Below, one piece after another: positions 1-64,000 of a stretch of 64,000 nt of DNA. Location: NCBI RefSeq assembly GCF_004023665.1, contig NZ_SAUF01000002.1, positions 1,116,001 to 1,180,000 on the forward strand, given 5' to 3'. The translations under genes were made by a program, and so were the position numbers. How positions within the stretch are numbered: the stretch's first letter is position 1; every line of letters begins with the position of its first letter. The notes under the pieces are model-generated. The model ran no database searches and was not told the origin of the DNA. It saw nothing but the letters and a program-made list of their open reading frames with translations. Origin of the DNA: Afifella aestuarii (GTDB taxonomy: Bacteria; Pseudomonadota; Alphaproteobacteria; Rhizobiales; Afifellaceae).

Positions 1-155
1 CCGATTTCGAGCGCGAGGCCGCGGGCAATCTCAAGGTGATCTGGTCTGTCGATGGCCGCCGGATCGACTGGCGCGATGCCGGGGAGGGCCAGGGACGCGA
101 CTATCTCGTCCATGCGACACAGGTGAAAAATATCTGGATGCCTTACGGGGCCTAG
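1..155 (+). CDS. C-terminal end of a probable aldehyde dehydrogenase family protein (partial)
   Basis: Only the last 50 codons are in the window; the frame is open from base 3 to a TAG at 153-155. The tail reads ...NLKVIWSVDGRRIDW... and ends ...ATQVKNIWMPYGA, which resembles the C-terminus I associate with long aldehyde-dehydrogenase-family proteins of rhizobia, where an oligomerisation tail ends in a VKN-hydrophobic-W motif. No catalytic residue is visible, so substrate and activity cannot be judged. The base composition is like that of the neighbours. It could belong to another family; the call rests on the tail alone. Confidence 0.42.
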   Translation, partial: DFEREAAGNLKVIWSVDGRRIDWRDAGEGQGRDYLVHATQVKNIWMPYGA

Positions 156-231
156 CGTCGGCTCTTGAATCAGTTTCTTAAGAAAGCGGGGCGCGCCTCA
201 CGATCTTGGCTCAAGATCTGCAAATCTCTCG

Positions 232-1332
232 TTAACCTTCTGATAACCATGAGGTTTGTCGGGCGGCCTCTCCAGCCCGCCCATGCACGAGATCGTGGAT
301 GAAGCCGAGCTTGCCGATGACCGTGGGCGACAGCACGAACGGGTAGAGATCCTGCAGGCCCATCGCCCGATTGAAGGCGTTGAGGGCTGCGGTAACGGCA
401 TGGCCGGCCTCCATGATCGCGCCGATGCCGACATCATCGGCGAAGACATCGAGATCGACTTTCACCGTCAAATGCCCGTCGGCGTCGACTGAGGGCGCCG
501 TCGATATCCCCCAATTGTGGGCGGTCTCGACCGTGTCGACCAGATGGAAATAATGCGCCCAGGTCTCGGCGAAATCCTCCCAGGGATGGGCACCCGCATA
601 GGCGGAGACGAACTCGTCCTGCCACCCCGGATGCGGCCCGCTCGCGTAATGCGTCTTGAGCGCGTCGCCGTAGTCGGCACGGTCATCGCCGAAGATCGCG
701 CGACAGGCCTCGAGCGCCTGGCCGTCGCGCACCAGCCGATCCCAGTACCAGTGCCCGACCTCATGGCGGAAATGGCCGAGAAGCGTGCGATAGGGCTCGC
801 CCATGGCGATGCGGCGGCGTTCGCGTTCGGCATCGTCGGCCTCGGCGAGTGCGATGGTAATCTCGCCGTTGTCGTGGCCGGTCATCACCGGAGCACCGGC
901 CTGCGGCGCATCGGCGAGGAAGGCGAAGCCGAGGCCTTCGGCATGCTCGCCGCGCGTCAGGAGCGGCAGGCGAAGGCGCATCGCCGTATAGATCATGCGG
1001 TGCTTGGCGGCCTCCATGCGCCGCCACAGTGCGCGATTTTCCGGCGCCGAAAGATCAGGGACGGTGAGATTGTGGCGGCAGGCGGCGCAGAATGTCTCGC
1101 CGCTGTCGGCAGGGATGAGCCAGTTGCAGACGTCGAAAGCGGCGTTGGCGCAGTAAGTCCAGCGCCCCTTTGGCGCGCCGTCACCGATCGCCTCGAAATG
1201 CCCGCCGCGGTCATCGAGTGCCAGCATGGCGTTGGAACGAGGTTCGTAGCCGAGGGCGGAACGGCAGCGCTCGCAGATGGTGTTTTCGAAGAAGAGGATC
1301 TGCGAACAGACGGGGCAGGAGAAGAGCTTCAT
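232..1332 (-). CDS. zinc-ribbon putative zinc-binding metallopeptidase
   Basis: A 366-residue protein. Residues 1-90 hold several Cys pairs (C6/C9, C20/C23, C82/C85) typical of the zinc-ribbon head of the bacterial 'putative zinc-binding metallopeptidase' family. The C-terminal two thirds contains HEVGH at residues 190-194 (an HExxH zincin signature) followed by a W/Y/D-rich helix and a later acidic segment with EDFAETWAHYFH, which can supply the third metal ligand. There is no signal peptide or membrane segment, so the protein is probably cytoplasmic. I chose the ATG at 1332 because the zinc ribbon starts right there (MKLFSCPVC); a 34-residue upstream extension is low complexity and basic. 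The physiological substrate of the family is not known to me. Confidence 0.82.
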   Translation of the reverse strand: MKLFSCPVCSQILFFENTICERCRSALGYEPRSNAMLALDDRGGHFEAIGDGAPKGRWTYCANAAFDVCNWLIPADSGETFCAACRHNLTVPDLSAPENRALWRRMEAAKHRMIYTAMRLRLPLLTRGEHAEGLGFAFLADAPQAGAPVMTGHDNGEITIALAEADDAERERRRIAMGEPYRTLLGHFRHEVGHWYWDRLVRDGQALEACRAIFGDDRADYGDALKTHYASGPHPGWQDEFVSAYAGAHPWEDFAETWAHYFHLVDTVETAHNWGISTAPSVDADGHLTVKVDLDVFADDVGIGAIMEAGHAVTAALNAFNRAMGLQDLYPFVLSPTVIGKLGFIHDLVHGRAGEAARQTSWLSEG

Positions 1333-1482
1333 CGTCAGGGACCTGGATTGCGGGCGCGTGCGAGCTCCGCCGGATCGCAATCGACGCCCGGCTCGCTTTG
1401 GAGGCTGGTTCGCAATGAATGCCCGGCTCGCCATGAATGGACGAGCGCCGTAGTGGTTCCCCTCCGGCGGATCTCCGAGCGC

Positions 1483-3027
1483 TCAGCGCCGGTGGGCGAC
1501 CTTGCTCTCGCGGGCGAGGCCGACGAGGCTCGTCAGGATTTCCGGGTCGTTGATGATGCGCGGCACCTTGTTCTGACCGCCGAACCTGCCGCGGCGGCGC
1601 ATCCATTCCGCGAAGGTGCCGGGGGCGACCGCGATCACCTCCGGCGCGTCCATGCCGAACCCGCCCTGGCGGTGTGAATCGTAATCGTCGTTGTTCAAAA
1701 TGAGCGTGTAATCGAACTCGGCTGCGAAGCTCTCAAGCTCGGTCTCGGACGGCTGGCGGCCGCGGAATTCGATCACGTAGACGTGGCGGCCGCGCGAGGC
1801 ATTGCCGCGCGAGGGGAAAACCGGACCGACGGAGTATTCGCTGATCTGCAATCCGGCATTGGCCGCGGCGCCGAGGAGGGCCTTGGCGATTTCTTCGGGC
1901 GTCAGATGCTCGCCGAAGGCCGACAGGTATTCCGAAATGCGTCCCGTGACTTTGATGCGCGGCGGATCGAGCGAGACGAGGCGAACCGTATCGCCGAGGA
2001 TATAGGCCCAAAGCCCCGCATTGTTGGAAAGAACGAGCGCATAATTGCGCCCGATCTCGGCGTTCCCGATCCAGTACCGTGTGGGATCGGGTCGCCCAAG
2101 CTCCTCCACTGGCACGAACTCGAAGAAGAGACCGTTGTCGAGGAAGAGGCGCAGACCGTCTTCCGGGGCTTCATCGGCAAGTGCGATAAAACCTTCGCTT
2201 GCCGGATAGACCTCGCGCAGCTCCGCATGGCTGCCCTCCATCCATTCGGCAAAGGCTTCCCGGTAAGGGCCAAAATCCACGCCGCCATGGCTGACGAGCT
2301 CAAGGCCCGGATAGATGTCGACAAGCCGCCTCTTGCCGGTGATCTTGGCGAGCTCCTCAAAGAAGAGAAGCATCCAGCTCGGGATGCTGGCGATGCTGCG
2401 GATCGGCTCCGACAGCGAAGCGCGCGCCATCGCCTCGGCCTTGTGCGCCCAGTCGGTTTCGCGCGCCAAGTCCGGATCGGGAAAGACGAAGCTTGCCAGA
2501 AGCGGCGGTACTTCGAGGCGGGCGATGCCGGAGAGATCGCCGCTCACGACACCACTGCCATGGTCTTCGAGGGCCGTCGTGCCGCCAAGCACGAAATTTT
2601 TGCCGGCCATGACGCGGCTCTGCGGCCGGTGGGCGACGTGATGGACGAGAAGATCGACGGCGGCGCGGTTGTTGGAGCGCGCCATCTGGTGGCTGATCGG
2701 GATATATTTGACGCGCCCCGCCGACGTTCCGGACGTCACGGCGAGGTTTGCGATCTGGTCGGGCCAGGTCAGGCCTTTGAGAACGGGGAAGGCGGCCTGC
2801 CAGTATTCGGCCCAGAAATCCTCATAGCGGCGGAGCGGCACACGGGCTTGAAAATCCTCAACCGACCGGATCTCGTCAAAGCCGTGGGCCTGACCGAAAC
2901 GCGTCTCGCGGGCATGACGCGTGAGCGCGAGCAATTGCCGGCTCTGGACCTCGTGCGGGTGTTGCCGCGAAAGCTGGGAAAGACGGTGGCGCGCGTAGAT
3001 GCGCAAAAGGGGAGTGGCGTCGAGCAT
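1483..3027 (-). CDS. GH3 auxin-responsive promoter family protein (acyl-acid adenylating enzyme)
   Basis: A 514-residue protein of the GH3 family, named after plant enzymes that adenylate acyl acids such as auxin or jasmonate and conjugate them to amino acids. The phosphate-binding motif TSGTSAGRVKYIP lies at residues 98-110, and later segments (YPASEGFIA, YALVLSNNAGLWAYILGDTVRL, GRISEYLSAFGEHL) match the adenylate-forming core in order. The length is near that of bacterial and plant members. Bacterial GH3 proteins are mostly uncharacterised, so the acyl substrate is unknown. It is separated from the metallopeptidase by about 150 bp and reads in the same direction, so co-transcription is possible. 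Confidence 0.85.
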   Translation of the reverse strand: MLDATPLLRIYARHRLSQLSRQHPHEVQSRQLLALTRHARETRFGQAHGFDEIRSVEDFQARVPLRRYEDFWAEYWQAAFPVLKGLTWPDQIANLAVTSGTSAGRVKYIPISHQMARSNNRAAVDLLVHHVAHRPQSRVMAGKNFVLGGTTALEDHGSGVVSGDLSGIARLEVPPLLASFVFPDPDLARETDWAHKAEAMARASLSEPIRSIASIPSWMLLFFEELAKITGKRRLVDIYPGLELVSHGGVDFGPYREAFAEWMEGSHAELREVYPASEGFIALADEAPEDGLRLFLDNGLFFEFVPVEELGRPDPTRYWIGNAEIGRNYALVLSNNAGLWAYILGDTVRLVSLDPPRIKVTGRISEYLSAFGEHLTPEEIAKALLGAAANAGLQISEYSVGPVFPSRGNASRGRHVYVIEFRGRQPSETELESFAAEFDYTLILNNDDYDSHRQGGFGMDAPEVIAVAPGTFAEWMRRRGRFGGQNKVPRIINDPEILTSLVGLARESKVAHRR

Positions 3028-3208
3028 TGCTGCGCGCTGCTTACAGCCGGCCGCAGCCAGAGTGTACCCGAAATTTGCCTGGGCGTTGCCTTCGCCGAGA
3101 CATATGCCCGCTTTCTCGGCCGCTCACGCGTCGATTGGGAGCAGCCGGCCTGCAGCTCCGCGGCGGACCCATCGCCGCCACGGAGCCAGATCATGGCCTA
3201 TTGCAGGC

Positions 3209-3589
3209 TTATTTGGACCATTCGTCGAGTGACTCGATCTGGTCCTTCGTCATGTTGATGATGATCTTGTCGTTGTGGATGCGGGCGTCGGTCAGCGGGA
3301 TGACGACATTGCGCTGGCCTATCCCGAGGAAGCCGCCGACATCGGTGACGACCGCCATGGAGGATCCGTCGCCGGAGGCGAGAATCTCATCCACGTCGCC
3401 GATCTCCTCACCGTCCTGGCCCACGATCTCCATGTCGTCGAGATCGCCGACCGTGTAGGTCGGGGGATCGACCGGGATGTTGACGGCCATATCTTCGTCG
3501 TCGACCTCGACCCAGGCGCCTTGCGCGAAAGCGATGCCCGTCGCCAGCAAGAAGGCGGCTGAGGACATGGCGGCGAGTTTGATTCTCAT
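3209..3589 (-). CDS. secreted PRC-barrel domain protein
   Basis: A 126-residue protein with an N-terminal signal peptide (MRIKLAAMSSAAFLLATGIAFA, cleavage probably after AFA at residue 22) followed by a short acidic linker and a PRC-barrel domain (YTVGDLDDMEIVG...GEEIGDVDEIL...AVVTDVGGFLGIGQRNVVIPL). Periplasmic PRC-barrel proteins are common in rhizobia and have no assigned biochemical role. I placed the start at 3589 because the longer in-frame extension has no signal-like features, while this ATG opens directly into the signal peptide. Confidence 0.85.
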   Translation of the reverse strand: MRIKLAAMSSAAFLLATGIAFAQGAWVEVDDEDMAVNIPVDPPTYTVGDLDDMEIVGQDGEEIGDVDEILASGDGSSMAVVTDVGGFLGIGQRNVVIPLTDARIHNDKIIINMTKDQIESLDEWSK

Positions 3590-3868
3590 GAATGGTTCTC
3601 CACGGGTGTCGGGCTTTGCCCTTCGAATGATACTGGGACGAACGGTCGGGACGCGCTTTTGTTCAATGCCAGGAGCGCGGATCTCTGCGGCTGAGGGGCG
3701 CATCCCGGTTATGGAACGGCTCAGCCTCTGATCGAGCGGCCCGCATCCCCTCGCGCCAAAAGTGCGGCGCGGGCGCTCTTTCTTGATCAGCCTCAGGCAA
3801 TTAGAAGGAGCGATGCGCTGCCGGCGGGGATCCCGTCGTCTTCTCCTTTGCAGCCAGGCGGACAATCA

Positions 3869-5041
3869 ATGGCAAATTCCATCTTCGGTGCGCTCGACAC
3901 CACCATCTTCGAAACCATGTCGCGCATGGCGGCCGAGGCCGGCGCGATCAATCTCGGTCAGGGATTCCCGGAAGGGCTTGAGCCGGAGGAGGTGATCGAG
4001 GCTGCAATCGCCGCCCTGCGCTCAGGTCCGCACCAATATCCACCGATGGCCGGTCTGCCGGCTCTGCGTCAGGCGGTGGCGGAAAATGCCAGGCGTTTTC
4101 TCGGCCTCGACGTCGACTGGGAAAAGGAGGTTCTCGTCACCTCCGGCGCCACGGAGGCGCTGGCCGACGCTTTTTTCGGGCTTCTGGAGCCGGGCGACGA
4201 GGTGATCGTCTTCGAGCCCGCCTATGACAGCTATCAGCCGATCATCCGCCGGGCCGGCGCCGTGCCGGTGCCGGTGCGCATCACCCCGCCGGATTGGCGG
4301 CTGCCGTTTGAGCGCCTCGAAGCCGCGATCACGCCGAAGACACGGGCCTTCATTCTCAACACGCCGTGGAACCCGATCGGGCGGATCCTGGGTGAGGAGG
4401 AGTTGCGCTTCCTCGCCGATCTCATGCTGAAACACGATCTCGTGGCGATCTGCGACGAGGTCTACGAGCATCTCGTCTTCGACGGCCGGCAGCACCGCAC
4501 GCTCTTTGCCCTGCCGGAGGTGCGTGACCGCGTGGTGCGCATCGGCTCCGCCGGCAAGACGTTTTCGGTGACCGGCTGGAAGGTCGGCTACATCACCGCC
4601 TGCGAGGTGCTGTTGAAGCCGATCATGCGGGCGCATCAATTCATAACGTTTACGACGCCGCCGGCGCTGCAAGCGGCCGTTGCCTTCGGGCTCAATCTGC
4701 CGGACGCCTATTTCGACGGGCTGCGTGCCGATCTTCAGGGGCGCCGCGATCTTCTGGTCGGTGGTTTGCGCGCTGCCGGTTTCGAGGTCGAGAATGTTGA
4801 GGCGACCTATTTTGCCATTGCGGCGACCGGCGAGGCGGAGCCCGACGATGTCGCCTTCTGTCGGGCGATGACCTTCGAGGCGGGCGTGACGGCGGTGCCG
4901 CTCTCCGCCTTCTACGGCAAGGGCGATATGCGCTCGCATATCCGTTTCTGCTTCGCCAAGCGCGAGGAAACTTTGCGCGCGGCCGTCGAACGGATCGTCG
5001 CCTGGCGGGAGAAGCGGGAAAGGCTGGCCGCCGTCGGCTAG
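3869..5041 (+). CDS. PLP-dependent class I/II aminotransferase (YbdL/kynurenine-aminotransferase-like)
   Basis: A 390-residue fold-type I aminotransferase. Visible signatures are NLGQGFPEG near residue 28, TSGATEAL at 91-98, NTPWNPIGR at 164-172 (the asparagine that contacts PLP), CDEVYEH at 195-201 and the Schiff-base lysine in GSAGKTFSVTGWKVGY (K230). The GQGFP and NTPxNP(I/T)G pattern resembles the methionine/glutamine/kynurenine aminotransferase branch rather than AspC, but the exact amino donor is not settled. The ATG at 3869 follows an AGGCGG-like ribosome binding site; a TTG 21 bases upstream is less likely. The gene converges with folP, with an 8-base gap. Confidence 0.87.
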   Translation: MANSIFGALDTTIFETMSRMAAEAGAINLGQGFPEGLEPEEVIEAAIAALRSGPHQYPPMAGLPALRQAVAENARRFLGLDVDWEKEVLVTSGATEALADAFFGLLEPGDEVIVFEPAYDSYQPIIRRAGAVPVPVRITPPDWRLPFERLEAAITPKTRAFILNTPWNPIGRILGEEELRFLADLMLKHDLVAICDEVYEHLVFDGRQHRTLFALPEVRDRVVRIGSAGKTFSVTGWKVGYITACEVLLKPIMRAHQFITFTTPPALQAAVAFGLNLPDAYFDGLRADLQGRRDLLVGGLRAAGFEVENVEATYFAIAATGEAEPDDVAFCRAMTFEAGVTAVPLSAFYGKGDMRSHIRFCFAKREETLRAAVERIVAWREKRERLAAVG

Positions 5042-5049
5042 GTCATTTC

Positions 5050-5949
5050 CTAGCTGTTGGTGTTGGCACCGCGAATGGCGGCGGCGATGCGCATCGCCGC
5101 CACATGCTCCGCCACATCGTGGACGCGCACGATCGCAGCACCCGCGAGCGCCGCCACGACATTTGTGGCAAGCGTTCCGGCGAGACGGTCGGTCTCCTCG
5201 GCACCCGCGACTTTGGCGATAAAGGATTTGCGCGACGTGCCGGCAAGGAGCGGCAGGCCGAGCGTTTCCAGTTCGCCGAAGCGGGCGAGAAGCTGAAAGT
5301 TCTGCTCTGGCGATTTGCCGAAGCCGAATCCCGGATCGAGAACGAGCCGGTCTTCGGCGACGCCTGCCTCGTGAGCCACGTCCAGGGCACGCCGGAAGAA
5401 GGCGATACAGCCCGCGACCGGATCGATCTCCATCGGCTTGGCCGATCCGAACACTCCCTGATTGTGCATGGCAATGACGCCGGCGCCGGTGCGTGCGGCG
5501 ACCTCGGCCATCTCCGGATCGCCGAGAAGGCCGCGCACATCGTTGAGGATTTGCGCGCCGGCCGAGACTGCGGCTCTGGCGACTTCGGCCTTCATGGTGT
5601 CGACGGAAACGAGAATGCTGTTTGCGGTCAGGGCCTCGATGACGGGGAGGATGCGTCGGATCTCTTCGTCGGCCGCGACCGGCTCGGCATTGGCGCGGGT
5701 CGATTCCCCGCCGACGTCGAGAATCGCCGCGCCTTGGTCGTGAAGTCGGAGCCCGTGCTCGATCGCGGCTTCGGTGCGAAAGAACTGCCCGCCGTCGGAG
5801 AAGGAATCGGGCGTCACGTTGACGATGCCCATGACGATCGGCACCCGCGCATCCCCCGCCTCGCGCCAGGATCTGAGGAGGCTCGCAAAGCCGTCCCCGA
5901 CACCATCGGTGAAGGGCTGGGCGCGCGCGGACGAGGCAGAGTGTATCAT
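5050..5949 (-). CDS. folP: dihydropteroate synthase
   Basis: A 299-residue cytoplasmic enzyme that condenses p-aminobenzoate with 6-hydroxymethyl-dihydropterin pyrophosphate in folate synthesis; it is the sulfonamide target. The pterin-binding signature MGIVNVTPDSFSDGG is at residues 40-54, DVGGESTR follows near residue 90, and later DTMKAEVA, ILNDVRG, LDPGFGFGK and GTSRKSF segments match the TIM-barrel strands of FolP. The length is slightly above the usual 270-285 because of an N-terminal extension of about 35 residues. No other folate genes (folB, folK) are adjacent in the window; a DUF2793 gene lies upstream on the same strand. Confidence 0.95.
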   Translation of the reverse strand: MIHSASSARAQPFTDGVGDGFASLLRSWREAGDARVPIVMGIVNVTPDSFSDGGQFFRTEAAIEHGLRLHDQGAAILDVGGESTRANAEPVAADEEIRRILPVIEALTANSILVSVDTMKAEVARAAVSAGAQILNDVRGLLGDPEMAEVAARTGAGVIAMHNQGVFGSAKPMEIDPVAGCIAFFRRALDVAHEAGVAEDRLVLDPGFGFGKSPEQNFQLLARFGELETLGLPLLAGTSRKSFIAKVAGAEETDRLAGTLATNVVAALAGAAIVRVHDVAEHVAAMRIAAAIRGANTNS

Positions 5950-5967
5950 TTGTGTGATGGTACACTC
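5939..5967. promoter_or_regulatory. inverted repeat over the folP start
   Basis: GAGTGTA at 5939-5945 is exactly repeated in inverse as TACACTC at 5961-5967, with TCA/TGA continuing the symmetry inside. It overlaps the folP start codon (5947-5949) and its 5' leader. It could be an operator or an mRNA hairpin that hides the start. No matching regulator is identified here. Confidence 0.4.
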
Positions 5968-6062
5968 AGCCGGCGTGCAGGCAAGACATCGTGCCGCGGG
6001 TCTTGGCGATTTCCCGCGCCAGCGAGCTTCCGCGAGGGAGGCTCTCCCTGCCGCGTGGTGGT

Positions 6063-7151
6063 TCAGGGAAGCCGCGTCCCCCAGAAGAAATTCTCATTGG
6101 CGAGGATACGTCCGGCTGTGCCGGTCGGAAAAATCTTCGGGCTGACCGTATCGCCGACGGCAAGCTTAAGGAGGGCGCTCACCTGCACCTGGGTCTCGCC
6201 GGAGACGAGGGCGGCATCACCCGTCGTGCCGATCGTGTCGGCGGCCGGTGACGTGCCGTTGACGGAGAGCCCGACTTGCAGCTTCGAGGGCGTGCCCGCA
6301 CCGGCCTCGAACGTGCCTGCGAGCCCGAAGAGATAAATCCCGTCGCTCGCAGCCGTGAAGGTCAGGACGTTGCTCGCGATGATGGCGGCGAGCTGATCGT
6401 TGTGGCGGAAATTGTTGAAGAGCATGTCCCGCCAGGCGCCCGCCGCATAATTCTGGCCGTAGTTCAGGTACGCGCTGAAACGGGCATTCGCCGGCATGGT
6501 GACGGCGCCGCTTTCGCGATCGAGGACGAGGCCGGTGTGATAGGTCGACCCGTCAGGTGAGACTTTCAGGGTGAAATCGTCTGAGCCCAAAAGACCGAAG
6601 AGGGCCCGGGCCGAATAATCGCTCTGGAAGGTGAAGCCGGCATCGCCCCCTGCAGCCGCTTTGTTGAGGGCAACGCGCATGTCGCCGCTGCCCGGGGTCA
6701 CATCGTCGTGGCTGAAGAGAACGGCATCGGATTTGACGGCGAGGCGGTTGCTCGTCTCCGAACCGGTATTGATGCCGAGACAGGGCAGGGTCTCCGGCGG
6801 TTCGGCAGTGAGCGCCACCCACGCAACGCCGTCGAAGACGAGCGGCAGCATCTCGTCGATCGACAGCGCGAGGAAGCCGGGCTTCGGCGTGTAGAATGTC
6901 CACGCGCCATCCTGGAACGCGGCGATGTCGTTGTCGTGGCCGGACCAGTCGCCACCTGCCGATCCGGCTCCCGGCGCGGCAACGATAAAGCGGGTTCCGG
7001 GAACCGGTTCGGCTGGCGGGGCGGTGAGGTCGCGGCGCGTGATGGCGAGCTGCACCAGCGTATCGAGTATCCGGAGCGCTTCGTTGTGCGTGACATGCTT
7101 CTGCGCCTGTGCGGAAAGGATCGTCGGAAGGGAGAGATTTTCTGTGTCCAT
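6063..7151 (-). CDS. DUF2793 domain protein (phage/GTA-type structural protein, orphan)
   Basis: A 362-residue protein that begins METHODICALLY like DUF2793 proteins: after the start, LSLPTILSAQAQKHVTHNEAL and LDTLVQLAI are the family hallmark, followed by a PGTRFIVAAP and a GAWTFYTPKPG segment. The C-terminal half is Gly/Ser/Ala-rich beta structure with a C1q-like flavour (FSAYLNYGQNY...FNNFRHNDQL...DGIYLFGLAGTFEAG). DUF2793 proteins occur in alphaproteobacterial prophages and gene-transfer-agent loci as surface or spike components. No capsid, portal or tail gene is nearby, so this is an orphan. I prefer the ATG at 7151 (AGGG 9 bases upstream) over the ATG at 7160. Confidence 0.8.
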   Translation of the reverse strand: MDTENLSLPTILSAQAQKHVTHNEALRILDTLVQLAITRRDLTAPPAEPVPGTRFIVAAPGAGSAGGDWSGHDNDIAAFQDGAWTFYTPKPGFLALSIDEMLPLVFDGVAWVALTAEPPETLPCLGINTGSETSNRLAVKSDAVLFSHDDVTPGSGDMRVALNKAAAGGDAGFTFQSDYSARALFGLLGSDDFTLKVSPDGSTYHTGLVLDRESGAVTMPANARFSAYLNYGQNYAAGAWRDMLFNNFRHNDQLAAIIASNVLTFTAASDGIYLFGLAGTFEAGAGTPSKLQVGLSVNGTSPAADTIGTTGDAALVSGETQVQVSALLKLAVGDTVSPKIFPTGTAGRILANENFFWGTRLP

Positions 7152-7267
7152 CGTCGCCATCCCTGGGTTGGCCTGAAACCGAAGGACGTCCAAGCTAATC
7201 GCGGTGGATGCGCCGGGGATAAGTCGACAAACTCGGAGCGCGTGAACCCTCTGAGGATGAGGATGCA

Positions 7268-8128
7268 ATGAAGCCGAACGAGCCAGAGCATGACGCGCCG
7301 GCTGATGCCGTCGCGCGCCGGGATGTCGAACCCGTCGTCTGCTATCCGACGGCGACGTTGCCTCCGGTCGATCTCAAGGCCTATCGCGCCGCGCGGGACG
7401 GCTGGACAAAAATCTCAGAAACGCTGGTGCCGCCGCGCGATGCCCGCACATTCACCGTGCTGGCCGGGCATTTCTTCCGCATCGTTTCGGTGGAAGGCCC
7501 GCAGGTCGGCGATCTCAACCTCTGGCATGAGGGAGACCTCGCCGAGCGCTTCTATTCCGGCAAGACGCGCGCACTCCACGGCACGCATCTGTCGACCGGA
7601 GATCGGCTGTGGTCATGCCTGCCGTTTCTGCGGCCGATGGCGACGATCACCGATGATACGCTCGACTGGTACGGCTTCGACCGCTTCGGCGGGTCCGTCC
7701 ATGATGTCATCGGCACGCGCTGTGATCCTTATACGAACCGGCTTTTGTCCGGCGGCGACTATCATTTCTGCTGCCATTCCAATCTTACCCGTGCGCTCGC
7801 GCAAGCGGCGGGGATCGATCTGGACGAGGCGGAGCGGCATGTGCACGACGTCCTCAACGTCTTCATGTGCACGGGCTTTGCGCGCGACACCGGGCAGTAT
7901 TTCATGAAGGCGACGCCGGTGCGGCCTGGCGATTATCTGGAGTTTTTCGCCGAGATCGATCTGCTGGGCGCGCTTTCCGCCTGTCCGGGCGGCGATTGTT
8001 CGAGCGAGCATTCGAGCGATGCCGCGACCTGCCATCCGCTTCTTGTCGAAGTCTACGAACCCGCGAATGAGCCGCATGGGTGGCGGCCAGCCGAGCCGAA
8101 CGCCTACAGCCGACGTCACGGCATGTGA
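7268..8128 (+). CDS. DUF1989 (urea carboxylase-associated family) protein
   Basis: A 286-residue cytoplasmic protein of the DUF1989 family, often found beside urea carboxylase/amidolyase or amino-acid transport genes, but here standing alone between a divergent DUF2793 gene and a convergent LysR gene. Conserved features are VGDLNLWH near residue 80, THLSTGDRLWSCLPFLRPM, the CCHSNL cysteine pair, and a second cysteine cluster SACPGGDCSS followed by a C and H (CHPLLVEV) near the C-terminus, suggesting a bound metal. The ATG at 7268 follows GAGGATG. The family's reaction is not firmly known, so none is assigned. Confidence 0.82.
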   Translation: MKPNEPEHDAPADAVARRDVEPVVCYPTATLPPVDLKAYRAARDGWTKISETLVPPRDARTFTVLAGHFFRIVSVEGPQVGDLNLWHEGDLAERFYSGKTRALHGTHLSTGDRLWSCLPFLRPMATITDDTLDWYGFDRFGGSVHDVIGTRCDPYTNRLLSGGDYHFCCHSNLTRALAQAAGIDLDEAERHVHDVLNVFMCTGFARDTGQYFMKATPVRPGDYLEFFAEIDLLGALSACPGGDCSSEHSSDAATCHPLLVEVYEPANEPHGWRPAEPNAYSRRHGM

Positions 8129-8140
8129 GGCGCTGCCGCC

Positions 8141-9037
8141 TCATAAGCTCCCGGGTGCATGCGTCTGCAGCGAGCGGCGCAGCGTCTGCACGAATTCGAT
8201 GGCGAGCTTCGAGCGGATGCGGTGCCTCGGCCATAGCGTCCAGACATTGAGATAGACCGGCGGCGTGAGAGGCCGTGCGACGACCGCATCGCCGAAGGCG
8301 AGCGGCGTGAACGGATCGACGATGGTCGTGCCGAGCCCGTTGGCGACGAAGGCGCAGGCGCTGTCGGAATGGCGCGTTTCGATCTGATCGTGACGCCCGA
8401 CGCCGAGATCTGAAAACATCTTTTCGATGGCGAGGCGCTCCGGATCGAAAGCGTCGAGCGAGATGAACGGCTCGTTTCGCAGATCGTAAAGACGGATGCG
8501 CTCCGCAGAAGCGAGACGATGACCGGCCGGCATCACGCAGACCCGTTCAAGGCGATGGAGATGTTCCGTTTCGATCGCGGCATCGTCGGATTGCAGGATC
8601 GAGATGCCGACATCGATTTGCTGCGCCGCCGCGGCGAGAATCACCTGGCGCGACGCGGTTCCCTGCAGCGAGAGTTTCACGCCCCCGCGATCATGCAGAA
8701 AGCTCGACAGAACGCGCGGCAGATAGCGGGAGGCAAGCGCCGGAAACGAGGCGATCGCCAGATGGCCCGCCACCCGATCGCGGATATTCGACGAGGCGCG
8801 CTTGATCTCGTCGATGCCGACAAAGACGCGCTCGGTGGTCTGATGCAGCTGGCGGGCTTCCGGTGTCGGCGTGATGCGCCCGGCGCTGCGGGTGAAGAGG
8901 GGATAGCCGCAGGAGGCTTCCAGGGCCGCGATCGTCTTCGTGACGCCCGGTTGTGAGATGTTGAGCGCCGCCGCAGCGCCGGTCATCGAACCGGCCTCGA
9001 TCACCGCACGGAAGACCTCGATCTGCCGAAAGTTCAT
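8141..9037 (-). CDS. LysR-family transcriptional regulator
   Basis: A 298-residue LysR-type regulator. The N-terminal winged helix (MNFRQIEVFRAVIEAGSMT, AAAALNISQPGVTKTIAALE) occupies residues 1-60, followed by a linker helix and a type 2 periplasmic-binding-like effector domain to the C-terminus. It faces away from the RraA/TctCBA operon, with a perfect ATAAC-N5-GTTAT site in the shared 142-bp promoter region, so it is probably the operon's activator and autoregulated. The TTG at 9049 is an alternative start four codons upstream; the ATG at 9037 begins at the canonical MNFRQIEVF. Confidence 0.93.
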   Translation of the reverse strand: MNFRQIEVFRAVIEAGSMTGAAAALNISQPGVTKTIAALEASCGYPLFTRSAGRITPTPEARQLHQTTERVFVGIDEIKRASSNIRDRVAGHLAIASFPALASRYLPRVLSSFLHDRGGVKLSLQGTASRQVILAAAAQQIDVGISILQSDDAAIETEHLHRLERVCVMPAGHRLASAERIRLYDLRNEPFISLDAFDPERLAIEKMFSDLGVGRHDQIETRHSDSACAFVANGLGTTIVDPFTPLAFGDAVVARPLTPPVYLNVWTLWPRHRIRSKLAIEFVQTLRRSLQTHAPGSL

Positions 9038-9048
9038 GAATGCATCCA

Positions 9049-9063
9049 ATAACTACAGGTTAT
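9049..9063. promoter_or_regulatory. LysR-type operator (ATAAC-N5-GTTAT)
   Basis: A perfect inverted repeat, ATAAC at 9049-9053 and GTTAT at 9059-9063, fits the T-N11-A LysR box. It sits 12 bases upstream of the LysR gene's ATG and about 117 bases before the divergent RraA-like gene, the usual autoregulatory location. Confidence 0.65.
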
Positions 9064-9179
9064 CGGAGCATGGGAAGACGATATTTGCAAGCAGCCCGAA
9101 CACTATTTCAGGATGGAATTACGCTAATAATGAGGAGCAAAGACGCTCCCATGACGATGTGAGAGGCGATAACCGGAAA

Positions 9180-9854
9180 ATGACGGAAAGCAGCTGGACC
9201 GAAGTGGAAATCCTGGAGCGCCTGCGCAATGTCGAGTCGGGCGCGGTCACCGACGCCCTCGTTCGTCTCGGCCTGAGCGGCTGGATGGACGGCGTCCTCC
9301 CGCTCGGCGAGGCGAACCGACTGGTCGGGCGGGCCCGCACCGTCAAATACGCTCCGAAGACCGGCGCGACCAAAGCCAAGACCAACATCTATTCCGCCAT
9401 CCGCAGCACGCCTGAGGGGCGTATTCTCGTGCTCGATACAGGTTGTGCCAACACCTGGATCCTGGGTGAGAACGTGGCTCATGCAGCCTTCTTCCAGGGG
9501 CTCGGCGGCATCGTTTCCGATTCTCTGGCGCGTGACGCGACCCTCATCCGCGAAATGGATTTCCCGGTCTTCACGCGCGGTATCTCGGCCCGCCCCCCGG
9601 CCATCGTTCTCGTCGATGTCGACGTTCCGGTGGAATGCGCCGGCGCGCGCGTCTGCCCCGGTGATTATCTCGTCGCCGATGCCGATGGTGTCGTCGTCAT
9701 TCCGCAGGATTTCATCGACGTTGTTCTGGTCGAGATCGAGGATATCGAACAGCTCGAGCGAGATCAGGAAGCTGCGCTCGCCTCCCAAGCCCCGCTGGAA
9801 GTGATCGAAGATCTCCTCCGGCGCAAAAAGATCCGCAAAAGCGGTCGTCCATGA
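9180..9854 (+). CDS. RraA-like / 4-hydroxy-4-methyl-2-oxoglutarate aldolase family protein
   Basis: A 224-residue protein of the RraA-like superfamily (HMG/CHA aldolases, oxaloacetate decarboxylases, and RNase E inhibitor RraA). The diagnostic signature GGIVSDSLARDATLIREMDFPVF is present, with the substrate-binding R118 and metal-binding D119, preceded by the GCANTWILGENVAHAA loop. Residues 1-20 form the amphipathic helix seen in the family. The ATG at 9180 is preferred because homology begins at once (EVEILERLRNVESGAVTDAL); upstream in-frame sequence overlaps the LysR operator. In this operon, next to a tricarboxylate transporter and an aminotransferase, a catabolic aldolase or decarboxylase acting on a branched oxo-dicarboxylate is more likely than an RNase regulator. 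Confidence 0.85.
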   Translation: MTESSWTEVEILERLRNVESGAVTDALVRLGLSGWMDGVLPLGEANRLVGRARTVKYAPKTGATKAKTNIYSAIRSTPEGRILVLDTGCANTWILGENVAHAAFFQGLGGIVSDSLARDATLIREMDFPVFTRGISARPPAIVLVDVDVPVECAGARVCPGDYLVADADGVVVIPQDFIDVVLVEIEDIEQLERDQEAALASQAPLEVIEDLLRRKKIRKSGRP

Positions 9855-9880
9855 GCATATTCAAGAGGAAAGGAACTCTT

Positions 9881-10837
9881 ATGCACCTCAAGTCCAGTCT
9901 GGCGGCCTTGGCCCTCGCGGCCTCCTCGCTCGCCATTTTCGCCTCTCCGTCCTATGCGGAATATCCGGAGAAGCCGGTCGAGATGATCGTGCCTTACGGC
10001 GCGGGCGGCAGCACCGACGTTCTCGCACGTCTCATCGCCGAGTATGGCGAGAAGTATCTCGGCCAGCCGATGGTGGTCGTGAACCGGCCGGGCGCCGGCG
10101 GCCAGATCGGCTTTGCCGCAATCGCCAGCGCCAAGCCCGACGGCTACACGATCGGCTGGATCAATTCCGGCATTCTGACGAGCCCGATCGTGCGTCCTGA
10201 TGTGACCTTCAACATCGACACCTTCGATTACGTCGCCAATATCGTGACCGATCCGGGTGTGCTCGCGGTGGCCGGCACCTCAGATTACGCCTCCCTCGAG
10301 GATTTCCTTGCGGCGGCGAAGGAAAAGACGCTCACCGTCAGCCACGAAGGCGTTGGTGGCGGCGATCATCTGGCGGTTCTGCAGCTGGAAAGTGAAGCCG
10401 ACGTCGAATTCAATCTGGTTGCCTTCAACGGCGATGCCGAAGCCAAAGCCGCGCTTATGGGCGGCCATATCGATGCCATCGAAGGCAACGTCTCCGAGCA
10501 GGTGGAACTCGTCGAGGACGGTCAGCTGAAGCCGCTCGTCGTGTGGGATTCCAAGCGCAATGCGGATCTGCCGGATACCCCGACCGGCAAGGAACTCGGC
10601 TACAACATCGTCGCCTCTTCTTCACGCGGCCTCGGCGCACCGAAGGGCATGGACGAGGATGCGCTCACCAAGCTGCGGGATGCGATGGTCAAGGTGACCG
10701 AAGATCCTGATTTTCAGGCTGACCTGAAGAAGCTCAACATGCCTCTCGACGTCCTGGTGGGTGACGATTATCGCGCCTTCATGCAGGAGCAGGACGAGGG
10801 CTATAAGAAGCTCTGGGCCGAAAGCCCGTGGCAGTAA
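9881..10837 (+). CDS. tripartite tricarboxylate transporter substrate-binding protein (TctC family)
   Basis: A 318-residue periplasmic binding protein. An N-terminal signal peptide (MHLKSSLAALALAASSLAIFASPSYA, probable cleavage after residue 26) is followed by the Bug/TctC fold: YPEKPVEMIVPYGAGGSTD, RPGAGGQIG and KPDGYTIGW. The ATG at 9881 has a strong GAGGAAAGGA site; an overlapping ATG at 9851 would bury the signal peptide. It forms one transport system with the following TctB and TctA proteins and captures a carboxylate in the periplasm. The ligand cannot be read from sequence. Confidence 0.92.
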   Translation: MHLKSSLAALALAASSLAIFASPSYAEYPEKPVEMIVPYGAGGSTDVLARLIAEYGEKYLGQPMVVVNRPGAGGQIGFAAIASAKPDGYTIGWINSGILTSPIVRPDVTFNIDTFDYVANIVTDPGVLAVAGTSDYASLEDFLAAAKEKTLTVSHEGVGGGDHLAVLQLESEADVEFNLVAFNGDAEAKAALMGGHIDAIEGNVSEQVELVEDGQLKPLVVWDSKRNADLPDTPTGKELGYNIVASSSRGLGAPKGMDEDALTKLRDAMVKVTEDPDFQADLKKLNMPLDVLVGDDYRAFMQEQDEGYKKLWAESPWQ

Positions 10838-10859
10838 GCTCCTGGCGATTTCAGGCGCA

Positions 10860-11321
10860 ATGAAACGCGATACATGGATAGCGATCGCCGTCATGGCGAT
10901 CGCAGCCTTCGCCGCCTGGGACGTCTACGGCCTCAAGCGGGGCGCGGCGCTCTTCCCTCTGTTGATGAGCGCTGCGCTCTTTCTGGGCGGTGCCGTTCTC
11001 TTCGTCTCGAGCCTGCGTCCGCGCAAGGTGACGGGCGAGGTTACCGAGGAAGGCTCTGAACCCGACGAAGCGCCGAAACGCGTCTGGTTGCCGCTCGTGG
11101 AAGTCGTGGTCCTGACGGGAGTGTTCGCCGTCGCGATGCCGTGGATCGGCTTCTATCCGGCGACCTTTCTCTATCTCGCCGTCTTCTTCGCGCTTCGCTC
11201 GGAGTTGAGCCGACCGGCGGGACTTGCCGTGGCCGTTGCCATGACCGGGCTGATCTTCGTCATTTTCTCGCTGCTTCTCGCGGTTCCGACGCCGGTTGGT
11301 CCGCTCGCCGCTTATCTTTAA
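10860..11321 (+). CDS. tripartite tricarboxylate transporter small membrane subunit (TctB family)
   Basis: A 153-residue inner-membrane protein with four predicted hydrophobic segments (about residues 5-18, 28-45, 72-95 and 118-140), the TctB topology. It starts 22 bases after the TctC stop and ends 26 bases before TctA. TctB supports the large TctA permease in sodium-coupled carboxylate uptake. An acidic cytoplasmic loop (TEEGSEPDEAPKR) joins helices 2 and 3. I chose the ATG at 10860 since it opens directly into a short basic N-terminus followed by helix 1. Confidence 0.88.
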   Translation: MKRDTWIAIAVMAIAAFAAWDVYGLKRGAALFPLLMSAALFLGGAVLFVSSLRPRKVTGEVTEEGSEPDEAPKRVWLPLVEVVVLTGVFAVAMPWIGFYPATFLYLAVFFALRSELSRPAGLAVAVAMTGLIFVIFSLLLAVPTPVGPLAAYL

Positions 11322-11347
11322 TCCCTGATCCTGACGGAACTGAGCGT

Positions 11348-12844
11348 ATGGAAGCGATCCTCGCGGCAGCCGCCAATATTTTCGACCCGTCGACCCTGCT
11401 GGTCCTGGCGATCGGCACCGTGGTCGGGCTGTTCGTAGGCGCGTTGCCGGGCCTGTCTTCCACGATGGGCGTCGCGCTCTGCATTCCCATCACCTTCGGC
11501 ATGGACCCGGCGAACGCGCTCGTGCTCCTTGGAGCGATCTATACGAGCTCGGTCTTTGGCGGTTCGATTACCGCCATTTTGTTGCGCACGCCCGGCACCG
11601 ACGCCTCCATTGCCACGACCTTCGACGGTTATCCGATGGCCCAGCGCGGGGAGGGGGCACAGGCGATCGGTATGGCGCTGGTTGCCTCCCTCGTCGGCGG
11701 CGTGTTCTCCGTCTGCGTCCTTCTTTTCGTGGCGCCGCCACTGTCGCGTCTGGCGCTCCTCTTCGGGCCGCAGGAATACGTCTATCTGACGATCTTCGGG
11801 ATGATCTCGATCCTCGGCGTCTCGGGTGGCAATCCCACGAAAGCCTTCATCAGCGCCGCTTTGGGGCTGTTGCTGGCGACGGTCGGCTTCGATCTTTTCA
11901 CCGGATATCCGCGGCTCACCTTCGGCCAGGACGAACTCTTCGAAGGCGTGCCGCTGCTTCCGGCCCTCATTGGCATCTTCTCCGTCTCGCAGGCGATCTC
12001 GCTATGCACGGGCGAGGCCGATATCGGCGCCGGCAATATGATCAAGACGAAGGGCCGGACTTTGCCCGCCTGGTCGGTCATCCGGCGCTGCGGACGCACG
12101 CTCTTCAAATCCTCCCTCATCGGCTCCGCGATCGGCATTCTCCCGGGAGCCGGCACCAGCGTCGCCGCCTTCATCAGCTACGACGAGGCGCGCCGGCGCT
12201 CCAAGACGCCGGAAGCCTTCGGCAAGGGTGAAATCGAGGGCGTCGCGGCACCCGAGGCAGCCAACAACGCCGTGACTGGCGGCTCGCTCGTGCCGGCGCT
12301 GACCCTCGGCATTCCGGGCAACGCCGTCACCGCGGTCTTCATCGGCGGGCTGACCATCCATGGTCTCGTGCCGGGGCCGCGGCTTTTCACCGATCACGCA
12401 GAGATCGTCTACACGCTGATCTTGTCGCTCTTCCTGGCGAACCTCGCCTTCGCGGCCTTGGGCTTGTTCGCGGCGCCCTGGGTGGCACGCGTCGTCAAGG
12501 TGCCGAGCGCCGTGCTCGGACCGACGATCATCGTCTTCAGCGTCATCGGCTCCTATGCGCTGCGCAACAGTCTCTTCGATGTCTGGCTGGTGCTCGGCTT
12601 CGGCGTCCTCGGCTATTTCATGGAGCGCTGGCGTATTCCTGGCGCGCCGCTCGTCATCGCGCTCGTGCTCGGTCCGATCCTGGAGACCAACCTTCGTCGT
12701 TCGCTGCAGATCTCCGGCGGCGACTGGATGATCTTTTTCACGAGCCCACTCTCCTACGCGATCATGGCGCTGATCGTCTTGACGCTCGCCTATCCGATTT
12801 TCGCACGCCGACAGCAGAGAAAGCGCGAGCAAGACGCAAGCTAG
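11348..12844 (+). CDS. tripartite tricarboxylate transporter large permease (TctA family)
   Basis: A 498-residue polytopic permease of the TctA family. Landmarks are GLFVGALPGLSSTMGVAL near residue 24, YTSSVFGGSITAILLRTPGT near 60, a central GILPGAGTSVAAFISY and TLGIPGNAVTAVFIGGL near 310; the two GxLPGxG-type repeats are characteristic of the family and probably line the substrate path. About 11-12 membrane segments are visible. It is the main translocation subunit for the TctC/TctB partners just upstream. Confidence 0.93.
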   Translation: MEAILAAAANIFDPSTLLVLAIGTVVGLFVGALPGLSSTMGVALCIPITFGMDPANALVLLGAIYTSSVFGGSITAILLRTPGTDASIATTFDGYPMAQRGEGAQAIGMALVASLVGGVFSVCVLLFVAPPLSRLALLFGPQEYVYLTIFGMISILGVSGGNPTKAFISAALGLLLATVGFDLFTGYPRLTFGQDELFEGVPLLPALIGIFSVSQAISLCTGEADIGAGNMIKTKGRTLPAWSVIRRCGRTLFKSSLIGSAIGILPGAGTSVAAFISYDEARRRSKTPEAFGKGEIEGVAAPEAANNAVTGGSLVPALTLGIPGNAVTAVFIGGLTIHGLVPGPRLFTDHAEIVYTLILSLFLANLAFAALGLFAAPWVARVVKVPSAVLGPTIIVFSVIGSYALRNSLFDVWLVLGFGVLGYFMERWRIPGAPLVIALVLGPILETNLRRSLQISGGDWMIFFTSPLSYAIMALIVLTLAYPIFARRQQRKREQDAS

Positions 12845-12889
12845 CGCTCTCCCCGTCGCCTTTCTTTTCCAAGCATCCAGAGAGAATCC

Positions 12890-14092
12890 ATGAACAAGAT
12901 TTCTTCTCGTATGGCAGCCGTTCTGCCTTCGGCGAGCAGCGCCGCCTCCGCCCGTGCGCGTGAGCTTAAGGCGGCTGGCCGCGACATCATCAATCTTTCG
13001 GTGGGCGAGCCGGATTTCGATACGCCCGAGCATATCGTCCGCGCGGCGAGCGCGGCGATGGCCTCCGGCAAAACGCGTTACACGAATGTCGATGGCACGC
13101 CTGAGCTGAAGGCCGCCGTCATCCGCAAGTTCAAGGACGAGAACGGGCTCGATTTCGCGGCCAATCAGATCGTTGTCGGGACCGGCGCCAAGCAGGTGAT
13201 CTTCAACGTGCTTCTGGCGACGCTCGATGCCGGCGACGAGGTCATCATCCCGGCGCCGCATTGGGTCTCCTATCCCGACATGGTCCGGATCGCAGAAGGC
13301 ACGCCCGTCGTCGTCGAATGTCGGGCGGAAGACGGCTTCAAGCTGTCCGCCGAAACGCTAAAAGCCGCGATCACCGAAAAGACCCGCTGGCTCGTTCTCA
13401 ACTCGCCCTGCAACCCGACCGGCGCGGTCTATGGCGAGGCCGATCTGCGAGCGCTCGCCGATGTGCTTCTGGACCATCCCCAGGTCGGCGTTTTGAGCGA
13501 CGACATTTACGAGCACATCGTTTTTGGCGAGACGTCGTTCCGTTCGATTGCGGCCGTGGAGCCGCGGCTTTTGGAGCGCACGGTTGCCGTCAACGGCGTC
13601 TCCAAGGCCTATTGCATGACCGGCTGGCGGCTCGGCTATGGCGGGGGCCCGGCCGAGGTGATGCGCGAAGTGCGCAAGCTGCAGTCGCAAAGCACCTCCT
13701 GCGCCTCTTCGATCAGCCAGGCTGGAGCGCTCGCGGCGCTCGAAGGCCCGCAAGATCATCTCGAGAGCCACCGCACCGTCTATCGCCGGCGCCGCGACCT
13801 CGTTCTGCCGAAACTGGTCGAAGCCGGCCTCACCTGCGAGGCGCCCGACGGTGCGTTTTATATTCTCGCCGGGTGCCAGAAATTCCTCGGCATGACCTCT
13901 GCGGCTGGCACAAAAATCGAGACCGATGCCGACTTCACTCGCGTCATCCTGGAAGAGGGTGAGGTAGCGATGGTTCCGGGCTCGGCCTTTGGGGCGCCTG
14001 GTTATGTGCGGCTGAGCTTTGCCGTTGATGACGACAGGCTGATGGAAGCAGCGAGCCGTATTGCCCGCACCTGCGCAGCGCTTCGCTCCTGA
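12890..14092 (+). CDS. class I aspartate/aromatic-type aminotransferase
   Basis: A 400-residue fold-type I PLP aminotransferase of the AspB (class Ib) type. Signatures are NLSVGEPDFDTP at 35-46, NSPCNPTGAVY at 171-181, SDDIYEHI at 203-210 and the PLP lysine K239 in VNGVSKAYCMTGWRLGY. It lies 45 bases behind TctA with a GAGAG ribosome site and is probably the last gene of the aldolase/Tct operon. A plausible role is interconversion of an imported amino- or oxo-dicarboxylate with the RraA-like enzyme's substrate; this is inference. It is a paralogue of, but clearly different from, the aminotransferase at 3.9-5.0 kb. Confidence 0.9.
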   Translation: MNKISSRMAAVLPSASSAASARARELKAAGRDIINLSVGEPDFDTPEHIVRAASAAMASGKTRYTNVDGTPELKAAVIRKFKDENGLDFAANQIVVGTGAKQVIFNVLLATLDAGDEVIIPAPHWVSYPDMVRIAEGTPVVVECRAEDGFKLSAETLKAAITEKTRWLVLNSPCNPTGAVYGEADLRALADVLLDHPQVGVLSDDIYEHIVFGETSFRSIAAVEPRLLERTVAVNGVSKAYCMTGWRLGYGGGPAEVMREVRKLQSQSTSCASSISQAGALAALEGPQDHLESHRTVYRRRRDLVLPKLVEAGLTCEAPDGAFYILAGCQKFLGMTSAAGTKIETDADFTRVILEEGEVAMVPGSAFGAPGYVRLSFAVDDDRLMEAASRIARTCAALRS

Positions 14093-14495
14093 AGCAAGGT
14101 CCTGAGAAGATGTCGGAGGGGCCTCTTTTCATCCTCTCCGGTGTTCTCGAAGAGGTTGGCGCGGGTTGGTTCGTCGAGACGAGCGGTGTTGCCCCCACAG
14201 ACGCCCTGTCCCGACATGGCCCGCGCCGACGCCGGCCTTCTCGTCGAGAGGCTGGCTGCCCGCTTTCGTTTCCTCCACGCCCCATTGTTGCTGACGAACT
14301 GCCCAAACCGGAACGTCTCAGAGACGAACTCTCCCGGTTGGAAGGGCGACGCTAAGACCGACTGAATACGATGAGCGGCCGTGTTATCCCTCAGGGGACA
14401 AACACATGTGGCAAGCGCCGCCTGGTCCGTACCTTTGCAACCGCATCCGCAGCAAGACGGATCGGCTCCCGCTTTCGCTCAACGATGGAGGCGTC
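14093..14495. other. intergenic stretch without a convincing gene
   Basis: About 400 bases between the aminotransferase and a secreted protein. Short ORFs here are Arg/Ser/Pro-rich shadows. The one visible structure is a nested inverted repeat at 14306-14339: CGTCTC at 14314-14319 pairs with GAGACG at 14321-14326, enclosed by AACCGG and CCGGTT. It may help end the upstream operon, though no T-run follows. Confidence 0.5.
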
Positions 14496-15092
14496 ATGCC
14501 TGCGCAAAATCTTCGATTGAACCCGCTTCGCCGGCGCTGCGCCTATCTGGCTTGCGCCATGCTGGCAATTGCGGGCCTCAGCGGCACTGCGCGGGCCCAG
14601 TCGGCGGAGGCGACGGTGGAGTTCCTGCTGGCCGGGGTGCGGCCGGGCGGCGAGACGAAGCGTGTCGTCGATGAGGATGAGGCCGTGCGTACCGTCACGC
14701 CGACGGCCAAGGAAGGCGTTTGGCGCTTCGAATACTCACGCTCTTTTGGCGCCGACAAGACCTATACGATGTCGCTTGATTACGAGCTCAAGCAGGTCAC
14801 GGCCTGCCGCTACGACCTCAAGATCCGTGGCAACGACACCGTCGTGACGATGAAGTATGATTTTTCCGGCGCGCACGATCTTGAGGTGCGCCATGATGAG
14901 AACCCGACGCCGCCGGGTATGATTTCAATCGATGTCGTGGGCGCGGATGTTGAGCGCTGCGAGCCGCAGAAGGGGCATGCTTGCGAGCATTTTGACGGCA
15001 ACCGCTTCGGTTATGTCGCGGCAAGCGAAGACGAGATCCGGCAGGCTTTCGCGCATTTCCAGGAGAATTACTGCCCGAAAAGCCCGTTCTAG
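14496..15092 (+). CDS. secreted hypothetical protein
   Basis: A 198-residue protein. The first 32 residues carry basic residues and a hydrophobic core ending ...GTARAQS, a probable signal peptide cleaved after ARA. The mature part is rich in charged beta-like segments, contains YSRSFGADKTYTMSLDYEL, and has paired cysteines (TACRYDLK, RCEPQKGHACEH, NYCPKSPF) that could form periplasmic disulphides. No domain is recognised. The ATG at 14496 is preceded by GATGGAGG; the longer in-frame ORF lacks a site. It is followed by a GC hairpin and five Ts, suggesting a single-gene transcript. Confidence 0.75.
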   Translation: MPAQNLRLNPLRRRCAYLACAMLAIAGLSGTARAQSAEATVEFLLAGVRPGGETKRVVDEDEAVRTVTPTAKEGVWRFEYSRSFGADKTYTMSLDYELKQVTACRYDLKIRGNDTVVTMKYDFSGAHDLEVRHDENPTPPGMISIDVVGADVERCEPQKGHACEHFDGNRFGYVAASEDEIRQAFAHFQENYCPKSPF

Positions 15093-15095
15093 GAA

Positions 15096-15138
15096 CCGCC
15101 CGCGCCTCCTACTGCAACAGCAGCGCGAGCGGGTTTTT
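15096..15138 (+). terminator. probable rho-independent terminator after the secreted protein gene
   Basis: A GC-rich arm CCGCCCGCGC (15096-15105) can pair imperfectly with GCGCGAGCGGG (15123-15133), followed directly by TTTTT at 15134-15138. It lies 4 bases after the upstream stop and 25 bases before the end of the convergent threonine aldolase gene. Confidence 0.5.
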
Positions 15139-15162
15139 GAACGAGCTGCCTCCGCACGCGGT

Positions 15163-16221
15163 TCAGGCAGCCATGCCTTGAACGATCTCGACGAAAGCCT
15201 CTGCGGCCCGCTTCACGCCGTCGCGTGTCACGTCGAGATGCGTGACGACACGCATGCGGTGCGGGCCTTCGACGCCGATGCGCATGCCTTTCTCCTGCAG
15301 TTTTGCGCCGATCGTGCCGGCGTCGAGCCGCTCACCGAGCTCCAGAAACAGGATATTGGTGACGACGTTTTCCGGTGAGAGGGTCACGCCGTCGAGGCCG
15401 CGCACGGTGTCGGCGAAGAGCCTTGCATTGGCATGGTCTTCGGCGAGGCGATCGACATTGTGGTCGAGGGCGTAGAGCCCGGCCGCGGCGAGGATTCCGG
15501 ACTGGCGCATGGCACCGCCGAGCCGGTGCTTCCAATGCCAGGCTTCCGCGATGAAGTCCTTTGATCCGGCGAGGACGCCGCCCACCGGACAACCGAGGCC
15601 TTTGGACAGATCGATCCAGGCGCTGTCGAAGCCGGCGGTGAAAGCCTTCGCAGGCGTGTTGGCGGCGACGACGGCGTTGAAGAGGCGCGCGCCGTCCATA
15701 TGGACGGCAAGCGAATGCTCGCGGGCGAGCGCGACGATGGCGGCAAGCTCGTCGACGGGCCAGACCGCACCGCCGCCCCGGTTTGTCGTCTGCTCGACTG
15801 CCACCACCCGGCTGCGCGGACGGCGCATCCGCGGCGCGCGAATATGCGCCGCCACGGCGGCCGCATCGAAGATGCCGTTCGGCGTGGCGATGGTGTGGAA
15901 TTGCGCGCCAGCAAGCGCAGAAGCGCCGGCCCCTTCCGAGCCGAAGACATGGGCGCTTTCAGCCGCGATGATCTCGTCACCCGGCCGGCAGTGGACGAGG
16001 AAGGCGATCTGGTTGCACATCGTTCCAGACGGCAGAAAGAGCGCGTCTTCCATGCCGAGAAGGTCGGCGATCCGTTCGCAAAGCTGAAGGACCGTCGGGT
16101 CCTCGCCGCGCTGCTCGTCTCCCGTTTCAGCCGCCATCATCCGGGCAAGCATGTCGCGGCTCGGGCGGGTGGATGTGTCGGAGACGAGGTCGATGGCGAT
16201 CGAGGATGTCGCAGAAGTCAT
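15163..16221 (-). CDS. ltaE: low-specificity L-threonine aldolase family enzyme
   Basis: A 352-residue fold-type I PLP enzyme that cleaves beta-hydroxy amino acids such as threonine or allo-threonine to glycine and an aldehyde. Signatures are DLVSDTSTRPSRDML at residues 11-25, FLPSGTMCNQ at 62-71, AESAHV, EQTTNRGGG, HMDGARLFNA at 174-183 and the PLP lysine K207 in DLSKGLGCPVGG. It is the last gene of the operon led by the GntR regulator and aapJQMP, and overlaps the preceding class V enzyme by ATGA. Its place after an amino-acid importer suggests breakdown of an imported hydroxy amino acid. Confidence 0.92.
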   Translation of the reverse strand: MTSATSSIAIDLVSDTSTRPSRDMLARMMAAETGDEQRGEDPTVLQLCERIADLLGMEDALFLPSGTMCNQIAFLVHCRPGDEIIAAESAHVFGSEGAGASALAGAQFHTIATPNGIFDAAAVAAHIRAPRMRRPRSRVVAVEQTTNRGGGAVWPVDELAAIVALAREHSLAVHMDGARLFNAVVAANTPAKAFTAGFDSAWIDLSKGLGCPVGGVLAGSKDFIAEAWHWKHRLGGAMRQSGILAAAGLYALDHNVDRLAEDHANARLFADTVRGLDGVTLSPENVVTNILFLELGERLDAGTIGAKLQEKGMRIGVEGPHRMRVVTHLDVTRDGVKRAAEAFVEIVQGMAA

Positions 16222-17435
16222 TGTCTGGCTTGGCTCAAATGGTGCTGGAGGCGGTCGAACAGGCGCGCGACGTCCTCCTCGTTGTTGTAGAAATGCGCGG
16301 CGGCGCGCAGATGCCCGTCTTTCGCGGCAACGCGGATGCCATCCTCGGCAAGCTCCGCCTCTATCCGTTCGGCTGAAACGCCGCCAAGATCGAGGCTGAC
16401 GATCCCGGCGCGTTCATTCCAGGGCCGGGGCGTGCGCACTTCGACGCCGATGCGGTCGGCCCCCTCGATGATGAGGTCGGTGAGCGCGTGCACCCGTTCT
16501 TCGATCGCATGGAGGCCGATGGCGGCGATGAATTCCGCCGAGCGACGCTGAATGGCGAGCCCGAGAAAGTTCGGATTGCCATATTCGAAACGGTGCGCAT
16601 CCGGCGCATAGACGGGATCGGCAACCGTGCGGTCGAGTGTGTCGAAAGAGTATTTTGCTGCAAAGGGGGGCAGGAAACGGTTGAGTGCCCGCGGCGCCAC
16701 ATACATGAGCCCGGCACCGGTGACGCTCATTTGTGCCTTGTGCCCGCCGGCGGCGACGACATCCGCACCGAAATCGTCGAGCCGTCGATCGAGGACGCCG
16801 AGCCCCTGGATCGCATCGACGACGAAGAGGATGTCCTGCGCCCGGCAGAATGCCGACAAGGCGTCGAGGTCGGCGCGCTGGCCTAGACCGTAGGCCACCC
16901 ACGCGACTGAAAGGATGCGGGTGCGTGCATCGACGGCGGCCGTGAGGGCTTCCGTCGTGACCATGCCGGAGGGGTCGGCGGGGACGATGCGCACCTCGAT
17001 GCCGCGATGGGCGAGCGGGCGCCAGGGAAAGGTGTTGTTCTCGTGTTCGGCCTCGGAGATGACGAGATTGTCGCCGTCGCGCCAGTCGAAGCCCTGCGCC
17101 ACGATATTGATCGCTTCGGAGGTGTTTTTGACGAGCGCGACCGTCTCGGGGGCTGCCCCGAAAGTCGCAGCAACCTGGCGACGCGTCGCCTCCACACCGT
17201 CCATGGAAAAGGAATGGCGGCCTGCCTCGGAGGAGGCGATGTCGGCGAACCATTCATACGCAGCCTCTTCGGCCAAGGCCGGCAGCAGCGCTTTGCGAGC
17301 GATATCGAGGTAGGCAATCTTCTCGGTCGCCGGGAAGAGCCCGCGGATTTTCCGCCAGTTCGGCGTGCCGTCGGCAAGAAGAAGGGGCGAGGGGTGCTCG
17401 CCGACGAGGCCGGCTTCGGCTTTCGGATCGTTCAT
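16218..17435 (-). CDS. class V PLP-dependent aminotransferase-like enzyme
   Basis: A 405-residue fold-type I PLP protein of the class V (cysteine desulfurase / isopenicillin-N epimerase / serine-glyoxylate) branch. YLDIARKALLP near residue 42 replaces the usual YLDNAA start motif; EHENNTFPW at 130-138 resembles the EHHSN motif, VVDAIQGLG (D207) holds the pyridine nitrogen, and K233 in GGHKAQMSVTG is the Schiff-base lysine. No conserved desulfurase cysteine loop is seen. The start at 17435 is 8 bases after aapP's stop; a 49-residue extension in frame overlaps aapP and is artefactual. The substrate is probably an amino acid delivered by the Aap transporter. Confidence 0.82.
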   Translation of the reverse strand: MNDPKAEAGLVGEHPSPLLLADGTPNWRKIRGLFPATEKIAYLDIARKALLPALAEEAAYEWFADIASSEAGRHSFSMDGVEATRRQVAATFGAAPETVALVKNTSEAINIVAQGFDWRDGDNLVISEAEHENNTFPWRPLAHRGIEVRIVPADPSGMVTTEALTAAVDARTRILSVAWVAYGLGQRADLDALSAFCRAQDILFVVDAIQGLGVLDRRLDDFGADVVAAGGHKAQMSVTGAGLMYVAPRALNRFLPPFAAKYSFDTLDRTVADPVYAPDAHRFEYGNPNFLGLAIQRRSAEFIAAIGLHAIEERVHALTDLIIEGADRIGVEVRTPRPWNERAGIVSLDLGGVSAERIEAELAEDGIRVAAKDGHLRAAAHFYNNEEDVARLFDRLQHHLSQARQ

Positions 17436-17442
17436 TGAGGTC

Positions 17443-18195
17443 CTAGGTCGCGTGGGATATCTGGCCGAGGAAGCCGCGAGCGCGGTCGGTGGCGGGGGCG
17501 GAGAAAAAGGTCTCTGGCGGGGCAGCTTCGACGATTTCGCCTTGATCCATGAAGACGACGAGATCGGAGACGCGACGGGCAAAACCCATCTCGTGCGTGA
17601 CGACGATCATCGACTGGCCGGATTGGGCGAGCTCCTCCATGACGTCGAGGACCTCGTGCACCATTTCAGGGTCGAGTGCTGATGTCGGCTCGTCGAAGAG
17701 CATCACTTCCGGCTCCAGCATGAGAGCACGGGCGATCGCCACGCGCTGACGCTGGCCGCCGGAAAGCTGGCCGGGATATTTCCATGTCTGCGAGGTCAGC
17801 TGGACGCGCTCAAGCAGCCCCTTGGCTCGCTCCGTCGCTGCATCTTCCGGCTCGCCGCGCGCATAGATCGCGCCGAGCGTGAGATTGTCCATGATGGAGA
17901 GGTGGGGAAAGAGATTGAAGTTCTGGAACACCATGCCGGTGTGCCGGCGCACCTCTGCGAGCCGTTCCGGTGTGCCGTCGAGCGTCGAGCCGCAAACGGT
18001 GAGCGTGCCTTCCTGAAAACTCTCAAGCCCGTTGATGCAGCGGATCAGCGTCGATTTGCCGGAGCCCGACGGTCCGCACAGGACGATGCGCTCGCCACTC
18101 GCGAGCCCAATCGAGACGTCGCGCAGTACGTGGTGCTTGCCGAACCATTTGTTGACCGCCTGCATGGTGACGACCAGGTTTTTTTGAGCCGTCAT
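17443..18195 (-). CDS. aapP: general amino-acid ABC transporter ATP-binding protein
   Basis: A 250-residue ATPase of polar amino-acid importers. Walker [10 protein letters not shown] lies near residue 40, the signature [15 protein letters not shown] near 145, Walker [15 protein letters not shown] near 165 and the H-loop VVTHEM near 200. It starts 2 bases after the aapM stop and follows the standard aapJQMP order. It energises uptake of a broad range of L-amino acids at the inner membrane. Confidence 0.92.
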
Positions 18196-18197
18196 CG

Positions 18198-19322
18198 TTA
18201 GCGCTCCACCTTGCGGCCTCGCCGGGCGTTGGCCTGTTCCAGGGACCGGCCGTAAAGCGACATGCCGGAGCAGATGAGGAAGTAGAGCAGGAAGACGAAG
18301 AGATAGCCTTCGAGCCCGTAGCGCACCCAGTTCGGATCTTGCAGGGCGGCCTTGGTTGCGCCGAGCACGTCGAAGAGGCCGAGGATGGAGAAGAAGGTCG
18401 TGTTCTTGAAGGCGCGGATGATGTCGTTGAAGAGTGCCGGAATGGAGATCGCGAGCGCCTGCGGCAGCACGATCTTGCGCATGCGCTGAGAGTAGCTGAG
18501 CCCGAGCGCCTTGGCGGCTTCCTCCTGTCCGTCCGGGAGCGCCTGCAGGCCGCCGCGCACCACCTCTGCGGCATAGGCCGCGAAGAAGATGATCATGCCA
18601 ATCTCAGCCCGCACCAGCTTATCGACATTGAGCTGATCGGGCAGAAAAAGCGGCAGGATGAGCGCGGCGAAGAACAGGACGACGAGAAGCGGAATGCCGC
18701 GCACGCATTCGATGGTGGCGACCGACAGGAAGCGGATCGCGGGCAGCTGCGAGCGGCGTCCGAGTGCGAGCAGGATGGCAAGCGGCAGTCCACCGGCGAC
18801 GGTGCCGCCGAAGATTAGGAAGGTAAGGGGAAGCCCGCCCCAGAGATCCGTTCCGACATGCGGCATGCCGAAGATGCCGCCCTGCAGGAGCGCGATCGTG
18901 GCTATGAAGACGATGAGCCAGCCGAGAAGGCGCAGCGACACGGCGAAGAGGTTGGTCGCCGTCAAGACGCCCCATACGAGCCAAAGGGCGATGATGACGC
19001 CGCCCCGCCATTGCTCCGCGTACGGGAAGGCGCCGAAGAGCATGACACGGTATTTTTCGGCAATCACCGCCCAGCAGGCCCCGGCCGCATCGCGGCAGGC
19101 GGCGCCCTCCGGCGCATACCAGACGGCGTCCCAGATGGCCCAGCGGAAGAGGCCTGCAAGCGCCCAGACGGTGATCGCGGCAAGCAGGACCGTCACGACG
19201 CTCATCAAGGGCGATGCGAAATAGCGCTTGTGCAGGCGGGCGAGAAAACCCGTGCTGCCCAAGGGCGGCAGACGCGCCGGCGCGCCGCCGATCTTTGCGT
19301 AGGAGGCTGGTGCTTCCGTCAT
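18198..19322 (-). CDS. aapM: general amino-acid ABC transporter permease AapM
   Basis: A 374-residue inner-membrane permease with the large periplasmic insertion typical of AapM ([27 protein letters not shown]... near residues 60-95) and the C-terminal binding-protein-dependent transport domain containing the EAA loop ([23 protein letters not shown]). The ATG at 19322 begins immediately after the aapQ stop; the longer in-frame ORF would overlap aapQ by 44 bases with a non-homologous tail. Confidence 0.9.
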
Positions 19323-19323
19323 C

Positions 19324-20508
19324 TCAGCGCTCCGGGATCTGCACGAAGCCGTTGACGAAGTTCGCAACCGCGCCGATCGCCAGCGACAAGGCGAGATAGA
19401 CGGCGGCCATGATGCACAGGACCTCGATGGTGCGGCCGGAATAGGTGAGCATGGTGTTGGAGACGGAGAAGAGATCCGGGTAGCCGACGGCGACGCCGAG
19501 CGAGGAGTTCTTCAAGAGGCTCACATATTGCGCCGCGAGGGGCGGGATGATGACGCGCAGCGCCTGGGGCGCCACCACGCGGCGATAAAGGTCGATGCGG
19601 GTGAGGCCGATGGCGTTGGCCGCCTCGATCTGCCCGGAATCGACGCTGAGAAGGCCGCCGCGGACGATCTCGGCGATGAACGCCGCGATATAGAAGGAGA
19701 GGCCGAAATAGATGGCGAGGAATTCCGGCGACAGCGTTATGCCACCGGCGAAATTGAAGCCCTTCAGTTCCGGGATCGACCAGGCGAGCGGCATTCCGAA
19801 CGCGAGCCAGACGAGGAGCGCCGGCACGAAGATGGTGGCGAGAAGGACCGGCTTTGCGGACTTCCATTTTTGCCCGGTGCGCCGGCGGCGACGGTCGGCG
19901 AGATGCGCCACCCGCCAGGCGAGAGCGCAGCCGGCGAGGAAGGCGGCCGCGACCGCGGTGAATGCCGTCATGTTCTCCGGCGCCGGGATGGTGAGCCCCC
20001 GGTTGGAGGCAAAGACGAAGTCGAAGAAGGACCAGGACAGGCGCGCCGCGGGGAATAACGTAAAGAAGGTGTACCAGAAGACGATCTGGACGAGCTGCGG
20101 CGTGTTGCGGAAGGCGTAGACATAGGCGCGCGCAAGGCTGCTTGCGAGCGCGTTGGGCGAAAGCCGGGCGAAGCCGACGATTGCACCGATGATGCTGGCT
20201 GTGAGGATGCTGACGGCCGACAGCAACACGGTGTTGCCGAGGCCGACGGCGAAGGCCTTCAGATAGGTGTCACCGGAAGTGAAGCTGAAGAAGGCTTCGC
20301 CGAGGGCGAACTGCGTCTCGTCGAAGAGAAAGCCGAGACCAGAGGTCATGCCACGGTCGATCAGCGCCTGGCGCGCGTTGAGCACGAGCCAGATGCCAAG
20401 GGCGGCAAGCGCCGCGAGAAGCAGCGCCTGCCAGGCGATGGCACGAGAGCGCGGCTGGCGCCAGAAAGGCACCGCGCTCTCTCCAGTTGTCGAGGGAATG
20501 TGGGTCAT
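19324..20508 (-). CDS. aapQ: general amino-acid ABC transporter permease AapQ
   Basis: A 394-residue permease. After an N-terminal membrane segment it shows FRNTPQLVQIVFWY near residue 135 and the EAA loop IEAANAIGLTRIDLYRRVVAPQALRVIIPPL near 300, with about eight membrane helices and an inserted hydrophilic region around residues 205-225 (DRRRRRTGQKW). The size and order match AapQ, the partner of AapM. The gap to aapJ is 43 bases and is filled by 12-bp tandem repeats. Confidence 0.92.
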   Translation of the reverse strand: MTHIPSTTGESAVPFWRQPRSRAIAWQALLLAALAALGIWLVLNARQALIDRGMTSGLGFLFDETQFALGEAFFSFTSGDTYLKAFAVGLGNTVLLSAVSILTASIIGAIVGFARLSPNALASSLARAYVYAFRNTPQLVQIVFWYTFFTLFPAARLSWSFFDFVFASNRGLTIPAPENMTAFTAVAAAFLAGCALAWRVAHLADRRRRRTGQKWKSAKPVLLATIFVPALLVWLAFGMPLAWSIPELKGFNFAGGITLSPEFLAIYFGLSFYIAAFIAEIVRGGLLSVDSGQIEAANAIGLTRIDLYRRVVAPQALRVIIPPLAAQYVSLLKNSSLGVAVGYPDLFSVSNTMLTYSGRTIEVLCIMAAVYLALSLAIGAVANFVNGFVQIPER

Positions 20509-20523
20509 GACCTCGGTCGCATC

Positions 20524-20556
20524 GATCTCACAAGCGATCTCACAAGCGATCTCACA
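20524..20556. repeat. 12-bp tandem repeat between aapJ and aapQ
   Basis: The unit GATCTCACAAGC occurs at 20524-20535 and 20536-20547, followed by a partial third copy (GATCTCACA, 20548-20556) that contains the aapJ stop codon at 20552-20554. Copy-number change would move the aapQ start relative to the aapJ stop by 12 bases. Confidence 0.85.
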
Positions 20557-21580
20557 GGGGCGGCGAGTAGATGAGGCCGCCGTCGGTGTAGAGGGCGTTG
20601 AGGCCGCGATCGAGCTTCAAGGGAGAGCCCTCGCCGACGTTGCGGTCAAAGACTTCGCCGTAATTGCCGACCTGCTTGATGACGTTGTAGGCCCAGTCCG
20701 GCTCAAGGCCGAGCCCGTCGCCGCCGGCCTTGTCGACGCCCAGCAGCCTGCGCACGGCCGCGTCGTCGCTGCTTTCCTTCATCTCATCGACGTTTTCGGA
20801 GGTGACGCCACTCTCTTCGGCCTGGAAGAGCGTGAAGACGGTCCACTGTACGATGTCTCGCCATTGCGGATCGTCCTGCCGCACGACCGGTCCCATCGGG
20901 TCCTTGCCGAAGAGCTCGGGCAGGATGACGTAATCGTCCGGATTGGGGGCGACGGCAGCACGCGTTGAGGAGAGGCCGGAGGAGGACTGTACGGCAACGT
21001 CGCAGCGTCCGCCGAAGAAGGCCGTGTTGATCTCCTTCTGATCCTCGATCACCACGAGCTGCAGGGAGATGCCGTACTTCTTCTGGATGTCGGAGACGAC
21101 GCGCTCGGAGGTGGAGCCAGGGCGCACGCACACGCTCGCTCCGTCGAGTTCGGCAACGCTGGTGACGCCGAGCTCCTTCGGCACCATCAGGCCCTGGCCG
21201 TCATAGAAAGTCGGCGAGACGAAATCGAGGCCGAGATCGGTATCACGGCCGCGCGTCCAGGTGGTGTTCGCGACGGTGACGTCGACTTCGCCGGTCTGCA
21301 GGGCGGTGAGACGCGTCTGGTTGTTGGTCTTGAGGAGCTTGACCTTGCTCGCGTCGCCGAGGGTGGCGGCGGCGATGGCGCGGCAGGTGTCGACGTCGAG
21401 GCCCTGCCAGGCGCCCTGGCTGTCGACCGAGGAAAAGCCCGGCCGGCTGCCGTTGACGGCGCAAGTGACGACGCCGTTGGCCTTCACGTCGTCGAGGGTG
21501 CCGGCGATGGCCGGGGTCTGAAGCCCGGCGGCGGAGATGGCGCCGACGAGAAGCCCGCCGGCAAATAGGTGCTTCATCAT
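20552..21580 (-). CDS. aapJ: general amino-acid ABC transporter substrate-binding protein
   Basis: A 342-residue periplasmic solute-binding protein. It opens with a signal peptide (MMKHLFAGGLLVGAISAAGLQTPAIAG, cleavage near residue 26), then TLDDVKANGVVTCAVNGSRPGFS, RAIAAATLGDASKVK, and GEVDVTVANTTWTRGRDTDLGL, which match AapJ along its length. The first ATG (21580) overlaps the GntR gene's TGA (ATGA), so regulator and transporter are translationally coupled. A much longer in-frame ORF to 22009 is a shadow of the GntR gene. Confidence 0.93.
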   Translation of the reverse strand: MMKHLFAGGLLVGAISAAGLQTPAIAGTLDDVKANGVVTCAVNGSRPGFSSVDSQGAWQGLDVDTCRAIAAATLGDASKVKLLKTNNQTRLTALQTGEVDVTVANTTWTRGRDTDLGLDFVSPTFYDGQGLMVPKELGVTSVAELDGASVCVRPGSTSERVVSDIQKKYGISLQLVVIEDQKEINTAFFGGRCDVAVQSSSGLSSTRAAVAPNPDDYVILPELFGKDPMGPVVRQDDPQWRDIVQWTVFTLFQAEESGVTSENVDEMKESSDDAAVRRLLGVDKAGGDGLGLEPDWAYNVIKQVGNYGEVFDRNVGEGSPLKLDRGLNALYTDGGLIYSPPL

Positions 21581-22275
21581 ATGTTCTCTGTGCCTCTTGT
21601 CTTGTCTTTGGTTGTGTCTGTTCCGGGTGCCCGATCGAGCTCCAGGCGGATCTCGAGGCCACGCTTCAGATGTCTGCGCATCAGTTCGGCGGCTTCCTCG
21701 GGCTGACGGTTCACGATCGCTTCGAAGATCGTGATGTGCTCGACCAGGATTTCCTGGACGAGAGCGTGTGCGAAGTACCGCGGCAGGTGGAATGCCAGGC
21801 GGAATCGCATGCGCATCAGGCGCACCATCTCGGCAAGAGGGGCGCTGGCGGAAGACTGGATGAGCGCGTCGTGGAAGTCGGTGCCGACGTCGTCGATCTC
21901 GCGCGAGGTGAAGGCGGAGGGATCGCGCGCCATGATGCGCATCTTTTCTCCGCATGCGGTCAAAGCGAGGCTCGGCCCGCGCTCGGCCGCCCGGCGTGTG
22001 GCGAGACATTCGAGCGCCTCGCGCAGTTCGTAGATGTCGCTGATATCGGCCGCCGACAGTTTGCGGATGAAGGTTCCGCGCGCCGGCTTCACCTCCACGA
22101 CGCCTTCCTGCTCGAGCTGGCGCAACGCGTCACGCACCGGCATACGGCCGATCCCGAGCTGCTGGGCGAGCTTGCGCTCCGACAAAGGGTGATCCGCCTC
22201 GAAGCTGCCCCCGAAGATCAAATCGACGAGGCGGCTATAGGCGCGGTCACGCTCGAACTCGAAGGAAACTGCCAT
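21577..22275 (-). CDS. GntR-family (FCD subfamily) transcriptional regulator
   Basis: A 232-residue regulator with an N-terminal GntR winged helix (residues 1-75; LAQQLGIGRMPVRDALRQLEQEGVVEV) and a C-terminal all-helical FCD ligand domain with its metal-binding pattern (D-x3-H in DDVGTDFHDALI, later histidines near EHITIFEAI and MRRHLKRGLE). It is the first gene of the aap operon. A perfect palindrome sits 18 bases before its ATG, so it is probably autoregulated and senses a substrate or product of this pathway. The ATG at 22275 is chosen because the upstream in-frame extension crosses the operator. Confidence 0.92.
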   Translation of the reverse strand: MAVSFEFERDRAYSRLVDLIFGGSFEADHPLSERKLAQQLGIGRMPVRDALRQLEQEGVVEVKPARGTFIRKLSAADISDIYELREALECLATRRAAERGPSLALTACGEKMRIMARDPSAFTSREIDDVGTDFHDALIQSSASAPLAEMVRLMRMRFRLAFHLPRYFAHALVQEILVEHITIFEAIVNRQPEEAAELMRRHLKRGLEIRLELDRAPGTDTTKDKTRGTENI

Positions 22276-22292
22276 GAGCTTCAGACTGGCTG

Positions 22293-22306
22293 ACTGGTAT
22301 ACCAGT
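22293..22306. promoter_or_regulatory. GntR (FCD/FadR-type) operator palindrome
   Basis: ACTGGTATACCAGT is a perfect 14-bp palindrome, and its core TGGTATACCA is the classic shape recognised by FadR/FCD-type GntR proteins. It lies between the GntR-aap operon and ilvD, 18 bases from the GntR start codon. An imperfect direct half-site (GACTGG) precedes it at 22284-22289. Confidence 0.75.
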
Positions 22307-22635
22307 TTCAAGCCTAAAAATTCGGCGCGGCGCAATTCTGGCCTGAATGCGTGCGAGCTTGTGGAATTCGCTGCGCGGCGAGGTGCACGAAGATGACGGG
22401 CAGGGTTGCCTGTTCATGCGGATGCGGCACGAGCGACCGGGCGGGGCCGCAATCCTCTAAGCTGCCCCGAGTTTATCCTTTTGTGCTCAGGGCGTTGCCG
22501 AGCCGGGCGGGGACGCTTATTAGCTGGACCGGTCCGCCTTTCGCGGATCCGTGCCGTGGCGCGACGGGCCGATCGGCCTTGCCCAATGTTGTCGTGCCAC
22601 CGGCCTCACAAGGCCAGAAGGAATACCAAAAACCA
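22307..22635 (+). other. ilvD leader / intergenic region
   Basis: About 330 bases upstream of ilvD. An in-frame extension of ilvD runs through it, but homology to IlvD starts only at 22636. It should contain the ilvD promoter; no convincing -35/-10 pair, leader peptide with repeated Ile/Leu/Val codons, or attenuator was recognised. Confidence 0.45.
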
Positions 22636-24471
22636 ATGCCCTCTTATCGCTCACGCACAACCACCCATGGAAGAAACATGGCCGGCGCGCGCGGCCTCTG
22701 GCGCGCCACCGGCATGAAGGACAACGATTTCGGCAAGCCGATTATTGCCGTCGTGAATTCCTTCACGCAGTTCGTACCGGGCCATGTGCACCTCAAAGAT
22801 CTCGGCCAGCTCGTGGCCCGCGAGATCGAGGCGGCGGGGGGCGTTGCCAAGGAATTCAACACCATCGCCGTCGATGATGGCATCGCCATGGGCCATGACG
22901 GCATGCTCTATTCGCTGCCGTCGCGCGAGCTCATTGCCGATGCCGTGGAATATATGGTCAATGCGCATTGCGCCGATGCGATGGTGTGCATCTCCAATTG
23001 CGACAAGATCACCCCCGGCATGCTGATGGCGTCGATGCGCCTCAACATCCCGACCGTCTTCGTCTCCGGCGGCCCGATGGAAGCCGGCAAGGTGGTGCTC
23101 GACGGCAAGTCACAATCGCTCGATCTGATCGATGCGATGGTGGCGGCGGCCGACGACCGCGTCAGCGAAGAGGACGTGCAGGTCATCGAGCGCTCCGCCT
23201 GCCCGACCTGCGGGTCGTGCTCGGGTATGTTCACGGCGAATTCCATGAACTGCCTGACGGAAGCCCTTGGCCTGTCGCTGCCTGGCAACGGCACGACGCT
23301 TGCGACCCATGCAGATCGCCGCCGGCTCTTCGTCGAGGCGGGGCATCTGATCGTCGACCTCGCGCAGCGCTGCTACGAGCAGGACGACGAGAGCGTCCTG
23401 CCGCGCAACATTGCCACCAAGGCGTCGTTCGAGAACGCCATGGCGCTCGACATCGCCATGGGCGGTTCCACCAACACAGTCCTGCACATCCTGGCGGCCG
23501 CCCAGGAAGGCGAGGTCGACTTCACCATGGACGACATCGACCGCCTGTCGCGGCATGTCCCGGTCCTGTGCAAGGTGGCGCCCGCCAAGAACGACGTGCA
23601 TGTCGAAGACGTCCACCGCGCTGGCGGCATCATGGCGATCCTGAGCGAGCTTGACCGGGCGGGGCTGATCAACCGCGACGTGGCGACTGTTCATGCGGAG
23701 ACGCTCGGCGATGCGATCGAACGCTGGGACGTGCGGCGTGCAGCCTCCGAGACAGTCACGGAATTCTACCGTGCCGCGCCCGGCGGCGTGCCGAGCCAGG
23801 AAGCCTTCAGTCAGGACAATCGCTGGAAGGAGCTCGACCTCGATCGCGAGGCGGGCGTCATCCGCGATGCCGAGCATCCCTTTTCAAAGGATGGCGGCCT
23901 TGCCGTTCTGAAGGGCAACATCGCGCTCAACGGCTGCATCGTGAAGACGGCTGGTGTCGACGAATCGATCCTGAAGTTCTCGGGCCCGGCGCGGGTCTTC
24001 GAAAGCCAGGACGAGAGCGTGCATGCGATTCTGTCGAACAAGGTTGCCGCCGGCGATGTCGTGGTGATCCGCTACGAGGGACCGCGCGGCGGGCCTGGCA
24101 TGCAGGAGATGCTCTATCCGACGAGCTATCTGAAGTCGAAAGGCCTCGGCAAAGCCTGCGCGCTCGTTACCGACGGGCGTTTCTCCGGCGGCACCTCAGG
24201 CCTGTCGATCGGCCATGCCTCGCCGGAAGCGGCCGAGGGCGGCGCGATCGGCCTCGTGCGCGATGGCGACATCATCGAGATCGACATTCCGAACCGCACC
24301 ATCAATCTGATGGTGGACGATGCGGAGCTCGCAAGCCGGCGCGCCGAGCAGGACAAGGCGGGCTGGAAGCCGGCAAAGCCGCGCAAGCGCCAGGTGACGA
24401 CGGCGCTCAAGGCCTATGCAGCGTTGACGACGAGTGCCGACAAGGGCGCCGTGCGGCGCATTCCCGAATGA
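22636..24471 (+). CDS. ilvD: dihydroxy-acid dehydratase
   Basis: A 611-residue iron-sulphur enzyme that dehydrates dihydroxy-isovalerate and dihydroxy-methylvalerate in valine/isoleucine synthesis. The N-terminus [20 protein letters not shown] aligns with E. coli IlvD from its first residue, which fixes the start at 22636 rather than far upstream. Cluster and metal motifs are visible: [41 protein letters not shown], and the C-terminal [17 protein letters not shown]. The length (616 in E. coli) is normal. It is monocistronic here and ends in a strong hairpin. Confidence 0.97.
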
Positions 24472-24477
24472 TCTGAG

Positions 24478-24530
24478 AAATTTCCGGCGGCTTTTGCGTC
24501 TCCTGTGAGGCGCGAAAGTCGCCGGAATTT
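24478..24530. terminator. long hairpin terminator between ilvD and sitD
   Basis: An almost continuous inverted repeat of about 24 bp per arm: AAATTTCCGGCGGC... at 24478 onward pairs, with a few G-U pairs and one bulge, with ...GTCGCCGGAATTT ending at 24530; the loop is about CTGT. The A/T-rich outer arms give a U tract in both directions, so it can end both convergent transcripts. Confidence 0.75.
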
Positions 24531-24547
24531 ATTGCGCTCGGCAGAGC

Positions 24548-25417
24548 TCAGCCAAGTTTCTCCGGCTTGATCGTGGCTCTCGACGCTTCGTCGCGCGACC
24601 GGCCGGACAGGGTCGTCGCCAGAAAAACCACGACGAAACAGGCGGCGAGCAGGAGAACGATCGTCGGCGCCGGCGCGCTGTCGATGAAGAAGCTCGCATA
24701 GACGCCGAGAAACGCGCAGGCGACTGACAGGGACACAGCCACCAGCATCATCGGCCCGAAGCGGCGCGTGACGAGGAAGGCTATGGCGCCCGGCGCGATC
24801 AAAAGCGCGATCGTCAGAATGATGCCTGTTGCCTTGAGCGCGCCGACGATCGTCAAGGAGAGGATGGCGAGAAGCCCGTAATGCATGAGCCCGACGGGGA
24901 GCCCGATGGCGCGGGCATGCTGCGGATCGAAGGCGTGCAGGAGAAGGTCGCGCCATTTGGCGGCGATGATGGCGACGGTGAGGAGAGCGATCGCCGCGCT
25001 CTGCCACAGATCGAAGGGCAGTACGCCCAAAATGTTGCCGAACAGAATATGGTCGAGATGCACCTCGCTCTGGATCTTGGTGTAGAGGACGAGGCCGAAG
25101 CCGAACATGCCGGAAAACACGATGCCCATGATCGTGTCCTGCTTGATGCGGGAATTCTGGCTGAGATAGCCGGTGGCGATGGCGCAGGTCATGCCGGCGG
25201 CGAAGGCGCCGACGACGAGCGGCATACCGGCGAGATAGGCGAGCACGACCCCCGGAAAGATGGCATGCGAGATGGCGTCCCCCATCAGCGACCAGCCCTT
25301 GAGCACCAGAAAACACGACAACAGCGCTGAGGGAACGGCGACGAGGACCGCAATCAGCATCGCCTCGCGCATGAAGGGCAGGGCGAAGGGCAGAAGGGCG
25401 AAATCGAGCGCGTTCAT
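24548..25417 (-). CDS. sitD: manganese/iron ABC transporter permease SitD
   Basis: A 289-residue ABC-3 family permease with about eight membrane helices. Family segments include LKGWSLMGDAISHAIFPGVVLAYLAG near residue 35 and GIILTIALLIAPGAIAFLVT near 190. It overlaps sitC by four bases (ATGA) and is the last gene of sitABCD. Together with SitC it forms the membrane channel for Mn2+ (and probably Fe2+). Confidence 0.93.
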   Translation of the reverse strand: MNALDFALLPFALPFMREAMLIAVLVAVPSALLSCFLVLKGWSLMGDAISHAIFPGVVLAYLAGMPLVVGAFAAGMTCAIATGYLSQNSRIKQDTIMGIVFSGMFGFGLVLYTKIQSEVHLDHILFGNILGVLPFDLWQSAAIALLTVAIIAAKWRDLLLHAFDPQHARAIGLPVGLMHYGLLAILSLTIVGALKATGIILTIALLIAPGAIAFLVTRRFGPMMLVAVSLSVACAFLGVYASFFIDSAPAPTIVLLLAACFVVVFLATTLSGRSRDEASRATIKPEKLG

Positions 25418-26322
25418 GCCGGGTCTCCCGGCTGCAGTTCGACCATTGTGTGCGGCTCGCGCGTCTCGGCATCTTCCCGGAGCGCCTCGCGGGCGCGGCG
25501 CTTTGCAGCGAGAAGCCCGTGCTTGGGCGCCACGACGAAGGCGATAAGGAAGATCAGCGTCTGCAGAACGATGATGATGCCGCCGGTGGCGCCGTTCAGA
25601 AAATAGCTCGCATAGGCGCCGACGAAGCTCGTCGTGGCCCCGATGGCGACGCTGAGAGCGATGAGGCGGGGGAAGCGGTCGGTCAGAAGATAGGCCGTGG
25701 CGCCCGGCGTCACCACCATGGCGATGACAAGAAAGGCGCCGACCGTCTGCAGCGCGGCGACGGTGGAGGCGCTCAGCAGCGTGAAGAAGAGGAGCCGCAT
25801 CAGCACCGGATTGATGCCGATCGAGCGGGCATGGTTCTCGTCGAAGAACACCACCATCAGATCTTTCCACTTGGCGATGAGGATGGTGAGCGAGACGGCG
25901 GCGATGATGACGAGTTGCGTCGTGTCGGCGGGGGTGATCGCCAGAATGTTGCCGAGCACGATCGTCTGGATGTCGACGGAAGCCGGCGACAGCGACACCA
26001 TGAAGAGGCCGAGCCCGAAGAAGGACGTGAAGATGAGGCCGATGATGGCGTCTTCGCGCAGCTTGGTGCGGTGGTTGAGGAAGAGCATGGCGCCGGCCGC
26101 GAGCCCGCCGGAGAGAAAGGCGCCGAAGGAGAAGGGCAGGCCGAGCATATAGGCGCCGGCGACGCCCGGAACGATGGAATGGGAGAGCGCGTCGCCGATG
26201 AGCGACCAGCCCTTCAACATGAGATAGGCGGAGAGGAAGGCGCAGGTGGCGCCGACGAGAGCGCTCACCCACATGGCGTTGACCATGTACTGATAGGCGA
26301 AGGGTTCCAGAAGCTGGCTCAT
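25414..26322 (-). CDS. sitC: manganese/iron ABC transporter permease SitC
   Basis: A 302-residue ABC-3 permease, paralogous to SitD: LKGWSLIGDALSHSIVPGVAGAYMLG near residue 35 and TVGAFLVIAMVVTPGATAYLLTDRFPRL near 195 mirror the same helices. A charged cytoplasmic tail (AAKRRAREALREDAETREPH) follows the last helix. It overlaps sitB and sitD by ATGA at both ends, so the four proteins are made together. Confidence 0.93.
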   Translation of the reverse strand: MSQLLEPFAYQYMVNAMWVSALVGATCAFLSAYLMLKGWSLIGDALSHSIVPGVAGAYMLGLPFSFGAFLSGGLAAGAMLFLNHRTKLREDAIIGLIFTSFFGLGLFMVSLSPASVDIQTIVLGNILAITPADTTQLVIIAAVSLTILIAKWKDLMVVFFDENHARSIGINPVLMRLLFFTLLSASTVAALQTVGAFLVIAMVVTPGATAYLLTDRFPRLIALSVAIGATTSFVGAYASYFLNGATGGIIIVLQTLIFLIAFVVAPKHGLLAAKRRAREALREDAETREPHTMVELQPGDPA

Positions 26323-27227
26323 GGCCGCTCCGCATCCTTCTTCGGCGGCGAGGCCTCGTCGCGCTCGCCATAGACGAGGAAGGGTTTTTCGTCGTCGGAG
26401 ATCATGCCGATAGGCCGGCCCTGATCGGTGGCGGCGAGATCGAAATGGCGCAGGACGCCGCCGAAGGTGCGTTCCAGATTGGCGCGCGTGAAGATCTCGT
26501 CCGTCGGCCCGGAGGCGAGCACTGTGCCTTTGACGAGGACGGCCCGATCGCAGAATTCCGGCACCGAACCGAGATCATGGGTGGAGACGAGCATCACCCG
26601 TCCCTCCGCGCGCAGATCGCGCAAGAGCGCTATAATTGCATCCTCGGTTTTCACGTCGACGCCGGTAAACGGCTCGTCGAGGAGGATGACGCGCCCATCC
26701 TGGGCGAGCGCGCGGGCGAGAAAAACCCGTTTGCGCTGGCCGCCTGAAAGTTCGCCGATCTGGCGCTTGCGGAAATCGCTCATGCCGACGCGCGCAAGCG
26801 CGGACGCAACCGCGTCGTGATCGGCGCGCTTCGGCCGGCGCAGAAAATTCATGCGTCCGTAGCGACCCATCATGACGACGTCTTCGACGAGAACGGGAAA
26901 ATTCCAGTCCACCTCTTCGCTCTGCGGCACATAGGCGACGAGGTTCTTTTTCAGCGCCGCCTCGACGCTGCCGCCAAGCACGGAAATCGAGCCGCCGGCG
27001 ACCGGCACGAAGCCCATGATCGCCTTGAAGAGGGTGGATTTTCCGCTGCCATTGACGCCGACGAGGGCGGTGATCGTCCCGGTCGGGATCTCGAAGCTCG
27101 CATCGCGCAAGGCGGTGTGGCCGTTGCGATAGGTGACGGTGGCATGGCGGACAGCGATGCCCGAAGGACCGTCCGGTGCGGGCGCGGGATCTGGGCGCGG
27201 GGTGAGCGGGTCGGACGACATCATCAT
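26319..27227 (-). CDS. sitB: manganese/iron ABC transporter ATP-binding protein SitB
   Basis: A 302-residue ATPase. Walker A VGVNGSGKSTL is near residue 55, the signature LSGGQRKRVFLARAL near 155, Walker B VILLDEPFTGVD near 178 and H-loop STHDL near 212. Q-loop context (VAYVPQSEEVDWNFPV) is typical of zinc/manganese importers. A Pro-rich N-terminal leader of about 25 residues precedes the domain. The ATG at 27227 overlaps the sitA TGA; three ATGs in a row occur here, so the start could be one or two codons later. Confidence 0.93.
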   Translation of the reverse strand: MMMSSDPLTPRPDPAPAPDGPSGIAVRHATVTYRNGHTALRDASFEIPTGTITALVGVNGSGKSTLFKAIMGFVPVAGGSISVLGGSVEAALKKNLVAYVPQSEEVDWNFPVLVEDVVMMGRYGRMNFLRRPKRADHDAVASALARVGMSDFRKRQIGELSGGQRKRVFLARALAQDGRVILLDEPFTGVDVKTEDAIIALLRDLRAEGRVMLVSTHDLGSVPEFCDRAVLVKGTVLASGPTDEIFTRANLERTFGGVLRHFDLAATDQGRPIGMISDDEKPFLVYGERDEASPPKKDAERP

Positions 27228-28135
27228 GGCACGAGGCACTTTGCGATCGTGTCGGAGGTGACGCGCAGAAGGTCGAGATACGTCGGCACCGGCCCGTTCT
27301 CGTCGCTCAAGGAATCGACATAGAGCACGCCGCCATAGGTGGCGCCGGTCTCGCGCGCGACCTGCTCGGCCGGCTTGGCGGAGACGGTGCTTTCGCTGAA
27401 GATGCAGGCGATGTCGTGCTCATTGATGGCGTCGATGACGGCGCGCACCTGCTGCGGCGTGCCCTGCTGATCGGCGTTGATCGGCCACAGATAGAGCTCT
27501 TTGAGATTGAAATCGCGCGCGAGATAGCTGAACGCGCCCTCGCTGGTGACGAGCCACCGTTTGTCGTCCGGGATTTTTTCAAGCTCTGCCTGGATGGGCG
27601 CGATCACCGCCTGGATCTTCTCTTTGTAGGCCGCGGCATTCGCTTCGTAGGTCGCGGCATTGTCCGGATCTGCGGCCACGAAGGCGTCGCGGATATTGTC
27701 GACATAGACGAGGGCGCTCGTCGGCGACATCCAGGCATGCGGGTTTGGCTTGCCGTTATAGGGCCCCTGCGAAATGCTCATCGGCTCCACGCCATCGGAG
27801 ACGACGACGTTGGTCACATCGCCGAGATTGGCGAGGAAGCGTTCAAACCAGAGTTCTAGATTGAGTCCGTTGCGCAGAACGAGGTCGGCATCGCGCCCGC
27901 GCAGAAGATCGCGCGGCGTCGGCTGATAATTGTGGATCTCCGCACCGGGCTTGGTGATCGATTGAACCTCCGCTGCATCGCCAGCGACGTTCTGCGCCAT
28001 GTCGGCGATGATCGTGAAGGTGGTGACGGCCTTCAGCTTTTCCGCTGCCGCCACGTTTTGGCTGCCGACCCAAAAGAAAGGCAGCGCTGTCAGCGCAGCA
28101 AGCAAACGAAGCTTCGTCGTCAAAGCGTTCTCCAT
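27224..28135 (-). CDS. sitA: manganese/iron ABC transporter substrate-binding protein SitA
   Basis: A 303-residue cluster 9 metal-binding lipoprotein-like/periplasmic protein. A signal peptide covers residues 1-31 (ending VAAAE). Metal ligands are visible as H68 (GAEIHNYQPTP), H133 (NPHAWMSP), a glutamate in TSEGAFSYLARDF and an aspartate in DSLSDENGPV, the SitA/MntA/PsaA set. The gene is first in sitABCD and is divergent from a Fur-family regulator, with inverted repeats in the gap. Confidence 0.95.
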   Translation of the reverse strand: MENALTTKLRLLAALTALPFFWVGSQNVAAAEKLKAVTTFTIIADMAQNVAGDAAEVQSITKPGAEIHNYQPTPRDLLRGRDADLVLRNGLNLELWFERFLANLGDVTNVVVSDGVEPMSISQGPYNGKPNPHAWMSPTSALVYVDNIRDAFVAADPDNAATYEANAAAYKEKIQAVIAPIQAELEKIPDDKRWLVTSEGAFSYLARDFNLKELYLWPINADQQGTPQQVRAVIDAINEHDIACIFSESTVSAKPAEQVARETGATYGGVLYVDSLSDENGPVPTYLDLLRVTSDTIAKCLVP

Positions 28136-28184
28136 CGGTCAACGCGGCTTTTCCGCCGGTGCCTCTTTCAAATGACAGGGCATA

Positions 28185-28213
28185 GTTGCGAATGCAAGTG
28201 CAAACCATTTGCA
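28185..28213. promoter_or_regulatory. candidate Mur/Fur boxes upstream of sitA
   Basis: TGCAAA-CCA-TTTGCA at 28199-28213 is a perfect 6-bp inverted repeat with a 3-base spacer; immediately beside it TTGC-GAAT-GCAA (28186-28197) forms a second, shorter one. They lie 50-78 bases upstream of the sitA start in an otherwise GC-rich gap. AT-containing TGCAAA-type palindromes are what one expects for the Mur/Fur proteins controlling sit operons in rhizobia. Confidence 0.65.
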
Positions 28214-28325
28214 GAAATGTAAGACTTTCGCCTCTGCGTGCTTCAGGGTGAAAGACGCGGGGAAGCGGGCGTTTTGCGGTCTATGCGGCCTTTGCAGCCG
28301 TCCGATCAGGCGCTAGAGGGGGACA

Positions 28326-28760
28326 ATGGGTGAAGCCAAGAACCGCCGCGATTACGAGAAAGAGCTGCGCGATGCGGGAATCCGGATCACGCGTGCGCGC
28401 AAGACGATCCTGAAGATCCTGGAAGAGGGCGAAAAGCACCCGGACGCGATGGAAATCTTCCGGCGCGCCTCAGAGATCGATGCGAGTGTCTCGCTCTCGA
28501 CCGTCTACCGGACAATGAAAATCCTGGAAGATCGCGGTGCCATTCAGCGTCATGTCTTCGAGGGCGGGCCATCGCGGTTCGAGCCGGCTGGCGGCACCCA
28601 TCACGACCACCTGATCGATACGGACACGGGCGAGGTGGTGGAGTTCCGATCCGATAAGATCGAGGCCCTGCAGGAAGAGATCGCCCGCTCGCTCGGTTAC
28701 GAGATCGTCTCGCACCGGCTGGAGCTTTATGTGCGCAAGATTGGCCGGCGCCGCGGCTGA
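28326..28760 (+). CDS. mur: Fur-family metal regulator (probably Mur-type)
   Basis: A 144-residue regulator with the Fur fold: winged helix ([17 protein letters not shown]... [20 protein letters not shown]) at residues 18-75, then the metal core with HHDHL at 92-96 and [11 protein letters not shown]. It lacks the C-terminal CxxC structural zinc pairs, as in rhizobial Mur/Fur. Its divergent position to sitABCD supports manganese sensing (Mur) over iron. The assignment to Mur rather than general Fur is contextual. A GAGGGGG site precedes the ATG. Confidence 0.85.
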
Positions 28761-28763
28761 GGC

Positions 28764-30251
28764 TTAGCGCGTAGCGGGTTGTTCCGACGAGAGAAACTGG
28801 AATGCCGTCTCCATATCCTGCGAGAGCGGTCGGTCGTCGGCATAGAAGGCAATCAAGCCACGCAGTTGGGCGAAAAGCCGATCGGTCGCGGGCGCACGTG
28901 CCTCGGTCTGAAAGGCGTAGGCCTGGCCGGCAGCAAGCCATTCGATCGCAAGGAGGCGGGTGGCGTTCTCTACGATCGCAAGCGCTTTCAGTGCGGCCGG
29001 CGTCGGATGCGAAAGGTGATCTTCCTGCAACGCCGAAGTGATGCCGCCGTCGAGACTTGCCGGCGCGGCGAGGCGGCGGTTTTCGTTGACGAGCGAGACG
29101 GCCGCATATTGCGCGATCATGAAGCCGGATGCTGCGCCGCCTTCTGCCGCGAGAAAGGCCGGAAGCCCGCTCACAATCGGATTGAGAAGCCGATCGAGAC
29201 GCCGCTCCGACATCGCCGCCACTTCGGCGATGGCCGTTGCCAGGCCGTCGAGGGCAAGCCCTAGTCCCGCGCCGACGGCATGGGCCTGCGAATGCACTTG
29301 CGGTGCCTCGGGGGTGCCGGTGACGAGCGGATTGTCGGTGACGGAGGCGAGCTCGCGGTCGATGACGGCGGCTGCGTCCTCGAAAAGGTCGCAGGCAGCC
29401 CCATGCACATGCGGCACGGCGCGCAGTGACAGGGCATCCTGCGTGCGTTTGCCGATGGTGGCGGCGACGATGTCGCTTCCCTCAAGGTACGCCCGCAGTC
29501 GGGCTCCGACCTCTTGCAGGCCGTCGGAGTGGCGCAGCGTCAGCGCCTCGGGCGCGAAAGCGGCCGGGTTGGTGCCAAGATTTTCCATCGTCATGACGGC
29601 GATCGCATCCGCCCAGGAGAGAAGGCGGTTCGCACGCGCGAGCGCGAGACAGGCCAGACCCGTGGCGCAGGGCGTGCCGTTGACGAGCGACAGCCCCTCC
29701 TTCGCCTGAAGTTGGAGCGGTTCAAGGCCCGCCTTGGCCAGTGCCTCGGCCGCGGAGACGGTGCGGTCGCCGTCCCGCACCGAGCCGGTTCCGACGAGCA
29801 CGAGCGCGATATGCGCCATATGGCTCAAATAGCCGACGGAACCGCGCGCTGGCACGAGGGGTGTGAGCCCGGCATTCAAGAGGGCCGCAAGAGCTTGCGG
29901 GATCTCGCGGCGGACGCCGGAATGGCCGTGTGCGTAATTGTTGATCGCCGCAGCCATGATGGCGCGCGTCTCGACGACCGGAAGCGGCGCACCGACGCCG
30001 GTTGCGTGGCTCATCAGAATGTTGTGCGAGAGCTGTTGTTGCAGCGGCCGCTCCACCACGACATCGCAGAGTGCGCCGACGCCCGTGTTGACGCCATAGG
30101 CGCGGATGCCGCGCTCGACGATCGCCTGCACGATGGCGGCGGCATCATCGATGCGCGAGAGCGCGGCTTGTGTGAGATCGAGAGGTGCCCCCTCTGCGAC
30201 CTCGGCAACCTCCTGCCAGGTGAGGGAGCGATCGAGCGACACGCGGGGCAT
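28764..30251 (-). CDS. histidine ammonia-lyase homologue lacking the MIO-forming tripeptide
   Basis: A 495-residue member of the aromatic amino-acid ammonia-lyase superfamily. Family landmarks are present: YGVNTGVG at 52-59, SHATGVG at 81-87, NGTPCATG at 191-198, DNPLV at 306-310 and QEDH at 409-412. The active-site loop is not: where HutH has GSVG-ASGDLAP-LxHM, this protein reads GSVGYLSHMAH (137-147), so the Ala-Ser-Gly that cyclises to MIO is absent, and the catalytic Tyr of QDxYSLR is replaced (QDALSLR, 271-277). It is therefore unlikely to be a classical histidine ammonia-lyase. MIO-less members such as ergothionase are known. It is the last gene of a polar amino-acid ABC operon. Start: ATG at 30251 behind GGAGAG. 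Confidence 0.85.
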   Translation of the reverse strand: MPRVSLDRSLTWQEVAEVAEGAPLDLTQAALSRIDDAAAIVQAIVERGIRAYGVNTGVGALCDVVVERPLQQQLSHNILMSHATGVGAPLPVVETRAIMAAAINNYAHGHSGVRREIPQALAALLNAGLTPLVPARGSVGYLSHMAHIALVLVGTGSVRDGDRTVSAAEALAKAGLEPLQLQAKEGLSLVNGTPCATGLACLALARANRLLSWADAIAVMTMENLGTNPAAFAPEALTLRHSDGLQEVGARLRAYLEGSDIVAATIGKRTQDALSLRAVPHVHGAACDLFEDAAAVIDRELASVTDNPLVTGTPEAPQVHSQAHAVGAGLGLALDGLATAIAEVAAMSERRLDRLLNPIVSGLPAFLAAEGGAASGFMIAQYAAVSLVNENRRLAAPASLDGGITSALQEDHLSHPTPAALKALAIVENATRLLAIEWLAAGQAYAFQTEARAPATDRLFAQLRGLIAFYADDRPLSQDMETAFQFLSSEQPATR

Positions 30252-30268
30252 TCTGGCTCTCCGGGGCT

Positions 30269-31048
30269 TCAACCTCTGAAGCCGGTGATGAACTGATTGA
30301 AGCGTTCCGAGGAGGATTCGGTGAAGATCTCTTCCGGCCGTCCTTCGGCCTCCACCTGGCCCTGATGCAGGAAGATCACCTTGTCGGACACGTTGCGCGC
30401 GAACGACATTTCGTGGGTGACGACGAGCATGGTGCGGCCTTCATCGGCGAGGCTGCGCATCACCTTCAGGACTTCGCCCACGAGCTCCGGATCGAGCGCT
30501 GAGGTCGGCTCGTCGAAGAGAAGCGCCTTGGGTCGCATGGCGAGTGCACGGGCGATCGCGGCGCGCTGCTGCTGGCCGCCGGAAAGATGCGCGGGATAGT
30601 AATCGCGGCGTTCCGCGAGGCCGACTTTTTCAAGCAGCGCTTCCGCCTCCGCGATCGCCTCCGCTTTCGGCCGCTTCTGCACATGCACCGGACCCTCGAT
30701 CAGGTTCTGCAAAACCGTCATGTGGGACCAGAGATTGAAGCTCTGAAACACCATGGCGAGCTCGGCGCGAATTCGGTCGACCTGGCGCCGATCCTTCGGC
30801 ATCAGCCGGCCCTGGCGGTCGCGACGCATGTTGATCGTCTCGCCGGCGACCGTGATCTCACCTTCATCCGGTGTCTCGAGAAGGTTGATGCATCTGAGAA
30901 AAGTGCTCTTGCCCGACCCCGAGGCGCCGAGAATTGAAATGACGTCGCCGTCCTGCGCTTCGAGCGAGATGCCTTTCAAGACTTCGAGGTTGGCGAAGGA
31001 TTTGTGGATGTTCTTGACCGAGATGGCCGGGACCGGGGCTTCAGTCAT
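30269..31048 (-). CDS. polar amino-acid (histidine-like) ABC transporter ATP-binding protein
   Basis: A 259-residue ATPase of the HisP/GlnQ type: Walker A GASGSGKSTF near residue 38, signature LSGGQQQRAAIARAL near 160, Walker [15 protein letters not shown] near 180 and H-loop VVTHEM. The 28-residue insertion after Walker A (NMRRDRQGRLMPKDRRQVDRIR) is typical of the HisP/opine transporter branch. It overlaps the preceding permease gene by 8 bases and ends 17 bases before the lyase-like gene, so transporter and enzyme are one transcript. Confidence 0.92.
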   Translation of the reverse strand: MTEAPVPAISVKNIHKSFANLEVLKGISLEAQDGDVISILGASGSGKSTFLRCINLLETPDEGEITVAGETINMRRDRQGRLMPKDRRQVDRIRAELAMVFQSFNLWSHMTVLQNLIEGPVHVQKRPKAEAIAEAEALLEKVGLAERRDYYPAHLSGGQQQRAAIARALAMRPKALLFDEPTSALDPELVGEVLKVMRSLADEGRTMLVVTHEMSFARNVSDKVIFLHQGQVEAEGRPEEIFTESSSERFNQFITGFRG

Positions 31049-31781
31049 GGGAGGTCTCCAGCGATGTCACCGTGCGGCCTTCGCCGGAGATGCGCGGCCG
31101 CTCGCGGAGATGCGGCGACAACCGGTGCTCCAAAAGGGCGATCAGGCGGACGATGATGAAATTGATGACGAGATAGATGAGCGTCGCGACCAGGAAGACT
31201 TCCATGGTGCGATAGGTCTGCGAAATGAGCCGCTGCGCCGTGCCGGTGACTTCCCAGACGGTGACGAGCGAGGCGAGAGCCGTCGACTTCACCATCAGGA
31301 TGATTTCCGTCGAATAGGCGGGGAGCATGGCGCGCAAGGTGATCGGGGCGATGATCCGGCGCACGAGCAGGAAACCCGACATGCCGACCGAACGCGCAGC
31401 CTCGATCTCACGCGGCGGCACCGCCTGCAGCCCGCCCCGGATGATTTCCGCCTGATAGCCGGCCGTGCAGAAGGCAAGCGCCAGAACCGCGCACCAATAA
31501 GGCTCGCGCAGCACCGGCCATGCAAAACTGTCGCGAATGACCGCGAACTGGCCGAGCCCATAATAGATGAGGAACATCTGGATGAGCAGCGGCGAGCCGC
31601 GGAAGATGAAGACATAGACGCGGGAGAAGGCCGACAGGATCGGACCTCCGACCGTGCGCATGACGACGAGGACGATTGCAAGCAAGGCCCCGAGGACGAC
31701 GGAGGCGCCGAAGAGCTCCAAAGTCGTCGGCACCGCCTTGACCAGCGTCACGAAGGTGGAGGCGAGGAACTCGAAATCCAT
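31041..31781 (-). CDS. polar amino-acid ABC transporter permease (HisM-like)
   Basis: A 246-residue permease with five membrane helices. FRGSPLLIQMFLIYYGLGQF lies near residue 60 and the EAA loop IEAARSVGMSGFLLVRRIIAPITLRAMLPAYSTE near 130-160. It begins 4 bases after the stop of the partner permease and is paired with it as the HisQM-type heterodimer. Confidence 0.91.
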   Translation of the reverse strand: MDFEFLASTFVTLVKAVPTTLELFGASVVLGALLAIVLVVMRTVGGPILSAFSRVYVFIFRGSPLLIQMFLIYYGLGQFAVIRDSFAWPVLREPYWCAVLALAFCTAGYQAEIIRGGLQAVPPREIEAARSVGMSGFLLVRRIIAPITLRAMLPAYSTEIILMVKSTALASLVTVWEVTGTAQRLISQTYRTMEVFLVATLIYLVINFIIVRLIALLEHRLSPHLRERPRISGEGRTVTSLETSHD

Positions 31782-31785
31782 CGGC

Positions 31786-32508
31786 TCAGCTCCGCCCGAG
31801 GCCGTGCGAGAAGCTGACGGCGACGCGTCGCTCGGCGGCGGCGAAAAGCTGGCCGGAGATCGTGGTGAGCACCAGATAGAGGATGCCGCCGACGATGAAG
31901 AAGAGGAAATACTGGCGCGTGGAGCCCGCGGCGAGCTGCGAGGTGCGCATCAGTTCGGCAAGGCCCGTGACGGAAATCAGCGCCGAATCCTTGAGGCTCA
32001 GCTGCCAGACATTGCCGAGGCCCGGCAGTGAGAAGCGCAGGATCTGCGGGACGATGATACGGCGAAAGCGCAGCGCCCGGCCCATGCCGATGGAGCGCGC
32101 GGCCTCGATCTCGCCCTTTGCGATGGCGTGAAAGGCCCCGCGATAGACCTCCGCCTGATAGGCGCCGGAGATCATGCCGACTGCGAGCGCACCGGCGAGG
32201 AACGAGGGCAGGCCGAGGAAGCCCTCATATTGGAAGAGACGGCCGATGGCGCTCACCGCCTGCGAGCCGCCGAAATAGACGAGATAGATGACAAGGAGTT
32301 CGGGCGCGCCGCGAAGGATCGTCGTATAGGCGTCGCCGATGATGCGTGCGGGCCGTGATGATGAGAGCTTGGCGGCCGCCACGGCCGCCCCGAATACGGC
32401 GCCGATGACGAGCGAGGCGGCCGTCACCGACAACGTCATCAAAGTCGCCCATAAAAGCAGGCCGCCGCGGCCGTTGGGTCCGAATCCGATCAGGTCGATC
32501 CAGGACAT
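31786..32508 (-). CDS. polar amino-acid ABC transporter permease (HisQ-like)
   Basis: A 240-residue permease. LRGAPELLVIYLVYFGGSQAV is near residue 68, and the EAA loop IEAARSIGMGRALRFRRIIVPQILRFSLPGLGN near 135. Five membrane helices are visible. It follows the substrate-binding gene by 195 bases, with no strong terminator in that gap, and its partner permease by 4 bases. Confidence 0.91.
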   Translation of the reverse strand: MSWIDLIGFGPNGRGGLLLWATLMTLSVTAASLVIGAVFGAAVAAAKLSSSRPARIIGDAYTTILRGAPELLVIYLVYFGGSQAVSAIGRLFQYEGFLGLPSFLAGALAVGMISGAYQAEVYRGAFHAIAKGEIEAARSIGMGRALRFRRIIVPQILRFSLPGLGNVWQLSLKDSALISVTGLAELMRTSQLAAGSTRQYFLFFIVGGILYLVLTTISGQLFAAAERRVAVSFSHGLGRS

Positions 32509-32703
32509 CGCGTCTCTCTTGTTGCTGCTGCGGCGGTGCGCATCGCCGGTCGGCGCGAGGTGCCGTCGGGTGGGATGGCGGGCGGGCGAGCTTGTGGCCG
32601 TCCGCCTGCCGCGAACCGCATGCCGGCCAGGGAGAGCGTGCCCGAGTGAGGAGGCTTTTGCCGCATCCTCACCCTCAGGCGCGCGGGGCCGGCGCCGATT
32701 GGA

Positions 32704-33546
32704 TTAGGGCGTGACGTCGACCTTCAGCCACTTTTCGCTGAGCGTCTTGACCGTGCCGTCGGCGACCGCCGCCTTGATGGCTTCGTCGAACTTCGCCTTG
32801 AGATCGGTATCCGACTTGCGCAGACCGAGGCCTTCGCCTTCGCCCCAGATCTGGCCGCCGATCTCCGGACCGGTGAAGGCGAGATTGTTGTTCTCGGAAG
32901 CCTCGAAAGTGCCGAGCAGATAGGTGGCGTCCTCAAAGCCGGCATCGATGCGGCCGACCGACAGGTCGAGGTCGCGCTCGGCCGCGGTCTTGTATTCCTT
33001 GATCGTCGCCACGTCGCCGAAATTCTCATAGACGAAATTGGCGTAGACGGTGGAGCTCTGGATGCCGATCGTCTTGCCCTTCATCGCTTCGCGCAGGGGC
33101 GCGATTGCGTCGGCCTGGTCGTGCACGTCTTCCAGCTTGATGACCGTGCCGGTCCCAGGAAGGTCGGCGAGTTCGCTGTCCTTCGGTGCTGCGAAGACGG
33201 CCGGCGTCGCCGCGTAGGGCACGGTGAAGTCGATGACCTTCTGACGTTCCGGCGTGATCGACAAAGCGTCCATGATGACGTCGAACTTGCCGGCATTGAG
33301 GGCGGTGATCATGCCGTCCCAATCCTGCGAGATCATCGTGCATTCAAGGTCCGCATGCTCGCACAGCACCTTGAGGAGGTCGGGCTCGAAGCCGACGATC
33401 TGGCCGCTCGCATCGGTGAGGTTCCACGGCGCATAGCCGCCCTCGAGCGCCACGGTGACCTTCTTCCAGTCCTTCGCCGAAGCGGCGGCAGGCGCCAGAA
33501 TGACCGCTGCAAGTGCACCGGCCAGCGCAATTGTCTTGAAACTCAT
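32704..33546 (-). CDS. polar amino-acid ABC transporter substrate-binding protein
   Basis: A 280-residue periplasmic binding protein. The signal peptide (MSFKTIALAGALAAVILAPAAASAK) ends near residue 24. The mature domain shows VTVALEGGYAPWNLTDASGQIVGFEPDLLK, DWDGMITALNAGKFDVIMDALSITPERQKVIDFT and a C-terminal SEKWLKVDV, typical of the lysine/arginine/ornithine/histidine/opine family. The EGGYAPWNL form of the first motif is common in opine- and histidine-like binders. First gene of the operon; its promoter region contains the HutC-type operator. Confidence 0.9.
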   Translation of the reverse strand: MSFKTIALAGALAAVILAPAAASAKDWKKVTVALEGGYAPWNLTDASGQIVGFEPDLLKVLCEHADLECTMISQDWDGMITALNAGKFDVIMDALSITPERQKVIDFTVPYAATPAVFAAPKDSELADLPGTGTVIKLEDVHDQADAIAPLREAMKGKTIGIQSSTVYANFVYENFGDVATIKEYKTAAERDLDLSVGRIDAGFEDATYLLGTFEASENNNLAFTGPEIGGQIWGEGEGLGLRKSDTDLKAKFDEAIKAAVADGTVKTLSEKWLKVDVTP

Positions 33547-33740
33547 CCCGTTCTCCTCTGTGCGGAGCGTAGCCGCCCCTCCCTTTGCTGACGCACACCC
33601 TGGAGAGCTGCATGGGCCGTGGCTCGAAGCCGCGAAGATGGCGTCTTCGCGGGCCGGGCGAGGGACGGAAATGGCCGGGAAACCGGCCTATTCGTCCTTG
33701 CCGTGCTTTTCGTTTGCCATCGCGGCCGGCAGCGCTCTAG

Positions 33741-33754
33741 CTTGTACATACAAG
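33741..33754. promoter_or_regulatory. HutC-type operator CTTGTA-N2-TACAAG
   Basis: A perfect inverted repeat with a CA centre, containing TGTA-N2-TACA, the core bound by HutC histidine-utilisation repressors. It lies 78 bases before the divergent HutC-like gene and 195 bases before the binding-protein gene, so it can control both. Confidence 0.8.
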
Positions 33755-33831
33755 TGACTGTATCCAAAATCGCAACGCTCGCAAGCCGAAATCCGACATC
33801 AAATTGTGCACACGCGAAAAGGGCCTAAGAA

Positions 33832-34575
33832 ATGGGCATCGATGCCGGCAAGACCGGTGCTGGCGCTGAGACGCCCCGTTATGCCGCGGTAAAGCGCATG
33901 ATTGTCGAGCGGATCGCCGCGGGCGACTGGCCGCCGCGTCACCGCGTGCCGTCGGAAAACGAGCTCTCGGCCAAGCTTGGCCTGAGCCGCATGACCGTGA
34001 ACCGGGCGTTGCGCGAGCTCGCGGGCGAGGGGGTGCTGACGCGGGTGAAGGGGCTTGGCACCTTCGTCTCGGAGGGCAAGGGCCAGACCTCCGTCTTCGC
34101 CGTGCGCAACATCGCCGACGAGATTGCCGAACGCGGCCACAGCTATGCCGCCCAGGTCGTTCTGCTCGAGACGCTGGAGGCGAGCCGGGAGATTGCCGAG
34201 GATCTCGCAGTCGAGCCTGGCATCTCGGTGTTTCACAGCCTGGTCGTCCATCGCGAGGATGGAATCCCGGTCCAGCTCGAAGACCGGCTGGTCAATCCGA
34301 GGCTGGCGCCGGACTATCTCATGCAGGATTTCACCGCCCGCACGCCCAACGACTATCTGAACGCTGTCATTGCCTGGACGGAGGCGGAGCATACCGTCGA
34401 GGCCGTCCTGCCGGCGGCCTGGGAAGCGCGGCTTCTCGCGATCGGCCGCACCGACCCCTGTCTTTCCATCCGCCGCCGGACCTTTTCTGGCGACAAGATC
34501 GTCACCTCAGTCCGGCTCGTCGTCCCAGGTGGCCGCTACAAGATCAAGAGCCGCCACCAGGCCAATGCCGTTTGA
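33832..34575 (+). CDS. HutC-like GntR-family repressor (UTRA domain)
   Basis: A 247-residue regulator: GntR winged helix at about residues 15-80 (VKRMIVERIAAGDWPPRHRVPSE, LGLSRMTVNRALRELAGEGVL) and a C-terminal UTRA ligand domain (LVVHREDGIPVQLEDRLVNP...VEAVLPAAWEARLLAI). The order and wording match HutC, which senses urocanate and represses hut genes. Since the operon it faces has a MIO-less lyase and no hutU/hutI, the natural inducer here may be a different imidazole acrylate or betaine. Symbol hutC withheld for that reason. Confidence 0.88.
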   Translation: MGIDAGKTGAGAETPRYAAVKRMIVERIAAGDWPPRHRVPSENELSAKLGLSRMTVNRALRELAGEGVLTRVKGLGTFVSEGKGQTSVFAVRNIADEIAERGHSYAAQVVLLETLEASREIAEDLAVEPGISVFHSLVVHREDGIPVQLEDRLVNPRLAPDYLMQDFTARTPNDYLNAVIAWTEAEHTVEAVLPAAWEARLLAIGRTDPCLSIRRRTFSGDKIVTSVRLVVPGGRYKIKSRHQANAV

Positions 34576-34686
34576 AGTTTCCGTCTGCCCAAAGAACGCC
34601 GTCCTCCGCCCACCTGATCGGGCTTCCGCCCGCACAGCGGGAGCAACGCGGCGCCTCAGGGCATCATCTCGCTAGAGGAGTGTTTC

Positions 34687-36015
34687 ATGGGACCGCAGGT
34701 CGATCTGGTCGTCTCCGATCAGAAATTTCCTGAAAAGGCCGATGCCGTCGTCATCGGCGGCGGCATCATCGGTGTCAGTTCGGCCCTGTTCATGGCCGAG
34801 CGCGGCATGGATGTGGTGCTGGTTGAAAAAGGCCACATCGCCGGCGAACAATCGAGCCGCAACTGGGGCTGGGTGCGCCAGCTCTATCGCGATCCGCGCG
34901 AATTCGATCTGATCCGGGAGGCGCTCGGCCTGTGGCAGGGGCTCGATCAGCGCATCGGCGGCGACACCGGCTTCACCCAATGCGGCATCCTCTATGGCGC
35001 CCGCAACGATAAGGACGTGGAGGCCTATCGCGTCTGGGCTGAAAAGGCGGCCGCTTCCGGCATCGCGACGGACCTTCTTTCCGGCAGCGAGATGGAGAAA
35101 CACCTGCCGGGCGATCGCGATCTGCCGAAGGCCATCCTTCTGTGTCCGGGTGACGGGCGTGCGGAGCCCCAGAAGGCGGCGCCCGCAATTGCGCTCGGCG
35201 CCCGGGCCCGCGGCGCCCGCATCTTCACCGATTGCGCCGCGCGCGGGATCGAGACGGCGGGAGGTGAGGTCGCCGGCGTCGTCACGGAGCGCGGCCGCAT
35301 TGCGACTAAGAACGTCGTCGTCGCGGGCGGGGCCTGGAGCCGGCGCATCCTGAGCGATCTCGATATCGTCCTGCCGCAGCTCAAGGTGCGCGCGAGCGTC
35401 GCCCGCACCTCGCCGGTCGAGGGCGGCCCGGAGGTCTCCATCTGGGACGATGTTCTGGGCCTCAGGAAGCGCGCTGATGGCGGCTATACACTGGCGAACG
35501 GGCTTTCCAATGCGGCGCCGCTGACGCCCGACAGTTTCCGCTTCTTCTTCGATTTCCTGCCGGTTCTCACGATGGACTGGCGCCATGTCGGCCTGCGTCT
35601 CGACGAGCGCTTCTTCAGCGAATGGCGCGAGCGCAAGCCGGTGCCTTACGATCAGCCGTCGCCTTATGAGGCTTGCCGCGTCCTCGATCCGAAGCCGGAT
35701 TTTGGCTATGTGCGCAAGTGTTTTGAGGAAGCGAAACGGCGTTTCCCCGTCTTCAACGATGCGCGCCTCGTGCAGACCTGGGCAGGCTTCATCGATACGA
35801 CGCCGGACGTCGTGCCGGTGATCTCACCGGTCGAAAGCTGCTCGGGTCTCATCGTCGCCACGGGATTTTCGGGCCACGGTTTCGGCATCGGTCCGGGGGC
35901 GGGGCATCTCGTCGCCGATCTCGTGACCGGCGAAAAGCCGATCGCCGATCCCTATGCCTTCCGCCTGTCGCGCTTCAGCGATGGCAGCCGCCCGCGGCCG
36001 ATGACCAATCTGTAG
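34687..36015 (+). CDS. FAD-dependent D-amino-acid oxidase/dehydrogenase family protein
   Basis: A 442-residue DAO-family flavoprotein. The dinucleotide motif VVIGGGIIGVSSALFMAERGMDVVLVE is at residues 21-47, followed by EQSSRNWGWVRQLYRDP, and the C-terminal FAD motif GLIVATGFSGHGFGIGPGAG near 400. No signal peptide. It follows the HutC-like gene by about 110 bases on the same strand and may share its control. It may oxidise an imported secondary or D-amino acid, or the trimethylamine-related/amine products of the neighbouring pathway; the substrate is not determined by sequence. Confidence 0.87.
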   Translation: MGPQVDLVVSDQKFPEKADAVVIGGGIIGVSSALFMAERGMDVVLVEKGHIAGEQSSRNWGWVRQLYRDPREFDLIREALGLWQGLDQRIGGDTGFTQCGILYGARNDKDVEAYRVWAEKAAASGIATDLLSGSEMEKHLPGDRDLPKAILLCPGDGRAEPQKAAPAIALGARARGARIFTDCAARGIETAGGEVAGVVTERGRIATKNVVVAGGAWSRRILSDLDIVLPQLKVRASVARTSPVEGGPEVSIWDDVLGLRKRADGGYTLANGLSNAAPLTPDSFRFFFDFLPVLTMDWRHVGLRLDERFFSEWRERKPVPYDQPSPYEACRVLDPKPDFGYVRKCFEEAKRRFPVFNDARLVQTWAGFIDTTPDVVPVISPVESCSGLIVATGFSGHGFGIGPGAGHLVADLVTGEKPIADPYAFRLSRFSDGSRPRPMTNL

Positions 36016-36111
36016 CTGGCCTGCGTAGGCCCGTGACGGCCGGGCCTCCGCCCTGGGATCTTCTCATGCAGCGCCCTTAGGACTGCATGCAGCCTGTCTG
36101 GTCCGATGATG

Positions 36112-36136
36112 CGGCGGCCTTCATCGAAGGCCGCCG
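36112..36136. terminator. GC hairpin, probable terminator
   Basis: CGGCGGCCTT at 36112-36121 pairs perfectly with AAGGCCGCCG at 36127-36136 around a CATCG loop. It lies about 100 bases after the oxidoreductase stop; only short T runs follow (TATTCTGAGTTTT). Confidence 0.55.
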
Positions 36137-36156
36137 TATTCTGAGTTTTGGAGGGT

Positions 36157-36282
36157 TCAGACGTCTTCGCCCGCGGCGTTGCGGCCGGCGATGCGTCCGA
36201 AGGCAAGGATCTCGGCGGTGTTGCCGCCACCTGCCGGATAGCGTTCACCGTACATCGAGCCGTCAGCACCGACCCTCATCAT
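36157..36282 (-). pseudogene. relic of a FAD-binding fumarate reductase/dehydrogenase-type flavoprotein (C-terminus only)
   Basis: Forty-one codons read MRVGADGSMYGERYPAGGG and NTAEILAFGRIAGRNAAGEDV before a TGA at 36157. This looks like the last stretch of flavocytochrome c / fumarate-reductase-like flavoproteins, where a Gly-rich loop followed by GRIAGRNAA closes the FAD site. Upstream of it the frame loses all similarity and there is no room for the remaining 400-500 residues, so it is a truncated remnant. Confidence 0.5.
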
Positions 36283-36481
36283 GCCGTCGGCAAACGCGGA
36301 TTGACGTCTCGCCTTCTGGATGCGCACAGCCGTCCTGTGAGCGTGGTTTTCAGCATGCGGGCACAAACTCAAGGCCTTGTTGGAAGCGGATAGACGTGCT
36401 TGTCGACGACCTATCAGCGCTGGTCAGCCCGCGGCGGGGGAGTTAAATTCCGGCCCCCCGGATCTCGTCGTGTGAAGCCCG

Positions 36482-37198
36482 ATGGAACGCGCAGATGCCC
36501 CTCCTCAAAGCGGCGCGAAAAGCCCCACATGCGTCGTCTGCGGCAAGAGCTTGCGGCAGGAGAGGGCGGTTCCGTGGGCTGCGGTGCGTCCGGCCATCTC
36601 GGCCCTGATCGGAAGGGACCATCCGCAATGGTCGGAGGGGTCCTGGATCTGCCCCGAGGACCTCGAGACCTATCGAAGGCGTTCCCTGAGGGAGCTCCTG
36701 AGCGACGCCAATGGCGACCTCGGCCCCTTGGAGCAGGAGGTTCTCGACAGTCTCAAAACCGGCGACATCGTCACCGCCGCGCCGGATATCACCTTCGACG
36801 AGAGGGCGACCTTCGGTGACCGGATGGCTGACCGTGTGGCGGCCTTCGGCGGCTCTTGGACTTTCATCCTCTCGTTTTCGCTCGTCTGCGGCCTCTGGAT
36901 GATGCTCAATGTCACCGGATGGCTTTTCAAGCCGTTCGATGCCTATCCGTTCATTCTTCTCAATCTGGTGCTGTCGACACTGGCCGCGATCCAGGCGCCG
37001 ATCATCATGATGAGCCAGCGCCGCCAGGAGGCGCGCGACCGGATGCGGGCGCAGAACGATTATCAGGTCAACTTGAAAGCCGAGCTGGAGGTGCGACAGC
37101 TCCATGAGAAGATCGATCACCAGCTCTCGCAACAATCTTCGCGGCTGGAGAGGCTTGAACGCCTGCAGGAGAAGATCATCGATCGCATCACCTCGTGA
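36482..37198 (+). CDS. DUF1003 domain membrane protein
   Basis: A 238-residue protein. Residues 15-25 contain a CVVCGK zinc-knuckle-like pair and CPED appears near residue 58. The DUF1003 core follows: TFGDRMADRVAAFGGSWTFI, two membrane helices (about 120-140 and 150-172; FDAYPFILLNLVLSTLAAIQAPIIMMSQ), and a C-terminal coiled coil rich in charged heptads (QVNLKAELEVRQLHEKID...). DUF1003 proteins are of unknown function; the family is recognisable by the FDPYPFILLNL and APIIMMSQ-type motif. Confidence 0.88.
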   Translation: MERADAPPQSGAKSPTCVVCGKSLRQERAVPWAAVRPAISALIGRDHPQWSEGSWICPEDLETYRRRSLRELLSDANGDLGPLEQEVLDSLKTGDIVTAAPDITFDERATFGDRMADRVAAFGGSWTFILSFSLVCGLWMMLNVTGWLFKPFDAYPFILLNLVLSTLAAIQAPIIMMSQRRQEARDRMRAQNDYQVNLKAELEVRQLHEKIDHQLSQQSSRLERLERLQEKIIDRITS

Positions 37199-37408
37199 TG
37201 TCCGAGGCTGGCTTTCCCCTTGCCTTTCCTTTGCGCGAAGCTGCGGCCGCCATGCCGCGCGGATCGGCAAGGCGGGCGTTTCTTCCGAATATGAGTCCTC
37301 CCTCCGGTTCCAGTAGACGCAGCAGAGGCAAATGAGAGATATAGCGAGAGCCACCATCTTGGATCGCGGGCAACGTCCCGCTGGCACGTCCTGTGGGGTC
37401 GGAGGCTG

Positions 37409-40033
37409 ATGGGGATGGAGGCTGCGGGATCTCGCCGGGTTGTGGCGCCTGACGGTGGGGACAGTTCTGACCCGAATGGCTTGGAAGGACAGAGAGAACC
37501 GCGTCGGCGCTGGCGTCGCTTTCTGGCACCCATCCTGCTTGTGGTGCTGCTCGCCTTCATGGCTCTCGCCGTCAGCCGTCTCGCCCAGGATGTTACGTAT
37601 TCTGCAGTCGTTGAGGCTCTGTCTGAGGTGTCCTGGTGGCGGCTCGCTGCGGCGGGCGCGCTGACGGCGCTGAGTTTTCTGGCATTGAGCTTTTACGATG
37701 TCTCTGGGCTGGATTATGCCGGCAGACGTCTGCCTTATCCACGCGTGGCCCTTGCGTCCTTCTGCGCCTATGCCGTCGGCAATACGGCGGGTTTCGGGCC
37801 GCTCTCCGGCGGTGCGGTGCGCTACCGCTTCTACACCCCGCTCGGCCTGAAGCCGGAGGAGATCGCGCGCGTCGTGGCGTTCATCACGGCGGGCTTCGGT
37901 CTTGGTCTCGTGGCAACGGCCGGTCTCGGCCTCATCTTCGCGGGCGACCCCGTTGCTGCGGCTCTCCGGGTGCCGGTTTCACTCCTTCATCTTGCGGGAG
38001 GCGGATTGCTGCTTCTCGCATTCTCGCCCGTCATCGTTTCCCTGCGGCGAGCGCGGACATTGCAGTTTCGCTCGCTGCGCGTGGTGCTGCCCCGGGCCGG
38101 CTTGATCCTGCGCCAGCTCGCCATCACGCTCCTCGATATCAGCGCATCCGCCGCCGTTCTGTGGGTGCTGCTTCCGCAAGATTCGATCGGCTTTGCAGGC
38201 TTCGTCCCGGTCTATGCCATCGCCGTCGCGCTCGGCGTGCTCAGCCACGTGCCGGCCGGCATCGGCGTCTTCGAGACGGTGATGATCGCCGCTCTCTCGG
38301 CCACCTTGCCCGTCGACCGGGTGCTCGCCGCCCTGGTTCTCTACCGCCTGATCTATTACGCGCTGCCTCTTGCCGCTGCGGCTCTTACGATCATCGGCCT
38401 GGAGGCGCGGCGGGCCGTCGCGGGCGCGACTTTGGCGGGCGCTGCCCAACTCATCCCACCCGTTCTCGGCGCTCTCAGCTTTCTGTCGGGTGGCATGCTC
38501 GTCCTGTCCGGCCTGACGCCTGCCGCTCCGCAACGTCTCGGCCTTCTGAACGCCTTCGTTCCGCTCCCCATCATCGAAGGCGCGCATTTCCTCTCGAGCA
38601 TTCTCGGCACGCTCTTGCTGATCACCGCTCGGGGGCTGGTTTTCCGGCTCGACGGTGCCTGGTGGGTAAGCGTCGTCGCAACTCTTCTCGCTTTGGCATT
38701 CGCACCGCTGAAGGCTCTTGCCGTTGGCGAGACCGTCGTTCTGTCTCTGCTCCTCGTCGCTCTCCTCACGGCCCGAGCCGAGTTTTCGCGTCCGTCCTCG
38801 CTGATGCATGAGACCTTCAGTCTGCGCTGGCTGGTGGCCGTGGCAACGATCCTCGTTTCCTCCTTCGCCGTGATGATGTTCGCCTACAAGGAAGTGGCCT
38901 ACACGCACGAGCTCTGGTGGCAGTTCGAAGTGACGGCCGATGCGCCGCGCAGCCTTCGCGCGCTCGTCGGCATCGTGCTCGCACTCGCGACACTTGCCGT
39001 ATGGTCTCTCGTCAGGCCATGGCCCGGCATTCGCGAAAAGGCGACCGCCGAGCAGCTGGAACACGCCGTTGCGATCGCCGTGCAACAGGATCGCCCGGAT
39101 GCCAATCTGGTGCGCATGGGCGACAAGAGCCTGATGTTTTCCGAAGGCGGAGACGCCTTCATCATGTTCGCGCGCCAGGGACGCTCGTGGGTCGCGCTTT
39201 TCGACCCCATCGGTGCGAGAGCGTCCTGGCCTGGCCTCGTCTGGAAGTTCGTCGAGACCGCGCGGCAGCATGGCGGCCGTGCCGTGTTCTATGAAGTCGG
39301 TCCGCGCGATCTGAGCCTTTACGCGGATGCGGGTCTTGCAGCTTTCAAGCTCGGCGAGAGTGCAAAGGTGAAGCTTGCCGATTTCGATCTTCAAGGAGGG
39401 CGACGCTCGAACTTTCGCAATGCGTTGCGCAAGGGGGAGCGTGCGGGCTTTGAGTTCGAGGTCTATCCGTCTGAGCGCGTTCCGGAAATCCTCGGCGAAC
39501 TCAAGGCGGTTTCAGACGTCTGGCTGTCGTATCACAACGTCCGTGAAAAGGCGTTTTCGCTCGGGGCTTTCGATGAGGCCTATGTCGCCGCGCAACCGGT
39601 GGCATGCCTCAGGCATCAGGGGCGGATCATCGCGTTTGCGACGCTTCTCACCACGCAGGTGCGGTTTGAGGCATCGATCGATCTCATGCGCGTCGCACCG
39701 GATGCGCCCAACGGGACGATGGATTTCCTGTTCTTGAAGCTCATCCTTCTCTTCAAGGAAGAGGGATATGAATGGTTCGATCTCGGCATGGCACCGCTCT
39801 CCGGGTTTCGTTCGGGAAGCGCTGCGACGCTCTGGAACCGGGTCGGACGGGCGGTCTTCGAGCACGGCGAGCGGTTCTATCATTTCAAGGGGCTGCACGG
39901 CTTCAAGGACAAGTTCGACCCGCACTGGGAGCCGAGATACATGGCCGTGTCCGGCGGCATCAATCCTCTGATTGCCCTGACCGACGTCACGGTTCTCATC
40001 GGCGGCGGTTTGCGCGGGGTGGTTTCCAAATGA
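37409..40033 (+). CDS. mprF: lysyl-phosphatidylglycerol synthase/flippase MprF (LpiA)
   Basis: An 874-residue bifunctional membrane protein. The N-terminal half has about 12-14 hydrophobic helices (flippase; YAVGNTAGFGPLSGGAVRYRFY and LGVLSHVPAGIGVFETVMIAAL are family motifs). The C-terminal 330 residues are the soluble DUF2156/GNAT-like synthase that transfers lysine from Lys-tRNA to phosphatidylglycerol; GDKSLMFSEGGDAFIMFARQGRSWVALFDPIG and MAPLSGFRSGS fit. It confers resistance to cationic peptides and acid. The ATG at 37409 follows GGAGG. It overlaps acvB by ATGA, the conserved rhizobial lpiA-acvB operon. Confidence 0.94.
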   Translation: MGMEAAGSRRVVAPDGGDSSDPNGLEGQREPRRRWRRFLAPILLVVLLAFMALAVSRLAQDVTYSAVVEALSEVSWWRLAAAGALTALSFLALSFYDVSGLDYAGRRLPYPRVALASFCAYAVGNTAGFGPLSGGAVRYRFYTPLGLKPEEIARVVAFITAGFGLGLVATAGLGLIFAGDPVAAALRVPVSLLHLAGGGLLLLAFSPVIVSLRRARTLQFRSLRVVLPRAGLILRQLAITLLDISASAAVLWVLLPQDSIGFAGFVPVYAIAVALGVLSHVPAGIGVFETVMIAALSATLPVDRVLAALVLYRLIYYALPLAAAALTIIGLEARRAVAGATLAGAAQLIPPVLGALSFLSGGMLVLSGLTPAAPQRLGLLNAFVPLPIIEGAHFLSSILGTLLLITARGLVFRLDGAWWVSVVATLLALAFAPLKALAVGETVVLSLLLVALLTARAEFSRPSSLMHETFSLRWLVAVATILVSSFAVMMFAYKEVAYTHELWWQFEVTADAPRSLRALVGIVLALATLAVWSLVRPWPGIREKATAEQLEHAVAIAVQQDRPDANLVRMGDKSLMFSEGGDAFIMFARQGRSWVALFDPIGARASWPGLVWKFVETARQHGGRAVFYEVGPRDLSLYADAGLAAFKLGESAKVKLADFDLQGGRRSNFRNALRKGERAGFEFEVYPSERVPEILGELKAVSDVWLSYHNVREKAFSLGAFDEAYVAAQPVACLRHQGRIIAFATLLTTQVRFEASIDLMRVAPDAPNGTMDFLFLKLILLFKEEGYEWFDLGMAPLSGFRSGSAATLWNRVGRAVFEHGERFYHFKGLHGFKDKFDPHWEPRYMAVSGGINPLIALTDVTVLIGGGLRGVVSK

Positions 40034-41385
40034 AGCATCTGTTTTGCGCGGTTCTGGCCGTGCTCTGCGGGTCGGCGAGTTTTGACGCGTCGGCTGCCAT
40101 CCTCGATTCCGGGCAGCCGGCAATCGCCCGGATCCTCAATCGCGGAGCGCCCGTGAGCGGGATCGTCTTCCTCATCTCCGATCGCGACGGCTGGAGCGAG
40201 GCCGACGATGCGAGGGCTCTCTCGCTCGCCGATCATCGCGCGATCGTCGTCGGCGTTGATCTGCCGCGTTATCTCGCGGCTCTCGAGGCCGAAGACGACG
40301 ACTGCGCCTATCTCGTTTCCGATATCGAAGACTTGAGCCACACGCTGCAGAGACAGGCAGGCACATCGGACTATCACGCGCCGATCATCGCCGGAGAGGG
40401 CGCCGGCGGCGGCCTGGCGGTCGCGATCGCGGCCCAGACGCCTGAGGCGACGGTGGGTCATACGCTCGCGCTCGATCCGACGCCCGGAATCTCCTTGAAG
40501 AAGCCGCTCTGCTCCGGCGCGCCGCGCGAGACCGTGGCCGGCGAGACCGTCTATGGCCTGTCTCCGGGGCCTCTGCCCGATCCGGTCGATGTCTATTTCT
40601 CCTCATCCGCAACGCAGGAGGCGAGAGCCCATATCGCGAACCTCATCTCTGCGCATTTCGCGGTTTCGGTCACCGATGGAGAGGGGGCGGAGGCTGCGTT
40701 CGGAGAGAAACTGGACGAGCTTCTCGACCGCGCGTCGCAGCCGCAGGAGGGTGATCTAGACATGCCGATCGTCGAGCTTCCGGCCGCCCCCACCGTCGAT
40801 GCGATGGCCATCGTCTATTCCGGCGATGGTGGCTGGCGGGATCTCGACAAAACGATAGCCGGCATCTTCCAGACGAAAGGGTTGCCAACGGTCGGGGTCG
40901 ATTCCTTGCGCTATTTCTGGTCGGAGAAAACGCCCGAGGAGGTCGCGCATGACCTTGCGGGCCTGATCGATGTCTACACCGCGAAATGGGGTGTCGGCCA
41001 CGTCGCGCTCGTCGGCTATTCCTTCGGGGCCGATATGATGCCGGAGGTCTACAACGCTCTCGATGCGTCGCACCAGGCCAAGGTCGCGCAGATATCGCTT
41101 CTCGGCGCCGCGCCGTCCGCAGATTTCGAAATCTCGGTTTCGGGATGGCTCGGCGTGGCCTCCGCCTCCGCGCATCCGACTTTGCCTCAGATCGAGCGGA
41201 TCGACCCCGCAAAGCTTCAATGTGTCTATGGCGCCGATGACAGCCGCGCCACCGTCTGCCCGGCACTTGCGGATTCACACATCGAAATCATCGAGACGAC
41301 GGGCGGACACCATTTCGACGGCGACTACGATGCGCTCGCCGCGACAATTCTTTCTGGACTGAAGTCGCGGCTCAAGGGCAAGTAG
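40030..41385 (+). CDS. acvB: AcvB/VirJ family periplasmic alpha/beta hydrolase
   Basis: A 451-residue protein: signal peptide (MKHLFCAVLAVLCGSASFDASA), an N-terminal VirJ-like alpha/beta domain, and a C-terminal hydrolase domain with a GYSFG nucleophile elbow (S331) preceded by IVYSGDGGWRDLDKTIAG and followed by HHFDGDY near the end (H of the triad). In Agrobacterium, AcvB is reported to hydrolyse lysyl-phosphatidylglycerol made by LpiA, so this pair would set the level of the modified lipid. Start codon overlaps the mprF stop. Confidence 0.92.
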   Translation: MKHLFCAVLAVLCGSASFDASAAILDSGQPAIARILNRGAPVSGIVFLISDRDGWSEADDARALSLADHRAIVVGVDLPRYLAALEAEDDDCAYLVSDIEDLSHTLQRQAGTSDYHAPIIAGEGAGGGLAVAIAAQTPEATVGHTLALDPTPGISLKKPLCSGAPRETVAGETVYGLSPGPLPDPVDVYFSSSATQEARAHIANLISAHFAVSVTDGEGAEAAFGEKLDELLDRASQPQEGDLDMPIVELPAAPTVDAMAIVYSGDGGWRDLDKTIAGIFQTKGLPTVGVDSLRYFWSEKTPEEVAHDLAGLIDVYTAKWGVGHVALVGYSFGADMMPEVYNALDASHQAKVAQISLLGAAPSADFEISVSGWLGVASASAHPTLPQIERIDPAKLQCVYGADDSRATVCPALADSHIEIIETTGGHHFDGDYDALAATILSGLKSRLKGK

Positions 41386-41642
41386 CCGACACGCCCCAGA
41401 TCCCACGCCGAGGGCCTGGAAGATGCCGTTTTCTCCTCACGCTCTGCCTCTCTGAGGCAAACAATCTCCGGTGCGGATGAGGCGACGTTCTCCTATCCTA
41501 GGCACAGAATGGCCGAAAACGGATTGGCGGCTTTGGCGCGCTCGTCACGTCGTGGCGGATATTTCGTCGATCGCGACCATCCCCAACATAGCGCAGAAAC
41601 CCGGAAGCCAGGTCACGCAAGGCCAGAATGATCCCGCGTGCC

Positions 41643-42380
41643 TCAGGAGTTCATCCGCGCGGCGACGCCATCGAGAATGATCTGGAGCCCGCGCTCAAAC
41701 TCCTCCGCGGGGGAGGGGTGCTCGACCTCCTTCACGATCCGGGCGATGTTCGGAAAGCGGCCGGTGGCCAGCATGCGCTCAAGATAAGGATAGGTGGCAA
41801 GCTGCCATTCTTCCTTTGTCATGCCGCTCACCTGGACGGCATGGTGTTCGCTGGCCTCGTCCTGCAGGGCGCCCACGACATAGGCAGTGACGGTCTTCAG
41901 CGTCTGGAGCGTGACGGCAATGTCCTCGAACCCAGGCTGGTCACTGAGCGCGGCGAGTGCCGCCTCGCTATAGGTCATGGCATTCGGGCCCTGGAGCGGA
42001 CGTCCGCTCAGAAGCTCGGTCAGCCAGGCGTGCCGATGGACGGCTTCGCGCGTGCGCTGCGCCATCGTTCGTAGGCAATCCTGCCAGCCTCCCTGGAACG
42101 GACCTTCCGCGATCATCTCACCGTAGGCGGCGTCCACCATCAGGTCGAGCAGCTCCTCTTTGGTGTCGATATACCCATAAAGCCGCATCGGACTGGAACG
42201 GAGCAGCGCTGCAACCTTGCGCAGCGAGACGGCAGCAAGGCCTTCCGCATCCGCCAGTGTGATCGCCGCGCGCACGATACGATCCCGGCTGAGCGGGGCC
42301 GGTGCCGGCCGCTTCTTGGGTTCCGGCCTCTCCCAAACCAAAAATGGATCCGGGGCGCCTGATTCTTTCTGGTTACTCAT
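41643..42380 (-). CDS. TetR-family transcriptional regulator
   Basis: A 245-residue regulator. About 28 residues of Pro-rich leader precede the helix-turn-helix (LSRDRIVRAAITLADAEGLAAVSLRKVAALLRSSPMRLYGYIDTKEEL), followed by a TetR_C-type helical ligand domain. It is divergent from an RND efflux pair, with overlapping inverted repeats in the gap, and is probably its local repressor. The ATG at 42380 is preferred; the longer frame to 42506 crosses the operator. Confidence 0.9.
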   Translation of the reverse strand: MSNQKESGAPDPFLVWERPEPKKRPAPAPLSRDRIVRAAITLADAEGLAAVSLRKVAALLRSSPMRLYGYIDTKEELLDLMVDAAYGEMIAEGPFQGGWQDCLRTMAQRTREAVHRHAWLTELLSGRPLQGPNAMTYSEAALAALSDQPGFEDIAVTLQTLKTVTAYVVGALQDEASEHHAVQVSGMTKEEWQLATYPYLERMLATGRFPNIARIVKEVEHPSPAEEFERGLQIILDGVAARMNS

Positions 42381-42425
42381 GGCATCTCGTTGTCGCGCAT
42401 CGAGACCGCATTGACTACACCAAAT

Positions 42426-42446
42426 CGCTGATATACAGCGTATAGC
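42426..42446. promoter_or_regulatory. candidate TetR operator
   Basis: Two overlapping inverted repeats: CGCTG-ATATA-CAGCG at 42426-42440 and TATAC-AGC-GTATA at 42432-42444. They lie 46-66 bases upstream of the TetR start, in the gap facing the efflux genes. Confidence 0.6.
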
Positions 42447-42550
42447 AACTAAACACCGTATCAGAATTGTCGAGTGGGGACGTGAAAGGTCCTTAGAGGG
42501 TTCCAACCAGGTCGCGCCGCGTGGCCTCCCTCGCCGGTCAGGGTCGCGCG

Positions 42551-42646
42551 ATGCTCGTCAATCTCGCCCTCGTCGCAGCCGTCGTCTTCGTCTGCCTCAG
42601 CCTCGTCCGGCTGATGCCGACAGCGGCCCCTGCCGAGCAGCGCTAA
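42551..42646 (+). CDS. possible 31-residue membrane peptide
   Basis: An ATG at 42551 opens a 31-codon frame whose first 22 residues are a single hydrophobic helix (LVNLALVAAVVFVCLSLV) followed by a short basic/polar tail ending EQR. It lies 31 bases upstream of the adaptor gene and is in the efflux direction. No ribosome site is clear. It could be a small membrane peptide or chance. Confidence 0.25.
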   Translation: MLVNLALVAAVVFVCLSLVRLMPTAAPAEQR

Positions 42647-42677
42647 TCCTGCGGATGATCCGCGGAAGGAGGCTCCG

Positions 42678-43775
42678 ATGAGCCAAAGACGATCTCTGTT
42701 CCTTGCGACGCTCTGCCTGGCGGGAGTGCCGTTCGCTCCCCCCAACGTCGCCGCCGAGGACGGTCCGGCGGTTTCGAAGCCGGTCCTGGCCGTCCAGGCG
42801 ATCGAACCGCGGCAGGAGCGCTGGACCTCCACCATCGCCGCCAGCGGCTGGATTGCTGCCTGGGATGAGGCGTCGATCTCCACCGAAATCGGCGAGCTCC
42901 GGATCGAGCAAATTCTCGTCGACGTCGGCGATGTGGTGAAGAAGGGCCAAGTCCTCGCACGTCTGTCGCACGACGCCGTGGAAGCCGACCTGCGCCGCCA
43001 GGTTGCCGTCGTCGCAAGCGCCGAGGCGAACGTCGAAAAGGCGACGACCGATGCCGACCGCGCGCGGCGCCTCTCGGAGAATGCCAAGGGAACGATGTCG
43101 CAGAAGGACGTTGAAGATGCGCTGAGCGCCGAAAAGGTGGCCTCGGCTAATCTGAAAGCCCAGAAGGCGATCCTGGACGGTACAAGGCTCAAACTCCGGC
43201 AGACGACTATTCGCGCGATCGACGATGGCGTCGTCTCGCAAAAATCCGCCACGCTCGGCGCCGTGCCGACGGCCGGTACCGAACTCTTCCGCGTCATTCG
43301 CCAGAACCGGACCGAATGGCAGGCCGAGGTCGCAGCCAAGGATCTGAGGCACATCGTGAAGGGCCAGCAGGCGCAGATCTTCGATCAGAGACACGCGCTG
43401 TGTCCGGGGTCGGTGAGAACCATGGCTCCGACGGCAGACCGCGCCACCGGACGCGTGATGATCTACGTCGACTTGCCGACGGGCTGCGATCTTGCCCCCG
43501 GCGCATTTGCCAGCGGCTCGATCGACATCGACAGTCAGGCGGTGACGACCGTACCGTCGACGGCGGTGACCATGGAGGGCGGGGCCAGCTACGTCTATCG
43601 CCTCACCGGGAACATCGTCGAGCGACGCCAGGTGACGATCGGCCGCCGCCGCGATGGCCGCGTCGAAGTGGTTTCGGGGCTCGATGAGCACGCGCGACTG
43701 GTCGAGAACGGCGGCGGCTTCCTGTTCGACGGTGCTCCCGTCACGGTCGTTGCCGAGAACGAGACGCGGAAATGA
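42678..43775 (+). CDS. RND efflux periplasmic adaptor subunit (HlyD/AcrA family)
   Basis: A 365-residue periplasmic adaptor. A signal peptide covers residues 1-26 (…PPNVAAEDG). The lipoyl/barrel-sandwich half-motifs are split around a coiled-coil hairpin: GELRIEQILVDVGDVVKKGQVLARL near residue 75, helices rich in EKATTDADRARRLSE, then TTIRAIDDGVVSQKSATLGA. Beta-barrel and membrane-proximal segments follow. It overlaps the pump gene by ATGA. No outer-membrane channel gene is in the window, so the pump probably uses one encoded elsewhere. Confidence 0.9.
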   Translation: MSQRRSLFLATLCLAGVPFAPPNVAAEDGPAVSKPVLAVQAIEPRQERWTSTIAASGWIAAWDEASISTEIGELRIEQILVDVGDVVKKGQVLARLSHDAVEADLRRQVAVVASAEANVEKATTDADRARRLSENAKGTMSQKDVEDALSAEKVASANLKAQKAILDGTRLKLRQTTIRAIDDGVVSQKSATLGAVPTAGTELFRVIRQNRTEWQAEVAAKDLRHIVKGQQAQIFDQRHALCPGSVRTMAPTADRATGRVMIYVDLPTGCDLAPGAFASGSIDIDSQAVTTVPSTAVTMEGGASYVYRLTGNIVERRQVTIGRRRDGRVEVVSGLDEHARLVENGGGFLFDGAPVTVVAENETRK

Positions 43776-46700
43776 ACATCTCCGCCTGGGCTGTCCGCAA
43801 CCCCGTTCCCGTCGTCCTTCTCTTCGTCCTGCTTTTGATCGGCGGACTGTTCTCCTTCTCAAAGCTGGGCGTTCAGTCCTTCCCCGATCTCGACCTGCCC
43901 CTCATCCAGATCTCCGCCAATCTCGAAGGCGCCGCACCCGCGCAGCTCGAAACGGAGGTGGCGCGCAAAATCGAGGATAGCGTCGCATCTCTGAGCCGTC
44001 TCAATCACATCACGACGACGGTCAATGATGGCTCCGTCGGCATCACGGCCGAGTTCGAGATCGCCAAGGACCCCAACGAAGCCCTCAACGAGGTCCGCAA
44101 TGCCGTCGACAGCGTGCGTGCGGATCTGCCATCGGAAATGAGCGCGCCCAGCGTCACCAAGCTGTCGATCCAGAACTCGGTGCTGATCACCTATGCCGTG
44201 ACATCCGGAAAACTGGACGAGGCCGAGCTATCCTGGTTCGTCGACAACGATATGACCAAGGCGCTGCGGTCGGTCGAGGGGGTCGGCGATGTCGCGCGCG
44301 TCGGCGGCATCGATCGCGAGATCGTCGTCGAGGTCGATCCTGGCAAACTCGCCGCTCTCGGCCTGTCAGTGACGGACGTCGCGGGCCTTCTGCGCTCGGT
44401 CCAGCTCGACCAGTCCGGCGGCCGTGTCCAGACCACGTCCTCGCGCCAGTCGATCCGGGTTCTCGGCGCCGCCGACACGATCGACCGTCTGTCCTCGGTT
44501 TCCGTGCCCGCCGCCAGCGGAGCCTCGGTCCGGCTCGACCAGATCGCGACGATCTCGGATGCGCACGCCGATCGGACCTCGCTCGCCTATCTCAACGGCG
44601 AGCGCGTCATCGGGGTCCAGATCAAGAGATCGAACGGCTATTCGGATGTCGCCGTCGCCAATGGGATCCGATCGGTGATCGCCGACTTCGCGGCCACCCA
44701 CCCGGAAGTTTCGATCGTCGAGGCGTCCAACACGGTCAAAGCGACGAGCGATGACTACGAGGCCTCGATGCATATGCTCGCCGAGGGCATCCTGATCGCC
44801 ATCGTCATCGTGTGGCTGTTCTTGAGGAGCTGGCGCGCGACCGTTGTCTCGGCCGCCGCGCTGCCGCTGGCCATGATCCCGACCTTCATGATCATGGAAT
44901 GGTTCGGCTTCACGCTGAACGTCGTCTCGCTGCTTGCCCTGTCGCTGGTTGTGGGGATCCTGGTGGATGACGCCATCGTCGAGGTCGAGAACATCGAACG
45001 TCACATCTCCCATGGCGGCACGCCGCGCGCTGCGACCATTGAGGCGACGCAGGAGATCGGCGTGGCCGTCATCGCCACGACCCTGACCCTCGTCGCCGTC
45101 TTCCTGCCGACGGCGTTCATGGGCGACATCCCTGGTCTCGTCTTCCGGCAGTTCGGCATCACGGCGGCGGCGGCGGTCCTCGCCTCGCTCCTGGTGGCCC
45201 GGCTTCTCACGCCGATGATGGCCGCGTCCCTTCTTAAGTCCCCTGGCACGACGAGTGCGCACGCGGATGGCTGGCTGATGCGCTCTTACATGCGTCTGGC
45301 CCGCTCGTGCCTCGCCTGGCGCAAGCTGACAATCCTGGCGGTCATCCTTTTCATCGCCGGGTCGCTGTCGCTGGTTCCGCTCCTGGAGACGGCCTTCGTG
45401 CCGCCGGCCGACATCGCCCAGACGACGGTGACCCTCAACGTCCAGCCGGGCAGCAGCCTGGAGGAGACGGATGCGGTCGTGCGACAGGCGGCCGCCGCCA
45501 TCGCCAAGGTCGGACAGGTTCGGTCTGTCTTTGCCGTGGTGGGCGCCTCCGGCAGCAACAGCGGCGGCCCCGATCTTGCCATCACCGCGGACGTGACCGG
45601 GGCCCTGCTGACCGTCGATCTGACGCCGCTCGACGAGCGCGATCGGTCTCAGACGCAGATCGAGAACGACATCCGCGCCGCGTTGGACCGTGTGCCGGGC
45701 GCGCGGGTTCAAGTGGGGGCCGGCGGCGACGGCAGCACCCTCGACGTCGTTCTCGCCAGCAATGACGACGCGACGCTGCTCCAGGCGGCAAAGGCTCTCG
45801 AGGACCAGATGCGCGGTCTGCACGGACTGGGCGCAGTCACCTCGACCGCCGCCCTTGAGGCGCCGGAGGTGCAGATCGTTCCCGACAGCGCCTATGCCAG
45901 CGCCGTTGGTGTCACGCCCGAGGCCGTCGCCGACGTGGTGCGCATCGCCACCTATGGCGACTACGCTTTCTCTCAGCCCAAGCTCAATCTGCCGGAACGC
46001 CAGCTTCCCATCCGGCTGAAACTCGACACCGGTCCGGGCAGCAATCTCGAGGACATTCGTCAGTTGCGCGTCGACGGCAATGGCGGAAGCGTGACGCTCG
46101 GGTCCGTCGCCGACGTCAGGCTCGGTACGGGTCCGACCAGCATCTCGCGCATCGACCGCGAGCGAAACGTCACGGTCAGCGTCGAGCTGAACGGCAGGAG
46201 CATCGGTGCCGTGATGGAGGAGGTTCAGGCGCTGCCGGCCATCCAGTCCCTGCCGGCGGGCGTCAAGATGATCGATGAAGGCGAGGTTGAGCGCATGGAT
46301 TCCATGTTCGCCGGCTTCCTGGTCGCGCTGGTGATCGGCCTGGTGTGCATCTATTCTGTGCTCGCGCTGCTCTTCCACGATTTCCTGCAGCCGTTCACGA
46401 TCCTGATGGCGATGCCGCTATCGCTTGGCGGTGCGCTCCTGCCGCTGGTCCTGACTGGCACCAGCTTCTCGATGGCGACGGCGATCGGCCTTTTGATGCT
46501 GATCGGGATCGTCACCAAGAACTCGATCCTGATCGTCGAATACGCAGCGGCCGCCCAGCAGAAAGGCTGGCAGAGGGGCGAAGCCCTGCTCGACGCCTGT
46601 CACAAGCGGGCGCGCCCGGTGGTCATGACGACGATCGCGATGATCGGCGGCATGTGCCCCGTCGTGCTGGGTCTGTCGGGGGGCGATCCGAGCTTTCGCC

Positions 46701-46873
46701 GGCCGATGGGGCTCGTCGTCATCGGCGGACTTCTCGTCTCGACCGCCCTCAGCCTGATCGTCATTCCGGTGATCTACTCCTTCGTCGACGATCTCTCCTC
46801 GTGGCTGCGCCGGCGCTTTACCAATGCCGCGCCCCTATCTCATGAAGCCGTCGTCGCCGCCGCGGGTCGATAA
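43772..46873 (+). CDS. RND-family multidrug/export permease
   Basis: A 1033-residue proton-driven inner-membrane pump. It begins with an amphipathic SAWAVRNPVPVVLLFVLLLIGG helix, the usual RND opening, and has two homologous halves with about 12 helices. LSLVVGILVDDAIVEVENIERH near residue 395 carries the helix-4 aspartates for proton relay; GIVTKNSILIVEYA near 910 holds the helix-10/11 partner. The length is normal for AcrB/MdtB-type pumps. Controlled by the divergent TetR by inference. The cargo is unknown. Confidence 0.94.
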   Translation: MNISAWAVRNPVPVVLLFVLLLIGGLFSFSKLGVQSFPDLDLPLIQISANLEGAAPAQLETEVARKIEDSVASLSRLNHITTTVNDGSVGITAEFEIAKDPNEALNEVRNAVDSVRADLPSEMSAPSVTKLSIQNSVLITYAVTSGKLDEAELSWFVDNDMTKALRSVEGVGDVARVGGIDREIVVEVDPGKLAALGLSVTDVAGLLRSVQLDQSGGRVQTTSSRQSIRVLGAADTIDRLSSVSVPAASGASVRLDQIATISDAHADRTSLAYLNGERVIGVQIKRSNGYSDVAVANGIRSVIADFAATHPEVSIVEASNTVKATSDDYEASMHMLAEGILIAIVIVWLFLRSWRATVVSAAALPLAMIPTFMIMEWFGFTLNVVSLLALSLVVGILVDDAIVEVENIERHISHGGTPRAATIEATQEIGVAVIATTLTLVAVFLPTAFMGDIPGLVFRQFGITAAAAVLASLLVARLLTPMMAASLLKSPGTTSAHADGWLMRSYMRLARSCLAWRKLTILAVILFIAGSLSLVPLLETAFVPPADIAQTTVTLNVQPGSSLEETDAVVRQAAAAIAKVGQVRSVFAVVGASGSNSGGPDLAITADVTGALLTVDLTPLDERDRSQTQIENDIRAALDRVPGARVQVGAGGDGSTLDVVLASNDDATLLQAAKALEDQMRGLHGLGAVTSTAALEAPEVQIVPDSAYASAVGVTPEAVADVVRIATYGDYAFSQPKLNLPERQLPIRLKLDTGPGSNLEDIRQLRVDGNGGSVTLGSVADVRLGTGPTSISRIDRERNVTVSVELNGRSIGAVMEEVQALPAIQSLPAGVKMIDEGEVERMDSMFAGFLVALVIGLVCIYSVLALLFHDFLQPFTILMAMPLSLGGALLPLVLTGTSFSMATAIGLLMLIGIVTKNSILIVEYAAAAQQKGWQRGEALLDACHKRARPVVMTTIAMIGGMCPVVLGLSGGDPSFRRPMGLVVIGGLLVSTALSLIVIPVIYSFVDDLSSWLRRRFTNAAPLSHEAVVAAAGR

Positions 46874-46877
46874 ACCA

Positions 46878-46894
46878 TCGCGCCAACGGCGCGA
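46878..46894. terminator. short GC hairpin after the RND gene
   Basis: TCGCGCC (46878-46884) pairs perfectly with GGCGCGA (46888-46894) around AAC, five bases after the pump's stop. There is no T tract, so termination is uncertain. Confidence 0.4.
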
Positions 46895-47386
46895 GCATTG
46901 GCCGCTCTGAGCGTATGTCCGGAGAGATAAGCAATGAGAGCGGTGGTGCGACAGCGTGCCAGCGTGCGTTGTTCCTCGCAGGTCGCGGCATGCTTTTCTG
47001 TCGACCACCGGCAGGTCCAGACCCGCGAACAGCACCGTTTGTCCCGTTTTTGTCAGTAAGTCAGCAGGATTTACATGGCCGACATTGCGGTTTTTCGAGG
47101 AGGGACTTCTGCCGTTTCGAAAAGAAAACCTTATCGAAATATCAAATGAAGTATGAATATGTATAGAATTGATGTATAATTTGTAGTGTTCTATATATGT
47201 TAACTGGGGGGGTGGGGAGCATGGTTCGGGCGTGTAATGCCTGTAACAATGACTGCGGGAATGGTGTCGCGCAGACAATGCGGCGGGATCCGGTCTTTCG
47301 GGAAATGTGTGCGATTTTACGCTTGGTTCGCAGCCAGGCTTGTCAAAAATTATTGAAACCGGAACCGGGTAAGAAGAAAATTCAGC

Positions 47387-47414
47387 TGTCGCGTGTCGCG
47401 TGTCGCGTGTCGCG
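47387..47414. repeat. TGTCGCG 7-bp tandem repeat, four copies
   Basis: Four perfect head-to-tail copies of TGTCGCG fill 28 bases. The unit length of seven means slippage would change length out of frame. The array lies in noncoding DNA about 170 bases before the next gene. Confidence 0.9.
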
Positions 47415-47494
47415 GAAGAGAGCGAGAGAAACCGGCGATTTAGCCGATGCGATCGAGCGAAAGTATGGGGTTGGCGCGAGGGGGCGTGTGGCGG

Positions 47495-47532
47495 GACGGC
47501 ACCTGAATGCGACGGCACCTGAATGCGACGGC
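47495..47532. repeat. 16-bp tandem duplication
   Basis: GACGGCACCTGAATGC is present at 47495-47510 and again at 47511-47526, with the first six bases repeated at 47527-47532. It lies about 60 bases upstream of the hypothetical gene. Confidence 0.9.
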
Positions 47533-47585
47533 GCGAAATCGCCAACGGCCCTCTAGGTTAAATACGGCTCAGAAAAGTGTCATCC

Positions 47586-48410
47586 ATGAGAACCTATAAC
47601 TTTCCCATATCGTTCGCCGCGAAAACCGGCGATACGCTCTGCCGTGTGGTTTTGAATGCCAGGTTCACACCGCGCGAACTCATCGGCGATTTTCCGAAGA
47701 AAATCACGTCGCGTTATCTGAATGACGTGATCAGCCGTGTCGAGACGATCGCGACATATGTGGAGGCGGCAGGGAATGCCATCGACATCGTCGTAAGAGA
47801 GGCCGCTGCGATCGCCGATGCCGATCGTGCCATCGTTCTCAATCTTCTCGATTTCGGGCAGGACTACGAGTCACAGCGATCCACGACCATTGATGAAGTC
47901 GTCTTCTTCGTCGACAACCCGGAAGCGATGTCGGTCAACAAGCTTCTGACCGCTCTCGAAACTGCCAATGTGGAGGCGGGCGCATTCATGACGGCGCGTC
48001 TCGCGGAATTTCCGCCGGATGACGACTATCTTGAGAGCAGTTGGCCGCAAGATTGGGCGGCGGACCAGGAATATGACTGGTCAGGATATTATTTTTTCAA
48101 TTTCGTGCTGACTTACGCAGAAGATCTGCCTCGGAATGAGCTCGATTTCGCGCAGCGGTTCATGGATGCCTCGCACGACGTCAACATGTGGAATGGGTAC
48201 AATCCGGGCCAGACCGCGGCCGCCTCGGTTGCCTCGGAGCGGGATGGCCTGAGTTTCGAGGTCGAGGCCGAGGGTAGTGCAATCACCTACAGCGTCGAGC
48301 GGACGCCGTGCGATCCGGCTTTCTCAGTCAAGCGCCTCGCTGAGGTGATGCACGGTCGGCTCGGCGTGTGGCCCGAAAGCTGGGATATCCGTGTTGAACC
48401 AGAGGACTGA
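47586..48410 (+). CDS. hypothetical protein, unrecognised
   Basis: A 274-residue, acidic, probably cytoplasmic protein without signal peptide or membrane segment. It has an N-terminal mixed region (FPISFAAKTGDTLCRVVLNARFTPRELIGDFP), a helical middle, an aromatic-rich DQEYDWSGYYFFNFVLTYAED stretch and a C-terminal section with RLAEVMHGRLGVWPESWDIRVEP. I recognise no family. Codon use is like that of a real gene of this genome, though it sits between AT-rich stretches. An in-frame GTG at 47577 is an alternative start. Confidence 0.7.
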   Translation: MRTYNFPISFAAKTGDTLCRVVLNARFTPRELIGDFPKKITSRYLNDVISRVETIATYVEAAGNAIDIVVREAAAIADADRAIVLNLLDFGQDYESQRSTTIDEVVFFVDNPEAMSVNKLLTALETANVEAGAFMTARLAEFPPDDDYLESSWPQDWAADQEYDWSGYYFFNFVLTYAEDLPRNELDFAQRFMDASHDVNMWNGYNPGQTAAASVASERDGLSFEVEAEGSAITYSVERTPCDPAFSVKRLAEVMHGRLGVWPESWDIRVEPED

Positions 48411-48611
48411 GCGCAACGCCGTTCCTTCGGTCAGTGCCCTGAAGCCGTGAGCTGAATAAGCAGAGAAGCACTGATGCGGAAACCTGCCGCGCTGTTGCTC
48501 CGTGACTGTCTCTGCCCAGCTGCCGGCTTTGTGCTGTGTGCTGACAAAAAGGATCATTTCTGCCGGTGATTGCCCGAAAGGTTTTCCGCTCTCTTCGAAG
48601 GGGAACGGCTG

Positions 48612-48746
48612 ATGACGGAAGCGCGTGAATTTACAAGACATTCAATGATCAGAGCGGCGACAGTATTGGTGCTTTCTGTATGTGCGGTATTGGCTGGGCG
48701 TGCGGCGGGCATTGTCTGTGTGCATCGAAACGTGTCAAAGAACTGA
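48612..48746 (+). CDS. small hydrophobic hypothetical protein (44 aa)
   Basis: A 44-residue frame with a good GAAGGGGAA ribosome site 7 bases before the ATG. It has one hydrophobic segment (AATVLVLSVCAVLAGRAAGIVCV) after a polar N-terminus, so it could be a single-pass membrane peptide or a signal-like leader. Its stop is 2 bases before the start of the next small frame, which suggests coupled translation. No family is recognised. Confidence 0.4.
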   Translation: MTEAREFTRHSMIRAATVLVLSVCAVLAGRAAGIVCVHRNVSKN

Positions 48747-48748
48747 AA

Positions 48749-48934
48749 ATGAAATTTAAGCCCTTAAAAATAACAATTGAAATGTATATGTTGATAATCG
48801 TTTTTATCGCTGTAACGGTGATCGGTTGGGCGACGTTGTATTTCGGCGTGTATAGGTTTGGGTGGTTTTGCACCGTTGCTGTTGTCTGGTTGTTTTCCCG
48901 CTTCGTTTATCCGAAATTGTTTCGCTGCTACTGA
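48749..48934 (+). CDS. small two-helix membrane protein (61 aa)
   Basis: A 61-residue frame, MKFKPLKITIEMYMLI..., with two hydrophobic helices (about residues 12-33 and 38-52) joined by a short YFGVYRFG turn and a basic C-terminus. Its codons are strikingly A/T-rich (AAA, TTT, ATA) compared with the rest of the window, which suggests transfer from a lower-GC source. It begins 2 bases after the stop of the preceding small frame. No family is recognised. Confidence 0.5.
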   Translation: MKFKPLKITIEMYMLIIVFIAVTVIGWATLYFGVYRFGWFCTVAVVWLFSRFVYPKLFRCY

Positions 48935-49377
48935 CTGAGTGCTTTGATGTCGTGGATGCCACGCGAAGGCCGTGAACGTGTGTCAGCTCGTTACGCAGGC
49001 GGTTGATGCCGAATCGCCGGCCTTGTCGCAGCGTAGTAGGCGCGGCTCCTCGATCTTCGAGGCACCTTCCGTCCCAGCGAGCGATGCGCGCTCCGTCTTC
49101 GATTCCTCCGCCGAAGAGCCTGGCCAGGCGATAGCGCAATCACCGCTTGCGCGGGGCTGGGCGTGAAATCCCGCATCGATGCAGGTCAGCCCGGCGTCAC
49201 CTGTGCGCTCATAGAGTTTCCCCCGTCAGCGGATGAAACCGTGTCTGCGAATTTCGGACGCAAACGACGCTGGGTGTGGGGCGTGAGCGCAGATTGCGGC
49301 GTGTCGCCTAGGGGTGGCATAACGAAGCTTCAATCCTATAAAGCTTTCGATCTATTTTTGTCCGCAAGGCTTAGATT
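48935..49377. other. intergenic stretch upstream of the MoxR cluster
   Basis: About 440 bases with no supported gene. Composition shifts from GC-rich to A/T-richer towards the right end (around 49320-49375, CAATCCTATAAAGC... and TTTTTG), where the promoter of the MoxR cluster is likely to be. No clear palindrome or hairpin terminator was seen. Confidence 0.5.
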
Positions 49378-50199
49378 TTGTCTCTCCCCGAAGAATGGTG
49401 TCTTTCGTTTCGCCCTTGGTCGGCCGGCACGATAGCCGGCTTGCCGAGTTGGCGCCGTAGATCGGTTGCAGGGCTCTGCCTCTCTTTTTTTCTAGCCGCA
49501 GGCGGCATTGCGAATGCTCAGAGCCCGCAAGAGCGATTGGACACCGGAACGGGAACCGGGGACGCGGCAACCGTCGCACGTCTCACGCCGCCAAAGGGCG
49601 AATCCGGCACCACCTACGTCGAGGCTGTTGCGGGCAACGGGCTCCAGACGAGCGTTGTCTACATGCCGTTTGAATCCGCGCTGGACGCCGAGACGTCAAC
49701 TGCGGAGTCTCGCGGCGAGGCGACCGGCGATGTGCAGAGCATTCCCGCCGTCAGGGGCATGGCGTTCGCTATTTTGTTTCTCATCCTTGCTGCTGCCGTG
49801 TTTTTCATTTGGCGCAATCGCGGTCACCTCAGAGATTTGGCGGGCCCGAGCGACCGCAGGCTTGCCCCGCCCACGCCAGCTGCCGCGGCAGATCCGGAAA
49901 TCGATCGCGACCTTCTCGAAAGGCTCAAGGCGGAGGGCGACCCTCGCGTCGGTTTGCGGTTGATTCTTCAGCGCTTCCTTGTTCTCGCTGCCGAAGAGAA
50001 CGCCATCGTCATGAAGCGCAGTTTGACAACCCGAGAACTGGTTCGCCTTCTTCCTGGCAGCTTTGAGCATCGCCAGACGCTCGAAACCCTTGCCCAGCGC
50101 GCCGAGTTGGTGCTGTTCGGTGGCCGCGACCTCTCTCGGAGCGATTACGAAGCCTGTCTCGAACTTGCGACCCCCTTCCTCAGGCGGGCCGGCGGGTGA
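49378..50199 (+). CDS. DUF4129 domain membrane protein of the MoxR cluster
   Basis: A 273-residue protein with a signal-like segment (RRRSVAGLCLSFFLAAGGIANAQS) near residues 28-50, a central membrane helix (VRGMAFAILFLILAAAVFFIW) and a cytoplasmic C-terminal DUF4129 domain (LLERLKAEGDPRVGLRLILQRFL...LTTRELVRLL...DLSRSDYEACLELA). There is no ATG in the N-terminal part; the start is a TTG, either 49378 (AAGG upstream) or 49441 directly before the signal peptide. It overlaps the next gene by GTGA. DUF4129 proteins are regularly found with MoxR ATPases, function unknown. Confidence 0.78.
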   Translation: MSLPEEWCLSFRPWSAGTIAGLPSWRRRSVAGLCLSFFLAAGGIANAQSPQERLDTGTGTGDAATVARLTPPKGESGTTYVEAVAGNGLQTSVVYMPFESALDAETSTAESRGEATGDVQSIPAVRGMAFAILFLILAAAVFFIWRNRGHLRDLAGPSDRRLAPPTPAAAADPEIDRDLLERLKAEGDPRVGLRLILQRFLVLAAEENAIVMKRSLTTRELVRLLPGSFEHRQTLETLAQRAELVLFGGRDLSRSDYEACLELATPFLRRAGG

Positions 50200-51584
50200 G
50201 CATGAGGACACAAAGCCAGGCTGACAGCGGTGCGACGCACGCAAGCGGCAACGTGGCGACGACGGCGATCTTACTGGCCGTGATGATCGCCGCCGGTGCG
50301 ATCATCTATTTTACCAGCGGCTTCACTCTCGGAAAAAGCGCCATTGGCTTTGACGGGCTAGACGTATGGCTGCAGGCGAATGGCGTAGAAACTCTGCCTT
50401 ATCTTGATCAGACCGAAGACGGGCCGCGCCAAGCGTTTCGCATCGTACCGATCTATGACAACGACCTTCAAGACGAGGCGACCGCGCAGACCGATGGCCT
50501 TGAGGATGTCCGCGGCAGCCTGGCGCCACGTCCCATGTCTCTTCGGGCTTTCGAGGGCAAGCTCTATGACGGGCCGGTTTTGGCCGTCCTGCCGAAATGG
50601 CGCAGTGGTATCGTCTCTCGCGGGAGAGCCCACCCCGATCTCCTCATTCCAGCAGACCGTATCGCCTTTTATGGGAAGGCAGTCACGCGGCCACAAGCGG
50701 TGAACTTCAAGTCGCAGGGCATGGAGGCCTCAGCTTTCGGGGATGTTTCTAACAATGAGGTCGCTCTCTACGCACCGCAGGTGCTCGGGCCAGATCTCGA
50801 CGAGCTCTGCGTGCCGCTCCTCACCATCAAGGATGTTGGTACGCTTCTCGGGGATTGTGGCGAGGGGATCTTCGGCGACGGCACGGTTCTCTACGTTCTC
50901 TCCGATCCCGATCTTCTCGACAATCACGGCCTTGGGAACGGCGAAAACGCTGCGATCGCGCTGGCCGTCGTGCGGCAGCTCGCGGGTGAGCTCCCTGTCT
51001 ATATCGACAATGAGGCTGATGAAACGCAGCCGGGCGACGAAGAGATTGCCGGCAAGGACACCCACGAGCGCACGATCGCCGACCTTGAGCGTTTTTTCCG
51101 TTATCCGTTCTCGCTGTTCTGGGTCGGCGTCGTGCTTGCCTCCGGCCTCGCCCTTTGGCGGGGCAGTCGGCGCTTCGGGCGCCCGGTCGAAGATCATCTT
51201 GACGAAGCCCGCTCGGCTTCCAAGCAGCGCACCATCGCCGCCTCACGGCGCATCCTCATGCTGTCAGGAGCCGAGGCGGCGCTCATCGAAACCTATGTCA
51301 AAGACCGGCTGGAGGCGCTCGCCTCGGAGCTTCTCGGCAGCCATCGGCGCCGCCCCGAGCGCTCCACCGCGGCGAGCACCAATGAGTCACGCCCCGGCGA
51401 GCGCAATTTCGAGGCATTGCTTCCACTGATCCGCAACCGCTCGGCCGAACTTGGCGAGCGGCTCGCAACGGCCTACGGGGCGGTCACCGACCAGCAGGCG
51501 GAACAGCGTGCCCGGTTCGAGGCGCTCGCCGCCTTCGACGCCATTATTCAGGAGACACAGCATGAATTTGGACGAACTGCGTAG
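50196..51584 (+). CDS. DUF4350-like membrane protein of the MoxR cluster
   Basis: A 462-residue protein with an N-terminal membrane helix (about residues 17-37, VATTAILLAVMIAAGAIIYF), a large probably periplasmic DUF4350-type domain (LPYLDQTEDG... LYVLSDPDLLDNHGLGNGENAAIAL near residue 245, a hallmark of the family), a second membrane helix (SLFWVGVVLASGLALW near 310) and a cytoplasmic helical tail. Start is GTG 50196 overlapping the upstream stop, or ATG 50202. Its end overlaps the MoxR gene by 23 bases. Confidence 0.8.
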   Translation: MSMRTQSQADSGATHASGNVATTAILLAVMIAAGAIIYFTSGFTLGKSAIGFDGLDVWLQANGVETLPYLDQTEDGPRQAFRIVPIYDNDLQDEATAQTDGLEDVRGSLAPRPMSLRAFEGKLYDGPVLAVLPKWRSGIVSRGRAHPDLLIPADRIAFYGKAVTRPQAVNFKSQGMEASAFGDVSNNEVALYAPQVLGPDLDELCVPLLTIKDVGTLLGDCGEGIFGDGTVLYVLSDPDLLDNHGLGNGENAAIALAVVRQLAGELPVYIDNEADETQPGDEEIAGKDTHERTIADLERFFRYPFSLFWVGVVLASGLALWRGSRRFGRPVEDHLDEARSASKQRTIAASRRILMLSGAEAALIETYVKDRLEALASELLGSHRRRPERSTAASTNESRPGERNFEALLPLIRNRSAELGERLATAYGAVTDQQAEQRARFEALAAFDAIIQETQHEFGRTA

Positions 51585-52518
51585 CCTGCGCGACAGGGTG
51601 GCCACCGAGATCGGAAAGGCGGTTCAAGGGCAGGACGAGGTCGTCGAGCTGCTTCTCGTCTCGCTTTTCGCCAGAGGACATTGCCTTTTGGAAGGACCGC
51701 CGGGAACGGCGAAGACGCTTCTGGCCCAGAGTCTGGCGGCTGCGCTTCACCTTGACTTCAACCGCATCCAGTTCACTCCGGATCTTATGCCCGGCGATGT
51801 CATTGGCTCCAACATCTTCGACTTCAACGCCAGCCGCTTCAACTTGGTCAAGGGGCCGATCTTCACCGACATCCTGCTGACTGACGAGATCAACCGCGCA
51901 CCCCCCAAGACTCAGGCCGCACTGCTACAGGTGATGAACGAACGCAATGTCACCATCGACGGCGTCGACTATCCGGTTGGTGATGTCTTCTTCACTGTCG
52001 CTACCCAAAATCCACTGGAGCAGCAAGGCACCTATCCGTTGCCCGAGGCTCAACTCGACCGTTTCCTGTTTAAGCTGGTGATTGATTTTCCCGACGAGGC
52101 GGCTGAATTGTCGATCCTCAAGCGCCATGCCGGCCAGGCGCTTGAGCATGACGCGCGCAAGGCGGCGATCATGCCCGTGGCGGGGCTTGAGGAGATCCGC
52201 GCCGGTCAGAAGTTGATCGATGAGATCCGGCTAGACGACGAGATCCTGCGCTACGTCCTGGCGCTGGCCCGCGCCACGCGCAGCGAGGCCGAGATCGCCC
52301 ACGGTGTCTCAACCCGCGCCGCCGATGCCCTTTGCGGCGCGGTGCGCGCCAAGGCGGCCCTCGACGGTCGGGACTACGCTATCCCCGACGACGTCAAGCT
52401 GCTCTTTGTTTCGACGATGCGTCACAGGATCGTGCTTTCGCCCACCGCCGAGATTGAGGGCCGCAGTCCGGCCGCGGTGCTGTCTTCGGTGCTCGAGCAA
52501 ATCCCCGCGCCGCGCTGA
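51562..52518 (+). CDS. MoxR-family AAA+ ATPase
   Basis: A 318-residue AAA+ ATPase of the MoxR group, thought to act as a chaperone for assembly or activation of membrane or vWA-like partners. Walker A is GPPGTAKT at 45-52, Walker B DILLTDEINRAPPKTQ near 100-115, sensor 1 ATQNP near 150 and a C-terminal lid with the RSP motif typical of the family. No signal peptide. Its stop overlaps the DUF58 start (TGATG), the usual MoxR-DUF58 pair. Confidence 0.94.
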   Translation: MNLDELRSLRDRVATEIGKAVQGQDEVVELLLVSLFARGHCLLEGPPGTAKTLLAQSLAAALHLDFNRIQFTPDLMPGDVIGSNIFDFNASRFNLVKGPIFTDILLTDEINRAPPKTQAALLQVMNERNVTIDGVDYPVGDVFFTVATQNPLEQQGTYPLPEAQLDRFLFKLVIDFPDEAAELSILKRHAGQALEHDARKAAIMPVAGLEEIRAGQKLIDEIRLDDEILRYVLALARATRSEAEIAHGVSTRAADALCGAVRAKAALDGRDYAIPDDVKLLFVSTMRHRIVLSPTAEIEGRSPAAVLSSVLEQIPAPR

Positions 52519-53840
52519 TGCGTCCTTCGCGCCGTCTCCTGATTGTCGCCGGGCTGCTGGTTGCCGCGTCCCTCGCGATCCTCGCATTCGCGCAGGTGCC
52601 GCCGGCGACCATCATCGTCGCCTGGGGCGCCCTGATGGCTGCGCTCGTTATCGACGCGACGACGACGCCCGGCGCCAAACGCTTTACCGTCGAGGCGCCG
52701 GAGACCCGAGAGTTTTTCGTCGGCGAGACGACGAAACTGCGTTTCGCTCTGGTAGCACGGGAGAGGGTGAGCCGCGTTCCTGCAGCGGGCGGTCCGGTGC
52801 GCTTTCGCCTCGCTTGGCCGTCTGGCATCGAGGGCCCGGCGGAATTTGGTGTCTCGGATGCTTCGCAAGACGCCAGCGCCACGATCACGGTCAGGGGCGT
52901 GCGGCGCGGTGACTACCGGCCCGGCGAGGTTGCGGTGTTACGCCTGGGTAGGCTGAAGCTTCTCGACCATATCGCTTTCTATCCTGTCGCTACCCGGCTC
53001 GTCGTCACACCCAATCTCAGGCGCGTGACTTCCGGAGACATCGACTTGCAGATCGCGACCGAAACCTTCGGCGCTCGCGCGGCCCTCAATCGCGGGGAAG
53101 GTTCGGAGTTTCATCAGCTGCGCGACTTCGTATCAGGCATGGACAGTCGTGCCATCGACTACAAGCGGTCAGCTCGTCACCGCAATCTTGTTGCCCGTGA
53201 GATGCGGGCCGAACGCAACCACAACATCGTGCTTGCCATGGATAACGGCCATCTCATGCGCGAGGAGATCGCCGGGCTTGCCAAGATCGATCACATGATC
53301 GACTCCGCCATGGCGCTCGCCTGGGCTGCTGTGAAGGGTGGTGACCTCGTCGGGCTCTACGCCTTCGACGCGCGCCCCCGCATCTATGTTCCACCCGGCG
53401 GCGGCATGAAAGCCTTCTCCCATCTCAGAACCCGGGTTGCAGAGCTCGAATATCGCTCGGTGGAAACCAATCATACCCTGGCTATGACCCATCTCGGCCA
53501 GAAGTTGAACCGGCGCAGCCTGGTAATCGTGTTCTCCGACTTCGTCGACACGACGACCGCCGAACTCCTGGTCGAGAACGTGGCGGTGCTGAACCGGCAT
53601 CACGTCGTCGTCTTCGTTTCCCTTCGCGACCCGCTCCTGTCGGACATGACACGTCACGCCGCGAGCGATCTGGGCGCCGTGGCGAGCGTGGTGGCCGCCG
53701 CCGGATTGGAACGCGAGCGCCGCGCCGTTTTAGATCGCCTATCCCGGCTCGGCGTCTTCGTCATCGATGCGCGGCCGGGTGAGGTGAGCGCGCGGCTCAT
53801 CTCCACCTACCTGAGAATCAGGGAGCGGGAGCTGATATGA
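52518..53840 (+). CDS. DUF58 domain protein (vWA-like partner of MoxR)
   Basis: A 440-residue membrane-anchored protein with two N-terminal helices (residues 7-24 and 30-45), a beta-rich extracytoplasmic-like middle (VRRGDYRPGEVAVLRLGRLKLL), and the DUF58 core GSEFHQLRDFVSGMDSRAIDYKRSARHRNLVAREMRAERN followed by NIVLAMDNGHLM and VFSDFVD, a degenerate vWA fold. DUF58 proteins pair with MoxR ATPases. Its stop overlaps the SpoIIM gene by ATGA. Confidence 0.92.
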   Translation: MRPSRRLLIVAGLLVAASLAILAFAQVPPATIIVAWGALMAALVIDATTTPGAKRFTVEAPETREFFVGETTKLRFALVARERVSRVPAAGGPVRFRLAWPSGIEGPAEFGVSDASQDASATITVRGVRRGDYRPGEVAVLRLGRLKLLDHIAFYPVATRLVVTPNLRRVTSGDIDLQIATETFGARAALNRGEGSEFHQLRDFVSGMDSRAIDYKRSARHRNLVAREMRAERNHNIVLAMDNGHLMREEIAGLAKIDHMIDSAMALAWAAVKGGDLVGLYAFDARPRIYVPPGGGMKAFSHLRTRVAELEYRSVETNHTLAMTHLGQKLNRRSLVIVFSDFVDTTTAELLVENVAVLNRHHVVVFVSLRDPLLSDMTRHAASDLGAVASVVAAAGLERERRAVLDRLSRLGVFVIDARPGEVSARLISTYLRIRERELI

Positions 53841-54895
53841 CGACAAGCGCCGACGTTATCCGCTCCAGCAGGTTCAGGGCTGAGCGCGAAGCCGGGTGGC
53901 AACGCCTTGCTGCGATTGTGGCTGCTGCCGAGAAGCGTGGACTATCGAAGCTTGATTTCGATGATGCGCGCGATCTCGTGCCGCTCTATCGCCAGGCGAT
54001 CGCGTCCCTTTCCGTCGCCCGGGAAATTTCTCTCGATGCCAGCGTGGTCGATTATCTCGAAAGCCTCTGCGCCCGTGCCTATTTGCTGATCTACGCGCCG
54101 CGCGAAACGCTCCGCGGGCTGTTTACGCGCTTCTTCACCCGCAGCGCGCCCCAGGCCGTCCGTCGCTCGGCGATGGTTATTCTCATTGCCTATGTCGTCA
54201 TGACCATCGGCGCCGTCGCTGCATATCTGCTCGCGATGAGCGACCCCACCTGGTTCTACGCTTTCGTGCCGGAGAGTCTTGCCGGCGGACGCGGACCAAG
54301 AGCCAGCGCCGAGGCGCTTAAGAGGCTTCTTTACGACAAGGAGGGTGCGGAGCTAGGTGGGCTCGGCGCCTTCGCCAGCTACCTCTTCTCGCACAATACC
54401 CAGGTCGCCCTTTTTTCCTTCGCGCTCGGCGTCGTCGTCTGTGTGCCAAGCCTTCTCCTTGCTCTCTACAACGGTGCTGTCCTTGGGGCTTTCACGGCGA
54501 TCCATGCTCAAAAGGGGCTCGCGCTCGATTTTGTCGGCTGGTTGTCTATTCACGGCGTCACTGAGCTTTCCGCCGTCGCGATCGCCACGGGGGGAGGATT
54601 ATCGCTGGGGCTTGCCGTGCTGTTTCCCGGACAGCGCAGCCGTGCAGCGGCCCTGCGCAAAGCGGGCAGGGACGCTGCCAAGCTCGCCCTGGTTGCCGCC
54701 TTGATGCTGGTCGTCGCCGGCGTGCTGGAATCCTTCGGCCGCACTCTCGTCACCAGCCTCTGGGCGCGTATCGTCATCGGATGGGGGCTGGGCGTCTGCT
54801 GGCTCGCCTGGTTCAGCCTCTGTGGTCGCAAGCGCGGTCCGGTCGGCGCGATCGATCAAATGGTGCCAGCGGACCGGATCGGGGAGGCCAGCTGA
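53837..54895 (+). CDS. SpoIIM-family (stage II sporulation protein M-like) membrane protein
   Basis: A 352-residue membrane protein related to Bacillus SpoIIM, although this organism is not a spore former by context. An N-terminal cytoplasmic helical part (LSKLDFDDARDLVPLYRQAIASLSVAR) precedes about six membrane helices; LFSHNTQVALFSFALGVVVCVPSLLLALYNGAVLGAF and GWLSIHGVTELSAVAIATGGGLSLG are family motifs with conserved H and E. It is the usual third element of MoxR clusters in Gram-negatives. Confidence 0.9.
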   Translation: MTTSADVIRSSRFRAEREAGWQRLAAIVAAAEKRGLSKLDFDDARDLVPLYRQAIASLSVAREISLDASVVDYLESLCARAYLLIYAPRETLRGLFTRFFTRSAPQAVRRSAMVILIAYVVMTIGAVAAYLLAMSDPTWFYAFVPESLAGGRGPRASAEALKRLLYDKEGAELGGLGAFASYLFSHNTQVALFSFALGVVVCVPSLLLALYNGAVLGAFTAIHAQKGLALDFVGWLSIHGVTELSAVAIATGGGLSLGLAVLFPGQRSRAAALRKAGRDAAKLALVAALMLVVAGVLESFGRTLVTSLWARIVIGWGLGVCWLAWFSLCGRKRGPVGAIDQMVPADRIGEAS

Positions 54896-55980
54896 TGGGT
54901 TGGCCGAAGAACCGGCGCGAAAGGAAGGCTCGCGAACGCATGGTCCGCGCCGGCGAGGTGAAACAGGGCAAGGTTCTCTCGTTGATCCCGCCCGAAGGCG
55001 CGCCGCTCAACCTTGCGGTCGCCACCATCGCGGCGCGTTGCGGCGCCCAGCTCATCGACTTCATTATCACCACCCTCGCCACGATCGTGCTCTTTCTCGT
55101 CATTTCGGTCCTCTCGCGGCCGGGAATGGCAGGCGAAAGTGCCATCGGCGGATTGATCGTGCTGTTGTTGGGCGCGCCCTTCTACATGCTGTGCGAGCTG
55201 TTCATGAACGGCCGCACACCGGGCAAACGACTGGTCGGCATTCGGGTGGTCTCGCGGGATGGAGCCGGGCTTTCCACCCATCAGGTCGTCATGCGCAACC
55301 TGACGAAGGAGGTGGAGGTCTTCCTGCCGATCAGCTTTCTTCTCACGTTCCAGACTATGCCGAGCTGGTTGGTGATTTTGATGTTCACCTGGCTTGCGGC
55401 GGTCTTCGCAGTGCCGATCGTCAACCGCGCCAACCAGCGGCTCGGCGATCTTGCCGCCGGCACCGCGGTCATCGTCGATCCGCGTCCGGTGCTGCTCGAA
55501 GACGTGGCCACCAAGGCCGATCAGGCAACCCTGGAACGTTTCGTCTTTACGAGCGCCCAACTCGACGTTTACGGCGCGTATGAGCTGCAGGTGCTGGAAA
55601 AGCTGCTCAGGCCTCAGGCGAGAGCGACCGCAGCGCCATCTCCCGGCAAGGAGCGGCTCAATGGGCTCACTGCCGTCGGCCAGCGGATCCGTGCCAAGAT
55701 CGGCTATGATGAAAGCGTGGAGCCGAAGGATGAGGAAGCGTTCCTACGCAGCTTCTACGTCGCCCAGCGGGGGTATCTCGAAAAGAAGAAGCTCTTCGGG
55801 GAAGCGCGCGCTAACAAGTTCCATCACGGCGAACCGACCGCGTCCGCCGTCCTCGCGCCAGCCCCGGGGCCGATCCGTTCCACGGCATCGCCTGCGGCGT
55901 CGAATGGCGCTGAAGGACCGGGACGCACCAACGAACCCACGAACCAGGTACAACATTCATCAACCAAGGGGCTGACATGA
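54895..55980 (+). CDS. RDD-family membrane protein
   Basis: A 361-residue protein. The RDD domain covers about residues 40-200: an Arg-containing first helix (AARCGAQLIDFIITTLATIVLF), NGRTPGKRLVGIRVVSRDG, and NQRLGDLAAGTAVIVDPRP. The C-terminal 160 residues are cytoplasmic and end in a low-complexity Pro/Ala/Ser tail. It overlaps SpoIIM by one base and the following membrane gene by ATGA. RDD proteins are common companions of DUF58/SpoIIM genes; the function is unknown. Confidence 0.9.
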   Translation: MGWPKNRRERKARERMVRAGEVKQGKVLSLIPPEGAPLNLAVATIAARCGAQLIDFIITTLATIVLFLVISVLSRPGMAGESAIGGLIVLLLGAPFYMLCELFMNGRTPGKRLVGIRVVSRDGAGLSTHQVVMRNLTKEVEVFLPISFLLTFQTMPSWLVILMFTWLAAVFAVPIVNRANQRLGDLAAGTAVIVDPRPVLLEDVATKADQATLERFVFTSAQLDVYGAYELQVLEKLLRPQARATAAPSPGKERLNGLTAVGQRIRAKIGYDESVEPKDEEAFLRSFYVAQRGYLEKKKLFGEARANKFHHGEPTASAVLAPAPGPIRSTASPAASNGAEGPGRTNEPTNQVQHSSTKGLT

Positions 55981-56717
55981 CGATAACCGACACTCCCACC
56001 GACAAGCCAAGCTTCGGCGTCGGCGCGCGCCTAGGGGAAACCTTCTCCATATTTGGAAAGCGCTTCGTCGTTTTCGCCGTCATCGGCGGTGTCGTCGGCG
56101 TTCTGGGCCAGGTGCCGTTCTTTTTCCTGATGGCGAGCGCGGGGCCGGGGGCCGAGGAGAACTTCGGCGTCATCCTCTTAGGTGCAGTTCCGCCTTTGAT
56201 CATCTATCAAGTGATGACCGGCATGCTGGTGCTGGCGGCCTACGACGCCAAGAGCGGACGGCCGATCCGTCTCGGCACCTATGTGATGAGTGCCCTCAAG
56301 CGCCTTCTGCCGCTGATCGTCATGGCGATCTTCGTCTACATTCTGATTGCCATCGGCCTCGTCTTGCTGATCGTCCCCGGCGTATGGGTGCTCGGCGTTA
56401 CTGCCGTCTTCGTGCCCGCCATCATGATCGAAGGTGCCGGCTTCGGAGCGGTCGGTCGTTCAGCCAGTTTGACCAAGGACTATCGCTGGCCCATCGTGCT
56501 GTTGCTCGTGGTCGTCTACCTCATCGCGTATGTGATTGCCTTTGTCATGGCAATTTTCGTCGGCCTCTTCGGCGGAGTGTTCCTGGTCGTCGCCCAGGGG
56601 CTCGTCAGCGGCATCACCACCTCGATCGTGTCCATTGCAGTGGCAATGACTTACGCGCGGCTGCGCGAGATCAAGGAAGGCGTCGGCTTCACCGACCTCG
56701 CCGAAGTCTTTGCGTAA
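55977..56717 (+). CDS. polytopic membrane protein, last gene of the MoxR cluster
   Basis: A 246-residue membrane protein with six hydrophobic segments. The ETFSIFGKRF start, VIAIGLVLLIVPGVWVLG near residue 130 and AVGRSASLTKDYRWPIVLLL near 160 are the pattern of glycerophosphoryl-diester-phosphodiesterase-membrane-domain / DUF975-like proteins (the LxxxGxxxVPGxx and SxxLTKGxR motifs). No enzymatic domain. It is probably the end of the seven-gene operon; the next gene is on the other strand. Confidence 0.78.
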   Translation: MTITDTPTDKPSFGVGARLGETFSIFGKRFVVFAVIGGVVGVLGQVPFFFLMASAGPGAEENFGVILLGAVPPLIIYQVMTGMLVLAAYDAKSGRPIRLGTYVMSALKRLLPLIVMAIFVYILIAIGLVLLIVPGVWVLGVTAVFVPAIMIEGAGFGAVGRSASLTKDYRWPIVLLLVVVYLIAYVIAFVMAIFVGLFGGVFLVVAQGLVSGITTSIVSIAVAMTYARLREIKEGVGFTDLAEVFA

Positions 56718-56871
56718 GGCGGCGGCGAGAGGTGATGAGGCGATAGGTCTCCGTTGACAACGTCATTGATAACTGCGCGGGCGTTGCAGCGCCCGCGAGC
56801 GCTATTAAGCGCATATTTCCTTCTCGTCCCATCGCTCGCAGCAACGTCCGCGGGAGCACACGCTGTGGCGG

Positions 56872-57549
56872 TCAGATCCGACGATCGAAGACCGAAGTTC
56901 CCTTCTTCAAGCGGTAAACCGCCGAGGGACGGTTGGCGCCAGGCATTCGCCGTTTCCCGCCCGTCTCCTCGATGAAGTCTCGTTCGAAGACCTTGCGCCG
57001 AAAGGCATCGATATTGAGCCTCTGGCCGAGCGCGATCTGGTAGATGTCGTGCAGTTCCGACAGCGTAAACTCCCGCGGCAGGAAACGCGCTGGCAGGTCG
57101 GAATAGGCGCCCTTGCCGCGCAGGCGCTTTAAAGCAGCCGACAAGATGAGATCGTGGTCGAACGGCATGCCACCTGCCTCTTCGACAGGCGTCAGCGTGA
57201 GCCCTTCGCGCGAGAGCGCGGGGCGAAGCGCTTCGATCGGCGAGAGCGAGAAATAGGCAACGCTCACCGACCATCCGCGCGGATCGCGGCCGGACCCGGA
57301 AAAGGTGGATAGCTGCTCGACGTACAGCTCGTTCAGCCCCGCTTTCTGCATCAAGACCCGCCGGGTCGTTGCGCCGAGATGGTCGTCCTCATCCACATGC
57401 ACATAGCCGCCGATCAATGCATCGGATTCCGCGAAAGGCTCCTTCTCGCGCCTGGCCCTCAGCACGCAGAGCCGCTCTTCATGGACCGTGAGGGGCACGA
57501 CGTCCACCGTCAGGATAGGCGCTTCAAACTTGGTTTCCATAAACGGCAT
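56872..57549 (-). CDS. NrtR-like Nudix-domain transcriptional regulator
   Basis: A 225-residue protein: an N-terminal Nudix-like domain (APILTVDVVPLTVHEERLCVLRARREKEPF...GGYVHVDEDDHLGATTRRVLMQKAGL) whose Nudix box is degenerate (the RExxEE glutamates are missing, with ATTRRVLMQKAG instead), followed by a C-terminal NrtR-type winged helix (REFTLSELHDIYQIALGQRLNIDAFRRKVFER). NrtR proteins sense ADP-ribose or related nucleotides and control NAD genes. Here it is divergent from the vWA/PurA-like pair, with a TATTA-GG-TAATA palindrome between. Start: ATG 57549 or 57540. Confidence 0.88.
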   Translation of the reverse strand: MPFMETKFEAPILTVDVVPLTVHEERLCVLRARREKEPFAESDALIGGYVHVDEDDHLGATTRRVLMQKAGLNELYVEQLSTFSGSGRDPRGWSVSVAYFSLSPIEALRPALSREGLTLTPVEEAGGMPFDHDLILSAALKRLRGKGAYSDLPARFLPREFTLSELHDIYQIALGQRLNIDAFRRKVFERDFIEETGGKRRMPGANRPSAVYRLKKGTSVFDRRI

Positions 57550-57550
57550 C

Positions 57551-57582
57551 TTGCATCTTATTAGGTAATATGCAAAATGCAT
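57551..57582. promoter_or_regulatory. NrtR-type operator cluster upstream of the vWA gene
   Basis: A perfect palindrome TATTA-GG-TAATA at 57559-57570 is followed at once by ATGCA-AAA-TGCAT at 57570-57582; TTGCAT at 57551-57556 also pairs with ATGCAA at 57570-57575. The stretch is AT-rich within GC-rich DNA and lies 2-33 bases before the NrtR start and about 62-93 bases before the vWA start, so it can control both. Confidence 0.7.
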
Positions 57583-57643
57583 TTAATCAGGCGGTGCTGG
57601 CAGGCAGCACAGGAGCCTCTCAGAACCAAGGAAGGAACCGGCC

Positions 57644-58534
57644 ATGGGGCACGGAAACTGGAGCGATCGGGACTGGGCGGTCTACGCCGCTCGTTCGGTC
57701 AGCGGTCGCAGCCGCTCGGAGCTTTTCGAGGCAAAGCGCATGAAGGACGCTTACGATCCGGCACAGATCAAGGTGAGGGAGTCCCGCGACAGTGCCGAGA
57801 ATCCAGAGGCGACGCCCATCATCATCGGTGTCGACGTCACCGGATCGATGGGCATTCTGGCCGAGGAGCTGGTGGTGAAGGGGCTGAACGAGGCCTTCAC
57901 TTCACTCATCGGCCGCAAGCCAGTCAGCGACCCGCATGTGATGGCAATGGCCATCGGCGATGCGCAATGTGACCGGGCTCCGCTACAGGTTACCCAGTTT
58001 GAAGCGGATTTGCGTATCGTCGAGCAACTCCGGCAGTTGTGGCTTGAGGGCGGTGGCGGCGGCAATGGAGGCGAGAGCTACTGCCTCGCCCACATCTTCG
58101 CCGGGCTCAAAACGGCGCATGACGCTATGGAAAGGCGCGGCAAGCGGGGCTTCCTGTTCACGGTCGGCGACGAACCGGTGCATGACGGGGCCACCCGCGA
58201 GCAGCTTTCGCGCGTGTTCGGCGCGGAGGCGCGCCAAGGTGTGACAGGCCGGGAGGCGGTCAGGCTCGCGAGCGAGAGCTACGAAGTATTCCACATCATC
58301 GTCGATGGCTCATATGCCGCGAACCACATTCGGGAGGTTCGCAGCTCGTGGGAGGCCATTCTGCCCGAGCGGGTCATCCATCTGAGGAACCCTGCCCAGC
58401 TTGCGCAAACGATCGTATCGACTATCGAGGCGGCGAGCATCCGTGCGCCGACCCATAAAGCCGGCCTCTCAGGGCTCCTTCCTGCTCCCCTTCGTCGCCG
58501 TCCCTGGGGTGGATGGGCCGGAGGCCAGCGATGA
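57644..58534 (+). CDS. von Willebrand factor A-like protein of the NrtR/PurA-like module
   Basis: A 296-residue cytoplasmic protein. After a 55-residue charged leader containing YAARSVSGRSRSELFEAKRM, a vWA-like fold begins with IIIGVDVTGSMG; D64, T66 and S68 form the DxTxS MIDAS metal site. A glycine-rich loop (LEGGGGGNGGES, residues 134-145) and FLFTVGDEPVHD (D176) follow. No signal peptide or membrane helix. A strong AAGGAAGGA site precedes the ATG. It overlaps the PurA-like gene by ATGA, so the two are coupled, and it probably acts as a metal-dependent protein-protein or nucleotide-linked switch. Function inferred only. Confidence 0.85.
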   Translation: MGHGNWSDRDWAVYAARSVSGRSRSELFEAKRMKDAYDPAQIKVRESRDSAENPEATPIIIGVDVTGSMGILAEELVVKGLNEAFTSLIGRKPVSDPHVMAMAIGDAQCDRAPLQVTQFEADLRIVEQLRQLWLEGGGGGNGGESYCLAHIFAGLKTAHDAMERRGKRGFLFTVGDEPVHDGATREQLSRVFGAEARQGVTGREAVRLASESYEVFHIIVDGSYAANHIREVRSSWEAILPERVIHLRNPAQLAQTIVSTIEAASIRAPTHKAGLSGLLPAPLRRRPWGGWAGGQR

Positions 58535-59733
58535 CTCGCGCTTGGGCAGTGATCGGCGCGAGCTATGGCGATGAAGGCAAGGGGCGGACAGTCGACTGGC
58601 TGGCCGCTTCCTCGGGGCCAAAAGCGCTCGTCGTGCGGAGCAATGGCGGTGCGCAAGCCGGACACACAGTCGAAACACCGAAAGGGAGACGCCATGTCTT
58701 CCATCATGTCGGATCGGGCACCTTCAGGGGCGCCCGCACGCATCTCTCGCGCTACATGGTGTCCCATCCGATCCTGTTCGCCGAGGAAGTGACGGCTCTC
58801 AGCCGCCATCTAGACTTGCCCGCGATCTCCGCCGATCCGCGGGGCTTCGTCACCACTCCGTTCGACATGATGGTCAACCAAGCCGCTGAGTTGGCGCGTG
58901 ACGGTGCCCGGCATGGCAGCTGCGGCCTCGGTTTCGGCGAGACTGTCGGCCGCTGCGAGACGGGCCCATACGCCCTGACGGTCGCGGATCTTTATCGACC
59001 AGGGTTGAAGGATCGGCTGATCGCAATCCGGGAGGAATGGCTGCCGAAGCGGCTGGAAGAGATGGACCTTCGCCCCGGCTTCGGCCCTCTTGCCTTCGCC
59101 AGCTCTCGGGATCTGCTGGACTGCTTTGTCGCACAATGCACCGAGTTCGCGCGCCGCGTGGGACGGCGGGACGATCCGCAGATCGGCGAGGAAGACACTG
59201 TGATCTTTGAAGCTGCTCAAGGGCTGCTCCTCGATCAGAACGCATCCGGCTTTCCCTTCGTCACCCGATCTAAAACCGGACTTGCCAATATCAGTGCCAT
59301 TGCGGCGGAAGCTGGTATCGAGAGCCTTGATGCCATATTCGCCTCTCGCTGCTATCTCACACGTCACGGGCGCGGGCCAATGGAAGACGAAAGGCCTATC
59401 AAACAGTGGTATGCGCTGGAGGATCCGACCAACCAGCCAAATCCTTGGCAGGAGACCATGCGCCACGGGCTTATCGATCCCGCAAAACTCGCTGATCGCA
59501 TCGCCTTGGACCTGGCCCGGAGCACAGTCCCGTGTCGTGCGTCTTTGGCGATGACCTGTCTGGATCAGGCGAAAAAGCGATTTGTCTGGCTAAGCGAGGG
59601 AGAGCCGAGAGAAGGCACAGAAGCTGCGTTTCTCGGCGCCATGGGGCGTGCGACCGGTCTTCCCCTAACCGTGTGCTTTTCCTCGCCCCGAAACGAATGG
59701 CACCGCGACGCAATTCGGACTTCGTCTTTCTGA
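58531..59733 (+). CDS. divergent adenylosuccinate synthetase paralogue (PurA-like)
   Basis: A 400-residue homologue of PurA, which joins aspartate to IMP with GTP. The N-terminal phosphate loop GASYGDEGKGRTVDW retains D14 and K17, and the HAGHT-equivalent QAGHT retains H45 (D13 and H41 of E. coli), but the adjacent N is replaced. GLGFGETVGRCETG (132-145) stands for GRGIGPAYEDK, FPFVTRSKT (241-249) for YPFVTSSNT, and LTRHGRGPMEDE (276-287) for TRVGAGPFPTE. It is shorter than PurA (about 430). It is clearly not the housekeeping purA and may act on another nucleotide. Start 58531 has GGAGG upstream and overlaps the vWA stop. Confidence 0.85.
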   Translation: MTRAWAVIGASYGDEGKGRTVDWLAASSGPKALVVRSNGGAQAGHTVETPKGRRHVFHHVGSGTFRGARTHLSRYMVSHPILFAEEVTALSRHLDLPAISADPRGFVTTPFDMMVNQAAELARDGARHGSCGLGFGETVGRCETGPYALTVADLYRPGLKDRLIAIREEWLPKRLEEMDLRPGFGPLAFASSRDLLDCFVAQCTEFARRVGRRDDPQIGEEDTVIFEAAQGLLLDQNASGFPFVTRSKTGLANISAIAAEAGIESLDAIFASRCYLTRHGRGPMEDERPIKQWYALEDPTNQPNPWQETMRHGLIDPAKLADRIALDLARSTVPCRASLAMTCLDQAKKRFVWLSEGEPREGTEAAFLGAMGRATGLPLTVCFSSPRNEWHRDAIRTSSF

Positions 59734-60118
59734 AACGCGGCATTTGCAGCAGCCGCAGCAAATATTCGGGTTATCTCGCAACTGCCCGGCCAAACCGCTG
59801 ATGATCTCTTGCGGAGCGCGGTATGCGCGGAACAATGACGAAGTCATTTGTTGCCGCTCCAATCTGCGCCCCGTCAGCCCCTTTCTGCGAAGCCATTTCC
59901 TATGACCCGGTCCGGTTCGTCGAGGATTCAGCCGTTGAACATCACTGCGACTGGACACCTCGAAGAATCTTGTCTTCGGTCTCCGATGGCGGCAGCGCCC
60001 GTCTCGGGAGGAGCGGCAACGGGGCAGACGGCGATCGTCAGCTTTATTTCGGCCGATTTTTCATGATTGGCGACGCCCTCCTCGGCGCCTTCCCGCGTCA
60101 TGCGGGCGCAGTTCTCCC
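59734..60118. other. intergenic region between the PurA-like gene and the IS relic
   Basis: About 385 bases. No supported gene. GGATTCAGCCGTTGAAC at about 59927-59943 might be the end of the IS5-type element, but no matching inverse copy was found on the other side, so the element's limits are uncertain. Confidence 0.45.
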
Positions 60119-60597
60119 CTAGTGCCAGACCAACCGCATCAGGTTGTAGGCAAGGTTGGCCATCCCGATCTTCGCTTTCGCCCTGACGATTCCGATGGTC
60201 CTCACGAACAGCGCCATTGGCCCCTTCACACGCGCGAAGACGTGCTCGATCGCCGAGCGGACCTTCGATCGCCGGCCGTTGGCCTGCGCCATGCGCTCGC
60301 TCATCTGCCGCCCCTTCGGCGTATTCTGGTGGATGTCGGAGACGTGGCCGTGCTTCCACAGCCAGGCCTCGTTCTTCTTTGGGCGGTGAGCGGTGTCGGC
60401 CCAGACCCTGGAGCCGGTGTTGCGTCGGATGACCCGCTCGAGCTGCGCACCGTCATAGGCCACAGCATTCGTCACCGACCGGCCGGGATGAAGCCGCGAT
60501 GCCGGTCGATGCTGGCGTGGTTCTTGTAGCCGAAAGCCGGCACTGCGGTGTCGACCTGCTTCGGCTTGCCGTCCTCCGCCTTCTTGATTGGAGACTG
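60119..60597 (-). pseudogene. IS5-family transposase, truncated and frameshifted
   Basis: The C-terminal part of an IS5-type DDE transposase is recognisable: AVAYDGAQLERVIRRNTGSRVWADTAH, then RSKVRSAIEHVFARVKGPMALF and IVRAKAKIGMANLAYNLMRLVWH to the TAG at 60119. The preceding piece, PIKKAEDGKPKQVDTAVPAFGYKNHASIDRHRGFI, is in another frame that ends at a TGA at 60472, so a frameshift near 60475-60483 splits the gene. The N-terminal half is missing. It is therefore inactive. Confidence 0.85.
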
Positions 60598-60696
60598 CCC
60601 GGGAGAGGGCTAAAAAGGCCGGCACAAGCTGATGATGGGTGACCATCAAACTGCTCAGTCTAGCTTTCGCTGTTTGGCGGGGAGCGCGTTACGCCC

Positions 60697-61734
60697 TCAT
60701 CGCAGAAGCTTCGTCCATACCCTGTCGTACAGCTGCACGACTTCCGGATCGCATGGCGGAACGAATTCCGGATCCGGCGCGCTCTCAGGCGGCGAAATCT
60801 CGGGCGCATCGGCCAGATCTTTATCCATGAACGCCTTGCTGCCCTTGATGCCGTTGGAGTAGCGGGCGTAGTTTGACACCATCGCCGCGTTTTCCGGCTC
60901 CATCATGAAGTTCATGAAGAGCTTGGCGTTCTCCATATTCGGCGCCGTCTTCGGGACCGCCAGATTGTCCATCCAGCCCGTGTAGCCTTCCTTCGGATAG
61001 GCATAGACCAGCGATGGCTTTTCATCGCGGGCCCGCATCGCATAGCCGTTCCAACTCATAGAGACGAGGGCTTCACCGGAGACCAGAAGCTCCTTGGTTT
61101 CCGAATTGTAGCTCTTCACCCACTGCTTCTGTTTCATGAGAAGGTCGAGGACCTTCTTCATGTCGTCCGGATTGGCGTTGCAGCGCGGCAGATTAAGATA
61201 GCGCAGGCTCGCATTGATGACGTCGTTGACATCACGCAGCATGTTAATCGAGCCTTTCGCGGCGTCTTCCGGATCGAAGAGTTGGGCGAGGGTGTTGGGG
61301 TCGCCCTTGATGACATCCGTGTCGACAACGAACGAGGTAGTGCCCCAAGCCCACGGGACGGTATATTGCCTGCCCGGATCCCAATAGACGTCGCGCCACC
61401 GCTCTTCGATATTGTCGAAATTCGACATTTTGTTCGGCTCGACCTTCGCCAGAAGATCTTCCTTGATCAAAATGGCAACCATGTAGTCGCCGGGAACGAT
61501 GACGTCGTATCCCGCCGCACCGGCTTTCAGCTTGGCCAGCATTGTCTCATTGGAGTCGTACGTGTCGATGTGCACATCGACGTCGTACTGTTGCTCAAAT
61601 TTCTCCACCAGCGCGGGCGGTGTGTATTCGCCCCACGTATAGATATACAGATCACCGGCCGCCTGCGCGCCTACAGGAAACGACGCGATCGCGACGGCCG
61701 CTGTCGATAGGATCATGGTTCGAAAGCGAGTCAT
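60697..61734 (-). CDS. potD: spermidine/putrescine-type ABC transporter substrate-binding protein (PotD/PotF family)
   Basis: A 345-residue periplasmic binding protein with a signal peptide (residues 1-25, …FPVGAQAAG). GDLYIYTWGEYTPPALVEKFEQQYDVDVHID and AGAAGYDVIVPGDYMV are PotD/PotF hallmarks, and LVSMSWNGYAMRARDE is the ligand-site strand. The C-terminal 35 residues include an unusual acidic Pro-rich stretch (EISPPESAPDPEFVPP) before the final YDRVWTKLLR helix. It is last in the minus-strand order potA-B-C-D. A GGAACC-type site (AAAGGA) precedes the ATG. Confidence 0.9.
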   Translation of the reverse strand: MTRFRTMILSTAAVAIASFPVGAQAAGDLYIYTWGEYTPPALVEKFEQQYDVDVHIDTYDSNETMLAKLKAGAAGYDVIVPGDYMVAILIKEDLLAKVEPNKMSNFDNIEERWRDVYWDPGRQYTVPWAWGTTSFVVDTDVIKGDPNTLAQLFDPEDAAKGSINMLRDVNDVINASLRYLNLPRCNANPDDMKKVLDLLMKQKQWVKSYNSETKELLVSGEALVSMSWNGYAMRARDEKPSLVYAYPKEGYTGWMDNLAVPKTAPNMENAKLFMNFMMEPENAAMVSNYARYSNGIKGSKAFMDKDLADAPEISPPESAPDPEFVPPCDPEVVQLYDRVWTKLLR

Positions 61735-61762
61735 CCTGGTTCCTTTCTGGATCGGGTTTCAT

Positions 61763-62566
61763 TCAGGTCTTATTGGACCTCCGCCCGATAAGGACGGACG
61801 TCAGAACGAGGACGGTTGAGGCGAGGACCAACAACGTCGAAACCGCGTTGACTTCCGGCGTCAGACCGAGGCGCAGCATTGAGTAGATTTGGAGCGGAAG
61901 GGTTGTCGCTCCGGGGCCGGCGACCATGCTGGTGATGATGAAATCGTCGAGCGAGACGATGAAGGCGAGCAGGTAGCCCGACACGACCCCCGGCAACATC
62001 AACGGAAGGGTGACGTGAAGAAAGGCTTGCCTGGGATTGGCGTAGAGATCAGCAGCGGCCGCATCGAGCGTGTCGTCCATCGACTCAAGGCGGGCGCGGA
62101 TCGGGAGGTAGGCGAACGGTATGCAGAAGACGATGTGGGCGAGCAGCACGGTCATTAGACCGAGCTTCAAGCCGATCGCGATGAAGAAGATCAGCGACGC
62201 CACCGCTGTGACGATCTCGGGGACCATCAGCGGCAGACTCAGAAGCGCGAACGCCTCGTTGCCACGTTTCAAGCGTGTCTTGCGCGTGGTAGCGAGGGCG
62301 GCTCCGATTGCCAGCACGGTCGCGATCGCCGCAGCCGATATCGCGATCATCAGCGAATTCGTAGTCGCCGTCTGAATATCAACGTTGCCAAAGACCTTTC
62401 CGTACCAGCGCAGTGAGAAGCCGGCCCAGACACTGATCGAGCGCCCGTCATTGAAGGAATAGGCGGCGAGATAGATGATCGGGCCATACAGGAACACCAC
62501 GCAAACGATCGCGGCGATCCCAAACCCGGGAAATTGTTTGATGTTGCGCTTCGCCTTTGGGGACAT
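61763..62566 (-). CDS. potC: polyamine-type ABC transporter permease (PotC family)
   Basis: A 267-residue permease with six membrane helices; FNDGRSISVWAGFSLRWYGKVF near residue 40 and the EAA loop LYANPRQAFLHVTLPLMLPGVVSGYLLAF near 180 are PotC-like. The ATG at 62566 follows GAGG at 9 bases; a TTG at 62581 would overlap potB. It is paired with PotB for transport of a cationic amine. Confidence 0.9.
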   Translation of the reverse strand: MSPKAKRNIKQFPGFGIAAIVCVVFLYGPIIYLAAYSFNDGRSISVWAGFSLRWYGKVFGNVDIQTATTNSLMIAISAAAIATVLAIGAALATTRKTRLKRGNEAFALLSLPLMVPEIVTAVASLIFFIAIGLKLGLMTVLLAHIVFCIPFAYLPIRARLESMDDTLDAAAADLYANPRQAFLHVTLPLMLPGVVSGYLLAFIVSLDDFIITSMVAGPGATTLPLQIYSMLRLGLTPEVNAVSTLLVLASTVLVLTSVLIGRRSNKT

Positions 62567-62577
62567 GATCCGCTGCC

Positions 62578-63480
62578 TCAATGTGCTTCGCTCAGGCTCT
62601 TGCCGGCGCGGCGGGCGAAGACGAAAAGCAGAATGAGCGTGATCGTCAGCAGGATCATCGAGAGCGCCGCGCCAAAGGGCCAGTTCCGGGACCCCTGAAA
62701 CTGCATCGCGATCAGATTCCCGATCATCATCTTCTTTCCCCCGCCGAGAATATCGGGAGCCAGAAACGAGCCGACGCTGGGAATGAACACCAAAAGGCTC
62801 CCGGCGATGATGCCCGGCTTGATAGCGGGCAACACGACACGAAACAGCGCCTGCCGGTAGCCGGCATAGAGGTCGTAGGCAGCCTCGAGGAGGCGGAAAT
62901 CAAACCTCTCCAGCGAGGCGTAAATTGGCAGTATCATGAAGGGCATGTACGAGTAGATCAGTCCAAGCCCGATAGCGAAGTCACTGAACGCAAGCGGCAA
63001 CGGGCTGTCGATAAGACCGACCCCCATCAGGCTCGCATTCACGGGCCCGTCGTCGCGCAGAACGAACAGCAGCGCTACCGTCCGGATCAAAAGGTTCACC
63101 CAATACGGCACGGTGATCAGGAACAGCCAGACCATCCGCTGATTGGCAGGCCGGGTGACAATGAAATAGGCGGTCGGAAAACCGATGAGAAAGCTCAGGA
63201 TGGTCCCGGATCCCGCGAGAGCGACCGAGCGGCCGAAGATCATGAGATAGTCGGCGGTTGGGACCAGTGTGTCGTCGAAGATGTCGCGCTCGAACAGGAC
63301 CTGGACGTAAGCGTCTGTCGAAAACGACCAGATCACGCCGCCATAGGTGTCAGGCTGGAGCAGCGAGTACACCAGCATCATGCACAAGGGTGCCACGAGG
63401 AAGATGGTGACGACCGTGAGGGCCGGTCCTATCAGGAGCAGGTTGCGGTGGGGGATGACCGTCGTGTCTCGCATGGCCAT
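62578..63480 (-). CDS. potB: polyamine-type ABC transporter permease (PotB family)
   Basis: A 300-residue permease with six helices. LLLIGPALTVVTIFLVAPLCMMLVYSL opens the first helix, and the EAA loop (LEAAYDLYAGYRQALFRVVLPAIKPGII near 215) and PSVGSFLAPDILGGGKKMMIGNLI near 250 are PotB signatures. The ATG at 63480 overlaps the potA stop; a TTG one codon upstream is less likely. Confidence 0.9.
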   Translation of the reverse strand: MAMRDTTVIPHRNLLLIGPALTVVTIFLVAPLCMMLVYSLLQPDTYGGVIWSFSTDAYVQVLFERDIFDDTLVPTADYLMIFGRSVALAGSGTILSFLIGFPTAYFIVTRPANQRMVWLFLITVPYWVNLLIRTVALLFVLRDDGPVNASLMGVGLIDSPLPLAFSDFAIGLGLIYSYMPFMILPIYASLERFDFRLLEAAYDLYAGYRQALFRVVLPAIKPGIIAGSLLVFIPSVGSFLAPDILGGGKKMMIGNLIAMQFQGSRNWPFGAALSMILLTITLILLFVFARRAGKSLSEAH

Positions 63481-64000
63481 CAACTCCTCAGAACCCGGAC
63501 GGCATCCGCCTCGAACCCGATCACGACCTCCTGGCCGGTCTCGAAAGAGAGCTGGCCCCGGACGCCGCCTCGGGGCGCGCGTGCCACGATCTCCGAGGCC
63601 CCGAGCTGCAGCCTGAATTCGACGGCGTTGCCGAGATAGACCTGCTCAGAAACCCGGGCGGAGAGCGTACCATTGGTGTCCGCCGTTCGTTCGGCATTGA
63701 AGAGTATGCGTTCCGGGCGAACCGAAAGCGTGACCTTATCACCCGCGGCCAACCGCTCGTCGCACCGGATGCGGATTCCCGCTCCCCCTTCTATGATGAG
63801 GTCGGCGTTGTCCTCGGTCACGTACGCGACCCGCGCCTCAATGAGGTTCGATTCTCCGATAAAATCGGCCACGAACCGATTCCTCGGATACTCGTAAATT
63901 TCCGAGGGGGCTCCGAGCTGCTGAACGGCACCGTCGGACAGAACGGCGATCCGGTCGCTCATGGCGAGAGCTTCTTCCTGATCGTGCGTGACGAACACGA
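63480..64000 (-). CDS. potA: polyamine-type ABC transporter ATP-binding protein, C-terminal part (partial)
   Basis: The gene runs off the right edge; 173 residues are visible. The H-loop VTHDQEEALAMSDRIAVLSDG opens the visible part, and IYEYPRNRFVADFIGESNL followed by a TOBE-type C-terminal domain (VRPERILFN...) is the PotA pattern. Walker A, signature and Walker B lie outside the window. It is the first visible gene of the minus-strand operon. Confidence 0.9.
   Translation of the reverse strand, partial: VFVTHDQEEALAMSDRIAVLSDGAVQQLGAPSEIYEYPRNRFVADFIGESNLIEARVAYVTEDNADLIIEGGAGIRIRCDERLAAGDKVTLSVRPERILFNAERTADTNGTLSARVSEQVYLGNAVEFRLQLGASEIVARAPRGGVRGQLSFETGQEVVIGFEADAVRVLRS

Follow-up and report, generated by a model that had tools for sequence, protein, structure and literature searches.

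The window, by which we mean the whole 64,000-nucleotide stretch of Afifella aestuarii DNA analyzed here, contains a regulator gene of the NrtR family (56872–57582, minus strand) that is divergent from an operon of two genes. The regulator consists of a degenerate Nudix domain and an NrtR winged helix, an assignment based on Pfam, the structure 3gz5, and the orthologues found beside the modules of relatives. The first gene of the operon (57644–58534, plus strand) encodes a vWA-fold protein of the family phrog_2971, identified from its model and a fold search and carrying a MIDAS-type D64-x-T66-x-S68 motif. The second (58531–59733, plus strand) encodes a PurA-like protein of 400 residues, hereafter PurAL, in which the catalytic Asp14 and His45 are present and the IMP and aspartate loops are altered. 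The vWA stop codon and the PurAL start codon overlap in the sequence ATGA (58531–58534, plus strand), where translational coupling is expected; the same four-base overlap occurs in 9 of 115 loci, and PurAL starts directly past the stop region in many others. An operator-like site (57551–57584, no strand assigned) lies between the regulator and the operon, with TTGCAT-N13-ATGCAA overlapping TGCAAAATGCATTT. Next door is an IS relic (60122–60649, minus strand), a decayed DDE transposase that scores just below the Pfam cut-offs. A sequence-only reading of this DNA had described the three genes at these positions, the three MIDAS residues, the ATGA overlap at the start of a 400-residue PurA-like protein, the retention of GDEGKG and AGHT together with altered IMP and aspartate loops, and the IS relic, and all of these descriptions held.

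Family, residue pattern and fold of PurAL and the vWA protein

PurAL matches the Pfam model Adenylsucc_synt with an E-value of 2.6e-36, in its first two thirds only. The AlphaFold model (pLDDT 94, pTM 0.93) is nearest to PurA in a Foldseek search (TM ~0.76), followed by PurZ (~0.64). In a maximum-likelihood tree, built with a quick method and with 7 PurA and 5 PurZ references, a branch with 100% support splits all PurAL proteins, phage and bacterial, from PurA plus PurZ, and PurZ is placed nearer to PurA. The genome also encodes a separate orthodox PurA (G000:C1:949262). A housekeeping PurA identity was therefore rejected, given this second purA and the changed aspartate loop, and the earlier description of PurAL as a PurA paralogue with a changed substrate side agrees with both the clade and the residue pattern. 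Judged by sequence, PurAL makes up a third branch, with a residue signature of its own, within the adenylosuccinate synthetase family.

The catalytic Asp and His (Asp13 and His41 in PurA; Asp14 and His45 in the window) are found in 128 of 128 aligned PurAL proteins, which suggests that PurAL is likely an active enzyme. The P-loop GDEGKG, including its Lys, and the catalytic Glu and Gln are likewise kept by every member. On the substrate side, V273 of PurA is replaced by His and T301 by Gln in all 128 proteins, N38 becomes Gln, and T129 becomes Cys or Val. The aspartate loop TTGRxRR of PurA is not preserved: R303 is lost (T/S/K or similar) and R304 is hydrophobic, with R305 kept and, elsewhere, D333 mostly kept. 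In PurA, the aspartate loop includes T301 and R303, the latter being also in contact with the ribose of IMP; the replacement of these two residues points to a change in the second substrate and perhaps on the ribose side. Activation of a 6-oxopurine is probably retained. The PurAL of the window departs further at the C-terminal GPTR motif, where it reads SSPRN.

The position of the catalytic Asp13 is occupied by Ser in all 5 PurZ references, in line with the Ser that replaces the catalytic Asp of PurA in PurZ (PMC12884076). The invariant Asp of PurAL, as opposed to the Ser of PurZ, makes a purine without a 2-amino group the probable substrate. PurAL matches phrog_1211, named 2-aminooxy adenylosuccinate synthetase, at 1.1e-52; this name is misleading because the residue pattern and the clade of PurAL differ from those of PurZ, and many phage records misname PurAL as a synthetase of the 2-aminoadenine pathway.

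For the vWA protein, no model matched in a Pfam search, a PDB sequence search with the family gave no match, and phrog_2971, its family in PHROGs, carries no function. The AlphaFold model (pLDDT 88, pTM 0.87) matches vWA and integrin I domains in Foldseek, revealing a Rossmann-type vWA fold. Residues D64, T66, S68, D106, E144, and D176 are unchanged across 67 relatives. Assembly-factor roles are common among vWA proteins, and this one probably helps to assemble or activate PurAL by way of a metal ion at its MIDAS.

The vWA-PurAL pair in phages and bacteria

A tblastn search gave matches to the PurA-like protein in 223 phage records, the weaker ones including a few orthodox PurA, and to the vWA protein in 206, largely the same phages. 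The carriers include Bxz1-type phages of Mycobacterium and large phages of Rhizobium and Vibrio. The gene pair occurs in about 190 mycobacteriophages that have been sequenced and in hundreds of contigs of large phages. Profile scans of IMG/VR returned 466 relatives of the vWA protein and at least 547 of the PurA-like protein. PurAL is present in 74 of the 80 best viral loci found by vWA and vWA in 75 of the 79 viral loci found by PurAL, several of the loci without a partner being short or end-cut stretches. Because this linkage holds in both directions across about 150 viral loci, a chance neighborhood was rejected, and the near-constant linkage upholds the earlier view of the vWA protein as the partner of PurAL. 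The two genes share a strand, with vWA upstream in all measured pairs but two, and no fusion of them was seen. The pairwise distances among vWA proteins follow those among PurAL proteins with a correlation of r = 0.71 (permuted maximum 0.21), which could come from shared descent alone.

In about 40% of loci, a gene for a protein of about 340 residues lies directly upstream of vWA, with weak but repeated matches to DnaJ domains (best 1.1e-5) and to kinases (best 2.7e-8). A Clostridiales copy of this J/kinase-like gene has a zinc-ribbon-like start instead of the J part, and its place is taken in other phages by a methionine-rich protein. A search for remnants of the gene in the window and the genome found none, save short J-domain matches elsewhere in the genome. 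Neither this gene nor the phage carriers nor the nearby nicotinamide salvage genes described below figured in the sequence-only reading.

We read 22 bacterial loci besides that of the window, three of them from closely related Acetobacter. NrtR adjoins 12 of the 22 copies. The proposed module of NrtR, vWA, and PurA-like genes is thus real and conserved, the genes being linked in other genomes too, with the amendment that its core is the vWA-PurAL pair and that NrtR accompanies about half of the bacterial copies. The layout of the window, with NrtR and without the J/kinase-like gene, recurs in the Acetobacter loci L013–015 and in L217, L218, L219, and L220. All four genes are present in L008, L009, and L012, the NrtR frame of L009 being apparently broken, and L010 and L190 also have NrtR with all three; in these two, the Nudix gene lies downstream and matches the winged helix more weakly. 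NrtR is missing from L016, L189, L195, L196, L213–216, and L221. The copy of M. extorquens AM1 (L007) has neither NrtR nor the J/kinase-like gene, and its vWA protein lacks the first 68 residues, the MIDAS Asp among them.

The cassette is rare and patchy, occurring in 1 of 5 species of the genus, 3 of 385 genomes in the class, and 6 of 399 in the phylum sample. In the class to which L016 belongs, 291 genomes yielded 5 strong matches, and a single-sequence scan of genome contigs gave 4 relatives. Some copies sit on plasmids. The flanks of the bacterial copies read are mixed and mostly ordinary genes, with no defense islands, and PADLOC returned no family at E ≤ 1 for NrtR, vWA, or PurAL. In a congener (G002), homology to the window ends 12 bp past a yciC-like gene and before NrtR, which puts the cassette in a variable part of the genome; the comparison was partial, and no clean empty site was defined. 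Taken together, the rarity, the patchiness, the mixed flanks, and the end of homology fit an autonomous, horizontally moving cassette.

The regulator and NAD-related neighbors

Regulators of this type usually sense NAD breakdown products. The regulator of the window matches NrtR_WHD in Pfam (6.8e-16) and the NCBIfam NtrR model at 3.1e-45, yet under the cut-off of that model. Its Nudix box has lost the glutamates, with the domain layout of Nudix plus NrtR winged helix intact, and its similarity to S. oneidensis NrtR (3gz5; 4.8e-32) is closer than that to the arabinose regulator AraR (3.1e-24). The second Arg of its RDPRGW motif aligns with RDARGW of 3gz5, that is, with Arg98 of SoNrtR, which contacts ADP-ribose and is Gly in AraR (PMC4666351). 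The proposed sensing of an ADP-ribose-type ligand is supported insofar as this arginine is kept; against it, effectors differ within the NrtR family, AraR responding to arabinose (PMC4666351).

The 236-residue version of the regulator starts within the operator-like palindrome, and a later Met is likely for this reason, so that the true start is probably Met12 (57549) or Met15 (57540). TTGCAA-type motifs occur at the same position in Acetobacter L013–015, L012, L217, L218, and L219; the same position in L008, L009, and L220 showed none. In a genome-wide search that covered the TTGCAT-N13-ATGCAA form, the site of the window was the sole match at up to one mismatch, and two mismatches added one more, equal to the control count; 0.16 matches at up to two mismatches are expected by chance in the window. 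This single close site suggests that the regulator probably serves the vWA-PurAL operon alone. A role as regulator of an NAD regulon in this genome was rejected, since there is no close match to this site form elsewhere.

Several recurrent neighbors of the cassette in phages belong to NAD metabolism, namely NadM-Nudix (21 loci), Nampt (18), and NADAR (6). We examined proximity in 50 cassette-bearing records picked by length, from which two near-duplicates were then removed. Of the 21 records that encode Nampt/NAPRTase, 13 place it no more than 10 kb from the cassette, against 2.4 expected at random positions, with a median distance of 7.4 kb; none of 20,000 random trials was as high, a p-value that is optimistic because the phage records share ancestry to an undefined extent. 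Ribonucleotide reductase, which served as a control and is about as frequent, is within 10 kb in 0 of 22 records (1 if the records are circular) against 2.2–2.4 expected, with a median of about 40 kb. The contrast in proximity between Nampt and ribonucleotide reductase is large. Nampt was not detected in 28 of the 50 PurAL phage records, and the module of the window contains neither Nampt nor NadM. The rebuilding of NAD by phages against NAD-depleting immunity is established (PMC12774641, PMC13232231). The bacterial NrtR and the phage nicotinamide salvage genes are two separate pointers to the metabolism of NAD and ADP-ribose, which is at present a front line in the conflict between phages and bacteria.

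Proposed role, alternatives and known systems

We tentatively favor, at somewhat less than an even chance, an NrtR-repressed vWA-PurAL cassette that is linked to NAD/ADP-ribose and in which PurAL couples a 6-oxopurine nucleotide to a non-aspartate amine. The divergent NrtR would hold the cassette off, the most likely signal for its release being a rise in ADP-ribose or in a similar product of NAD breakdown. PurAL would then probably act on a purine nucleotide without a 2-amino group, phosphorylating its 6-oxo group at the expense of GTP in the manner of PurA with IMP, before adding an amine that is not ordinary aspartate; this purine may sit within a larger NAD-derived molecule. The vWA protein, as a near-obligate partner, would probably act through a MIDAS metal ion in assembly or activation, and the J/kinase-like protein, absent from the window, would assist in many relatives. 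The cassette would thereby help the cell or the phage to withstand NAD cleavage. This proposal draws on the reciprocal linkage, the correlated divergence, the separate clade, the PurA fold, and the residue pattern, and further on the adjacent NrtR with its ADP-ribose-contacting Arg, the common operator-like motif, and the nearby Nampt, NadM-Nudix, and NADAR. Against it stand the varied effectors of the NrtR family, the roughly half of bacterial copies without NrtR, the many phages without Nampt, and SSPRN in place of GPTR in the window. A bolder and doubtful version holds that, upon NAD cleavage, the pair produces either a novel aminated purine dinucleotide in the form of a modified NAD or ADP-ribose, or else a repair product, the cassette being derepressed by ADP-ribose in bacteria and acting beside Nampt and NadM against NAD-depleting immunity in phages.

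PurAL could instead be a divergent adenylosuccinate synthetase whose altered loop still binds aspartate and which, under stress or in the course of infection, provides extra AMP and hence the ATP needed to make NAD. The PurA fold, the catalytic residues, and R305 of the aspartate loop would suit such an enzyme, as would the need for ATP of phages that carry the cassette near Nampt or NadM. We consider it unlikely, though it deserves serious weight, because T301 and R303 are replaced, V273 is universally His, the host already has purA, and the near-constant vWA partner is left unexplained. In another reading, PurAL and vWA, with the J/kinase-like protein, form a complex that senses nucleotides or acts as a chaperone, PurAL binding a purine nucleotide without its product being relevant. 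The J-domain and degenerate kinase partner would suit such a complex, as would the fact that vWA proteins are often assembly factors. The catalytic Asp, His, Glu, and Gln and the P-loop Lys are, however, present in every member, as in an active enzyme, which makes this reading quite improbable.

An anti-phage defense or abortive-infection unit would account for the rare, patchy distribution of the bacterial copies, their location on plasmids, and the relatives in phages. We give it only a slim chance, since PADLOC found no match, the flanks of other copies are mostly ordinary genes rather than defense islands, and phages carry vWA-PurAL in the identical order. PurZ-type synthesis of 2-aminoadenine precursors for modified DNA is suggested by the name of phrog_1211 and the strength of its match. 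It is nonetheless extremely improbable, and synthesis of Z-DNA was set aside as close to excluded: PurAL keeps the catalytic Asp where PurZ has Ser (PMC12884076), its clade is separate with PurZ nearer to PurA, and companions of the MazZ/DatZ type, which lie beside the PurZ of S-2L, are not among its recurrent neighbors.

Phage homologues of PurA outside PurZ have been counted, not studied (PMC12884076), and the searchable literature, where absence is no proof, yielded no account of the vWA-PurAL pair, of its residue signature, or of the NAD context. Compared with PurA (PF00709), PurAL shares the fold, GDEGKG, GHT, Glu221/Gln224/Thr239, and mostly Asp333 of the GTP site and GPxR, whereas V273>His, T301>Gln, the loss of R303, N38>Gln, T129>Cys/Val, the separate clade, and the near-constant vWA gene set it apart. 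PurZ and PurZ0 of the 2-aminoadenine pathway of Z-phages are likewise phage-borne PurA relatives under a common PHROG name, but PurAL keeps the catalytic Asp, in place of which Ser or Gly marks PurZ and PurZ0, forms its own clade, and also occurs in bacteria beside NrtR. The regulator resembles NrtR and AraR in its domain layout, degenerate Nudix box, divergent position, and palindromic operator-like site; it keeps the SoNrtR arginine that AraR lacks, and, unlike NrtR, has its site (in this form) at its own operon only and not at NAD genes. TerY-type systems of vWA, kinase, and in some cases phosphatase are comparable in that many cassette relatives place vWA beside a kinase-like protein, whereas this gene (about 40% of loci) is absent from the window and the vWA family of the window has no Pfam model. 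No phosphatase or Ter genes caught attention in the general survey of neighbors. Phage NAD reconstitution (NARP1; Nampt plus NadM) lacks PurAL and vWA among its known members, and Nampt and NadM are missing from the window, but many PurAL phages carry Nampt or NadM near the cassette.

Flanks of the cassette in the window

Just upstream of the NrtR-vWA-PurAL module, genes for MoxR-like ATPase, DUF58-like, SpoIIM, RDD and YciC-like proteins form a run on one shared strand (51451-56717), and the homology to one congener ends 12 bp past the last gene of this run. A decayed fragment of a DDE transposase gene (60122-60649, minus strand) lies approximately 0.4 kb downstream of PurAL.

Variation among bacterial copies

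At the NrtR-type bacterial loci L008 and L009, other inverted repeats, TTAGAC/GTCTAA and CTAACT/AGTTAG, stand in for the TTGCAA-type motif (L008:4976-5040 and L009:4937-5000), which suggests a second, putative type of NrtR site. On the megaplasmid of M. extorquens AM1 (L007), the vWA protein (L007:6231-6959) is missing its first 68 residues, including the MIDAS Asp, beside an intact PurAL, and this cassette is possibly a decaying copy. Two tandem vWA genes precede PurAL in Clostridia-type copies (L016:6123-7982 and L213:7505-9364).

Phage cassettes and the naming of PurAL

Immediately 5' of vWA in two phage clusters (28 and 9 loci), a methionine-rich protein of approximately 200-260 aa with no Pfam match (for example, L066:7252-7983, L004:6222-6935, L005:5777-6568 and L169:6512-7117) stands in for the J-domain/kinase-like gene at that position. 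Genes for NADAR, HIRAN-like and Thg1 proteins also recur close to the phage cassette (L004:5203-5859, L168:2632-3036 and L076:14774-15553).

Many records give phage PurAL the PurZ-type phrog_1211 label "2-aminooxy adenylosuccinate synthetase" (for example, phage loci L006:7280-8608 and L005:8025-9275). The proteins so labelled keep the catalytic Asp and are positioned outside PurZ, at odds with that label.
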